This document shows, in pieces, positions 1 to 64,000 of a stretch of 64,000 bases of DNA. The notes beneath the pieces are model-generated. The model saw only the letters and a list, made by a program, of their open reading frames with translations. It was not told the origin of the DNA and made no database searches. Every line of letters begins with the position of its first letter. Position 1 is the first letter of the stretch. The DNA comes from Allacma fusca (lineage: Eukaryota; Arthropoda; Collembola; Symphypleona; Sminthuridae): NCBI GenBank assembly GCA_947179485.1, contig OX359245.1, positions 4,941,001 to 5,005,000 of the forward strand, in the 5' to 3' direction. Both the position numbers and the translations under genes were made by a program.

Positions 1-2
1 AA

Positions 3-203
3 CCAGCCAAAAAGTCTCCGCGGAAAAATGTACGTAGATATAAACCAGAGCCGGCATCGGATGATGACGAGGGTAAAGAAAGAAAGAAACCTGAGCCAAA
101 GAAGAAGCAAACCCGCAGAAAAGCCCCTCCAAAAGGGAAACCTCAAGTTGAAAGTGACAACGAGGACCCTGAGGAACATGTATTCAGCAGTTCAGATGAG
201 TAA
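3..203 (+). CDS. C-terminal tail of an unidentified, highly charged (probably nuclear) protein, partial
   Basis: An open frame enters from the left edge and stops at TAA 201-203, giving 67 codons. The composition is extreme: lysine/arginine/proline clusters (KKSPRKNVRR, KKKQTRRKAPPKGK) alternate with acidic serine-rich stretches (ASDDDEGKE, ESDNEDPEEH) and the end is FSSSDE. That is typical of disordered tails of nuclear chromatin, topoisomerase or RNA-processing proteins, but no domain is visible and I do not name it. An overlapping frame with an ATG at 28 is also open but has a less protein-like composition and lacks the acidic/basic block structure. The gene converges on the SIAH-like gene, whose stop lies only about 150 bases away on the opposite strand, so their 3' UTRs must be short or overlap. 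Confidence 0.6.
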   Translation, partial: PAKKSPRKNVRRYKPEPASDDDEGKERKKPEPKKKQTRRKAPPKGKPQVESDNEDPEEHVFSSSDE

Positions 204-353
204 CTTTATCAAATGAGCGTTATACTAACACATTTTTTGTTTGTATGTATTTTTGCACAATTAGTTCGACTATATTTAGGCGTGCCATTGTACGTGTGAG
301 TAAAGTGTAAATAGAATGTTGTATGAAGTTTAATTTCAAGATTATTAATTAAT

Positions 354-1615
354 TTAGACATTGTGTACATTCTGGCTTATTTTGTACTCAACTCTGAAGT
401 CAAGTCTGTCATCCTGTTTGATTTGACTCATTGTAATTTCCCGGAGTTGATTTTCATCTAGCCGGTAGTGCAAAGGATAATTTTCGATTAGTTGGATTTT
501 CGTAGTCCTAACTGGAAACACGGGGGACATTAGGATCTGAGATTCGTTTTCCTACAATAGTTGTAGATATTGTTCATAATCAAAATAGTAATATTAACTT
601 ATACTCTGACCTTAAGTAATGAAAATTTTAGCATCTAGGATTAATAATTGATTTCATGTAATTAATTGTATTTTGTACACATGGATTCTTCCACTTAATA
701 TTGACAATGAAATCATCTACAACAAAACGCTACTTGTTTATTGCACTGATTGTATGTATTAATTACCTCGCCTTGAACTCCTTGAACTTTAATTTGAACT
801 TGGTACTGCCTCGCAACATTTGCCCCTGCGAAGATCATCAGGAATAAGTACAAGTTTCCCTGTAGCATGAATGATCGCGTGTAGAACTCCTGATTTTCCA
901 TTTTAATTAACATCCCTTTCCAAGTGTATTCTACGAAAAGAAGAAAATATAAATTATTTTTTATTACATTTATAATTTTAATCTACAATCGGATAAGCGT
1001 TTAAAATTCAAGTAGTCCATGATTTTCCATAAAGGTACCTCTGTCTTTGCCCACGTTCCGGAAAGAATGCCCAACATAGAACGCTTCACGCTGGATCCGG
1101 CAGTCCTCAATAAAATGTCGCTCTCTCATGTGTTCAGGATAGCTGTCAAAGCTTAAGGTTGAGAAGCATCCTCTTAACTGACAGCGGATTTCCCTATAAT
1201 TTGAATTAAAAGTAATTAATTAGTATTAAGCCATGAATTATAAATTGGGGTTGTAAACCTAAATTAGGAAGGTTTGTGAAAATATTTAAAATAAGTCAAC
1301 ATACCGAAATTCACACTGCAACACGTGTGACTGAAAAATTTGCCCCGGAACCAGTGTTTGACAACCCTGACTTCGGTACTCACACGGAAAATTGACTCTA
1401 GCAATAAGTTGCTCATGCAACCGATCCCTCAGCATTCGAAAAGGCTCCAGGCAAACCCAGCAAGTTTCCAATTGAATGCCACGCTGGTGCAAGCAAATCC
1501 CACAGATTGTCAAGTGACCTTTGGCACAGTTATAAATTGGTGGACTTGGAGTCTGGAAGCAAACACTACAAATGAACTTGTTTAGTATCCGCAGCATTTC
1601 GGCAGTTGCTTCCAT
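354..1615 (-). CDS. SIAH/seven-in-absentia-type RING E3 ubiquitin ligase, four coding exons
   Basis: Coding exons on the minus strand are 1615-1305, 1193-1039, 930-767 and 551-354 (stop TAA). Every junction has GT/AG ends and phases fit (2, 1, 0), giving 275 residues, the usual SIAH length. The first exon carries a C3HC4-like RING: C16-x2-C19, C30, H34, C38-x2-C41, C52-x2-C55. It is followed by the paired SIAH zinc fingers (C78, C85, H97, C101; C108, C113, H125, H130). Exons 3-4 encode a beta-rich substrate-binding-like domain, recognisable from the spacing of LYLFLMIFAG and YQVQIKVQG. The family transfers ubiquitin to substrates in the cytosol or nucleus, and SIAH-like genes are often expanded in arthropods, so it need not be the seven in absentia orthologue. 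The start M at 1615 is chosen because the RING follows at once. The frame stays open upstream to 1729, so a longer N-terminus or a 5' exon is possible. Confidence 0.82.
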
Positions 1616-2047
1616 CACCAGTACTCCAAAATGCAGACTACGAACAAATTTTAAGACGATAATACTAAAATATGAAAATGTATTTTCAGAAGTGAAAGGC
1701 TTATGACGCGTCATGCATGTAGACAACAATAATAAACTTCTGGGAAGGCTTTCCTATTTTTATTACATTTTTAAAATTCATCATTTCAAAGAGGTAAATG
1801 TAAATAGTAAAATAAAACTGCATTGTACATTTGATTGATATTTACTTGCTTACAAACTGAAAACTCCACAGAATTTTTTGTGTATATAGGTCAGAAATAT
1901 GTGATTGCTATTGAACGATAGAGAACCGGCTTGAAAACAGTAACAGTACTGCGGAGCTCATTCAAATGCGTGCAGGTTCATGTGAATCATTACTAGTTAC
2001 TAAATTCCAAAAATGTTAATTATACTGTATTCCAATACACAATGACT
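1616..2047. other. Intergenic spacer between two minus-strand genes
   Basis: This 430-base spacer separates the stop of the GTPBP1-type gene from the SIAH-like gene, both on the minus strand. It must contain the 3' UTR of the former and the promoter or 5' UTR of the latter. I see no clear TATA box or further coding exon, although the minus strand stays open in the SIAH frame to 1729. Confidence 0.5.
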
Positions 2048-5342
<3,295 letters not shown>

Positions 5343-6452
5343 TTTTCCGTAAGGTTAATTCCACCCCACTGAAACCATGTAACAATAATAATTAAAAATT
5401 ACACAACCCAATATTATTCTCAAAGAGCTCATTTAACTGAAAATAACGCACCTAAACTCAACACTCAAATATTCAATTTCATACAAAATTATGCACATAA
5501 TTACTCTCAAAAAAATATAATTCCTCAGCGCAGCCAACCTGAACATTATGACATACATTTTTAACACATTAATATTAAATATCAGAAAATCAATAAACAT
5601 TCCCCATATATCAATCTCACTTACCCTCACAACAACAGTTGCTCCTTAAATATAAAATTCCACTACAAAATAAAACTAAGCAACGATTATATATATATGT
5701 ACTAATTACTTTTGTAAAGCTAAAAACACTCGGAGGGAAAAAAAACAGCTGTTTCTGTTCACACTACTAAATAAATATCCTTTTTTGTGTGTAATTATAT
5801 ATAGGATTTCCTTCAACAAAAAAATACTGATGATTTTAGTTCGGATTCACTCAAGGAACTAACTAAAGAAGAACAAAATCTGTCCATCCATTAGGAAATA
5901 TTTTTTAATAACATTCCCAATATAAAAATATTGGCAACGTGTTTTGTACACACGGCCAAGAACCAACTTTTACTTTTAACTTGATCACTTTCTATTTAAT
6001 GTCCTGTATGTATGTATGTATTACCACTGTATTGTATTATACACATCAGCAGATCTCCCTGTCAAAGAGATTCACTTCATTTTGCTCAATATTGTTGAAA
6101 GGAAGTAATAGGAACAGGAAGGGAATTCGAACCTTTTTATAAAATTCTTTGGTCAGGATTAAAACAGTAATGATGCAATTTTAAAAGGCAATTGCAACAG
6201 ACTCTTGAACAGTCCGAACGTTTTTGAAATTAATTCCAGGAAATTTGAGCATCTCGACAAAAAAAACTGTTATGTGAATTAATAACAAACACACATATGT
6301 ATGTATGCACTTAATTGTTTGAACTGTGGCAGGTTTAAAGCGATGAAAGTTTTTATAACTTGAGGTATGTATAACTGTGCTATGTTGTAAGTGTTAGCAT
6401 AGGAATAGGAAACTAGGAAACACTTTAAGGTGGGATTGAATGAGAAAGTTTG
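5343..6452. other. Upstream flank of GTPBP1-type gene, no gene seen
   Basis: This AT-rich stretch starts at the GTPBP1 start codon and should hold its 5' UTR and promoter. No TATA box at a sensible distance and no coding exon is recognisable. There are short runs of TATG and T-rich tracts only. Confidence 0.5.
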
Positions 6453-6456
6453 TTAA

Positions 6457-6836
6457 CCCTATAATTCCCAAGGTGTGGACAGCGTGGCCAAAACACAAAG
6501 TTTTCACAGTAATATTTTTATTTTAACGAAACTATGAAACGTAGAATTTTCATAATTTTGCTAATCGTTCCCTACTATTTTGGCAATACATGTTCCAAAT
6601 TTCAAGGTTCTAGGTCAAGCCACTACCAGTGCAGAAAATTTTGACTGTACCAAGTTTGCCTTTTCTCCACCATTTTCAATGCAAAATCATAGGCCTATAC
6701 CAATACATTGGGGCCATACGCATAGTATGTGTGAAATATTATTTTAATTTTATCGTTCTCCTTTGGATATAAAATAAATATAAATATATAATATATAAAA
6801 AATAATATATATATATATAATAATATATATTTAGGT

Positions 6837-6877
<41 letters not shown>

Positions 6878-6891
6878 ATATATATTTAGGT

Positions 6892-6928
<37 letters not shown>

Positions 6929-8317
6929 ATATATATTTAGGTTACATATATATATATATATATATATAAAATAATATATATTTAGTTTATATATATATAT
7001 AAAATAATATATTTAGTTTATATATATATATAAAATAATATATTTAGTTTATATATATATATATAAAATAATATATATTTAGTTTGTATATATATAAAAT
7101 AATATATATTTAGTTTATATATATATAAAATAATATATATTTAGTTTATATATATATATAAAATAATATATATTTTGTTTATATATATATATAAAATAAT
7201 ATATATTTAGTTTATATATATATAAAATAATATATATTTAGTTTATATATATATAAAATAATATATATTTAGTTTATATGTATATAAAATAATATATATT
7301 TAGTTTATATATATATAAAATAATATATATTTAGTTTATATGTATATAAAATAATATATATTTAGTTTATATATATATAAAATAATATATATTTAGTTTA
7401 TATGTATATAAAATAATATATATTTAGTTTATATATATATAAAATAATATATATTTAGTTTATACATATATAAAATAATATATATTTAGTTTATATATAT
7501 ATATAAAACTAAAAATATATAAATATATATTATTTTATATATATTATATATTTATATTTAGTTTGTAAGTATTATATATACATAACATTAAAAATATATA
7601 AATATATATTATTTTATATATATTATATATTTATATTTAGTTTGTAAGTATTATATATACATAAAATTAAAACTATATAAATATATATAATTTTATATAT
7701 ATTATATATTTATATTTAGTTTGTAAGTATTATATATACATAAAATTAAAACTATATAAATATATATAATTTTATATATATTATATATTTATATTTAGTT
7801 TGGAAGTATTATATATACATAAAATTAAAACTATATAAATATATATTATTTTATATATATTATATATTTATATTTAGTTTGTACGTGTTATATATATATA
7901 AAACTAAAAATATATAAATATTTATTATTTTATATATATTATATATTTATATTTAGTTTGTATGTGTTATATATATATATAAGTATATATATAATTAAAA
8001 TTATATGTATCTATATATATTTATATCATCCAAAGGAGAACGCTAAAATTAAAATATGTGTAAACTAAATATAAACATATAATATATATAATATATTTAT
8101 AATATAATAATATTGAAATATATTTATTTTATATGTATTATATACATAAATAATGAATTTTAATGACGATTATCCTTCCGTTGCAGCCCCAAAGCTGTTA
8201 AAATTGTGCCCCCTAAATAGGCTAATTAATTTGTTACGGGCCCTTTGATTTAACATGTGGCCAGCCTGTCCACGGCTTAGGAATAGTAGCACCCTAAAAA
8301 GCTTAGGAATCATAGGG
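6457..8317. mobile_element. piggyBac-like non-autonomous DNA transposon (TTAA target, CCC termini)
   Basis: The element is flanked on both sides by TTAA (6453-6456 and 8318-8321). Its ends are inverted copies: left CCCTATAATTCCCAAG, right (reverse strand) CCCTATGATTCCTAAG, 14 of 16 identical. A subterminal inverted pair follows (GTGGACAGCGTGGCC at about 6477 and, reversed, GTGGACAGGCTGGCC near 8255). TTAA duplication plus a CCC terminus is the hallmark of the piggyBac superfamily. No transposase frame exists; the interior is a large TA-rich tandem array. A third inverted pair (6741-6770 against about 8023-8056, sharing the reverse complement of CCAAAGGAGAACG) brackets that array, so the whole element can fold back. 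On the right end a block starting CCTAAG is duplicated within the terminal 45 bases. Confidence 0.82.
6775..8020. repeat. TA-rich satellite array inside the piggyBac-like element
   Basis: There are two tandem sub-arrays. The left one, to about 7500, repeats a unit of roughly 30-35 bases built from (TA)n, then AAAATAATATATATTTAG, then TTTA, in more than fifteen copies. The right one, about 7500-7985, repeats a unit of about 80 bases containing ATATATTATTTTATATATA and TTTAGTTTG, in about six copies. The sequence is almost pure A/T, with the small G/C content confined to TTTAGTTTG and rare CATA words. Confidence 0.9.
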
Positions 8318-8321
8318 TTAA

Positions 8322-8985
8322 AGACCAATCATTGAATGAGCTTTGTAGCTGTCGTATTTATAAAGAGCGGTGTTTGAATTAAGCGCCGGCCAGGAGTACC
8401 TCTGCCAGTGACGTCAGAAATTAAGCAAAGATGTCCACCTATCCTATTTGTAGGATCAGAATAAGCAGGATGTAAAATCCCGGATAGTGTACATATGGGA
8501 TGTCCTAGGGTACCATAATATTACTGTTAAAATAATAGTATAGTCTTATAATATATGTAAGAACTGCAATAGGAGTGGAGCTCGTTCTTTTTATAGGGGA
8601 CAGTGTAAGTAGCTTTTAGGGGCGAAGTGAAACGATGTTCTCTATTGCTATCGTTTTGACGTGTGAGTTTGCCTCCTTGTCCGCCATCACGGTAAGGAAT
8701 TCAACAATTCAGACTTGTTAATGTGACAAGTTATTTAATATGTCAGTACCCTATTGAGTTTGAAGAAGTTGGAGCCATCCGTTTGATCTAGTCACAGATG
8801 ATTTTTGAAGAAAGAATCATCGCCGATCAGCACTATGTTATACTTCGCTGAGGGACCAAGCGCCATTATAGGATGTACCAGCAATAATATATAAGTTGTC
8901 GTATAAATACTCTAAAAAGTTTATGCATGCATGCCAGTGAGTGTATTATATTAAACTAAACATTGATTTAAAATTCCAGCGTTTA
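8322..8985. other. Spacer between two DNA transposons, no gene seen
   Basis: This is unique-looking sequence of mixed composition with no supported reading frame. A short stretch near 8415-8435 (AAATTAAGCA) resembles the box A area of 5S rRNA, but the rest does not align convincingly. Confidence 0.4.
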
Positions 8986-8993
8986 ATCGTAAT

Positions 8994-9921
8994 CAGGGAC
9001 GGGATATCGGAAAAATACGGATTTAAATGTGGATTCGAATACTTTCTAATTTCGATTTCAATTTCAATTATTTTTTTAAATACTTACAAATTTGAATTCC
9101 GATACGGATTCCAATATATTTGAATACTTCCTGAATTTGGATTCCGATTCAAATACTTTTCGGATATTCTTACAAAAAATGGGAATTTATTCAAAAGAAT
9201 AATTTAATCGCAAAAATATAAGCAATACATAACACATTAAGTTTTTTCAAGGCAAAATTACCACGCAAATCATTTATTATAAACTTGAGCACAGAAAACA
9301 CACACTCAGCTGAAATTTGAGTAACTCGAAAAGCAAGGAGTGATCCCATAACAATTCTAAAAAATTGGAGTAATTTGTTAACCTGTCTAACTACTTTTCG
9401 GATAAGTTCCTTCGAACAGTATTTGTAAATCGATTTGTTTGATAACACATCGTAATTAGAATGTACTTGAGAGCAAGATTTAAGAAGTGAGAAACTTGAT
9501 TAACTTATTGTTAATAGTGGTTAACAGTCCTGTAAGACCGAAACTATGCAGCTATCTCATCCTGTTTGCAGGAATTTTTACAAAAACGGGCTTCAACTCA
9601 CTGTCCATTAACATGCATACACTTTTCGTTTACCAACCGTTCGGAACTTCGCTTTCAAAAAGCGCTTCCTATGAACTTTTTCTCGCACGTGGCAATATAA
9701 AACCCAATGAAATCGATACTTTATTGGAATCGGAATTCATAAAAAATATTCGAATACCGATTCGAATACCCTTGTTTTTATTCGAATCTGATTTTGAATA
9801 CAAATACCTCTAAGACTATTTTTCCGATTCCAATATCGATTCGGATACCCGAACTTTTTGAATATAATTCCGATTCGAATTCCGATTCGAATTCCGATTC
9901 GAATTCGAATTCCCGTCCCTG
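8994..9921 (-). mobile_element. hAT-type transposon, internally deleted, with transposase remnant
   Basis: The flanks carry a perfect 8-bp duplication ATCGTAAT (8986-8993 and 9922-9929). Termini are the 11-bp inverted repeat CAGGGACGGGA, which fits the hAT terminal consensus (C/T)A(A/G)NG. Both ends (about 9005-9175 and 9705-9920) consist of degenerate tandem words around GATTCGAATTC. The middle retains the end of a hAT transposase on the minus strand, which sets the orientation. At 928 bp it is far too short for an autonomous element of this superfamily. Confidence 0.9.
9191..9448 (-). pseudogene. hAT transposase C-terminal (dimerisation) fragment
   Basis: An 85-codon open frame on the minus strand includes SAECVFSVLKFIINDLRG, which matches the hAT C-terminal dimerisation signature (S-x-E-x-x-FS, a hydrophobic stretch, then R-x-x-L-like residues). 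The upstream part of the transposase (zinc finger, catalytic residues) is absent because the element is internally deleted. The ATG at 9448 is therefore probably not a true start. It lies between the word-array ends of the surrounding element. Confidence 0.65.
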
Positions 9922-10139
9922 ATCGTAATGAGTGTGCACACACACACTACATTTTGAAAGACGCTTACAATTATACTCAAATTAAGCTAGTGCGAGTTCA
10001 TGCGTCATCTATATTTTTCTCATGGAAAATGCAATTTATTTTTGAGGGCAAATCTGACCGTAGATGGCGTAAGCTTTACCTATTAGGCCACAGAAGTCAT
10101 AACTCTCTGCCGTATAGACATTTGGGCCACGGCTATAGT

Positions 10140-10405
10140 GTTGCGGGACATGACCAGGTCAGGTCCAACTGTTTCCCACCGGGTCACAGTGGCCCCTTAG
10201 GAAGGGCCCGTTTAATTTGTTTCATGGGATTTTGTTACCGCATGAATTTTTATTTTGTGTAAATTTATGACCATGGTCCTTTGGTCTGGTCTGGTCATGA
10301 ACCTCTGGACCAATTGTATCTGGTCTGGTCCAAGTGTTGGATCAGACTGGACCAGACCAATAACGAGTCATTATAAATGGTCCAGACCAGACTATCGGCA
10401 TCCCT
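10140..10405. repeat. Cluster of GGTCTGGTC / GACCAGACC words, candidate transposon relic
   Basis: Direct and inverted copies of TGGTCTGGTC occur at 10149-10171 (variant), 10275-10345 and 10378-10392. The cluster ends in ATCGGCATCCCTA, whose reverse complement TAGGGATGCC fits the hAT terminal pattern. I found no matching left end or target duplication. It resembles the word-array ends of the complete hAT elements nearby and may be a broken copy of another family. Confidence 0.45.
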
Positions 10406-11565
10406 ACTCGGCAGCTCAGGGTATCATGGATTTGTTGAATTCTGAGTAATTCAGAATTAGAATAATTCTGAACTGGGAACTGAATCGCTACTCTCAAGGC
10501 AAATTCTCAAATGAGTTCTTACGGAAAACTAATTTTAAATCTGACTCACCAGACTCTACAACCAGCATTAAATGATGACTTTACAAATTTATTTTATAAT
10601 GTACTTACAGTCAATGCATTTGAGTTCGATCGGCATAGTAGCCTGGTGAAGCCGCTGCTGACTTCTACTAGACCGGTGTGCAAATACCAAAACAAGAATA
10701 ATTATTTTGTAAACCAGTGGAGTACACCAGTTTGAGAACGGCCATAATGCTAGGCTAAAATTATTATAAGCTTGATTTTCGTTTATCTCTCTACAATATT
10801 TCGAATATTCACTAACAGGATGTGTGCGTGTGCTTCGCTGCTATATTGGATGTCCTACCCTCAAATAATCAATTCTCTCACCATTGCAACAATATAAACG
10901 AACAATTATTGCAGAAACCCTGAAGGATGAACGTACACACGCATTCCCCCCCCCCGCATTCTATAATTACATAGATAAGAACTTTATTAGATTTGTAAAA
11001 GAAGTTTATGCTAAATTGGGTTAAATTAATGAGGGTGTAAGTTGTAGGTAGATGGATTATTTCGGATTTTATTAAAAATAGTTAGCTCAAAAACATTTCC
11101 TGAGCGTTTTAGAAAATTTGATGCCTGTAGGTTACCAGTGGGAACATTCACGCATAACATTGGTGATAGTGGTAGCCTGAAGATGGCGCAGATTATTTAA
11201 CATTTACTTGAGTGGACATTTTAACTACATTTTTTACTGAAATTTACTCAAAGTGCATCTATAATTGAGGAAAAAAATCTTTAAAACTCTAAATTTACAT
11301 CAATTGGTTGAAATCGGCGTAGTAATTTTTGAGAATTCATTTCTTGAAATTTGGAAATTCCAATTAAATGATGGTAATCAATGGCATTACAGTACTTCAC
11401 ACTCTGAAGCTAATTACACGTATATATGTAGGCGCCTGTTACACAACTGTGAAATTTCATGGCGGACCCAATACAGTAAGGTAGCAGCACAACATTGGAT
11501 TCAAGTTCTAATAAATGCACTTAACAGTTAATGCTACTATCAGATTGACCGATAAAACGAGCTAT
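10406..11565. other. Non-coding spacer, no feature recognised
   Basis: Apart from a C9 run near 10946 and ordinary AT-rich sequence, I see no gene, inverted repeat or array here. Short open frames on the plus strand show no family resemblance. Confidence 0.4.
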
Positions 11566-11573
11566 GTATATGC

Positions 11574-14525
11574 CACTGCTGCCCTAGTCTAGTCAGACTT
11601 CACTAGGAAAGTCTAGACTTGACTAGACTAGGAAGCAAAATGGATGTAAAAGAATAGACTTGACTTGACTACGCATGGTGTTACAATTATGAGACTTGAC
11701 TAGAATAGACTAGGGTAACTTGCGAAAACATGGGACTTGACTAGACTTGACTTGCTGGCTCCATGGAAAAGCTAGACACGTCGTAATTACTGGACTCTCT
11801 CATGTAGCTGAAAATCAAAGCCAGCAGTAAATTCCATTGTACACGAAATGCTCATCGTCAGTACCGTTTAGTATGCTTTAGCATATTGTTTCGTTTCGAA
11901 AGACTAAAACATGAAATTGTTTACTAGGTACGTAGAAATGTTTATAAAATATAGTTTTTAGCAGTGCTCGGCACGGGTACGAAAAATCGGTACCCGTACC
12001 CGTATCCGTACCCGAAGTGCGGGTATTTCTATAACTGGTATCTATACCCGTACCCATACCCGAGTATCCGGGTACAAATTTTTCGTACCCGTAATTTAAT
12101 CTCAATCCATGTACCTGTACCCGTATTGTACCCGTACCCAAAAATACGCGAAAATTGTACCCATACTCGGGTATCTCAGTGTCGTACCCGTACTCGTACC
12201 CGGGTACTTTATCCAGATTTGTTTTAATGTAATACATAGTACGTTATTTGTAATAATGTATGACACCTGAGTGGGTAATTTTGACTAGCTAGAGAGGTAT
12301 TTGACATTGTATATTTTTATTGAAGAGTAGAAAACTATAAGCGTTTTTGATTAGAAGTAAAATTATCCCCATTTGATTGTTTATGGGCTGATGGGCGAAG
12401 TATTTTATAGCACCTAGTCCATATGTACATTTATTTTTGGCTTGGGACTTGGCTACTCGATTTTTCACTTTTTGATTTATTCGGCCTTTTAAATTAATTT
12501 TCTCATCTCAGTAGTTCTGTGTACATGTAACTCATTAATATCTTGTTACAAATATCCGCCTTTTCCTAATCAACTACCAATTACAAAAAATATCTTGCCA
12601 TCCAACTCATCGGAACTCTAATTTTTAAATTGTATTCATTGTGGTTAATGAAGTATCATGTGCATACGTGTCAATCAGACTATTTATGCAATTAGTGACA
12701 AAATACTACATTATGAAGACGTTTTGTATAAAATTTCGTTGAATCCTATTCTCCACTTCTATTTTGATATTATTCCTCGTCTGTTTATTAATTATTCTTC
12801 CTAAAACATGTTTCCATAAAAATATATATTATAGATATAAATATATATTTTAGTAACACAGTCTGAAATACAGTTACTGCATGTTGTAAGGTTAAAAGGG
12901 TATTAACAATAAGCTATATGTATTCAGAATTACTAAAAATACCGACAGAATTTTCCAACGGAAGTTCCATTATTTTCATAAAATTCATCAAAACGTCTCA
13001 AATCTCAACATATCCAAATACTCGGGTACAATGGTCGCGGGTACGGGTAAATGACACCATTATACCCGTACCCGGTGGGTATATACCCATTTTGAAATCC
13101 TTGTACCCGTACCCATACCCTTATCCGTACCCGAGATTTTGAGCCGACCAAAGTGTACCCGGGTAGTACCCGGAATTGTTCGGGTACACAAAATCCGTAC
13201 CCGGGTAGTACCCATACCCGTACCCATACCCGTTTACCCGAGTATTACCCATACCCGTGCCGAGCACTGGTTTTTAGTTACAATTTATTCCTTTACAATG
13301 CAATTGATCAAAATGAAAGCTAAGATACATTTTCCACATTACTTTCTATAGTTAAAAGTATTGATTTTTGCAAAACAATTATCTATGGATACTTGTCAAA
13401 TCGCAACTAAAATTATAACCATTTTTTAAATGCTTTCCTTCTTGATAGAGGTCCTTGAATATATACCTGGTGTGATTATGCTGGTTCACACCACACAAAC
13501 TTCCCTTTCTTATACCAGGCAAAATATCTGGTGCCTTACGTAGTACCAGAAACTTGAACCCCGAATACAGTTAGTACAGCGTGGCCTCGAAGGGGCCATC
13601 GTATTGACATTTACACTCCTTTCCAGTCGAAATAACCCAACCTTAACGGTCGAAACGACGGTTTAGGTTTTCAATTCTCCAAATTGTGATTCACCTCCAA
13701 CTCCAACATTTTAATTTATATTTATTGATCCAAACATGTCACCTGGTATTAATACTATGTAAATGTACAGGTATTTTGAAAATCGTTAAGCTTTGTATCA
13801 GAAGTTTCTGAAATAGCTGAGGACCTCCCTGAAAAGAAAGTATTCAGCAGGGAAATTCAGAAATGATCTATCAGGGAGATGTACAAACATCCGTTCCCAG
13901 ATTACATCATACTACAATTTCCACAACGTACCGGGTATTTTCCCTGGTGCGTTCCAGTGGAAATTTCATACAATATGCCAGATAATATCCCCATTATAAT
14001 CCCTATAATATACCAGACAAGATGGTTTAACCATAATTTGTTATAAATAATTAACATACTTTCTTGGAAACAAATTATTCCAAACTTACTGTTAAAGTTT
14101 GTAAGCATGAACTAACTCCTTCATATACTGACAGTTTGTTGTTGATTGTTCAAAAATCTTACTAAATATTATTCTTGTATTGATGTTGTAAACTACACGT
14201 GTTGTTTCTCATTTGTAAGTTGTTTGATGTAATTAAACATGAGCTGGTTTTTAGCGAGAGGTATTAGCTCAAATCAGAAAATTTTGAACACAACGAATCT
14301 CGAACCGAGTTGAGAATCCAAATAAACGCAATTTAAAAAAAAATGCAGTGAGACTAGGTGAATTGACTAGACTTGACTAGGGAACCAGCTGCAGAATGAA
14401 GACTAGGACTAGACTTGACTATTGTTACTTAAACATACAGCTGACTTGACTAGACTTGACTAGTTGCGGCTCTGAACTTTAAAGACTAGACTTGACTTGA
14501 CGAGGCAGCCTGGCGGGCAGCAGTG
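11574..14525. mobile_element. hAT-type non-autonomous transposon interrupted by a second one
   Basis: A perfect 8-bp duplication GTATATGC lies at 11566-11573 and 14526-14533. Inverted termini are CACTGCTGCCC (11 bp). Both ends contain degenerate tandem words of the type CTAGACTTGACTAG (about 11585-11770 and 14350-14510). A different hAT element (11962-13269) is inserted inside with its own duplication, so the original length was about 1.64 kb. No transposase similarity is visible in the remaining interior (13278-14340). Assignment to hAT rests on the 8-bp duplication and short termini; the terminal C-A-C-T-G is a looser fit to the consensus. Confidence 0.82.
11962..13269. mobile_element. hAT-type non-autonomous transposon with GTACCC word-array ends (nested)
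   Basis: The 8-bp duplication GTTTTTAG (11954-11961, 13270-13277) is perfect. The inverted termini share 18 bp (CAGTGCTCGGCACGGGTA). The terminal 250-300 bases at each side are degenerate tandem words of GTACCC and its complement, giving spurious open frames rich in Tyr-Pro or Gly-Thr. The centre (about 12240-13000) is unique AT-rich sequence without a transposase. It sits inside the element at 11574-14525 and is therefore younger than it. Confidence 0.92.
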
Positions 14526-14533
14526 GTATATGC

Positions 14534-16524
14534 AATGCAAATAAGGTCATTATACAGGATTTCCCGGGATTACTTACGTTTGATAAAACGTTTTAACTGT
14601 TTTTCAACTTCAGAATTCATGATATTGGATTTATATAAATATAGATTCATATGGTAAATAAGGAAATACGTTTTGTAATAGTTTCGAATCATAGTATTAA
14701 TTCAAGGTAGACAGAGTCAATTACAATGATTAATGCTTTCCTTGTAAGTCTTGTTTTCTATTCCTTCTATCTTGTTCGAGAAATATTCATCCCCTTAATT
14801 GATCCGGCGTGGGATAGAGGTCACTCTATGGCCAGAAAATGTCTTCAAATTTGATTTGGTTTATATTCATAACTTTATCTACTCTACCGTACTTTTCAAT
14901 GTGTACGTTTTTTGAGGCCTTAACAACAAGTACATAGATATGGAATTATATAATCGTTATCAATAACAGCAGATATATTTAATTACACAAAATTTATGTT
15001 AAGCGTTTTTGAGGAAACCTATGGGGAAATTCAGTGGTAACATCTTATACACCTGCATGACATTAAAGCTGAACCTGGGCTCCTCTTATGGGAATATACG
15101 ATGTCGATTTGAGTTTGAAATCTTTGGATGGAGGACATATTTTCGGAATAAAAAGTTGGCAAGTTAATTCCAGGAAGAATTTAAATCAAAGGCAAATCAT
15201 ATTTAATATTATAAAGTTTGTTTCACTCATCACAATCCACACATTTTAAGGGAAAACATTTAATACAAATAAATTACAGCGAGCGGATCTCTGTTTCCTG
15301 TATCCTTTTTCTCCGGCCCATATTTGATTACCCCAGTTTGTAGCTAATTCTTTTCTACATCTCTTAAAATTTGTTTCATTGACCTAGGTCTTCCAAATCT
15401 GAAGTCACAGCTCTCAAAGATATAAAGCAAAATCGAGTTTATTTTTAGGATTGTCAGCACTATCTGTAAAAATTTGTATTGAAAGGAAACACTCTTGAAT
15501 TTCGTGAATGAAATTTCTTTTGACGTTGGGTTGCTGGAAATTTTATGGTCTTTCTGGAGAGCTATCACACATATCCCTATGCTCGGGATTGTGTGCATGA
15601 CCCGTAAAACTCGAGAGCAAGGTTGTGGAAATTCATCTTTAGGAGCAAAAATGCGAACGGAGAATTTCAGATTTTGATATTTTTTCATAAGCGGTCTGTT
15701 GCTCATAAAAATATTTCAAAACCCTATTTGTGTTGCAAATTTTGTGGGGGTTCATTTGAGTCTAGGATCATCTTCATAGGTGCAACATTGCGGTCTGAGG
15801 ACCTAACATTGTGAGGCAAAGTATGAACTGTTTTAAAATCAAGTACAATAAACTGAGAACACTAATAAAGGCTGCTCAGAGCAAAAAAAGACACAAATAA
15901 AAATATTTAGGGAAGTTTGATGCAGTAGAACTTAACATTCCTTATAACTTGAAGTTAAAATTTGTGTTTAACAGTCCCACATGAAAAGCGTTATAGTTTG
16001 AGAATGTAATAGTACATAATTTGTATATACGGACATACGCACATTTACTTAACGGAGCCAATAAATCATGAGTCAAAAAATAGCTTAATTTTTCTTCTTG
16101 TATGGGAAATTCCCATGAAATTCTGAATTATTAACATATAATGAGCATTACATTCGTTTAACCTTGTTTGTACATAATTACGAATATACAGAAATTTGAT
16201 TCCCCTGAAAAAAATAGTGTGCTCAAAAAATTGCGAGAGCAAATATCTCCTGTAAATAATTCCCTTCATTTTTCAGTCCATTAAAGTGTACTTATACTAC
16301 AGTGGAAATTCCTCGAATAGACAAAAAAAAACATACTTCACCCTTTCCTTGAAATGTCCACCTACGGCTTCCAATGTGGGAGACAATGTCTGAAAATAGA
16401 CTGATCAAAGTTGCGTGCATTTCATGAAAAGTAGAATATATTTGGGCCACATCCGCTGTCGTAATTGAGCTCAACCCCGTTTGATTCAGTCCGAATGAAA
16501 AGGGTTCCTCAATTCAGCAGTGTA
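14534..16524. other. Non-coding spacer, no feature recognised
   Basis: About 2 kb of AT-rich sequence between two transposons. No splice-bounded coding exon, terminal repeat or array was recognised on either strand. Confidence 0.4.
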
Positions 16525-16532
16525 CATGTATA

Positions 16533-18211
16533 TAGTGCTGTAATTTGTCCTTTTAGTATTGTATTGTACTTTGGCGAAAAGTACAAAAGTAGTACAACTA
16601 AGGTATTGTTTTGTACTCCGAGTTTTGTTTTTGTTTTGTACTTCTATCAGATTGTTTTTGTTTTTGTACAATCTGTATTGTATTGTTCTAAGGTTCTAGA
16701 AGACGCTAGAAATTTGCTAAAGTGATAGTTGTATCTGAGTTCAAGAGCACGTAGGAATTGATGTGTGCAACTTTAGTTGTTTAAAAATTACGTAAAAGAT
16801 CAAAAAACCAGTCATTGACTAATCTCCCATATGAGATGCATTGAATCTGTTGACGGTCGAATTTTGAAGGGTGCAATTCTGTGGCACCAACCTATTTGTG
16901 AATAATCCCTTTAATAACCACATTGTAATTTCCAGAAGACCTTATTTTCATAAACAATATTCACTACCATTGCTTAAAATTAGAACGGATAGAGTAGACG
17001 CGTGGGCTCTGTGTATCTATATTTTCAATTGGCTCAGCCGTTGGCTTTTACCACCTATTTCATCGATGTAGAAATGTCCCCTATGCGTGGACTACATTTA
17101 CAAATCGCGTAGTTCGTTTGTTAGACTAGGTCATGTGACTATTAATGACACAGGAAGGTCAATCTGAGGTCATGTGACTATTAATGACACAGGAAGGTCA
17201 ATCTGAGGTCATGTGACTACTAGTGTCAAAGGAAGGTCAATCTGAGGTCATGTGACTATTAGTGTCACAGGAAGGTCAATCTGAGGTCATGTGACTGTTA
17301 GTGTCACAGGAAGGCCAATCTGAGGTCATGTGACTGTTAGTGTCACAGGAAGGCCAATCTGAGGTCATGTGACTGTTAGTGTCACAGGAAGGTCAATCTG
17401 AGGTCATGTGACTACTAGTGACACAGTAAGGTCAATCTGAGGTCATGTGACTACTAGTGTCACAGGAAGGTCAATCTGAGGTCATGTGACTGTTAGTGTC
17501 ACAGGAAGGTCAATCTGAGGTCATGTGACTGTTAGTGTCACAGGAAGGTCAATCTGAGGTCATGTGACTGTTAGTGTCACAGGAAGGTCAATCTGAGGTC
17601 ATGTGACTGTTAGTGTCACAGGAAGGTCAATCTGAGGTCATGTGACTACTAGTGTCACAGGAAGATCAATCTGAGGTCATGTGACTACTAGTGACACAGT
17701 AAGGTCATGTGACCTCAAATTGACCTTATTGGGTCACCAATAGTCTAATGACAGATTACGGTTTTAAGGGGCGCATGACCTATAATGAAACTTGGTGAGT
17801 AACTAGTAGTAAATCACCTATGATTGACTTTATTGGCGCATTAATGGTCACATGACACTAGAATGACATATTCAATGTAAGTGTATATTTTATATGGGCA
17901 ATAGTAGGCGAATCTACCAATAATTAGTCAATGCCCAGTTTTTGTGCTTTGACGTGTTTTTTCACGATTCCAATTACACAAATCAATTCCTATGTGCTCT
18001 AGAAATCTATTACAACAATCACTTTAGTAAATTTCTAGCGTCTCTAGAACCTTGAAACAATACAATTTGGATTGTATTGTTTTTTTCAATTCCTGTTTTG
18101 TTTTTGTTTTAGTTTTGTATCTCGAAAATGGATATTGTTTGTTTAGTTTTGTACCAAAGACAAAAACAATACAAAAGTACAATACTAAACGAGTACAATA
18201 TTACAGCACTA
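16533..18211. mobile_element. hAT-type non-autonomous transposon carrying a 39-bp minisatellite
   Basis: The perfect 8-bp duplication CATGTATA lies at 16525-16532 and 18212-18219. Termini are inverted TAGTGCTGTAAT (12 bp), fitting the hAT consensus. Both ends (about 16545-16690 and 18050-18200) are degenerate arrays of words such as TTGTATTGTAC and GTTTTGTTTTTG. Further inverted similarity continues inward (the GTTCTAGA and CGTCTCTAGAAC blocks near 16690 and 18050). The middle holds a 39-bp tandem array; no transposase frame is present. Confidence 0.9.
17128..17705. repeat. 39-bp minisatellite, about 15 copies
   Basis: Exact 39-bp periodicity with few substitutions. The unit begins GAGGTCATGTGACT and continues (G/A)TTAGTGTCACAGGAAGGTCAATCT. 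Each unit contains the short inverted pair GTGAC/GTCAC around TGTTAGT and can form a small hairpin. Variation between units (TATTAATGACAC, TACTAGTGTCAC, TGTTAGTGTCAC) forms blocks, which suggests block-wise amplification. The array is located centrally in the surrounding hAT element. Confidence 0.95.
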
Positions 18212-18301
18212 CATGTATACATACATTTCAGGCCAAAAGTCTTCGCACGATAGCTGGAATTACATACCTATATACGTATGTATATACATATATATAAATA
18301 T

Positions 18302-19090
18302 AGGAGCCTCAAGTGAACATGTCCAAAAATATGGGCTCAAAAATGTTAGCAGGATTTAGTTCTAAGGTAGATAAACATTAAAATTGGAAGCCCAGGCAAT
18401 AAGGATACAGGGTGACTTCGGGGATTATAATACCCGCCACCCAAGCCTCGGATGTTTTAGCAATTTCTCTTCAGTTTAAGGGTGGTTATACCCAGCTGAG
18501 ATATTTCAACAGAGTTTTCAGTATTTTACATCAATTCGGACCTCAAGAAAAAGCAAGTTCAATTATTGGTTAAAGAGTGTTTTCATAAATTTTTGAACCC
18601 CAGTCCACTTTTGGTTTATTCACCTTTCGGGTAGAAAACTGACCCCAATTAAATTCTAGCTGGACAATGTATGCATGTTTTTGATCCAAAAGCTTGAGAT
18701 ATATGCAGTTGTTACAAAAACATGATTGTATTTGACTCACAACAATATTCGTTCTACATAAATGTTACACCCTGCAACTTTAGTGCTCCGAAAATTCACT
18801 CAAACTGTACCTCACCTGGCTTCTACTACCCCAAAACTAAAAAAAAGAAATTACTGAAACATCACGAGTTCGGGTGGCGGGAATTATAATCCCCGAAGTC
18901 ACCCTCCGTATCCTTACTTTTCTTATTATCTGGGCTTCAAATTTTATGTACCTCATTAAAGATGGCTTTTATACTACAATTGCGGAAATTCTGTAAAAAA
19001 ATTAATTCTGACCTGAGTTGATCTATATAGAACTAAATCGTGCTAACATTTTTGAGTCGCTATTTTTGTACATATTCACTTGAAACCCCT
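18302..19090. mobile_element. Inverted-repeat (foldback) DNA element of unassigned family
   Basis: The two ends are long imperfect inverted repeats. The terminal 55 bases from 18303 (CAAGTGAACATGTCC, then CTCAAAAATGTTAGCA and GATTTAGTTCT) recur reversed at 19030-19090. A second block at 18387-18442 (GAAGCCCAGG... to CCGCCACCC) recurs reversed at 18872-18938. The about 430-base centre is unique. No target duplication could be fixed, so the superfamily is open. The element abuts the LTR retrotransposon region by 600 bases and codes for nothing recognisable. Confidence 0.7.
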
Positions 19091-19696
19091 GCCAAAATCA
19101 CAATAACTCCGGTGTAATCAAAATAGTCATGTTATTTAAAACTCATAATGTATGCTCAAATCAATGAAATAAATGTACTTCAATTATGAGATTTGCTGTT
19201 GAGAAAATGTGGTTTAAAATATTTCCCTGGCTGTCGTCCTAAAAGACGTTCGATCGTAAGTGTACATGAATTAAAAATATGAACGAACACTCCAACAGCT
19301 CGAGTATAAACTATCCGAAAAGAACACCATTTGTGAATATTTTCATTCCCAAAAAGAATTCCCATCAAATTTCAATAACATCCCTGTAATTATTTTTTTT
19401 TTGACTCCCAATTATTAAAGTACACACCCGGGGAAATGAGGACATCAACCCCAATCTCAGAATTTTAAATCCGAACCTGTCCTCAAGCCCTACAGTCAGA
19501 TTAAATCCCTCTTTTAAAAAAATTCTCGTTATACGACTCTCCACCTAATAATAGCATATTTTCTCAACAGGATTTTTAAACAGCCACATTCCGTTCAACC
19601 CCAACGTTATAATTTCCTCTTATCAAAGCTTGCAAAAATTAGGTTAAATTTTGTCCCTTCAAAGGTCCTCTTGTATTTACAAAGAGAGAAAGATTT
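19091..19696. other. Spacer preceding the LTR retrotransposon, no gene seen
   Basis: AT-rich sequence with no recognisable gene. It ends in the CTCTG copy (19697-19701) of the retrotransposon target duplication. Confidence 0.4.
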
Positions 19697-19701
19697 CTCT
19701 G

Positions 19702-20149
19702 TGTTGAAAGTTAAGTCATGGCAGAGTTATGTCTGACCATGCACTTTCAGTAATGTTCCGTTGAGTAATAATAAGTATTGATTACATCTCTGTGTGATTG
19801 TGAGATGCTCGGGCAGTAGCTCAGTGTCAGCACTCCGTGACAGGATGTGCACACACAGCAGATTCCATAGTTAAGATGTAAAGGGGATTTCACACCTTGT
19901 GTTGAAATCCGGGCATGATGTTATTGGGTAATAAACATTTAACCTTTACTTATGATTATGAAATAGTCAAGAATGTATGTATGCACTACATTAGGGTGAT
20001 TATGAAATTATGACCGTTGGTCAATAATATAATAATACCATGACATTTCTGTACCTTATAAATATGTGTTTAGTTGTTAATAAAGAACAGTCGAAGAACT
20101 GATATTGTGAAGGTATAAGCTTCGGTTTTCAGTCTCTTTTATTTCAATA
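19702..20149 (+). repeat. 5' LTR
   Basis: 448 bases, starting TGTTGAAAG and ending TTTCAATA. The ends are inverted as TGTTGAAA/TATTGAAA, so the last dinucleotide is TA and not the usual CA. Read side by side with the 3' LTR I find no difference. The boundary is fixed by the CTCTG duplication and by divergence of sequence after the shared end. Confidence 0.95.
20057..20091 (+). promoter_or_regulatory. LTR core promoter and poly(A) signal
   Basis: TATAAATA (20057-20064) is followed about 31 bases later by ACAGTCG (initiator-like CAGT at 20088-20091), a good TATA-to-start spacing. The poly(A) signal AATAAA lies at 20079-20084, just before the presumed start. It would therefore be absent from the 5' end of the transcript and present only at the 3' end, a usual way to avoid early polyadenylation. 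The same signals occur in the 3' LTR. Confidence 0.6.
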
Positions 20150-20683
20150 CGTTATCAACACGCTCAAACTTGCCTGTGAATAGATTAGAAATTTATCACA
20201 GTACAAGTTCTGAGTTAATCCAGTCACTGAAACAGAAAAGTTTTTTTTGGAAAATATTTTCAAGTTAGTGAAGGCACAGTCTCGAAAAGTACAGTAATTT
20301 CAGACTACGGGGGGAAAAAGTTTAGAAGTGCGAGGAGAAACAGTCTATCAAAGTTTTTTTTCTAAAGTGTGAGTATTCGTTTAAACTACAGTCAATTATT
20401 TTTTATGTATAACTGAGAAGGTTATCATTATTAATATTGACTCCGTGAATTCATCACAATCAGTGAGTGGAAAAAGACTACAAGCCTACTCTCTCACAAC
20501 ACCCCAACCTCGACCTTTTAGAAACCAACTTTTATTACGAAAAATTCCTGGAAAATTACTAGCTTCCGAGAAGGTTGCAGTTAAGGTTCAGAATTTGGAA
20601 AGTTGTGGTTGTCAAAGTGAACTCAACATTTTTTGTTAAGCGTTCTACAAATTCGAGAAGAATTTGAGAATTAATAACATTAT
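20150..20683 (+). other. Retrotransposon leader with presumed primer-binding site
   Basis: 534 bases between the 5' LTR and the long frame. The first bases (CGTTATCAACACGCTC) are where the tRNA primer should pair; Copia elements often use an internal part of initiator tRNA, but I cannot confirm a match by eye. Two strong donor-like sequences, GTGAGTAT at 20369 and GTGAGTGG at 20463, could serve splicing of a subgenomic RNA. A 64-codon upstream frame (20445-20639) has no family resemblance. Confidence 0.5.
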
Positions 20684-23600
20684 ATGTCCGGACAAGGATC
20701 TAATCCGAATAGTCCATCCCAAGTGAAAAAGCAAGCTCAAGCTCAAGCTCAGAATCAAGGAGCAGCAGCTAACGCTATTCCAGTCATGGCAAATCAAACT
20801 GTACATCGTACGTACAAATTGGATTCGTCAAAATACCAGAAGCTGGCGGGGGCACATAACTACCTCGACTGGCGCAGGGCTCTCCACGCAGTTTTTTGTG
20901 GAGCAGATATGCAAGATGTAGTATATGGAACTACTCCTTATCCTTCAACCGGATCAGATGAAGATAAGAAAGAATGGCAACGCACGGATATGGCAGCTTA
21001 TGGAATTATCCTTATGGCCTTGGATAATAAAGCAACTATCCTCACGCGGTCTTGCAGAACTTCCGCTGAAATGTGGAACAAGCTGAAATCAGCTTATGGA
21101 GCGTCAAATTCCTTATCATTGGAAGACCTCAAGGATCAATTCCGGGAATTAAAAGTCACCCCGGATTGTAATGCAATGGAAGTTTTGGAAAAACTCCAGG
21201 ATTTGCAAGGCTTAATTAACAGCCAACTGAAACCCGGGAAGGGTCCCTTAGACGAAGACGATGTCATCAGCCAATGCATCCATGCAATGAAGGGCGGATA
21301 CTATGAAAGTTTCGTCACCATGTGGAGGGGGCAACCTGAGGTTGAACGGACCATGGGAAATTTTCAATCCCAATTACGTCTGTTTATTACACATAAACAG
21401 TCTGATGCACCATCAGAACGTGCAATGTTCGCCGGGCACCCAAAGGCACAGGGAGGGAATCCCAAAGCCAATGGGAACAATGCCAACAATGGGAAGGCGA
21501 AGAAGAAACCAGGCACCTGCCACAACTGTGGGAAGAAAGGGCACTGGAAAGCAGAATGCCGCTCAGAGAAAAAAGAGCGTAAGGAGCAAGCCCCGAAAGA
21601 GCAAAAGCAGGAGGGCAATAAGGATGAGAAATCCCAAAAGCCCAAGCAACCTCAAGAAATTAGAGCCTGTATGTTAAGGCCTATTTACACTCCCGGGAAG
21701 ACAATTGCCCTCAGCTCAACACACTTCAAGCCCTCAACAGGAAGAATTAGGCGCTCCGCATTCCAATGGGTATGCGACACAGGGGCCTCAGTTCATTTGT
21801 GCGGCCAAAAGGACTGGTTCTCAACTTTTGAAGAATTTGCTGAACCTTGGAAGCTCATGGCGGTAAGCGACAGGCCTGTGGATTGCCCGGGAAGGGGAAC
21901 CATAGTGCTTGAAGCAAAAGTCCGTGGTCGCTGGGAACCTCTGGTTTTGGATGATGTCATCTATTACCCAGGAGGAATAAATCTGTTCTCCGTCGGAACC
22001 TACAACAGGTTGGGATACAGATACATGATGGATGGTACACAGTCTGTGTTTATCAACAAGGCTACGGGAGAGGAAACTATCAATGCAACTGAAGTGCATG
22101 ATAAGATTCACATTATGAACTTCCGACTACCAACAAGTTTTCCCAGGGCACTCGCAGTCATCGGTATTTCAAGGCCAATAAGTCAACGCTGGCATGAAAG
22201 GATGGGCCACATGAACTTTGAGTTCCTCCACAAAACCTTCAAAGATGGCGCGGCACACCTCCGAGAGGACGACCGCATAGAGAAGAAGTATAAGTGTGAG
22301 ATATGTGCCATCACAAAGATGAACAATGAGTCATTCAAAACTCAAACCCATGACAAGCAGTATGAGACAGGAGAACTGTTACATGCTGACCTTGTACATG
22401 CAGCAGCTACTTCCAACCAGAGATGCAAGTATTATTTACTTGTGAAAGATCATGCCTCAAACTACAGGCTGGGATACTTTCAAATGGATAAAACAGCTGA
22501 TTGTACAGTCATCAACCTCATTGATGCAGTGAACTTTATTTCCACTCAGACAAAAAATCCCGTGAGGCGATTTAAGTCTGATAATGGGACGGAATTTAAA
22601 AACTCCAAATGGGCCACATTCTGCTCACAGAGAGGAATTGCTCATGAGTTTACCCCTGCTTACAATCCTCAGTCAAATGGAAAGATTGAACGGGAGGTCC
22701 AGACCATCACCAAAATGGCTCGGGCGATGTTAGTGGAAGCAGGTCTTGGAGAGAATCACTGGCAAGATGCAGTAGCTATGGCTGTGTACTTACTCAACCG
22801 AGTTTTAAGTACAACCAACACAAAAATGTCACCTATAGAGATGGTGACTGGAAAGAAACCGAATCTTTCCCATCTAAGGATTTTTGGATGCCCTGCCATT
22901 AGCGGCAAGCAAAAGGATCCGGCAAAATGGGGCAAACAAGGACGCAAGGGTCTTTATGTAGCAAATGTCCCAGATACAAAGCAGTATAAAATGTGGGATA
23001 CTGTAAAAAAGGAATATTTTTACACCCGACATGCACTCTTTTATGAGGAAGTAATGACAACTGATGCAGGAGTGGGAAAAAATCCTGGAAAGATTTTTCT
23101 CAACCAACTCCCGGAAAGCTCAGTTCAGGAGGTTGAAACCATCTCATCAGATGAAGAACCTGAGGACATCACAATTGTGAAGCAAGTTCAATTTGTGCCA
23201 AATCCTCTTCATACTCCTCAAATGCCGGCCCAAATTCCAGCTCCTCCGAGCCCCCAGCCCGTGTTCACTCCGAGACTGACATCCACTCCCGTAAAAAGGA
23301 CGACGATTCATCCGGCAGGAATTTCTAAAAAATATAAGGAGACATTAAAGGCGAGAAGCCCTTCGCTCCTTGATACTTTAGCTCCGGAGGAACCACCCAG
23401 ACCAGAATCACCCATTCCAGGGTGTAGTACTCGGCCATCAGCCCCGGCCCAAGTACAAAATGATGATCCAGCAGTTGAATCAGATAGTGATGCACTAGTT
23501 ATTGACGCTGGAAGTGGCAGTCTTGACTCGGAAACAGATTCTGATGAAGAATTTCAGTCAGCAAATCTAGACTCCACACAAAGTATTCCTCAAGTTTCAT

Positions 23601-26600
23601 GGAATGACCAGTTGGAACAATCAATTGAGGAAGAATTAGCTGATGCCTCCAGGGATACAGTAGTAATTCCACAAGTACAATCTCCTCCTCCAACTCCAGG
23701 ACGGAGCAGCGGGGATACTCAGCCTCAATCAGCTCTCAGACGAACGACCAGGACTACAGCAGGAGTACCCGGACCCAAATTTCAGGCCGGATTTTATGTC
23801 GGAGTGGATTGTTTTCATGCAGTTGGAAATTGCCCTCCGGAAAAAATTCCTGACAATTACAAAGTCCCAAAATCATTCAAAGACGTACGCCGTAATCGGT
23901 TTAAATTTGAGTGGGAGGAAGCTATGGACCAAGAACATTGCAGCCTCATTGAAAACAGGACTTGGAAATTAGTCAAACGTCCCCACAATGCAAAACTACT
24001 CAGAAATCGGTGGATTTTTGTAGAGAAAAAGTTACCTGACGGGGGGATTCGCAGAAAAGCTCGCTTAGTCGTCAAAGGATATGGTCAGCGACCTGAGATA
24101 GATTTTCATGAAACTTTCGCACCTGTTGTGAGATACGAAACAGTGCGAGCAGTATTTTTTGCCATAGCTCAGCAGAACTTACAAGTCATTCAATTTGACG
24201 TGAGTACAGCTTTCCTGAACGCTCCTCTAGACGAGGAGGTTTATATGGAACAGCCGGAAGGCTATGAAGTTTCAGGAGGGTATGTCTGTAAACTTGAGAA
24301 GGGTTTATATGGACTAAAACAAAGCCCTCGGAACTGGCACAAACTCATAAAGGCTAAACTCATCTCCCTCGGATTTGTAAAGTCAGCCTATGACTCCTGC
24401 CTCTTCACCTACAACAGTGGAAATACACGAATGATACTCGCACTGTATGTAGATGACGGTCTCCTTGCAGGAAACAGTAAATCCTCAATGGACCTCATAC
24501 TGAAAGAATTAAGAGCCACCTATAAGATGACGTCAACAGAAGACGTGAGGAAATTCTTGGGAATGGAAGTCATCATCACGGACACACAAGTTATGCTACA
24601 TCAAGAAACGTACATAATGGAAGTTGCAAAACGGTTTAGTATGGAGAAGTGTGAAACTTCCAGCATACCAATGGCCGCTAATCCGGATTTAGATGTAGAC
24701 ATGTTCTCAAAAGATCATGACCCATCACTACCATACCAGGAGTTAGTAGGAGCTCTACTATTCATATCAAGATGTACCAGACCGGACATTTCCTTTGCCG
24801 TGGGAAAACTGTCCCGCTACTTTCAATGTTACGAGAGAAAACACTGGGAGGCAGCCAAAAGGGTATTGCGGTACCTAGTAACTACCAAGAAGCTAGGACT
24901 CTGTTACACTCGCCTGGCGGAAACGAGTCTTAAAGGTTACAGTGATTCCGATTATGCTGGGGATAAAAAGACTCGGAAGTCTACCTCAGGCATTATCTTC
25001 ACTCTTAATGACTCACCTCTGCACTGGAAAAGTCAGAGGCAAACTCTCATCGCTCACTCCTCCACGGAAGCTGAGTACGTTGCATTGAGCGAAGCTAGCA
25101 AAATGGGGGAATGGCTCAGGAACCTGTTAGCTGACATTGACATATACAATGTCACCCTGCCATTCACAATTTTTACTGATAATCAGAGCAGTATGAAATT
25201 AGCGGCAAATCCGGAATTTCATGACCGGACAAAGCACATTGATGTGCGCCACCACTACATCCGATGGTTAGTGGAAACGGGACAAGTAGAGATCAAATAC
25301 TTACAAACTGGAAGGTTAGTGGCCGATATACTAACGAAGCCACTGGGTCGACAACAATTCGAGCCCAAAATGGAATTACTCTCCCTCACTCGGAAACTGA
25401 CGGTAGACGTAAAGGAACCTGACCAGCCTCAAACCAGCTCACAAGCAGTAAAGAGGGTATGTGCACTGTCATCACTGTGGAACGTGATACTGTTCATGCT
25501 TTTCTTTCCTCTGGTATTTTGCCAAAAATTCCAGGAGGGTAATGCTGTGATTTGGAGACGGAGCCTCACCCCAGCCATTGAAGGCTATAACTCTGTAGCT
25601 ATGAGAATTAGCTTAATTTCGCCATGCAAATTTCTCCCGACGGAAGGCCTGACCACAATGGCCGCGGAGAGAATAATGAAGCAATGCGAGAATCAATATG
25701 AGAAATTATTCTTGGAAGAATTGCGGATGGCATGTCCACCAAAGGACACTCGGCTTCAGAGGGACAAACGGGAACTCCTTACCCTAATATTTTTAATAAT
25801 AGTGGTATGTACGGCAAGCGCCGGGATTGGCATTGGACTTTATGCATTACACAAGATCGATAAATTGGAAATCACTCAGTTGGAAATTGAGAGAACTATG
25901 GATGACCTGGAGGAAAAAGTAAAGATCAACAGCGTCAACTTGGCCAAATTAAAGTTCGAGGTGGATAAAATGGCTCAGACGATTAACAATTTAATCAATG
26001 ACGTTCATTTATTCCAAGAAAAAGTGATTGAGATTAATTATCTTGTATCCTACATAACTTCAAGATTGTTAGTAGGACGGGGGGTAGTACAAGAAACAAG
26101 ACGGCTCTGGAATAAAAAGAAGATGGACAATAACTTCTTTGACTTCATGAACGTCTCCCTCCCGTGCGGTCAGGAATGCCCCATCGAATACGCAGAATTC
26201 CGTAGATGTTCGTTGGATCGAGAAGATTCCGAACTGGAACTACTTTTTGCGGTACCTGTTATGAGTAACATGACAGTTTTAGAGGCCGACCCCTTCTTCC
26301 TAATGCTTAAGGATAAGGATCAGACATGTAAATTGGAATACATTGGCCCTGAAAATGCTCTTCTCTCACCTGAAGAGGACTGTCTCCGAGCTGTAGATAT
26401 GAGGAGGGAATCCTCAACTCAGCTGTTTGCCTTCCGCTCAACTGAGTGTATGGAACTGGAAACGGCCAAGGACGAGGGCAAATATTATAAGACCCTGCGT
26501 TGCCTTCCGAGCAAACCTGGAGATGAGAAAGAATTTGTTCAAGTTAAGACACATAACAACAAATTCTATATATACTGCCCTGGAAGGGAGTATGTCAGAG

Positions 26601-27118
26601 GAGGCGACAAGAATAAAGTGAAATGCCCAAGCAAGGTGTTCACTTTGCCCCTCACAGCTACTTTTTCAATAGACAATTTAACTTATCGAGGAGATATTTT
26701 AAACTTGATCTATAATGAGAAAGAGGACCCTTTGCTCCACGAGAAGATTGAGTGGCATCTCTCCCCGGTCGTTAAATGGGATGATTTGAACGAGACGTTC
26801 CCGATACTGGAGCCCTTGGACAAAAATCACTGGACCCGTCAAACTGGAGACGAGATGTATGGTGCTGGATCCTGGATGCTGATAAGCTTGGTACTATTTC
26901 TGGCTGGAATCATCGGCGCTTTTATAGGATACAAAAAGTGCAAGAAGGTGCTGAAGCCACGAAAAGTGAGGAGGGCCAAGAGAAGACATCCCAAGGTTGA
27001 ATCTACACCGGAAACTGAAATGATCGAGCTAGAGCAGATTGGGGACGAGGACATCAGTGAAGACGTCCCGTCAGCAGCAAAGAAATTTCATCATGTTGAA
27101 GAAATTTCCATAGGTTAA
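20684..27118 (+). CDS. Gag-Pol-Env-like polyprotein of a Copia retrotransposon (2144 aa, intact)
   Basis: One frame, no stop. Gag region about 50-240; CCHC knuckle C279, C282, H287, C292. Protease DTGA 365-368. Integrase HHCC (H504, H509, C538, C541) and DDE (D569, D633, E669, the last two separated by 35 residues). Reverse transcriptase with D1172 and YVDD 1255-1258. RNase H D1421, E1462, D1499, ending near 1555. Then comes an envelope-like region: signal-type hydrophobic stretch 1598-1613; furin-type RDKR 1693-1696; hydrophobic stretch 1698-1721 directly behind it (fusion-peptide-like); predicted helical coiled region about 1722-1790; a cysteine-rich ectodomain with sequons at N1823, N1862, N1998, N2036; membrane span 2063-2084; basic then acidic tail. 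The order resembles class-I-like envelopes captured by other insect LTR elements; actual homology is unproven. A Gag-Pol-Env fusion without stop is unusual, and cleavage or splicing would be needed to release the glycoprotein. Confidence 0.95.
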   Translation: MSGQGSNPNSPSQVKKQAQAQAQNQGAAANAIPVMANQTVHRTYKLDSSKYQKLAGAHNYLDWRRALHAVFCGADMQDVVYGTTPYPSTGSDEDKKEWQRTDMAAYGIILMALDNKATILTRSCRTSAEMWNKLKSAYGASNSLSLEDLKDQFRELKVTPDCNAMEVLEKLQDLQGLINSQLKPGKGPLDEDDVISQCIHAMKGGYYESFVTMWRGQPEVERTMGNFQSQLRLFITHKQSDAPSERAMFAGHPKAQGGNPKANGNNANNGKAKKKPGTCHNCGKKGHWKAECRSEKKERKEQAPKEQKQEGNKDEKSQKPKQPQEIRACMLRPIYTPGKTIALSSTHFKPSTGRIRRSAFQWVCDTGASVHLCGQKDWFSTFEEFAEPWKLMAVSDRPVDCPGRGTIVLEAKVRGRWEPLVLDDVIYYPGGINLFSVGTYNRLGYRYMMDGTQSVFINKATGEETINATEVHDKIHIMNFRLPTSFPRALAVIGISRPISQRWHERMGHMNFEFLHKTFKDGAAHLREDDRIEKKYKCEICAITKMNNESFKTQTHDKQYETGELLHADLVHAAATSNQRCKYYLLVKDHASNYRLGYFQMDKTADCTVINLIDAVNFISTQTKNPVRRFKSDNGTEFKNSKWATFCSQRGIAHEFTPAYNPQSNGKIEREVQTITKMARAMLVEAGLGENHWQDAVAMAVYLLNRVLSTTNTKMSPIEMVTGKKPNLSHLRIFGCPAISGKQKDPAKWGKQGRKGLYVANVPDTKQYKMWDTVKKEYFYTRHALFYEEVMTTDAGVGKNPGKIFLNQLPESSVQEVETISSDEEPEDITIVKQVQFVPNPLHTPQMPAQIPAPPSPQPVFTPRLTSTPVKRTTIHPAGISKKYKETLKARSPSLLDTLAPEEPPRPESPIPGCSTRPSAPAQVQNDDPAVESDSDALVIDAGSGSLDSETDSDEEFQSANLDSTQSIPQVSWNDQLEQSIEEELADASRDTVVIPQVQSPPPTPGRSSGDTQPQSALRRTTRTTAGVPGPKFQAGFYVGVDCFHAVGNCPPEKIPDNYKVPKSFKDVRRNRFKFEWEEAMDQEHCSLIENRTWKLVKRPHNAKLLRNRWIFVEKKLPDGGIRRKARLVVKGYGQRPEIDFHETFAPVVRYETVRAVFFAIAQQNLQVIQFDVSTAFLNAPLDEEVYMEQPEGYEVSGGYVCKLEKGLYGLKQSPRNWHKLIKAKLISLGFVKSAYDSCLFTYNSGNTRMILALYVDDGLLAGNSKSSMDLILKELRATYKMTSTEDVRKFLGMEVIITDTQVMLHQETYIMEVAKRFSMEKCETSSIPMAANPDLDVDMFSKDHDPSLPYQELVGALLFISRCTRPDISFAVGKLSRYFQCYERKHWEAAKRVLRYLVTTKKLGLCYTRLAETSLKGYSDSDYAGDKKTRKSTSGIIFTLNDSPLHWKSQRQTLIAHSSTEAEYVALSEASKMGEWLRNLLADIDIYNVTLPFTIFTDNQSSMKLAANPEFHDRTKHIDVRHHYIRWLVETGQVEIKYLQTGRLVADILTKPLGRQQFEPKMELLSLTRKLTVDVKEPDQPQTSSQAVKRVCALSSLWNVILFMLFFPLVFCQKFQEGNAVIWRRSLTPAIEGYNSVAMRISLISPCKFLPTEGLTTMAAERIMKQCENQYEKLFLEELRMACPPKDTRLQRDKRELLTLIFLIIVVCTASAGIGIGLYALHKIDKLEITQLEIERTMDDLEEKVKINSVNLAKLKFEVDKMAQTINNLINDVHLFQEKVIEINYLVSYITSRLLVGRGVVQETRRLWNKKKMDNNFFDFMNVSLPCGQECPIEYAEFRRCSLDREDSELELLFAVPVMSNMTVLEADPFFLMLKDKDQTCKLEYIGPENALLSPEEDCLRAVDMRRESSTQLFAFRSTECMELETAKDEGKYYKTLRCLPSKPGDEKEFVQVKTHNNKFYIYCPGREYVRGGDKNKVKCPSKVFTLPLTATFSIDNLTYRGDILNLIYNEKEDPLLHEKIEWHLSPVVKWDDLNETFPILEPLDKNHWTRQTGDEMYGAGSWMLISLVLFLAGIIGAFIGYKKCKKVLKPRKVRRAKRRHPKVESTPETEMIELEQIGDEDISEDVPSAAKKFHHVEEISIG

Positions 27119-27195
27119 GAATTAATTAATATTTTGGGTTCTTTAATAATTCTGTGTATGTTTTTAATCAAGTTTATTTTACAGCAACTTACATT

Positions 27196-27203
27196 AAGGA
27201 GGG
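27196..27203 (+). other. Polypurine tract
   Basis: AAGGAGGG directly abuts the 3' LTR, the normal position of the plus-strand DNA primer of LTR retrotransposons. Confidence 0.75.
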
Positions 27204-27651
27204 TGTTGAAAGTTAAGTCATGGCAGAGTTATGTCTGACCATGCACTTTCAGTAATGTTCCGTTGAGTAATAATAAGTATTGATTACATCTCTGTGTGAT
27301 TGTGAGATGCTCGGGCAGTAGCTCAGTGTCAGCACTCCGTGACAGGATGTGCACACACAGCAGATTCCATAGTTAAGATGTAAAGGGGATTTCACACCTT
27401 GTGTTGAAATCCGGGCATGATGTTATTGGGTAATAAACATTTAACCTTTACTTATGATTATGAAATAGTCAAGAATGTATGTATGCACTACATTAGGGTG
27501 ATTATGAAATTATGACCGTTGGTCAATAATATAATAATACCATGACATTTCTGTACCTTATAAATATGTGTTTAGTTGTTAATAAAGAACAGTCGAAGAA
27601 CTGATATTGTGAAGGTATAAGCTTCGGTTTTCAGTCTCTTTTATTTCAATA
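27204..27651 (+). repeat. 3' LTR
   Basis: 448 bases, apparently identical to the 5' LTR, followed by the host duplication CTCTG (27652-27656). It carries the same TATAAATA and AATAAA signals; polyadenylation of the element's RNA should occur shortly after the AATAAA. Confidence 0.95.
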
Positions 27652-30600
27652 CTCTGTACAAAAAATGTGCCCCGTAACTCTTTGACTCCCCGACCCCGAC
27701 AGGTCAAAATCCCCTCCGACACCACGAAGGAGTAATTAAAAGAATATTTTGAGTAATTAATTCCCATAAGTAGCAATTATAATAATAGCTGGGACATTCT
27801 CTATGCATTTGAGCTTTCATGTATTTAATTAACTAAACATTGAGGCTAAAATTCTCACTGTGCCCCTTATTGCTCCAAAGTGAACTGTGTCCTCTCAAAA
27901 TAATTCCTCTTTCTCTCCCATCATCTCGGAAGAGTGCCACACACGGAATGAACTATCGGATAGATTTTGAGAGGGGAATAATTATATCTACTGCAAAAAA
28001 AAATATAATCTCATGACACACGAAACCCTTTGTACAATTAATGTCGCTACTTTATTTCAACAACAATAAGGGAATACAATGGACTGGAGGGGATGACATG
28101 ATCTTCACTGACTCCGCAAGCAAATCAATTATTGGGATGCATCCAAAATTATCCCCATTAATTATTTACAGACAGCTCCCAAGAGCAGTGGTCCCAGCAC
28201 AGAAGGCATGCAATTCTACATTGCTACTGTAGAACTGACTCCTGAATTTTATCTCTCTGCATTTACATCCTTACTGTGGGCTCTTCTCATGAGAGCACTA
28301 CGCTATCTCACCCAGGATATTCAAAATCTTGTCAAAGGAGCACACAAAAATCCAAACGGCTCAATTAAATCCTCACGTTTCTACACTTTGTCTCATACTG
28401 CCCCAATACAGAGAGAACGCTCTAGAGAACCCCCAAGATCCATGTCCACTGTATACAAAGTCCAAAAAAAAAGGATTTTATTAACGTTATATGTTCAAAT
28501 GATTTTTTTAAAAGGAAACCATAGTCGTACCAGGCCGTGCCCGCCCCAATTAATCTCACCACAAGTTAGGATCTTGCGAAATTTAAATAATTCGTTAATG
28601 GCATGAGCTCCACCAGGTTAGCCCAGGTTTGGGGAACCAGCTGGGCTTGTCAATGGGTAATAATAATTATAGACATGGCGTATCGCCCTAATTATGTACC
28701 TCTTAATGCTATTACATACTCTCTGTATAGGAAAATACCACTGAGTGAGGTCCCTCTGCAAAAATTATGAGCACAGAATAAGCACGGGAGTAGATACAGT
28801 ACTCAAGGGACTATAATACATTTGAGTCTCGCAAATTCTATAGACTCTCAAAATACCAGCACAGATCAAGCACCGTACAATTTGTCATAATTGAGTTGAG
28901 TCTGTTAAAAGTCTGAAAATCCTATGGGATTTTAGGGCTGCTTTAAAAAGAGGCCTATGTTATTTTGTCTACAGCATATGCAACGGTCTATGGCTATAAA
29001 TAATCCAATAAATTGTATTGAACTAACTCTCACACTCAAGAGGTAAAACTGCTAGAACTTCTTCATATGCTTATGAATGAAAAATTATAAAATCTTAAAA
29101 CAATCATAAGCAATATTGTGATAAATAAAATAAACGGCGTCCAAGTCCTACAGAATATTTCCCCAACGGATTTGCCCAAAAGCATGTGTTTTACATCTCT
29201 GTAACATTTTTTTTATATTTGTAATCTCTTGGAAGATAAGATTTTGTTAGTATAGTCTCCATCCCATATGTTTCCAAACAGGAATGGAAGGGAAGAAAAA
29301 AATAAAGAAACTTATTGTTAGCGTTCCCACAAATGCACAAAGTCACAGTGGCCCGTCCGGACATAACCAGAAAAACTAGAACAATGTATGTTCAACCTTA
29401 TCTGATTGTCATCAATTTCATCAAGTGTGGAACAAAAATGTGAGGATTGAGCACAGACAGGGTAGAGTCAAAAAGGTATCAAATCATAGGGAGAAGTATA
29501 AACTCTGTTCAAATAAAATGTTTCTCCCCTATACAGAAATTTTTTATTTTTTTATTATCATGACATTTTATTATTACGGACACTCAGTTTGTGCATCTAT
29601 AGTTATACATATGTATGTATGTGTACATAGATATATATAAGTGAAGGATTCCATATATGTATATGGAAACAGTTTAAATGGAGATATCCGGCCTCCCATA
29701 ATTTTCTTGGGTTATGGTCTCAGTCCCTGCGTCTCTGGAAGGTTTAGTTTTGGCTGGTTTTGGGTGGAGGTGTATTGTAAGTAAGAACGTACTTCCACAA
29801 ATTTTTCCCCCCCTTTCCATCCTGCAATTTTAAACAACAGGCCAACAATAACCCATTTTCTGTCTAATTTTTGATATGAAACTTTTCTCTAGTACTATGT
29901 TTCCACATTTTTTTTTCTACCCTTGTGTAGAGCATAGGGGTATTTTTATAGGAGGATTTGATGTATGTATAGATATGCATATACGGGTGTAAGTGGAGGT
30001 ACTTACTTATACTGAAAAGGAACAGGTCCGACGCTTAGCGAATACAAAGAATAATAATAATATTGTATTTTCGAGGGAAATATTTTTCCAGAGGAAAAAG
30101 TCCCAATCACGCGATGCTCCATATAGGATGGAAAAGTTGGGTTGAGGACTGTCCATCTATGACTTACCCTAATATTCAGAGCTCCTTATTTAAGATACGT
30201 TAGGATTGAATTAGTGTGTATTTATATGTAGACTCTATTTTGGAAGAAAATAACCTCTTGAAATAAGACTCGGAAAGTTGTATGTAGCTTTAATGTAAAG
30301 ACATGTGTGTACATATTTTTTTATAGATATGGATGTAATGAGTACAGTGGATCCTTCCTATGTAGGAGGATCATTTTGAGAGACTTTTACTTTTACAGGG
30401 AAAAGACAAAATAAAAAGGTGTTGGTATGAGGGTCTACATAAACACAGTGTCGTTTAAATCCAATGGTTAATTAAATTACAGGGACCTGCTCTGAAATGA
30501 CTGAAGATGCTCATACAGTAGACAGAAACATCAAGTACAATTTTGGATTTCCAACTAACATCATCTTCAAGGATTGGGAAAAAATTGTGAGGTCCATTAT

Positions 30601-32407
30601 CTATCTATCTACATCTGCGTGGACTAGAAAACACACAGTTCAACGAAAAATACCCGCATCCACGGGAAGAACAAGTCTCATTTTAAGTGTTAACTGTAGA
30701 TAGGTATTGTATTTTTTGTATGCAATTAAGTCCAATTATTAGAATAAATCAGAACTGATTCTTTCAAATGCTTACAGTTTCCATCCGAAGGTTGCATTTC
30801 AACATTATTTCTCGACTCAAGGCAAAGAAATGGAGCGATGTAACAATATGTTATTTCAAGAGCCATGTATATATGAAACACGTCTGTGCACATTTATAAG
30901 ATACTATTAGATTAGCTTGGCAATTTACACAATTCAAATAAAGCCAAGTCTCGCTGGTTACCTCTCTTTACAATGTTGATCTTATCTTACTGCCACAGTT
31001 TAAAGGCAATTTGTGAGAATATAAATGACCGTGCTGAAATAAATTGAGAATTGAAATATTTCTGGAGAGAGAAATCAATACGCCGTCCTCCTAAGACAGT
31101 TCATATTATTTGACGTAATTAATAATTACAGTAGATGAGGGAGAGATATTTTCAAAGGAAATAGATTCTAAAGAAAGAATGTTTTGTAATGAATATCTAA
31201 CTCTACGCAATCAACTGAGGGATTTAAAAGAAAACGACCCAAAGGGAACAATAACTGGACGCAAGCAGTTTAGAGGATTACAAGTAATTATTTACCTTGA
31301 CTGGACGGAGACAGTCTCTCAAGAATAGATTGATTAGAATTAAATTAATTTTGGGACCACGTAGGCCAAATAACAGTCCGAAGGATTTAAAAAATAATGG
31401 AGTGTCTGTCATTTGATCCCAAATGGTCTATAATTTACGAGGAGATGCCCAGAAATCAAAATGGTCTATAGACAAAAAACCAAACTGTCTCCGTGTCTCA
31501 CCAAAAACATAAAAAAAGGAGCTACATGCAGATTCCCTTAATACAAAAATGATCTACAGGAAGTTCCACTGAAGCACAAAATGCTCTATGTGGAATTTCG
31601 TTTAAGAGCAAATTAAACTGTATGGAGATTCATCCACACCAAAATGATACACAAAAAAGTTTTACAAAAAATCCAAAAGCGTCTAAATGCAATTATAATT
31701 ATTATAGTTTCACTACATACCCCCCAAAAAAAAGTGGAGCACAAGTATCTACATACGTATGCTGGAACTAAAAACAAAAGATTCATGTAATTACCTGGAG
31801 TTTCACTAAATACAAAATATTCTGTCAGTGTGGGCTCATCCCGTCTCATTGCAAAATACAAAGGATTTACAAAATCTGAATATCTCACTAAATACGAAAG
31901 GATGAGAGTCCGCAGTGACAAAAAATACAAAACCATCCATGCACAACATGACAACCGCAAACTGTAAAAAGGCTAAAAAATGTAAATAGTCCCTCAGAAC
32001 TGGACCCCACAGGAAAAATGGTCCTAGTAATTACATTACCACATTATTCGAACTATTAAAATGATTTTAAAACTACAAGTTTTGCATTTGAATTAAAAAT
32101 TCTTGTATTTATTTCCCTTTCCACTTAAAGTCCCATACATTGGATTCCCTTCATAAATTTTTACTCCAAAGCTTTACTTCTAGTTTGAAATTATATTTAG
32201 CACATTTCCACCCTCCACCAGGAAGATCTCCCAGGGATACGAATATGTCTTTATGAAGTCATATTTGATTAATTTTGAATTTCTAACTCCTTTACGGCCA
32301 TTGTACATACAAAAGGCTTGTAAATTGTACTTCAGTGTGATTTTATAAAACAAATGTACTGTAATAAATAATATGAGTATACCAAAAAGGAGCTGAAGGA
32401 AAGTACA

Positions 32408-32408
<1 letters not shown>

Positions 32409-32464
<56 letters not shown>
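32409..32464. repeat. (GA)n microsatellite
   Basis: Near-perfect GA dinucleotide run of 56 bases, interrupted by GG doublets near 32430 and at its end. Confidence 0.97.
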
Positions 32465-32467
<3 letters not shown>

Positions 32468-35400
32468 GGTCGGACCAAAGAGCGCAGAGCCTTGTACGTT
32501 ACAAAACCGCCATGGACTAAGTAGTAGTACATTGTTATTATAATAATAATAGAAAATAAGTGTTTCTGGTAGGGAAGAAATAATGCTTGCGCCTGTCAAT
32601 CACACCATGTTTTTGCATGAGAAAAATAATATGGCCAATGGCAATAAATCGCATGTCACCACTCCAATTGCATGATCTCTTATCACAGTCCGAGTAGAAA
32701 ATTTCTCAGAGGATTATTATCCAACTCCACTCACTCCTGTGCCTCTCTAACTCTATAGATATATACTCATAGGGTCTTGATATATATTTCCCTATATATA
32801 TATACCCTCCTCCCCACATCAAATAATATATACCCTGTGGAATTAAATGCCTGTTTGTGCACACTTTTCTATGTCCCATTTGTCTGGTCTGGTCTGACTA
32901 TGTGTGTGTGTGTGTGTGTGTTTTTGTATGTGTGTGTATGTGGAGGATATACAACCGTATTGTGGGGAGACTTTCATATTTTTTTACATTTCCAAACAGG
33001 GGGTAGCGACTATCAAAAGGTATCATTCGGGTCGGGACTACTAGTACATGAGTCTAGACATTCCTCCTTTTTTGAGAGAGAGAGAGAGAGAGAGAGAGGA
33101 AAGAAAAACAACGAGCAGTCAGGATTTATATGTACATTCCCCATGCTTTTACATAGTAGGTAATATTTAGTGCATTTATTATATGGGGATTTGAGGGTGC
33201 GAGGTCTGTTTTGTATTTGATATCAAATGTTTCCTCTTTGATAGGTTTTGTCCCTCTCTCTCTCTCTCTCTATCGGTTGAAGTCAAATTATACAAAGTGC
33301 CCGCTAATTTCTCATTGGGGGTCAATACAATACACATTTCCATTATTAATTCATACCCACTTGTTCCTCCTACTCCTTTACATTGCTCCAGGATCGGTCT
33401 CTCTTCTCTAATCAATTTAATGCTAGTTATCATCTTCCCAAATATTTTTTTTCCCCTCTGGGAAAAATACCCTCTCACAAAAGCAACAGACCCAGCTGCG
33501 CACTTGTGGGTCTTCAGATCTGTGAATTCCAAATTAAAAATGCAGACGCAGGTGGTGGAAGGGAATTCCTGGGTTTTTGGAACAAGCCCAACATTTTCCA
33601 GCCCACTCGACAAATCCTATAAGTGCTACAATTTTCATTTATCTATAGTCTCTGTAAATTCACATTCTGTTAAAAAAAAACCATGGATTTTGAAGGGAGT
33701 TTTTTTTAGAGAGAGTAATTTATTAGCTATATAGGGACTCTATCAAAAAATATATTTGTGAAGAAGGGAATTTTGAAACCTTGTTTTTGTTTTAGTATGG
33801 AGACGGAGAGGCCGAGCATAGGTCACCCCTGTAATAATATTAATAATTACGTGACAATTAAATCCTAGGGGTTGCAAATCCCTGGCTAATCTTTAACTTG
33901 CGTTTTTATGAGGGAGCTTAATTTCAAAATCCTGTGTGAGACCAATCTTTGAGGGAGATAAAATATCAGATCTTTTGGGTTAGATGGAGGGAAATACATT
34001 CATTTGCTTTTATCTAGAAGGTGCATAGCGTGACGGTGGGATTGGAAAGTCTGGTGACTATGAGAGTGGATGAATTGTTGGGGATAGTCTATATATGTAT
34101 ATGTAATTACTGTATATGTATTATCTATATCTTATTATTATTATAGTTTTTATGGAGCTCTGTAATTTTCAGGGAGAGCAGCAGCTTCTTACTACCTCTA
34201 TAAATGATTGTCTGCGCAAAATATGACTTGGGCATTGAAGACAAGTTAAAAAGGGAGGAAGTGAAATGGAGGAGCGTGTTTGTATTTTTTTTTATTTTTA
34301 TTTTAGATATAGATATTGTTATTGTGTGCTTGGCGCATTTGAGACATCGAGACCCAGGAAGTCAAATGTTTCTGTCAACTTGGGATTCTCAAAGGAACAA
34401 TTGAACAAATGTTCCATTTTGTTTCAAGCTAATCATCAAATGCTGCTAATTAATATTTTCCCTTGACTTTTGATATCTATAGGTATAGAATTTTACTTGA
34501 AAGGAGTATGTTCACAGTGGTAATTAAATAATTCCCTCGAAAGTCGTTTCTCTTCCTTATTCTCACATCGGGATTGGTTACCTCTAGCGATTAAAGATGA
34601 AAAAGATTACAAAAGCAGCCCTCAATATTAATGGGTTGCTTCAAAATTGATTTTGTATTAACAAATTGTACATACATACATATATGTAGATGCATTCGGT
34701 ACTTGGTACTTATAGCAAATGGAGTAAAATCATCTTTGGGGTAAAATGAGATGCGTTCGAACATTTAGATACTAAGTCCTCGCAGGACAAATGTCACGTG
34801 CTAGCTTCACACGTGACTGGCGTCGTGGCGTCTCGGTTGGTCCAAAAAATACGGGCTGTTGAAATTTCAATTACAATATTTTCAACTACTTGGACCTGCG
34901 GATCACAAAATGTGGTCCAGTTATTTAATAAAAACATTTTTTTAAACTAAGAAGCTGTGTTTTTATTTCAAACAAAAGTCCATCTTATTTTTTCTTTGAG
35001 GAAATCTAGTATTGTAACTTGCTCCACTCCAATTTCAAAGAATCTTCCATGACTTCTGGTCCTCCCGTGAGAATTTTTGTTTTCACATTTTTATTTTCAC
35101 AATTCATAATTACAAGGAGAAAATTGTACTCATCTTTAAAAAATTGCAAGTAAAATTCCGAACTGTCAGGGTACTATAGTTTAATTTTAATCATGTGTGG
35201 AAATAACAGCTGCTAAGCTACTTGCAAGATGTCTTCTCTGATTGAACAAAGGGAACGGTCATGTGTGTTGTATCCCACTTTTTGGATTAATACTTGCGAT
35301 TTAGTAGAAAAGAGAACGACCCTTTGTAGCATGATGTTGGATTTGACACTCAAAAGTTCAGATGTTGCAAGTTGCAATTACATTCAAAGTTATTTTTCAA

Positions 35401-38016
35401 AGTAGCTTTTCAAATGTTTCGTAGCGATTGCAGTTGCACCGCTTACAGCATCGCGAAAATTCCATTTTGTTATAAATTGATGTTAAAGGGACCCAGCACA
35501 GATATGCATCGACGCAGGAGGCGATGCATCGGGGATTATTACCGTATTTCAAAAATCAAAAAGGGAATAATTATCAGGTTTGATTGAAGTAATTCTCTCG
35601 GGGAAGTCGGATCTGTTCTAAGATTTTGTATTTTTTTTTCAGGAATGCTAACGGTGTCCGTGTTTGCACAAGACCAGATATCTAATTATTGCGGTAATTG
35701 TTCCATTGAGGGGGTAAAATCCGTGAAATCCGATACTGGATATTGCAATGATATAGCTCAGCTTCACCAAGAAGTGAACATGGTTTGATTCCTTGGCTAC
35801 ACCCCGTGTTTCCCCTCTGGATGAAGATTCTTCACTAAAACTGCTGGTATTGGAAATGTGAAAGGGCTGAAATTGTCAACATTACGACTATTACTAATTT
35901 ATGAGATGTCAATTTGGTAAATCTAATATGCTATTATTGAATTATTGTTACATGTGCTGCAGAGCCTGCTAACTCAGATCCTGATATTCTAGTTTTAAGA
36001 TTTTGTTCGATAAAGGAAATTACTTCTCTTGTAATATGAACAGAAGCTTGAAGTTATTGCAACTTCTTCTAATCTGCCAGTTGGTTCAATTCGGATGTAA
36101 TTATAAATTCTCAGTTGGATTCCACTGATGCAGGAGCCTCGAAGTCTCAAAAGAGACCTACAAATGTCCAATGACCGAATGACACTGAATCTAGAGGAGT
36201 TCATTGGAGCACGTGGGATGAAATGGGTCTGAATCAGGAATAGCATGTTAATGAGATTTGAGGGAATTTTATATTGACTCTCATACCCCAAGCCCTATAT
36301 GTATAAGGGTAGCTGAGATGATCCTCATCCCTGTATCTTGACATGATATCAATTATTGCAGTACAAAATCCGAGGCTATCCCAAGGAATGTCTGGTGGTG
36401 GTTTCGACATCCTCCGTGTACAGAACACTCTGGCTGTTAAGACACCTCCTTGTCAGAGACTTCTCTCCTGAAGGTTATTAAAAAATGGTAGGGTAATTTC
36501 CGTGAGTTCATCACTTTTAATCACATTTTTTTTACCTTGAGAGAGCTGGATTGAGTTATTATTTAATTCCCGTGTTTTTTTTTGTTTTTTGTTTAGGGCT
36601 CCTCTCATAAAGACAGTCCACTGGGGTCCGTGGCTTTGTGATCCCGAAAAGAAAGTGTATCTCATGATAAGTGACAATAAGTCGAGACAATGAGAGCCAC
36701 ACATACTCTTCACACTTGACATGATACTCGCAACCTGGCGTTTTGAAACCCAAAAACGCACACACAGACACACACACACACACACACACGAAACGCTACA
36801 GTCCATGTACATACGTATCCCGACCCATGTGTATTTTGTCTGTTCGTTCCTCATGAAATTTCGTGAATGAAAACGGCTCTTCGTTGCATTTCCTCCTCAG
36901 ACATAGTTTTATATTATTTTAATCACATTGATTCCCTCCCACACAAATGCATCGTCATGTGTCTCCCAGAACCCAAACAAACCTCATGGCTCTGGTGGAA
37001 TGCCTTGTCTGACTCTTCCTAACGGGATTTTAATATTTACAAAATCCAATAAAATAATTATTATTATTGTAGTGTCTTAAAAATTTTAAATGCTCAGATA
37101 TTTTTGTCCGTGCCTCTCCGTATTGTAACCATCTGATGTATTCTATTATAATTTGTTACAGGGTGCTGAGGGATTATTTGCATTTAGTGGCTAAAGAACT
37201 CAGTGTCTTATTGTGAACTGTGATAAATGTACGAAATTATTTACTACACAATACAGAATTCAAAGTGCGGGACAATTTTTCCGAACTAAATACTAATATC
37301 TGTGTAATATTAATTAGCAGCAGTGGATTCGTTCTGTAATGACAAACTCATCACTTAAATTTTTGTGCCCAGCTCCAATAGAACTTTTCCCATTAACTTC
37401 AATTCGTGTGTTCAAATCTGGAAAATGTTAGAGTCCTGGGATTCGAATGAGTTCTCAGATAATGTTATATGCACCTTTCGTTCGGACAGTATCGGATATT
37501 TCCACCGGCTCCTCTTTGAAGTAATTACATTCCCAAGATCCCCAGATATTTAAATTTGAGTTTCGGGAAATAACAAGAGGATTTTATTAAGACCTTGTAG
37601 AATATTTGTACTTGAGCACAGTAGCGTTTGTTATTTGAGTCCGAGACTGGAGCGTCGATTGAGAAATACTGTTCAGAAGCGCCGTATGTAGTGTTGGAGA
37701 TGTCAAAAATTCAGTGTGGTTTTACTGCTCAGAATTATAGCACGAGGTGCAGAAATTAGAAGAGAATACAATTCAGAGAGGGATTTCATCTCGCAATTTT
37801 AGCTCCCAGTTTTATTAAGTCCTAGGGATCATTAAGTGTGACATAACTTGTGGGTATTGATTCCGGGTTGATTATTCAAAACCCTATTGGGTTTTGAATA
37901 AGTTTATAGCATTTATTTTCAAATCACATGTACTTCACCAGCCCTACGAGTATCTACAAGCAGAGTGAAATCTCCTTACAAGGGATTCCCAAGGGCTCCG
38001 ATAGATTCTTAACCAA

Positions 38017-38190
38017 TGTAAAAATCTCCCATGTAAAAACCTCCCTTGTAAAAATCTCGCTTGTAAAAATCTCCCTTGCAAAAATCTCCCTTGAAAAAAT
38101 CTCCCTTGTAAAAATCTCCCTTGTAAAAATCTCTCTTGCAAAAATCTCCCTTGTAAAAATTCCCCCTTGTAAAAAATCTCCCTTGTCAAA
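38017..38190. repeat. 15-bp minisatellite, about 11-12 copies
   Basis: The unit is TTGTAAAAATCTCCC with scattered substitutions and one- to two-base length changes at the right end. Because 15 is a multiple of three and the unit lacks stops on both strands, both strands show spurious repetitive open frames (repeats of KISLV and GRFLQ). Confidence 0.92.
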
Positions 38191-38538
38191 GTAGCATCTT
38201 AAGCCTGCGAATAAATTCGGCTGACAAGATCCACATCCACATATCCTTCCAAACGGATCTCTTACAAAAATATTTTACTCCAAAATAAAATTTGGCTCCC
38301 TCTCCAACAGACAACCCAACATCTTGTGGAAGGACCTATACTGCCAAAATAGAATCCAAAGGAAAGGAATGAAAGCTTTGGATTATGTCACACTTGAGCG
38401 AATAAGGACTTTTATAGTAGATGCTTATTTTTTGAGTGTATTAATAGAAACGCTATGATACATACATACATATAAACCCACAACCTTAAAAGCTATCTGT
38501 GGTTTCCACAATTGAGAATCCTCCCAACAACTGGAACC

Positions 38539-38590
38539 ACACACACACACACACACACACATACACACACACATACACACACATACACAT
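38539..38590. repeat. (CA)n microsatellite with TA interruptions
   Basis: CA repeats interrupted at regular places by TA, followed by CCATCCATCCATCC. Confidence 0.95.
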
Positions 38591-40287
38591 CCCCATCCAT
38601 CCATCCACACACAAGGAAAAGGAAACATTAATTTATTTGGATATTTATTGTCCGTGGTCATTAAAAGCTCGGAAATATTTATGAGAGAGAAATGAGACGG
38701 CTTTTAAAAGCTTTTTTCCCCCAAAACTAACCGTCCGCTGGCCAAGGCACAGAGAGACAAAACATAATGTGAGGCATATCACCAGGAAAACGACCAGTGA
38801 ATTATCATCTAGAGATGAGGACGGATATCACATGTAACTTCCAACTACAGTGGACTCCTGTCAAGCATCCCTTCCCCCCCAAAAAAAAAAATCCTCGCCA
38901 CACACTATTTCAATCCCCAAAATTCCCATTGTAACTAAAAATACCTCAAAGATTTTATTATAAAGGAACCCTCTGGTCCATTACTAGAGGACAGAGAGGA
39001 CTTCCCAGTTAGAGCAGACTGTATTGTACACGTCCAGTTCCTCTTTATATACAGACATATGTACATATGTATCTACCTCCAGAAGTACAGGGACATTGTC
39101 CGGGAGATAAATGAGAGGGTTGGATTACACCAGAAGATAGAAGAGCATTTCATGTCCACACAACAAGTAAGTAGTAACTACACAACCTCACACAATTTAA
39201 CACAGGAGGGAATGATATGTCGGAGTTTATTTTAGTATTAGAGCAGTTGTTCAATGGGCCAAGTGACATTTCCTCCCTATTTCCACTCTACATAAATCCT
39301 AACCACTTAATTCCACTTTTAACACAAAACGTTTCCCCCCTCAGGGCTTTTTCCCATATACAGTCGACCCTCTCTCCATGTACAGATACAAACAGCCCTT
39401 GAGATTATATATCCCTCCAAAAATTCCTCCTTCTTTCCATATGCTCATAACTTAAATAACATAATTGTCTTAAGCCCAATTTTGATTCTTATAAAAACAA
39501 AATCCTTGAGCCAGGGAAGAGAGGATTGTTATAACCCAAATGTACTCTATCTTTTAAAAGGTAGAGTGACTTTTCCTCTCATTCAGTTTTTTCCCTTTTT
39601 CCCTCTAAATTTAAGTCTTAAAAAATTAAGGGAGCTTTTTTTTTTATATCTACTCCTGGTCTTTCATATGTACCTTCAAAATGTTTACAATTGATTTCCA
39701 TTGATACGTCCACGCAAGAGCGTTAAAATCCTAAGGGCTAGTTCCTGAAATAAAATTTGTCCGCCCAATCTCTTTAATTCTGTAATGAAAAGCAAAACTC
39801 TGGAATTTTTCTGTTCAAAAATCAAATCCGACTGTAAGGATAAGATTTTTGGCGAGCTTTGCATTGAAGGCTGCTTCTATTTGTAATTGTAAGGATTTTT
39901 GTTCCTCTCGAAAAATTCCCTAGCGTGTCTCTATAAGTAATTTATAATTAATTCTTTCGAGAATTTATTTTTGCACGTATTTTGTAAAAATGACAAATTT
40001 GTTTTTAATTTTTACATTTTTATTTTAAGAATTTCAGGGTTCAATAAATTGGAAGGAAGATTTATTAATAATGCATGTACCTAATGATTTTGTAATTTTA
40101 CTTATTGTTAGCTAAATGAATCCAGATTCTGGAAGTAGTGAAAAAGTTTTAAATTAGGGTAAAAAATAGTTTGAGGGGTTGGAAACTGGGATTTTTGCAT
40201 CTCATTTAGATACTATTACGAGATTGAGACACACGTGGAATGGGAGGATCGGGAAGCTTCCTTATTTTGTTGAATTTTTTCTTCCCC

Positions 40288-40330
40288 CTCCCCTCCCTCC
40301 CTCCCTCCCTCCCTCCCTCCCTCCCTCCCC
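40288..40330. repeat. (CCCT)n polypyrimidine tract
   Basis: Pure pyrimidine run with a four-base period (CCTC/CCCT), about ten units. Mirror-repeat-capable and therefore a candidate for triplex (H-DNA) formation. Confidence 0.95.
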
Positions 40331-42814
40331 ATCTCCTGCCAATTATTCCAATGAGAATCATCCCTCCTGCCTCTGATCCTATACAGTAATAAACAACAAC
40401 AATAGTAGTAAGTGTATATGTGGATTGTAATAATGGGGAAGCACCTATAAGGAGAGATACTATGGGATTATTATTATTGTGGACGATCCTGTATGCAGCA
40501 ATGCAGCTCGGGCTATATCACAATGACCAAAGAGGAACGACAAGGACTCATATTGAATGACTTAATGGCGGAGGCTCATTAAATAAAAATAAATCCTTCA
40601 GTGAATAGAATAATTTTTACAGGGATTATTACCTGCACGAATTCTCACTCGTTAAAAACGTCACCCAAGGTAGAGTCCCAGAGATTTTTCCTCAACAGCT
40701 ATGCATATACTATCTAGGCCCATTTTTTTTTTTTTTGAGGAATTCCAAGCATGTACTTTATATAATTATTCCCTTGTGAATATGTGCATAGATATATCTC
40801 CCATAGCAAATCTTATGCAATTATTATATTCTATGGGCTTTTCTCCCTTTTATAAAAGAATAGTCATCATTAGGGAGGGTTAATTTTCCTGAGAGGATTT
40901 CCTCTTGGATTTTAAATTTTCCAACTATAATGTAATTTGTTAGGAGGACTATGAGGGGATGGCCGGAGGTCATCCTCTCAATTGTTCCTTCATATGTACG
41001 ATATATTCTTATCAGGGGACAATAATTATAATATAGAGGGATTTGTATCTATTCATACGGGAAATGTACATATGTAAGTCTATGGGAGATTCAAAAGGGA
41101 TGAGTCTATGGGAATTTAAAACGTGGGAATTTTTCCGTAATTTTAGCCCCAGCTTTGGAAATCTAGTCCTCCGTTGTAGCTCTTTCAATTTTACAAATAG
41201 GGTTTCCATTTTAGAGTTATAGTTTGAGAGAGGGGTGGGAAATATCCCTCATTGCCCCAGTGGGATTTAATTTCCTTGGGAGAGGATTCTCTCCCCTGCA
41301 AAAATGTTTATGTACATTTGGTTTTAATTCCCTTTTTCTAAGGTAATAATTGTGAGATTCATTAGGATTGTGTGCAGAATTTTTTAAATCTCTTGCATTC
41401 CTTGTTTCCTAAGGAGCGAAACTCAATTAATTTTAATGGGATGAAAAAATTGTGGAACAATTTTATTCTCATTTGGCTCCCTTCCATTTTTCTGTGCGCT
41501 TTGACTCAAGCGATTCATATCAATAAATTGCACTCATAATAATTGTAAAATTTATTGTATGTTTTTCTATGCAAGTATATTACAAAAGAGAATTTGCACC
41601 TTGTAGGGATGCCCGTACTGTTAGAGGAAATTGTGCTGTGGATTTATTTCCTATGGGAATTAATCCATTCTGATTTTAATTTAAATCTTAACCTGCCCTC
41701 ATATTTTCCATATAAATTATTCTGATATAAACCATTGAGCACAAGTTGGAGTCCTTTGGATATTAATGGGAGAATATTTCAAAGTCGTAACTGTTCAAAC
41801 TGCATTTTAATTAAAATCTTATCAGAGATTCTTTCTTCTATGAATTCCTGTTCCTTGAGGAAAGGATGCATTCCTCCTGACGGATGCATTATTCCCGGAT
41901 GGAGTTGGGAAATATAATGGGAAGGCGGTAAATGCTCCGGGGATATTACCGTCAGGATTTCTTCTTCCTATAAATTTTGTTCCTTTTTTTTAATTGTGTC
42001 GGGATTGGAGAACTTAACAGTAAAAAATTACAAGGATTACTTTAAAATAAACATGTTAATTACACACACATTTTTTGTCTCAATAATAGTTGTCATCAGG
42101 AGACTTGGTTTGAATTCCATTGGATTTGAATTTAAATGTCTCACTTTACCCCAAATGCACTTACAATGCCCCAGTCATTAAAATTCCACAGTCTATAAAA
42201 TCACACACAATCAATACTAAATTCAAATTATTTTTTGACAAGTTCTCCCAAAATCCATTCTATTTACATTACTGGAAGCACCCATCAATTTATTCTTTAA
42301 CCCTCTCACAACCATCTCACAGACCCATAATTAAAATTATTTAAAAGTACTCGAATACCGAATAAATCTTATTATTAATTCTATAAAATATCTTCAAAAA
42401 TTACTCTAATAATTAATCTAAATTCAAACCAGAACTCCTGACAAAATAAAACCGTCCATTAGATTCTTAAAAAATACTAAGAAATAAATAAAAGGCATTT
42501 TTAAAATTCGAAAGATTGCTTCTCCTTTACAAAACTAACAACATTGGGCGTTCTAATGTAAAGCCCGCTATTAAAAAAAATTCTCACTCTGCCCCAAAAA
42601 ATAATCCCCCCAAATGGCTCCCCATTATTGTTAGACAATTCCAGAAAAAAATATTTTTCTTTTCCTCCGTCCTCAACACAATCAAATGGCATGCATAAAA
42701 TCCCGTGAAATGAGACAGATGTAGTTGAAATGTGAAAGGACATTTTTTGTAGTAGATTTGATTTAGTACATGGGAATCATGTTCATATCACAAAATCCTA
42801 GCGAGCCATAGCCA

Positions 42815-42865
42815 TAGAGAGAGAGAGAGAGATGTTATTAGACGAGAGAGAGAGAGAGAGAGAGA
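42815..42865. promoter_or_regulatory. Paired GAGA tracts upstream of spineless promoter
   Basis: Two GA runs, 42815-42832 and 42844-42865, are separated by TGTTATTAGAC. They sit about 280-325 bases before the best transcription start candidate (43141). In arthropods such tracts upstream of developmental genes bind GAGA factor-type proteins that keep promoters open and paused. That role is inferred; GA runs are common in this region. Confidence 0.5.
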
Positions 42866-42963
42866 CGGAGCGAGCAAGGAGCTATAACAAAACTGTATAG
42901 CATTCAGGCTCTCTCCTCCACCAAAAAAGGGGGAAAAAATATAGAAGATGAAAAAAAAATAAG

Positions 42964-43122
42964 TTGAGCCGTTTTGAGGTGACGGACGAATCAAAGCCAA
43001 GCTCCGCCTCCCTTTCCTCGCCTCCGCTCCTAACTCACGTTAGGAATCCCCGCCCCTGTGAACACTCAGCCGGACCAATGGGATGGCCGGTGAGAGATTG
43101 CCCCCTCGGAAGAAAATACCAG
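42964..43122 (+). other. Possible alternative first exon of spineless (in-frame N-terminal extension)
   Basis: A 53-codon frame opens at ATG 42964 (with a second ATG at 43078) and ends at a good donor, CCAG|GTAAGA (GT at 43123). Joined to the acceptor TTTATGCAG ending at 43554 it stays in phase through six codons into the canonical spineless ATG at 43573. The block is GC-rich, unlike its surroundings. It may equally be 5' UTR or promoter sequence, since the best Inr/DPE lies downstream at 43141. Confidence 0.35.
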
Positions 43123-43138
43123 GTAAGACTCGTGTTGG

Positions 43139-43173
43139 TCAGTGTTTGAGTAGAACCGATGGGAGTCGGACGT
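43139..43173 (+). promoter_or_regulatory. Inr + DPE core promoter, likely spineless transcription start
   Basis: TCAGTG at 43139-43144 places +1 at the A, 43141. GGACGT lies at exactly +28 to +33 (43168-43173), matching the arthropod downstream promoter element RGWYVT at the required spacing. The last Inr base deviates from consensus. No TATA box is found 30 bases upstream, as normal for DPE promoters. A GC-rich block with a CCAAT box (about 43074) and GAGA tracts lies upstream. The predicted 5' UTR to the ATG at 43573 is about 430 bases if unspliced. Confidence 0.55.
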
Positions 43174-43572
43174 GCGGTTGGAAGTTTCAAGGATTAAATA
43201 ATATTAAAATTTCACTCCACCATAAATATATCATCCAAAATTAAAATTCATAGTCTCCGCTTTGTAAAATAATTTTAATTTATTTTATTAACCACACACA
43301 CATTACATTATTATTTCACTCACAATCCGAAGAATATACATTTTTTTGTAAAACAAAAAGTGCTTTTAACAAAATTATAATCTTTTGTTTTTTTAAAAAA
43401 CAAAACGTTCCGTTTCAACAACAAAATCCGTTCAAATTCAGGAAAGAAAGGCCAACACTCGGAAAGCGTTTTTTTTTTGCGCAGAGTCCCAAATTTCGGA
43501 CTTTGATTGTTTTAGTTCCTCAAGAGATTTTTTCTAAATTTTATATTTATGCAGTCTACTAGTCATCATCAG

Positions 43573-43628
43573 ATGAATCAGTTGGGAACAGTGTACGCGA
43601 CCAAACGGAGGAGACGGAATGGGAAATC
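43573..43628 (+). CDS. ss: spineless / aryl hydrocarbon receptor homologue, first coding exon
   Basis: From ATG 43573 the frame reads MNQLGTVYATKRRRRNGKS, ending at a strong donor TC|GTGAGTAG (phase 2). This is the conserved N-terminus of arthropod spineless, including the basic KRRRR block that serves as nuclear localisation signal next to the bHLH. It joins in phase with the exon at 53760. A possible acceptor (TTTATGCAG, ending at 43554) lies 18 bases before the ATG, so the 5' UTR may be spliced. The product is a bHLH-PAS transcription factor, partner of Tango/ARNT, that in insects specifies distal antenna and leg identity and dendrite form. Confidence 0.9.
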
Positions 43629-46600
43629 GTGAGTAGATTTTAAATTTGAATTTGATAATTTTGAATTTAATAATTTTTGTAAAGACACATTCACAAAGGG
43701 ATTTTGGCGGAATTTTGTAAATTTGAAAAATTGTGTGGCATTACTGATTCCGGATCATTGTAATTATTGTCAGGTCTTGTAATATTCTCTCCTGGTATGA
43801 GGGAAATTATTCCCAAAAATAATTAAATTGTGGAGGGTTATCCCGAGAAGGTTTGGAGGATTTTGATGTGTGAAAAGTATAAAATTGTTCATCTAATTAC
43901 ATATATGGTTTAATTTAATTTTTCGAGATAAAAATCGTAATTAAGCTTGTGTGAGGGGTAATAATATGTGATGGTTATAGGAAATGAAAAGAGGTTGTTG
44001 GGTTCATCCTGTGTTTTGCTTGTGTAATTATGTATATGTGTGTGTATGGATGTGGAAGATAAATTGGTGGAAAAGGGACTTTGGTGGATTGTGGATGTAT
44101 ATGACTTTGGAGTATAATAATAATTATTACTGTTGTTCTTCTTATTGCAGTAGATTTCTTCGGAGTCTTCAAGAGTCACAGGGGGAAATATGGTAGTGTG
44201 TCGTCAGATCCCTAATGAGTTACAGCATTAATTTCCGATTAGACAATGTATTACAAGGAATGGTTGAAATTAGGGCCTTATCAATCCGACTCGAGGAGTG
44301 AGTCCGTCATCGTCGTCGTTGTCTGTGGGAGCTAATTCTTGGGGCTTTGCTATTTATTGTACAAGTTTGGAGATCCCACAGTTATACAGTATAGGCCTGA
44401 CAAGAGAAGGCTCTGGGAAGACTCGGTGATCCTCATAAAATTTATCTGTGACTATAGGTTAATGTATCCTCCAAAGTGTAATTATTAAGTTGTCAGTTCA
44501 CTCCGTGTACTTATATATGGGGAGATAATTTTTATCTTAATTTGAAAACAATGCTCTTGTTGTGGGCTCATTCCCTTTTGTATGGGGGGATATCGTCGAG
44601 CGGATTCCTTAGGGTTGAGTTGTATAATAGTGTAACGACATGGTCTTGCTATTGGGAAAGGATTTCGACAGGATTTGGTCATCATCCTTTTCCTACAAGC
44701 TCGATGTGTGGAGGTGGAAATGCGTTTTAATCCCAAGTTCTCTTCCAATATTTTACAGGCTCGGGATTTTTCCGACGCTGTGACTCCAAATTCCCAGTTC
44801 CCAAGTAGACATTGCGACAGAGGAGACAGAAATTCTGAGGATATTTCGTTACAGTTCCCCTAATTAGTCTTTTTTGACACATGGAGGAAAAATCCATGGA
44901 GAGTATCACCGACAGGGATCTGTGTGTATGAATCAGAAGTCCATGGGGGTGGTGTTCAAATTGTGGATATATATTTCTCTTCCATTGATTTCTCAATGAG
45001 GAGGATATGAAAGGATTAGGGTGTAGCTGAGTGTATGTATTTGAATGATCCTAAATAGCGGCTTCAGTAAAGAGACATGTGAATGTTTGTTTATATTTTT
45101 TGAGAGTGAGATTATGTGTTGATTTCTTTTTAAAATTTGTATCATTTTTATTATTACACCTAAAAATAATGTAGAGGCATTGAGTCATTACGATTTTAAA
45201 TTGAGAGACGTTTTTTTCCGTTTGAATTTGAACCAGTAAAATTTTGTTGTTCAGACGAATCATGTGTATGGCGAAGGTGTGTGTGTGTGTGTAAAATCCT
45301 TTTCATGTAAATATGTATACAATACACAAACAAACAAAAGAGAGGGATATGAATTCTTTATGAGGAGTTTGTACTTGGCGCGAAAAGGAGTTAATTAGCA
45401 TTAATGGAGAGAGAATGCTCAACTTTTCCTTTCCTTACTCCTTGGCTGGTCTCTTCGTCTTAACACGCTTCCTGTGTTTGTAGCTAATTTTAATTTTATG
45501 GGGTGACTCGGACAGTAGTTTTTGATTCCGGTAGAGTTTGATACCTCACTGAGAGCAATGCAAGGAATTATTATTGGACAAAAGTCCGATTATAAAATTA
45601 CAGCAAACGCTAAAAACATTTATGTATTTATTTACAATTAGTTACAAGGTAAATTTGTATTTAGCGTCAGGTCTTTTGAACAATTACAAATCAGTCTTTT
45701 ATTCTGTGTTGGGCCCACAATTTTTTAAAAATGTGACTCTAAAAATGGTGTACTCCTTGTTAAGACAAAAATTTAAATTGGGGTAAATAGAGCCACGTCC
45801 AAAGGTTTTACCCCTAGGAGATAGGATTCTGTGGCACGGGGGTGTCTTCTAGGGAAAGTAAACTGTAATGTACAAATGTATTCCAGGAATTTTCAAATAA
45901 CCTACAGGAGCAGCATTAGCTCTGTAATTGCTGTTACTGTAATAATGTAATAATATAGGGTTAAATTATATAATGAGTAGGATAAAATCAGAGAGGTGGC
46001 AAAAGGGGTTGGAAAAAAATAGAGCGCCAAAATATTTTCATTGAAAAAAGATGTATATATAGAGAGTACGTGTGTGTGTGTGTGTAATATTTGTTTACGC
46101 AGTGAGTATAATAAAATGAGTGAGAGATGAGGACACACACAAACACACACACACACCAGATATTGTATATAGTGCTGTGCGTGTGAGGAACAATTTTTAG
46201 AGCACGTAAATTGACAATTTAGTTAGTGCACGAGAACTAGTGTGCTGAAATCACATTAAAACTCCCAGTCACGTCAACCATCTCATATGACCTTCTCAAG
46301 GCAAAACTTCAATTCTTCAAATTTATTATCTTTCAATATTTCGGTAACTCCAAAGTCTGCGGGTCTGGAGTTTTAGAAGTAGTGGTCGAGTCTCTGTCTG
46401 TGCTTGTGTGTGTGTACGCGTAAAATTAGCGAAGATGCACCCGATCTTCCAGCCATTAAAAACATGTTGCTCTTCTCTCCGCATGCAAGTTCGAAAAGGG
46501 CTCACGCCCCCGGAAACCTCATCAAACTTTGTCAGCAGGGATTCTTTACTTTTCCTTGTATATCTTACTCCCATGTATCTGATTCCTTTATTTTTTATAC

Positions 46601-48109
46601 CGTCATTTATCATTTCCCTAACCTCCCTTCAGTTTTCTGACTTTCCCGATTCGAAGACTATCCGATGAGTCCTGAAAAAAATTGCAAAACTTATTACTTT
46701 TTTTTACCTTTTCCCTCAAATTTAAATATTATCAAAGTTCCTATAATAAATGCATACTGAGCTTGGAATGCTAACCCTTGTTTTTGTGTTTCGGGATAAA
46801 ACCCCAACAAATACATAACTTAGGAAAAATTTTAATGTGAAACCCTCAAAATGTACTTGAACATTTTTGTTAAAATATAGGATCGGATTTTGTATCCGAA
46901 TTTGATACCAGGCTATAAAACTACATGGTAAAACATTTCCCAAGAAATTGTTTAAGAGAGGAAAATAAATGTGAGTTTTGTTTAACTTTTTATTTATCCC
47001 TGACAATTTAAGCACTTGCACTTTCCTCCGTGAGATCTCCCAAAAAACACAAATGAGTTTCATCTGTTGTTGCTTGTATAGGAAGAGGGGAAAAAATTGT
47101 AACCTCATTGCATGGTTAAATTTGCTGCTCCTTATATTCTCCCAATCTCAAAAATCCTACTTGCTTTACATGTACAAATCCGAATATGAGCTTTTCCCTA
47201 TTAGGAAGAAAAAAGACCTGGGCTAGGAAGAGTCGTATCATTGGTAAGTTAGCCAAGGAACTTTCCGAAAGCCACAATGAGGAATTCTGGTGAAGATGAG
47301 TAATGTGGAGTAATTTAATGTAAAAATGTGTGAATCTCCCAGACAAGATCGAGCTTAATGCTCGGAAGGAGAAACAAAGGGTTTTGTGTATATGTGAGTG
47401 TGTGTGTGTATGTGTGTGTATGTGTGTGTGTACACCAAAGTAAATGAGATCGGGGGGCTCAAAAAAATTGAGAGAGAAACGGTGAATTAAAAAACAATTT
47501 CTCTAGAACTTGATATAGGTAGTAGAGTGGCCGAGACACTTGTATAAATGCATTGTCTCTATCTATAAGTGTATACTTTCTATTTGGAATATTAGCTCTG
47601 AGGAGTATTTAGCTCCAAGTCAGAAGAAGTGTATGTAAGCATGGGGTATGCATAGGGATCTCGAATTACTCTCGGAAAAAGACAAGTTTTACGTTAAACT
47701 TGTTGTACTTCTTGTAAGGGTTCTTCTTCTCGTCTCCTCTCATTCGGAAAAAAGTCGACCCTTTTTTTTCAACACAGACCCACGTTTGTTTTTTCCTCCA
47801 GCCTTTGGTCCATTCATCATCAATGCTACAGTTACTAGGGGCATTAGGGCTACATCGAGAAGTGTTTGTACTTATAAGAGGTTTATGAGGTACGGAATCA
47901 TACGAAGATGTGCGTATTATATCATATTGATATAAATGTGTCTTGTGGAGGGAGTAAATTCTATTGTATAGTACGTCCATTAGGTTATACTTAGTTAGCA
48001 GGTTTTTTTTTGAAATCCCTGCTCCTAACGAGTGCGCACTCGAGCTTCAAGTTTGAGTAAGATTATGGTTGAGTAAGCGCTGGAATTTCGAGTGCTAGTT
48101 GAGTGTTGA

Positions 48110-48450
48110 ATTGAGGACTAACAAGGAATATGGAATTTTGCTTTTGAATTGAATTTTGACATTGAATTGAATTTTGTGAATAGGATTTTGTATTGAATTG
48201 AATTTTCTGCATAGAATTTTGCATTGAATTGAATTTTCTGCATAATTGAATTGAATTGAATTTTGTACTAGAGTCCGTGTTAAATTTTGTAGTGAAATGA
48301 AGTATTAAATTCAATTGAGTTTTGCAATAAATTTGACATTGAAGTGAAGTATTGAATTGAATTTTGCATTACATTTTATATATTCATTCAGTGTGGTGTT
48401 GAATATTGCAGTGAATTATTGAGTTTCGTATTGAATTTTGCATTGTACTT
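48110..48450. repeat. Degenerate GAATTGAATTTTG word array
   Basis: Repeated TTGAATTGAATTTTG with spacers such as CTGCATA over about 340 bases. Around it, GCTCCTAACGAG (about 48030) and, reversed, GCTCCTAACGGG (ending near 48803) form a 12-base inverted pair. This looks like a relic of another word-array transposon, but no 8-bp target duplication is present at these ends. Confidence 0.6.
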
Positions 48451-49385
48451 CAAATATGGCAAGAGTTCAAAATCCAGCAGAAATAAAAAACATGCTCTTG
48501 ATTGGAGTTCTGGGAAGTTAAAGTGTAAATACTAGATTAAAAAAATAAAACTTCAGGTTGAAGTTCGTCTCCAAATTCAGTTATAAAAGTCAAAATCGTT
48601 CAACCCTAAGTCATTCGTTTACAAGCCCAGGTGTCCCTAAAATTTCATACAAGCAAGTGAAATTGAATAGGACAGTAGGGAAAAACATGAACTCAATTTC
48701 AATCCCGGCTCTTTTTTTTTTGTTGAATTTTATGGAATTTTTAAATTGAATTTCTGGAATTTGAGCTCTAATTATTCCAGCATTAAAAGTCCCGTTAGGA
48801 GCTGTGAGCTACCTTGCTAAGTTTTACAAAATACTAAAAATATGTACATACGTTGGGAGTACCAAACCATGCATACGGGCTTACATTACCAAATTTTAGT
48901 TATACATTATAAAAAAGAAATGCTTCCTACTAAGGCCTATGAAAATTATATGTGAACAATAACCTACAGATATATGCACATACGTACTGTATGCTTACTA
49001 AACCATCCTAAATATAGTTCACCTCTTATGTACAACATTTGCTCCTACAATTAGTCATATGAGAGAACGGATGTTCCATAAGAAAAGAACGGGGTAGTTC
49101 GTCTCTTATGACACTTGAGTCTTGGCTATGATGAAGGAAGGTAGGAGCTAAAAATTCCGGGGATAAAAAATTATATAATTTTTCATTGTACCAAAACTTT
49201 TTTTCCCCCTCTAATATTTTTATGGCTTCATGCTTACGATTAGTCCCTAGTTGATTTTATATTCTCTCATAGAGCACAGAATCGGTCCTTCCCTTTCATT
49301 CCTTGATACTCTCAACTTCGTCTGGTTCTCTCCTTCAGCTTGGCTCTATATCCGTCCCTTTGAGAAATAACGAGAGATATCTTAT

Positions 49386-49418
<33 letters not shown>

Positions 49419-52400
49419 CTATCTCTCCTGCAAAGTAATCAACTTGTGTATTTATTTATTACTCCGACCGCCTCTTCATCTTCTTCCATAATGCACTCGC
49501 CACGGAATCCTCCTCATCAGCGCCGTTTGCTCAATCATTATCCTCATCAGAGATAGGAATAAATACCAAAATACTATTTTCCCCTCCTATTCTCATATTC
49601 TTCAATATAAGCTACTTTCACAGGCTCCTTTTAATACCCACACACTCACACATATGAATTTTGAATCATAACTCTTCCCAAATCCCTCAATCTGTCTTGT
49701 TCCGTTAATTTTTATTTTGTTTCAATGTAGAGATCCGTAAATTTTTTGAGGGAGGAGGAGGAAAGACTCATTCCAATTCCATTACAATTACGGGCACACA
49801 CACAAAATTGATTGAGTTATTTGCTTGGATTAACCCAACTACAGGGGGCCCAGAGCTAAATTTTTACAAAATCCAATAGAGTCAGCACTAATAACAATAA
49901 GCTATAGATATAGCTGAACCTATAGATATATTCACTGAACAATTACCAGGCTCAGTCTTGGAATACTTACATATTCCTAGTGTTGTTAGCTAAGTTCCCC
50001 TCAACAAGTTTTGGGCGTAAAACGTGACAAATAATTTTTAGCAGTGTCACGAAATTTCCCTATGTCAGCTCAAATCAAATGAACAGGAAATGGAGGATGA
50101 AATTTCATACACAAATTGTATAAAAAGGCATAAATCCATAGCTACAATACACATCATGTTTTAAGTTCAAAAAAATTACAGAAACCTTGTCAATGCTTTC
50201 CGAGACCTTTTTGATACTAAAATAATTCTTGAGGCAAAATATTCCTGGGTCAATTCCCTACTTATAGATATTTTCCTCTCATCATTAGATCAAAACCCAC
50301 TGTAAACACTGCTCTAAGCATGCTTATAACAGAACAAGAATTAACTCGGGACATTCGTGGAAAATGACGTAAAATAGGAAAAACATATGGCGGGTATAAT
50401 TACTAACAAACTAACATATGTAATTATATATTGCGTCAATTTGCCAGATACCTTCAGAAATTGTGTACATTTTAATTTTGAAGAAACATTAACATTCCAG
50501 TTGGAAGCTAATATAAATTACCCATTCAACCATAAAATATGGGCACTCAAATGTCCCGCTTAAAGCACTTTTCAAAACTTTTGGAAACAAACGTAGGTCT
50601 ACAACTGGGCTGCAAAAAAAAACAAGAACCTTAAAATCTGTTGAAGAAATCAAAAAACGCAAAAATTAGGATCAAAATTTGAGAAGACCAGAAATGCGGG
50701 GGATATTAGAAAACTTTGTGAAAATTTTCGCCCTTCAAATATAAAGTTTAAAAAAAGGCTATTCTTTAAAAAATTAATAATAAAATGCAACATGGTACAT
50801 ACACGTCGTATATAGTGGGTAGTAAAATTTTGACTCAACAAACCCCTGCATCAAAACTCAATGATTTTAGGTTAAGGGCTGGGAATAAATTAAAAAAGAT
50901 ATTTTTTTGAATGAAATTATACACCTTCCAGGACTCTAGTACTAGAGAAAGAGTCGGGAGTCATTATTACTACAAAGTATACGGTAAAGTACACTTTGAC
51001 TCCGAGACGCGCCTCACATCGACCCAGACCTAAAACTATGGAGACTATGTGTGCACATACAGTGTACTCCTGCCATGACAAGCCCTCTTCTATAAAAGAC
51101 TTTTTCCTTTAGAATTAAATGAAAACGCTGGGTTTGAAAACATACAGATGTACAGAATTTAAAACTTAGCCCATACATTGCCTATAATGCTATAATTCTC
51201 CTGCTTATGAGAAAGTGCATCGGAACGCTCCTGTTGTAAGGAGGCTGTACTTTATACAATTATGTAATGTGTATAGAAGAACATGCATAAGACTTGTCTC
51301 GATTTTTAACACCCGATTTCCGCTCATAAAATGCCCATATTCCTAATTGTTGTGTAAAGCAGAGAGAGAGAGAGAGCGAGAGTAAGAGTAAGAGAGGGCA
51401 AGCAGAAGAGGAATGAATGACAAAATGCAAATTGACGAGAAAGAAAGAGCCCATAAAGGAGCCAGTTGAGAAATGTGGAATGAGGTAAAAGGTCAGGTAG
51501 ACAAGAGTAAAAGACCAAAACTATGGTTAATGCAGGACTTCCTCCTCCATCTCTCCTATTCTGTGCTTCTTATGCACACATGTAATTATATCTATGTTAG
51601 GTCACATTTACACACTGCACTCACTCCTAGGTCCCTATATCCCTGTCTCTGGATCCTTTCCACACACACCAGTTACGTGTTCCCAGTCCTTGTAATAATA
51701 ATCATAATAATCACCCTCGGAGTATATCTATATAACTTAGACCCAGAACAACCTTCATATATAGTCACAACGAGCAGGTATAGCATCGGGTCTGCCCTGT
51801 TGAAAAGAGCGATCGAGACTCATTATATAAAACCTATAATTTGAATTGAGTGACAGGAGGGAAGAGAATGTCGGCAAAAAAAAAAAGCTAAAAATTTTGT
51901 GGAAAAAAAATTTTTTTTACTCTCATATATACTTTTTAACCCCCATTCTTTCTTATTCTTGCGGAAAGGAACATACTAGTTTTGGGGGAAGATATGTATA
52001 GCCAGGATGACTCTTTCTCTCTTTCATTGTTGTTTTCTGTGACTATGACCAAAGATTGAGTGAGTGAGTGAGAGAGAGAGAGAAAAAAAAAACAACTTTG
52101 TACGTGTAATTACGCTCGTTCCTCTACGTATTCATTAAATGTAATTATCCAAGAGTCTCCTTTTTTTCTTTTTCTCCAAATGGTAATTTTTATTATTATG
52201 ATTACTTTTTCTGGAAAAAATCCAGGAATTATTATTATTATTATTTCCCGGCATAAGTCCCTATATAGTACTGCTCATGATGCTCCCATGACCATCTTCC
52301 GATCTTCCCCAATTATTCCTACCAATACGGATTTTCCTCATAGTTCCCAATAACCTATCTGGAGCGCCAAAAGCACTGGGCATAAAATCCCTTGAATTTA

Positions 52401-53392
52401 TGTAATCATTGTCGCGTGTCTTTATTTTTAGGGATTTATATTAATCGGAAATCATTGTAACGAGGTGAAGAAATATTTCCTTTTAAAAATGTGGAATTAA
52501 GGAAAATATTCCTGAAAATTGAATTTCCCGCCAAATTTCTTGGTATAAACTCTCATTGGTACATATTAAAACTTCAAAATTTGGAATTCCGACGTCAAAA
52601 CCTTAACCCTGATTCCAGGCTAAAGGAAAATATTTCCAGCACCCAGGAAAAAATTTTCCAGAGGGATTTTTTTTTCGAGTAATAATTGAATTAAGAACAA
52701 CACCCTTTGCAAAAATTGACACCATGGTTCGTACAAAAGCGTCAAGGGTAGATAATTTGCCCTTTTTACAAAATGATTTTGATGGGAAAATAATACAGGG
52801 AGGGTAATTATATTCAAGGGAATTTTCATCCAAGGGAGGAACAAGTTTTGGATTAATTGCAGTGTAGTTTTTTCCTTCGTCAGGATTCTCAAATCCTGAT
52901 GATATGGTGCTCCTTGTTTTCTTGGAAGATTAGTATAGTAGATTCCACCAATTTAGGGAACATTTCTAGGATAAATTCATTAAATTGTCAAAGTCGAAGA
53001 CAGGACTGTATGAGTTTTGAATCCACTATCAAAATCCTTGTGGGAGAATCCAGTGAACCTGTCTCCCTTGAAAAACTTGTGGATAATAACCACTACTAAT
53101 ACTAAAAATATTTCCAACAACAGTGTTTTGCATTTTTGCTGGCTTTAGGATAAAGCCTTTATCCGCTTGGTGTAACTTTATGGAAAAGAGGTTTTTGTAA
53201 CAGGGAAAATTTTCGTATTAAAGAGTATCCTAGTATTGAATTAATGTCCGTGGAAATTCATGTGTATATCTAGATACATCAAAAGTACGGCTTGAGCTAC
53301 ATATAATGGTGGGAGTTTGGGCTGGGAAATTAATTTAGCTGTATGGAGGGATCAATTAATTGTGACAGGATTAGTAACTATTTAATTCTAGT

Positions 53393-53395
<3 letters not shown>

Positions 53396-53430
<35 letters not shown>
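53396..53430. repeat. (GA)n microsatellite upstream of bHLH exon
   Basis: GA dinucleotide run of about 35 bases, 330 bases before the bHLH exon acceptor. Confidence 0.95.
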
Positions 53431-53434
<4 letters not shown>

Positions 53435-53759
53435 AGCGAAAAAAAGGAGAGCATGTAATGTAGATAAATGAGGGATTTTTCCCTTTTCCCCCTTTCCTTC
53501 CAGCAAATATGCATTCACAGTCCGGGAGTCGATTTGAAGTAAGGACTCAATATATGTAATATATTGGGCTCTCTGGATACAGAAATGTTATTTTGTATAG
53601 AAATGGGTCTTATGTACATATGTATATCCTCTGAGTGCAAAGGTAAAAGTGGATATTGGTTTTTATGGGGACTTAAACGTGTGTGCCGTGATGGGATGGA
53701 TGGGAGATTGTAATAATGCTATTAAGGTATTGTTTCATTATATGTGTCCCTCTATATAG

Positions 53760-53950
53760 GATGAAGCCACCGCCAAAGGATGGAGTAACAAAATCGAATC
53801 CATCGAAACGTCACCGTGAGAGATTAAATGCTGAGCTGGACACCCTCGCCTCCCTCCTACCCTTTGAACAAAATATTCTCTCGAAATTAGATCGACTTTC
53901 TATACTTCGCCTTGCTGTCTCTTACCTTAGAACTAAAAGCTACTTTCAAG
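53760..53950 (+). CDS. ss: spineless / aryl hydrocarbon receptor homologue, bHLH exon
   Basis: The exon begins after CTATATAG and ends CTTTCAAG|GTATAA (phase 1). It encodes [20 protein letters not shown] followed by the rest of the bHLH, with helix 1 ([13 protein letters not shown]), loop and helix 2 ([17 protein letters not shown]) and the terminal SYFQ. The basic region [13 protein letters not shown] is the Ahr/spineless DNA-reading motif for xenobiotic-response-type half sites (with ARNT/Tango). One residue in helix 2 (A in RLAVSYL, where S is common) is a mild change. The frame upstream of the acceptor also stays open from 53716, but that is intron. PAS-A, PAS-B and the C-terminal activation domain are not in the window, so the gene continues right. 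Confidence 0.95.
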
Positions 53951-54997
53951 GTATAATTATATCACACAAATCTTGTCAAATTATTTTCATTGGTTCTCAA
54001 TCCTTTTATTTGATATTGCTCCTCACGTTTAAAAGGGATACCGTCTTAAGGGCATACGAATCTATACCAGCTGTCAAGGTTCCATGTAACTATTATCGTA
54101 TTTTAATTCAATTTACATAGTAGATATAACAGTTCTGGTATATCGCACACTAAAAGTCCTCCCCCTTAAAGGTAGATGTCCTATCAAAATCCCCGTCTTT
54201 TGTACAGCGTGTTTGCTTAGGACAAGAAAGAACATTTGATCAAGATTCCTCCATATATGGGCTGTTTTAAACCGGCGATTCGGAAACTCTACAATAATTG
54301 TGGAAAATTCAATGATTATTGCTCTACTAGATTTTAATTTGTGGCCAGGTTGTAGAAGTCGGGAAGAGTAAAATAGTGGACGAGCGTTTTTAAAAGAAAA
54401 ATTGGGATATTTACAGAACCCCTTTTAATGAAACCAAAGGAACAAAAAGCAAAGAAATAAGACAGAATCACTGGAAATATATTTACCAGCTAAAGGCACT
54501 AAATTTGCGCACAATTTAGAAAAACAATTGAATGGAATTTGAGGTTTTTTTTTAATCTCACCATTGAATATACTTATGACATGTGAAATTTTGATGGAAC
54601 TGAAAGTTGATGTAAAATAATTTTGAGGGAAAAATTTTTTTGCAGGATCTTCCTGGAATTTAAATTCCAGGAATTGTGCCATTAGTCTGCTTCTTCTTGT
54701 CTATTCTGTGTAAATATAGAAATCCATGTATGTACTTATGTGGTAGCCCTTGGATTCCACATGCCCTGAACCATGTGCTTATTCCCAAAAAAAAAAAAAA
54801 TTGGAGGAAAAAGGTATATTCCGTTTCTTGTTAATTTGATTGCAAATTATGACTCTCTCGTGCCATGTCTGTGTATGGTTCACGCCATGAACCCTGTATG
54901 AACGACATAGTGTGCATATATTATTGGTCAAAGCCTAGATTCTACATGTACCTTCCATACACTCACTATTTACAACATGTACGTACATATCCCCATC

Positions 54998-55070
54998 TCA
55001 CTACTACTACTACTACTACTAGTAGTAGTAGTGTTCTAGTGCTACATGCTACTACTTACTACTACAGCAA
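54998..55070. repeat. (CTA)n-(TAG)n palindromic trinucleotide tract
   Basis: About seven CTA units run straight into four TAG units (…CTACTACTAGTAGTAG…), forming a perfect inverted repeat, followed by more CTA-type units near 55050. It can fold into a hairpin. Confidence 0.9.
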
Positions 55071-56505
55071 AAGGAGAGCCTGACATGCTGAGAACACGCA
55101 AGGGTTAGATTCTCCCTTGTTGTTAAACAAACGACCGATAAGGACTTCACAGTATATCCTTGACATGACAACATATCTAATATGTCTCCCTACATTTTGT
55201 TTACCTCCAATAAAATTTTCATTTCCACAGGAAATCCTGTTTTTGAAAATTGAAAAACAAAAAAAAAAAAATTTGATGCTTCTGTTCTACAAATTTGTGT
55301 TCCTCTGAAGGAAAATCCTTTTTTTTTTCACCCACCCGCTTTATTTTATTTTCCTCTTGGAATTTTTCCTTCTGAATCAATTTCTTTCTGCACAGAGAAA
55401 GAAAATAATTCCCCCTAGAATATAATTTTTTTCTTTCCGTGTATAGATCTCTGCCTGTATCCCTATGTACCTACATACTATATCTACACATATCCCTGGA
55501 CATTTTCTTAGGGGTTCTGAAAACTCCAGGAAAAGGATACTTTTCCCCAGGACCTTTCCCATAGGTATAGATACATGAAAATAGATCCGCTCATATAGCA
55601 CACACCTTTCTTAACTCCCACATGTACACACATGCATGCTCAGTCATAGGTAGATATCTACAGTGTTTATATGATTACCATGGATTGAGCCTGATACATT
55701 TCAGATTATGGTTCTATACTTACATATTATATACTTATATATTAAATACTACACAAGTTTTTTTTCTTCTCTCTGTCTCTCTCCTTTTCCCCGTAAAATT
55801 TTCTATTGAGCCTTTTCTTTCCTGGAGAGTTTCCATACACCCAGAATGTATATACACAGTGGACCCTCTATCCAGAAGCACCCCTGCAAGAACCCAAATT
55901 GAACTCTGGCCCAAATTTACAGAGAAAAACTCCGATATCAAAAAACAAATTACTAGCATTAAAATAAAACAAGGGAAAATTTCAAATACATTTTGCCATT
56001 TTTAGAAAACCACACATGCCCTTATAAGGGAGTCAATTCCAGGAAGAGTATACGCTGTAAATATAGATATGTAGATATTCATATTCTGTATTTACCTGCG
56101 CATTGACTGTAACGTCCAAACTACCATGTACGAGACGCAGAGGTGCATGAAAATCTGATTTTTATATTTACCCCAATATGTATCTATGTTTGCATGAGGA
56201 CATACATATGTAAGGGTATATAGGAGCTATAGCGTCGGAGAATCGTACAGTGACCTCTGTGTAGAGTAGCATCGCTAGAAGGGCGCCAAATTTAAGGATT
56301 TTGATTAAAATTTTGAATTGGAATCAAAAAGAGAAAATTAAGGTGGGATTGTTGCGGGTGCAAATACAGGGGTTTTAAATTTGTGGGAAAGTTTTTTGGA
56401 GCCAATTCGGGCATTTGCGTTAGAGCAGGGGGGGTCTTCTGGAGTGAGGGTCGACTGTAGGCATAGAAGGAGAATGAGAAGGCAAAGGGATGGAGAGGAG
56501 TGAGT

Positions 56506-56536
<31 letters not shown>

Positions 56537-57754
56537 TGAGAGAGAGGGCGAATGAGAGAAGATATGGATTAGACTTAAATATGAGAGAGTTTCCGTGACT
56601 GGAGCACATTAAGTTTGTATTTTTTGGGGTAAAAAGTGCCGTGTGTGCGTGTGTGTCTTATCTCCACAATATACTTTTACTCCGTCTTTAATAACGTCAG
56701 TTTGTGTGCGTTACTATCGATTTGTCCCCACCACCTTTATACTTTACCTTCAGAGAGTTTTCCACAGTCTCTCTCTCTCTCTCTGAGTTTTTCTCTCTCT
56801 CACATTTTCTACTTCCAGTCAGCTCTCGGACGTCGGAGTGGATCGAGTTTTTTTCCCTATTCCCTGGTACTCTCTCTCTCTCTCTCTCTCTCTCTTTCGC
56901 TCTATTTCTCCCTCCCACCCCTCCTCCTTCTCCTCCTCCACCTCCTCTCTCCGGTGCGCTCTCTCGCTCACTCACTCTCTCACTCACTCATGGTCGTCTA
57001 TGTATCTGTCTCTTTTATCCCAATGTGCTTCTCTTTCATTCACTCTCTTACCTTTAATTACTATCAATGCTATTATTTCCCGTGTAATTAATTCTCCAGA
57101 CTCATTACACACCAGCCTCGGCCTCCTCTCTAATGGAATTGGAAAACTTTCCAGGATTTATGAGCCTCTTCTTTTTCTTTTGCACAACGCACACACACAC
57201 ACACACACACATAAGAAACAATGGCTTTTTTTTTACTTGACAAAAAAAAACATTCCTTTTGTGTTAGGTTCAGGTTCAATTATTATTATAGAGATTCTAT
57301 TTCTTTATAGGTTTTTCAATTTTTTTTCTCCAGTAATTTGTTTTTTGCGAAGTTCATCTAAGATCTAAGGATGCGAGACATGAGGGAGAGAGGGGGATGG
57401 GAGGGAGTTTTGCAGGGATTTTATTTTTGTTCCCAGACAAAAATAAAATGCATAATTATTGTAGAATGAAGGAAAATTAAAGGATAAAAGTATTTAAATG
57501 CAGGATTTAAAGGGGATTTTCCCTCTGAATTAATTACTAGCTTCCGTAAATATTTTTTCTTTGAGATTCATTCACTTTCATTGAATTTTATTAATTTTCT
57601 GGACATTTGACTTTTTGGACAGTTTCATTTTTCAAGGTGTTTTGTGCTGGGGCTAAATTTCAAAGGGACGATTTTTTTGGTAATTATTATTCTGTCTGAA
57701 TTGCTTTCATGTTCCAGGGACCATTTTGATTTTAAGGGGAAAATTTTTGTAATA

Positions 57755-57960
57755 AATTTTGTGGGAGACAACTTTATAAGAAATTTTGTGGGGGACAAAT
57801 TTGTAAGAAATTTTGTGGGGGACAAATTTGTAAGACATTTTGTGGGGGACAAATTTGTAAGACATTTTGTGGGGGACAAATTTCTGAGACATTTTGTGGG
57901 GGATAAATTTGTAAGAAATTTTGTGGGAGACAGCGTTGTAAAGAATTTTGTGGGAGAAAA
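57755..57960. repeat. 30-bp minisatellite, about 7 copies
   Basis: Unit AAATTTTGTGGGGGACAAAT followed by TTGTAAGACA, with single-base variants. The 30-base period preserves reading frame, so both strands show repetitive open frames (NFVGDKFVR-type) that are not genes. Confidence 0.93.
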
Positions 57961-60900
57961 TTTCCTGTTGAATTTTTTTCCGAAGGATTTTGCAAGGAGT
58001 AAAAATATTTAGTTTTTTTTCGCACGCATTAACTTGTGCATTAATGAAAGGGCTTTGATTTTTTGCTCTAGCTAAGTCGAGTTTTCATTTCCCCTTGTGA
58101 GAAACCATGTCAGTACTGGGGATTGAATTCGTTTAAAATTGATGGAAATTGACCTGAACCAAATCAGAGACAGCGGTGGTTATTGACATGGGAAAAAAAT
58201 GTTGAGATTCTGTCGGGCTATATGTGTGTGTGTGTGTGTTTCTCTGTGTGTGTGTGTGTATGTGTGTGGGGAAGACGAAGAGAAAGAGAAAAAGTAGAGG
58301 AAAAACCACAGAAAGGTTCGGAATGACGTTGAAAAAGTTTTTCAGCTTGTAACTGGGGAAAAAAGCAGAGTCAATAATAATTAAATTGATAAAATATGAA
58401 AGGAAATACGGCTAGACACAAGATTCAAAATGAATTAGCTTATAGCTCAGGGAATGTGCTCGTTGTAATAAATGCGTCCTTACGAAAGTACCAGGATATA
58501 GATGTAAGGTTTGTGTATTCATATGTGTATGGACTTACTGCCAGTTTTTTCCCTAAAAGCTCCATCATCCATATACACAAAATCCTAGTGCTTTTACGAG
58601 CAAAAAATCCATGGCACATCCTATATACTCGGCTCGTATGTATTCAAATGTGTATGTGTCTGTGGAAACTCTCACCGTAAAGGCTTTAGGTCTATGCGTT
58701 ACACACAGTAAACACAATTGAGAAAATTGATTTTCGTTTCATTGTGACAAGTTTATAAATGTTATCAAATTAATCATGTTAAAGGGTTGGATGGTTCTGG
58801 GGCTCCCCCCCCCCACACACACACACACATAAAAAATCATGTAATTTCTCATTAAGATTGCTTTTCCAAAGCGGTCGTCAGTGTCTGCCTCGGGGCCAAA
58901 TTGGAATTTACACCTTTTCTCCATCCCCAATAACTTAGGCTGCCTTGATGTTAGTCTCGGGTCGTGGAACGTCTGTCAAACCTCTGCGTCATGTGGAAGC
59001 CACAACTCTAATAATCTCATTGTAATTTCTAAAAGCGGGTTTCATTTTGGGAAATTTTCAAGTCTAAGTAATCATCTTTTACATCGGAATGACAGACCAA
59101 AGCAGTGATAATAAATGTCCCATAAAAATAATTAGAATTTTGTGGGGTGGATTTTACTGAATAGATCCGTTGAAATTCAACCCGAACGTTTGCTTGAAGA
59201 TCCAACAATACAAATTTTCCTTAGCACACATTTTTACTTCAAGTGAAACCCTAGATTTTCCTTAAAAATTTGATCAAGAATTTACCCTACAAATTCATGC
59301 AGCGCCAATTTATTTCTAAAAAGTTTTTAAAGAAAATTGTATAAAAATTAAACCAAAAGCATTCTTTTGGAAAAATGATTCCATCCTAAAATTTCAGCGA
59401 AGAATGTTCCTTAAAGATTCACTGACGATGACTGTTCCACAAAATTTCAGCGAAGAATGTACCTTAGGAATTCATTGGCACAATTAATTTCTTCTTAAAA
59501 TCTTATATAGTTTTCGGAAAACAAATTCAACCAAGAAATTATCCCCACAATCGAATAAAATTCTCGAGGAAATTCCTTGTGAAGCAAAAAATTACCACTG
59601 AGACTAATTCAATATTTCGTCGAATATTAGGTCGCCCAATATTTTATAATCTACAGAATTTCCCTAGTTTCAGAAATTGACCCACAAAGATTTCCACAGC
59701 TTCCACAAAATCCATTAATTTTGACAGTACTAGCTTAAAGACACCTCATTGAGAAATTTTAAGGAAAAGTTTCCCTCCCCAAGTTTTTTGGTTTCGTAAA
59801 TTTTGCATCGGGTAGGAAGACATCTGGCAAAACATGTAGAACATATATTAATGTGAGAGGTCATTCCACCCGAAGATTTCCATCGGATTGTGTGTGTGTC
59901 TGTTAATTAGAAAAAAAATTCTGTAAATTTGACATGGGACCCAACCTTGTTTACCTTTACCGATCCTAAATTATAAAAAAAATTGACCGCACTGCACTAA
60001 AAGCCTAGCAATCAAAAACGTGTGAGTACGAGAGCATTGTCGGAAATCTCAAAATCCTGCATAAGAGCCACAGCATATAGTGGCATTAATCCTACCGTAA
60101 GCTATGAAAAAGGTCCAAAGGAGAAAACAAGTTTAAAGGAAAAGTCGAGGAGAAAAAAAAGTGGTCATTTTTATTATAAAAAAAGGGTTTCCTCCAATTT
60201 TTTCCTTCCGTTTTCCTCCCTTAACCCTAAAATCCAGTATATGGGTAAAAATGTAGGTGCATATCCCAGTGTCTTATCTCTCTCTGTGTGTGTTAATTTT
60301 ATGACACTAAAGTAAATATATAATTGCGTATTACTCCAGCCCGGTTTTATTATATGGTTTTTATCTCTTTTGTTTTATATTCTTGCCTTGATTTAAAGAG
60401 TACCTTTTAGTTTTGCAAACACATTGCCAAAAGGTAGGATTATAGGATTTTCAAAATGTAGGAACAAAACAAAAACTCCTTACAACAATTCTTCCCTAAG
60501 AAAAAGATTTTTTGCCAGTCTCAATTTCACCTGACGCTTGTAATTTTACAGCCTAATCAACTCCCTACACCTACATTGGTGGAGAGACTGCAACTATTTA
60601 GTAAAGTCTTAAACACTTATGGAGTGTCTCAATTTTACGACCATTTGAAAATCTCAACTACAATTTTCCCTCACACTCAGAGTATATGTGAAGCAGTAAA
60701 GACAACCATATTATTAGTCCCCGAACTTTTACCCCTCTCAGCTTTTTTATGACACTAATTTCAGACTACATCTCTGCCAGAGAGAGAGAGAGTGATGCAA
60801 ATATCTAAAGGGAAATTGAGTAATTTGAAGAGCAACATGTATAATTAGATAATAAAAACGTTAAAAAAAGTTCCACTAAACTTTGATAATAATGTGATTA

Positions 60901-62845
60901 TCTTTCCCTTGTCGTTCGAAAATTCTCCGCAAAATATCCCGTCAAATTTAAGTTCATTTTCCAAGGGAGGGTTTCCCCTTTTTTCGCAAGCGCAACTGGT
61001 ACACTCAAGAATAAATTTCCTGCAGATATGTATGTCCGTACAAGTTCGCGTGCTAAGAATGACTAGAAGGATACCAAAGATAGCAAGATGTTTTGCGGGA
61101 GAGGAAAATGCAAATTTTAATTTGAACACAGATGAACGCTGTTTGGTTCCATTGACCAAATGCTCAATAATTATCCTTTATAAAATGGCTAAGTCAACAC
61201 ACGCAACTTTTGGGGCGTTTCTGTCACGTTACGTCAAATATGTCTCAAATATTGAAAACTTTGACGCATTAAAATGCGAACGAAAATAGTCAAGTTAACC
61301 GCTTTTAATCGGAGACGATTACAACACCAGAACTCCAGATGTCCGGGTTTAAGCCGAGCAGCTGGGAAAATGGCTGAAGAAATTTACAAAAGACGAAGAA
61401 AATTCTGGACGTTTTAGTAAAATTTATTGAAAATTCCAAAGAAAAATGATACCGGCGTTTCTGGAGAGAACTGCAGGAAAATGAAATTTCTGAAGAATTT
61501 AAGAAGAATGTGTTGGATATTTTCTCCCAAAAGGAAAATTTCTCCAGAGTTCGACACCAAAAATTTTAAATCTGCTAAAATATAAAGTTCTCCCAAAATT
61601 TCTGGGAAATTTCGAAACGGGAAGTGAATTTACATGAAAATTGTATACACAATTTGGTGATTCGAACCAAAAGGGTTAATGTTTGGCAAATTGGCCATAT
61701 TTACTGGGCGTTTATCCACACCTTATGATTTCGCATATTTTAGCCCATATCCCCTGAACTGTAAGAAAAGGATTGGACAATTGCAATGCAATTACAGTGC
61801 AATACTCAAGAATATGGAAAACAAGACGGTTGTTTTGCTAAAATACTCTACTACAAAGGATTTAATTGCTCCTGTGTCCTTGTCATTAAATTTGCAAGGC
61901 TTTGGGAATTGAGGTTTCCATTCCGAAATCATATCCTCTATTATATGTATGTATGTCTACACTCTTGTACACACAAAAGCTTGACCAGATAATATCTTCA
62001 TCAGTGACAGTGACGGGGCAGGGGCCGTAATTATAACGAGAGTGTTACCGAGGAGTTGGGAAAAAGGGTTATGACATGTCTACCTTCCCCATGGGCTCTG
62101 CATCTCTGCCAACATGAAAAACGTATTGTTAGTCATCCCTCTGTCCATGAGGTAATGTACATCCCTTTAGGGTCGGCACTGTGCTGAGTGTACGTAACAC
62201 ACGTGTGTTTGTATGTGCAATGAGAACCACGTTTTCTACATAGAATTGCATCTCGACATATTCCAGATCATACACACAAAATTTATGATAGATAGATAGA
62301 CACCCAAACCTTATATTCTATTATACTGGATTAACCCCTCTATAAGCACAATTTAATTACACACTGTACATATCTACACCTATTTACACAATGGGAACCC
62401 ACGTGTGGTCAGATGGTCTACATTTCCCGTATTGCTCCAACCCTCCCAGCCCCATAACAAACCTGTAATTGGCCCGTGTCTTTTCTCACATGTGCGAATT
62501 CATTCAGATTTAAATCGAGGCTTTGTACCCTACCCCTTTTGTACCTATTTGAATATTTGTTTATCTATTGACCCAATCACGCTCAATCACCTCTTAATAC
62601 TCAATACGCATTGAGAGTTGCGCTCTTAATAAGTCTCGAAGTCAAACTTCGCACTTTAGTTTCGAGTTTTAGACATCACGTTGACAAATTGCTCTTACGT
62701 CCCTAAGAAAGACATCTCTTTACAAGAGGATTATACATATCATTTGACGCAAAAACATTTTGACCGTAATTTTTTATTTTGTGTTATATAAAACGTAATT
62801 ATGCAAAAGGAAATTTCCCTGTTTAAACTATGTATGTATCCCCAC

Positions 62846-63533
62846 CATACCTCGGCGAACTCATGAGTTCTGAGTTCCGAACTCGAACTCAGCTCACATT
62901 CGAGTTCCATAAAATCTGGTTTTGAGTGCGAGTTCGGAGCTGTTTTAAAAGCCGCCGCGACTTGAGGCTGAGAGCCAATCAATTATGGCAGAACTCAAAT
63001 GAATGAGTGCGAGTTCGAAATGTGGACCTCACCAACACCAACCTCCTAATTCCATCTATGCTTAAATATTTATATTGTGGAATAACGATTGCTGTGCATA
63101 TACCTGCGAATTGATTCTTATCGAATTCGGTCAATGAAGCGTGTGCAAAATAATGGTTTAAGCGCTTAAAATAAAATGAAAAAAACTGAAAGCACTAATG
63201 TTCGTTTGATTTTTGTAGATACATAAAGTATAATATTTTACTTCCGTTCTTATTATTATTTCGAAGAGTTAAAGTAAAAACAATGCGTGGTAAAAAAAAT
63301 GCTTTTAATTGAATTGATGTATTTAAATGGCAGTATACTTGCTTCACGAAACTGGAAATTGAGGCTTAGGTGAGTTCGAGGCTGAGTTCCAATGGGTAAT
63401 AAACGAGCCTCTGAGTTCGAGTTCGAGGCAAAGAATTACTTAGAGTTCAGTGCCTCAGTGAGTTCGAGGCTTAGAGACCTTGTACACGTTTGACTGAGTG
63501 CGAGTTCGAGTTCGAAATTTTTGCCGAGGTATG
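62846..63533. mobile_element. hAT-type non-autonomous transposon with GAGTTCGA word-array ends
   Basis: The perfect 8-bp duplication ATCCCCAC lies at 62838-62845 and 63534-63541. Termini are inverted CATACCTCGGC (11 bp). The left (62857-63020) and right (63370-63520) parts are degenerate tandem GAGTTCGA/TCGAACTC words; the centre is unique AT-rich sequence. No transposase frame. At 688 bp it is the smallest of the five hAT-type elements. It lies in the presumed spineless intron. Confidence 0.9.
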
Positions 63534-63541
63534 ATCCCCAC

Positions 63542-64000
63542 ATTTACAACAGCGTTTTATGAAAATAGGGGCAAAAGTGCAGGAAATTTTCCCTGAAGCT
63601 TTAATTTGTCTTAGTATAAAATTCTCTGCAGGAATCTGTGTATCCTTTGTAAAAGATCCCTTGATAGTAGAAATATTTACTTAAAAAATTTGGAAACTCC
63701 CCCTTAACACAGTAACCATATTTCTGGTTTCCTGTTCATGCGAGCATGAATAAGGGAATCTGTTTTTGAGGTTGAAAGAAATAAAATAAAAAAGTCCAAG
63801 GGCGATTGAAATTTGCACTAGGCAGCCAGTGGCGGGATTTGTGTTTAATATAGAAATCAGTGTCAGTCGACTCAATATTTGCCTAGTCATTCTTCCCTAT
63901 TGGTCTAGTGTTACCAGCAAATCTATTGTATTGCGGTAATCCGTTTCGATCCACGGTAGGTTTACTACGAATACACAATTTAAGTTTAGATAGAGCCTAC
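63542..64000. other. Non-coding end of window, no feature recognised
   Basis: Presumed intron sequence of spineless. No exon, repeat or RNA gene is recognisable. Confidence 0.4.

What the first reader, a model, noticed from the sequence alone, without database searches (positions are those of the whole stretch)
25346..27118. Envelope-like glycoprotein fused in frame to a Copia Gag-Pol
Seen: after RNase H the single 2144-codon frame continues through a signal-like segment, RDKR, a long hydrophobic segment, a helical region, four sequons, many cysteines, a membrane span and a charged tail. Known: Copia elements usually end after RNase H, and envelopes in insects are mostly on Gypsy or BEL elements as a separate frame. 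Inference: a Copia lineage that captured an envelope and may be able to leave the cell, expressed as Gag-Pol-Env fusion or by splicing.
Basis: partly seen in the sequence, partly recalled or inferred. Interest (0 to 1): 0.92.

Follow-up and report, generated by a model that had tools for sequence, protein, structure and literature searches.

The report
Copia retrotransposon with viral entry protein
A Copia-type jumping gene, apparently inserted recently into what is likely an animal genome, carries in one unbroken reading frame after its copying enzymes a glycoprotein predicted to be a virus-style membrane-fusion (entry) protein, as do four relatives in public databases; it likely came from a virus and would give a normally cell-bound element a way to reach other cells.

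Summary
A young LTR element (19702-27651; LTRs identical 448/448, CTCTG target duplication) has one 2144-codon frame: Copia Gag, PR, IN, RT, RNase H, then about 590 codons of glycoprotein with signal-like segment, RDKR, hydrophobic segment, coiled coil, Cys-rich domain, membrane span and charged tail. Eleven database relatives exist (28-53% identical), two from the springtail Allacma fusca. The 5 records that reach upstream run from Pol into the glycoprotein; three of them carry Gag too. (Protein records end at stops, so broken junctions would not show.) A basic cleavage motif is kept in 8 of 9, three F2 cysteines in 9 of 9, seven F1 cysteines in 12 of 12, a heptad repeat in 9 of 9. A moderate AlphaFold model (pLDDT 60) finds paramyxovirus/pneumovirus F in all 50 PDB rows shown. 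No Pfam family matches. Best reading: a Copia lineage captured an F-type class I fusion glycoprotein once, long ago, and keeps it fused to Pol. Fusion activity, expression route, donor, host and copy number are untested; the own-genome search did not complete. Captured envelopes are known on other retroelements; an animal Copia with one was not found in the papers searched.

The parts
19697..19701 (.). target-site duplication CTCTG, 5' copy
   Evidence: sequence
19702..20149 (+). 5' LTR (TGTTGAAAG...TTTCAATA)
   Evidence: 448/448 identical to the 3' LTR
20684..27118 (+). single Gag-Pol-Env open reading frame, 2144 codons
20888..21328 (+). Copia-type Gag (PF14223)
   Evidence: E 1e-13
21518..21559 (+). 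CCHC zinc knuckle CHNCGKKGHWKAEC
   Evidence: PF00098 and motif
21776..21784 (+). DTG, likely protease active site (inferred from motif), inside the PF22936 match
22142..22321 (+). gag_pre-integrase domain (PF13976)
   Evidence: E 1.1e-8
22505..22669 (+). integrase core, C-terminal half (PF00665; sub-threshold on this cut piece)
   Evidence: E 7e-7, 29.9 bits against cut-off 32.6
22847..23056 (+). SH3-like domain of retroelement polyprotein (PF25597)
   Evidence: E 1.5e-14
23954..24676 (+). Copia reverse transcriptase (PF07727), YVDD at 24446-24457
   Evidence: E 1.2e-62
25058..25339 (+). part of RNase H (SSTEAEY ... ADILTK; motif names recalled)
   Evidence: aligned with P0004, P0010-P0012
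25346..25465 (+). RNase H tail and variable linker to Env, frame open; KRVCALSS at 25451-25474 resembles basic A-L-x-S stretches in some relatives
25466..25522 (+). internal signal-like hydrophobic segment
   Evidence: mean hydropathy 2.1; a hydrophobic segment is present in the 7 of 7 sequences that cover it
25523..25759 (+). predicted F2 subunit, three conserved cysteines (25625, 25685, 25733)
   Evidence: Cys 9 of 9 each; model strand then helix
25760..25771 (+). RDKR, predicted furin-type cleavage site
   Evidence: [RK]x[KR]R in 8 of 9 sequences; strict RxKR in 7 of 9
25772..25855 (+). predicted fusion peptide, conserved SAGxG (P0005 has SARVG)
25856..26044 (+). heptad-repeat coiled coil (HR1-like)
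   Evidence: 15-16 of 18 a/d positions hydrophobic in 9 of 9 sequences, 0 of 2000 shuffles each
26162..26707 (+). cysteine-rich beta domain of predicted F1
   Evidence: 7 Cys in 12 of 12, 2 more in 11 of 12; strands
26873..26929 (+). transmembrane span
   Evidence: mean hydropathy 2.4; present in the 10 of 12 sequences that reach it
26930..27118 (+). charged cytoplasmic tail and stop
27196..27203 (+). purine-rich tract AAGGAGGG before the 3' LTR (PPT-like)
   Evidence: sequence
27204..27651 (+). 3' LTR
27652..27656 (.). target-site duplication CTCTG, 3' copy
   Evidence: sequence

Best explanation
This is a Copia-superfamily LTR retrotransposon with intact ends, apparently inserted recently, whose single Gag-Pol frame continues in frame into a glycoprotein that is predicted to be an F-type (paramyxovirus/baculovirus-like) class I membrane-fusion protein, likely captured once from a virus by an ancestor of this Copia lineage and likely used to carry its particles into other cells. 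Shown: one open frame, Copia domains, identical LTRs, the glycoprotein layout, its conservation in 11 relatives and the in-frame junction in the 5 records that reach it. Predicted: the F fold. Inferred: the genomic RNA is translated as one polyprotein; the internal signal segment sends the C-terminal part into the ER while Gag-Pol stays in the cytosol; signal peptidase and the element's protease free Env from RNase H; a furin-like host protease cuts at RDKR into F2 and F1 held by disulfides; the hydrophobic N-terminus of F1 enters the target membrane and the heptad region drives fusion.
Confidence: 0.72

Rival explanations
1. The glycoprotein is a captured F-type Env as above, but it is made from a spliced subgenomic RNA, as in errantiviruses, and the open junction only lets RNase H and the env exon share one frame. 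(This rival overlaps with the best explanation except for the expression step.)
For: Errantivirus Env is typically translated from spliced RNA, with the upstream exon supplied from before or within gag (PMC12992720, passages). Drosophila copia makes a spliced Gag isoform (PMC11835246, passages). Two GTGAGT donor-like sites lie in the leader at 20369 and 20463. A Met in the RNase H tail is present in 7 of 7 sequences that cover it (same alignment column in 6, three columns earlier in the window), so a spliced or internal start there is possible. Four of 7 also have a Met between that tail and the signal core.
Against: A narrow acceptor pattern ([CT]N[CT]AG) over 24800-25600 found seven sites, none between 25120 and the signal segment; other AGs were not scored. 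Three of 7 sequences (window, P0011, P0012) have no Met between the RNase H tail and the signal core. The frame is open across the junction in the window and in the 5 records that reach it.
Confidence: 0.4
2. The glycoprotein is a true F-type relic that no longer mediates entry and serves an intracellular or particle-assembly role, or is simply dragged along.
For: Env loss and decay are common in LTR elements (general knowledge). P0010 lacks the cleavage motif. ICTV describes Copia particles as intracellular, although its table says virions might be enveloped (PMC8515867, whole text).
Against: Cleavage motif, hydrophobic F1 start, cysteines, heptads and membrane span are kept although relatives are only 27-66% identical to each other (one A. 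fusca pair 89%); a dead passenger would be expected to lose them.
Confidence: 0.15
3. A host membrane protein gene was transduced by this element.
For: Such transduction is known in retroelements (general knowledge); most of the matching records are unnamed.
Against: The 5 upstream-reaching relatives are Copia-linked; none of 11 is named as a host protein; the predicted fold is viral F.
Confidence: 0.04
4. Chance read-through or assembly artefact.
For: None found.
Against: 590 open codons, chance about 5e-13; the same junction in 5 other records of other sequence.
Confidence: 0.01
5. Donor question (compatible with the best explanation): Env came from another F-carrying retroelement or a baculovirus, rather than from an arthropod negative-strand RNA virus.
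For: Errantivirus Envs are F-type and related to baculovirus F (PMC12992720, passage). Culex nigripalpus NPV F is BFVD rank 2, E 3.8e-9.
Against: Highest query TM-scores among the BFVD rows at E <= 1e-3 are Bemisia tabaci arlivirus 1 (0.40), Canya virus (0.39) and the unnamed A0A384ZVF2 (0.39), and paramyxo/pneumovirus F fills the PDB rows shown; the differences are too small to decide.
Confidence: 0.4

Closest known systems
Sireviruses (plant Copia, SIRE1)
   Same: Copia element with a putative envelope gene after gag-pol (PMC8515867, whole text).
   Different: Described as restricted to plants and as a third ORF; here one frame, closest named relatives from a springtail, and a predicted F fold.
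Insect errantiviruses (Gypsy/Metaviridae iERVs such as ZAM)
   Same: F-type Env with signal, furin site, fusion peptide, conserved cysteines and membrane span (PMC12992720, passages).
   Different: Gypsy Pol, Env as a third ORF typically translated from spliced RNA; here Copia Pol and an in-frame fusion.
TelKA elements of bdelloid rotifers
   Same: LTR element with a paramyxovirus-type class I F acquired as env (PMC5408684, abstract and passages).
   Different: A retrovirus-like LTR lineage with an ORF3 that matches paramyxovirus F over its length by HHpred (as that paper reports); here no significant sequence-level match.
Drosophila copia
   Same: Copia Gag-Pol that self-cleaves; its capsids were reported to transfer between cells (PMC11835246, start of abstract and passages).
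   Different: No envelope protein after RNase H (recalled).
Paramyxovirus/pneumovirus F proteins
   Same: Predicted fold and order of parts.
   Different: About 6-14% identity in the fold alignments shown; found here on a retroelement.

Membership tests
Copia superfamily / Pseudoviridae | Integrase before reverse transcriptase; Copia-type Gag and RT | tested here: met
   order Gag, CCHC, gag_pre-integrs, rve (29.9 bits, sub-threshold on cut piece), SH3, RVT_2
Copia superfamily / Pseudoviridae | LTRs and short target-site duplication | tested here: met
   448/448 and CTCTG
Copia superfamily / Pseudoviridae | Primer site complementary to initiator tRNA-Met or a tRNA part | not tested
   sequence after the 5' LTR is CGTTATCAACACGCTC; no tRNA of the host at hand, none in the window
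Copia superfamily / Pseudoviridae | No extracellular phase (ICTV) | not testable with these tools
   needs experiment
Sirevirus | Env-like third ORF after gag-pol | tested here: not met
   single frame; no other ORF of 150 aa or more in 18000-30000
Sirevirus | Plant host | tested here: inconclusive
   window host not named; the two named relatives are from the springtail Allacma fusca
F-type class I fusion glycoprotein | Furin-type site directly before a hydrophobic fusion peptide | tested here: met
   window RDKR; [RK]x[KR]R 8 of 9, strict RxKR 7 of 9
F-type class I fusion glycoprotein | Coiled coil after the fusion peptide | tested here: met
   9 of 9, 0 of 2000 shuffles each
F-type class I fusion glycoprotein | F fold | tested here: met
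   Foldseek and VIA-align on a predicted model of moderate confidence
F-type class I fusion glycoprotein | Sequence profile match to an F family | tested here: inconclusive
   no Pfam match above cut-off for the window's protein (25 of 30 families shown for the 12 members); PDB profile hits to metapneumovirus F at E 0.16-0.24
F-type class I fusion glycoprotein | Membrane-fusion activity | not testable with these tools
   needs experiment
Errantivirus (Gypsy) | Gypsy-type Pol, integrase after RT | tested here: not met
   Copia order and RVT_2

The most novel reading that the evidence does not exclude
A lineage of animal Copia elements (Pseudoviridae) is in effect an enveloped retrovirus group that arose on its own, whose F-type fusion glycoprotein has no gene of its own but is made as the C-terminal part of one Gag-Pol-Env polyprotein, entering the secretory pathway through an internal signal.
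Probability: 0.35. Interest if true: 0.9.

Novelty: new variant of a known kind. Interest (0 to 1): 0.78.

Why it matters
ICTV's profile describes Copia-type elements as lacking an extracellular phase and ascribes an envelope gene to plant sireviruses. An animal Copia lineage that has kept an F-type entry protein through deep divergence would be a further, separate origin of retrovirus-like elements from cell-bound ones, now in the Copia superfamily. The fused layout raises a direct question: how one polyprotein can supply cytosolic Gag-Pol and a secreted membrane glycoprotein. The young insertion (identical LTRs) suggests living copies in which it can be tested.

Tried and rejected
Structure from the first 7-sequence alignment: pLDDT 44, not used for fold searches. 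PDB by single sequence: two weak hits in the helical stretch, E 0.15 and 1.4. NCBIfam: only weak hits for the window's glycoprotein, E 0.007 and 0.023, far below cut-offs. Loci for DNA-level comparison: three scans of viral contigs, two with Env alignments and one with the RT-RNase H piece, and one of genome contigs gave no relatives, so no dN/dS or nucleotide-level splice-site comparison was possible. Rfam at gathering thresholds and tRNA scan of the window: nothing. Besides the two LTRs and the env itself, blastn of LTR and env found no other copy in the window. Own-genome search for copy number: 13 identical requests, none answered. Host-gene, chance and artefact readings rejected as above. 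Donor assignment attempted from fold scores and left open.

Print searches: ten used and answered; one search returned no paper, the other nine returned lists, several capped. I saw no animal Copia with an envelope in those listings, nor in passages of the papers opened. The library lacks most papers of subscription journals. The zebrafish ERV paper classed 6 elements as Copia and found env only in class I (PMC8672886, passages). The springtail genome paper gives only Copia totals in the passages seen (PMC12693562).
Full report
What is there. The window holds an LTR element with both ends at 19702-27651. Its two LTRs are identical at 448 of 448 positions and are flanked by CTCTG on both sides, so the insertion is probably recent. 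Between them lies one ORF of 2144 codons, 20684-27118. Pfam, run on cut pieces, finds Copia Gag, a CCHC knuckle, Pol_BBD, gag_pre-integrase, SH3-like and RVT_2 above cut-off, and the integrase core slightly below cut-off because my cut fell inside it. Integrase before RT is the Copia order. DTG, YVDD and RNase H motifs (names recalled) are present.

After RNase H. ADILTK ends at 25339. The frame then gives a linker, an internal signal-like segment, about 80 residues of predicted F2, RDKR, a hydrophobic segment with SAGIG, a long heptad region, a cysteine-rich part, a membrane span and a charged tail. The region has no Pfam match above cut-off. Across the 12 members of the alignment the only strong Pfam match is RVT_2 in the Pol part of P0004; the next best is E 0.0017, below its cut-off (25 of 30 families shown).

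Relatives. Protein searches gave 6, 8 and 4 proteins, 11 distinct; the first two searches scored only the 7994 candidates sharing most words. Identity to the window's Env is 28-53%. Five relatives reach upstream of Env (P0002, P0004, P0010, P0011, P0012) and all five read from RNase H into Env in one frame, P0002 showing only the last residues of RNase H; P0010-P0012 carry Copia Gag domains. The other six start inside or after the junction. Protein records end at stops and contig ends, so a copy with a broken junction would look like one of these six; the five are therefore evidence that the fusion recurs in diverged elements, not a rate. P0006 lacks a stretch of about 41 residues that the others have, which may be a gene-model effect.

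Conservation. Basic motif [RK]x[KR]R: 8 of 9 (strict RxKR 7 of 9; P0003 KHKR, P0010 KSKK). F2 cysteines: three, 9 of 9. F1 cysteines: seven in 12 of 12 and two more in 11 of 12, the miss being P0006's gap. The sequon before LPC or MPC: 10 of 11 that have letters there, P0002 lacking it. Heptad hydrophobics: 15-16 of 18 a/d positions over 63 residues in 9 of 9 sequences, and 0 of 2000 shuffles reach this in any of them. Signal-like segment: 7 of 7 that cover it. Membrane span: the 10 of 12 that reach it.

One old capture. Pairwise, RT-RNase H identity is 46-64% and Env identity 33-51% among the five elements with both parts (P0004 with part of RT), P0011/P0012 being the closest pair in each. 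Both small trees join P0011 and P0012 with support 1.00; the order within the other three is not settled and differs between the trees. This fits joint descent since one capture. Env-less Copia elements were not available as an outgroup, so separate captures are not excluded.

How it likely works. The linker changes in sequence and length but the frame is open across it in the window and the five records that reach it, which favours translation through it. Three of 7 sequences have no Met between the RNase H tail and the signal core, so Env there would need the polyprotein, a start in the RNase H tail, or splicing. I commit to the polyprotein with an internal signal as the main route, at modest confidence. 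Errantivirus Env is typically spliced (PMC12992720, passages), and Drosophila copia makes a spliced Gag form and self-cleaves (PMC11835246, passages), so splicing is a strong rival. The rest, furin cut and F-driven fusion, follows from general knowledge of class I F proteins and was not tested here.

Against the known. ICTV describes Copia particles as intracellular, with a table line that virions might be enveloped, and ascribes an Env to plant sireviruses as a third ORF (PMC8515867, whole text). Errantiviruses, Anakin elements and TelKA elements show that LTR elements capture envelopes (PMC12992720, PMC12440569, PMC5408684; passages). In ten answered literature searches I saw no animal Copia with an envelope; the library is partial and I opened only some of the papers listed. 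I therefore call it a new variant of a known kind.

Noticed in passing
window 25451-25474: The codons for KRVCALSS sit where some relatives have similar basic A-L-x-S stretches (KRKALMS in P0010, KRRALCS in P0011, KRSALSS in P0012); it may be a processing site between Pol and Env. In the window the DNA there also reads AGGGTATGT, a donor-like string.
   Followed up: partly
window 20369 and 20463: GTGAGT donor-like sites in the untranslated leader between the 5' LTR and the ORF.
   Followed up: partly
window 6767-8026: Long AT-rich tandem arrays with periods of 2, 31, 79 and 93 bases.
   Followed up: no
window 17128-17707: 39-base tandem repeat, about 15 copies at 95% match.
   Followed up: no
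window 1289-1753 (-) and 53692-54117 (+): Host-gene-like exons: Sina RING/zinc finger (just below Pfam cut-offs), and a bHLH domain above cut-off.
   Followed up: no
P0007 (protein record, 356 aa): Most distant Env relative (27-33% identical to the others), lacking the N-terminal part in its record; could mark a separate lineage.
   Followed up: no
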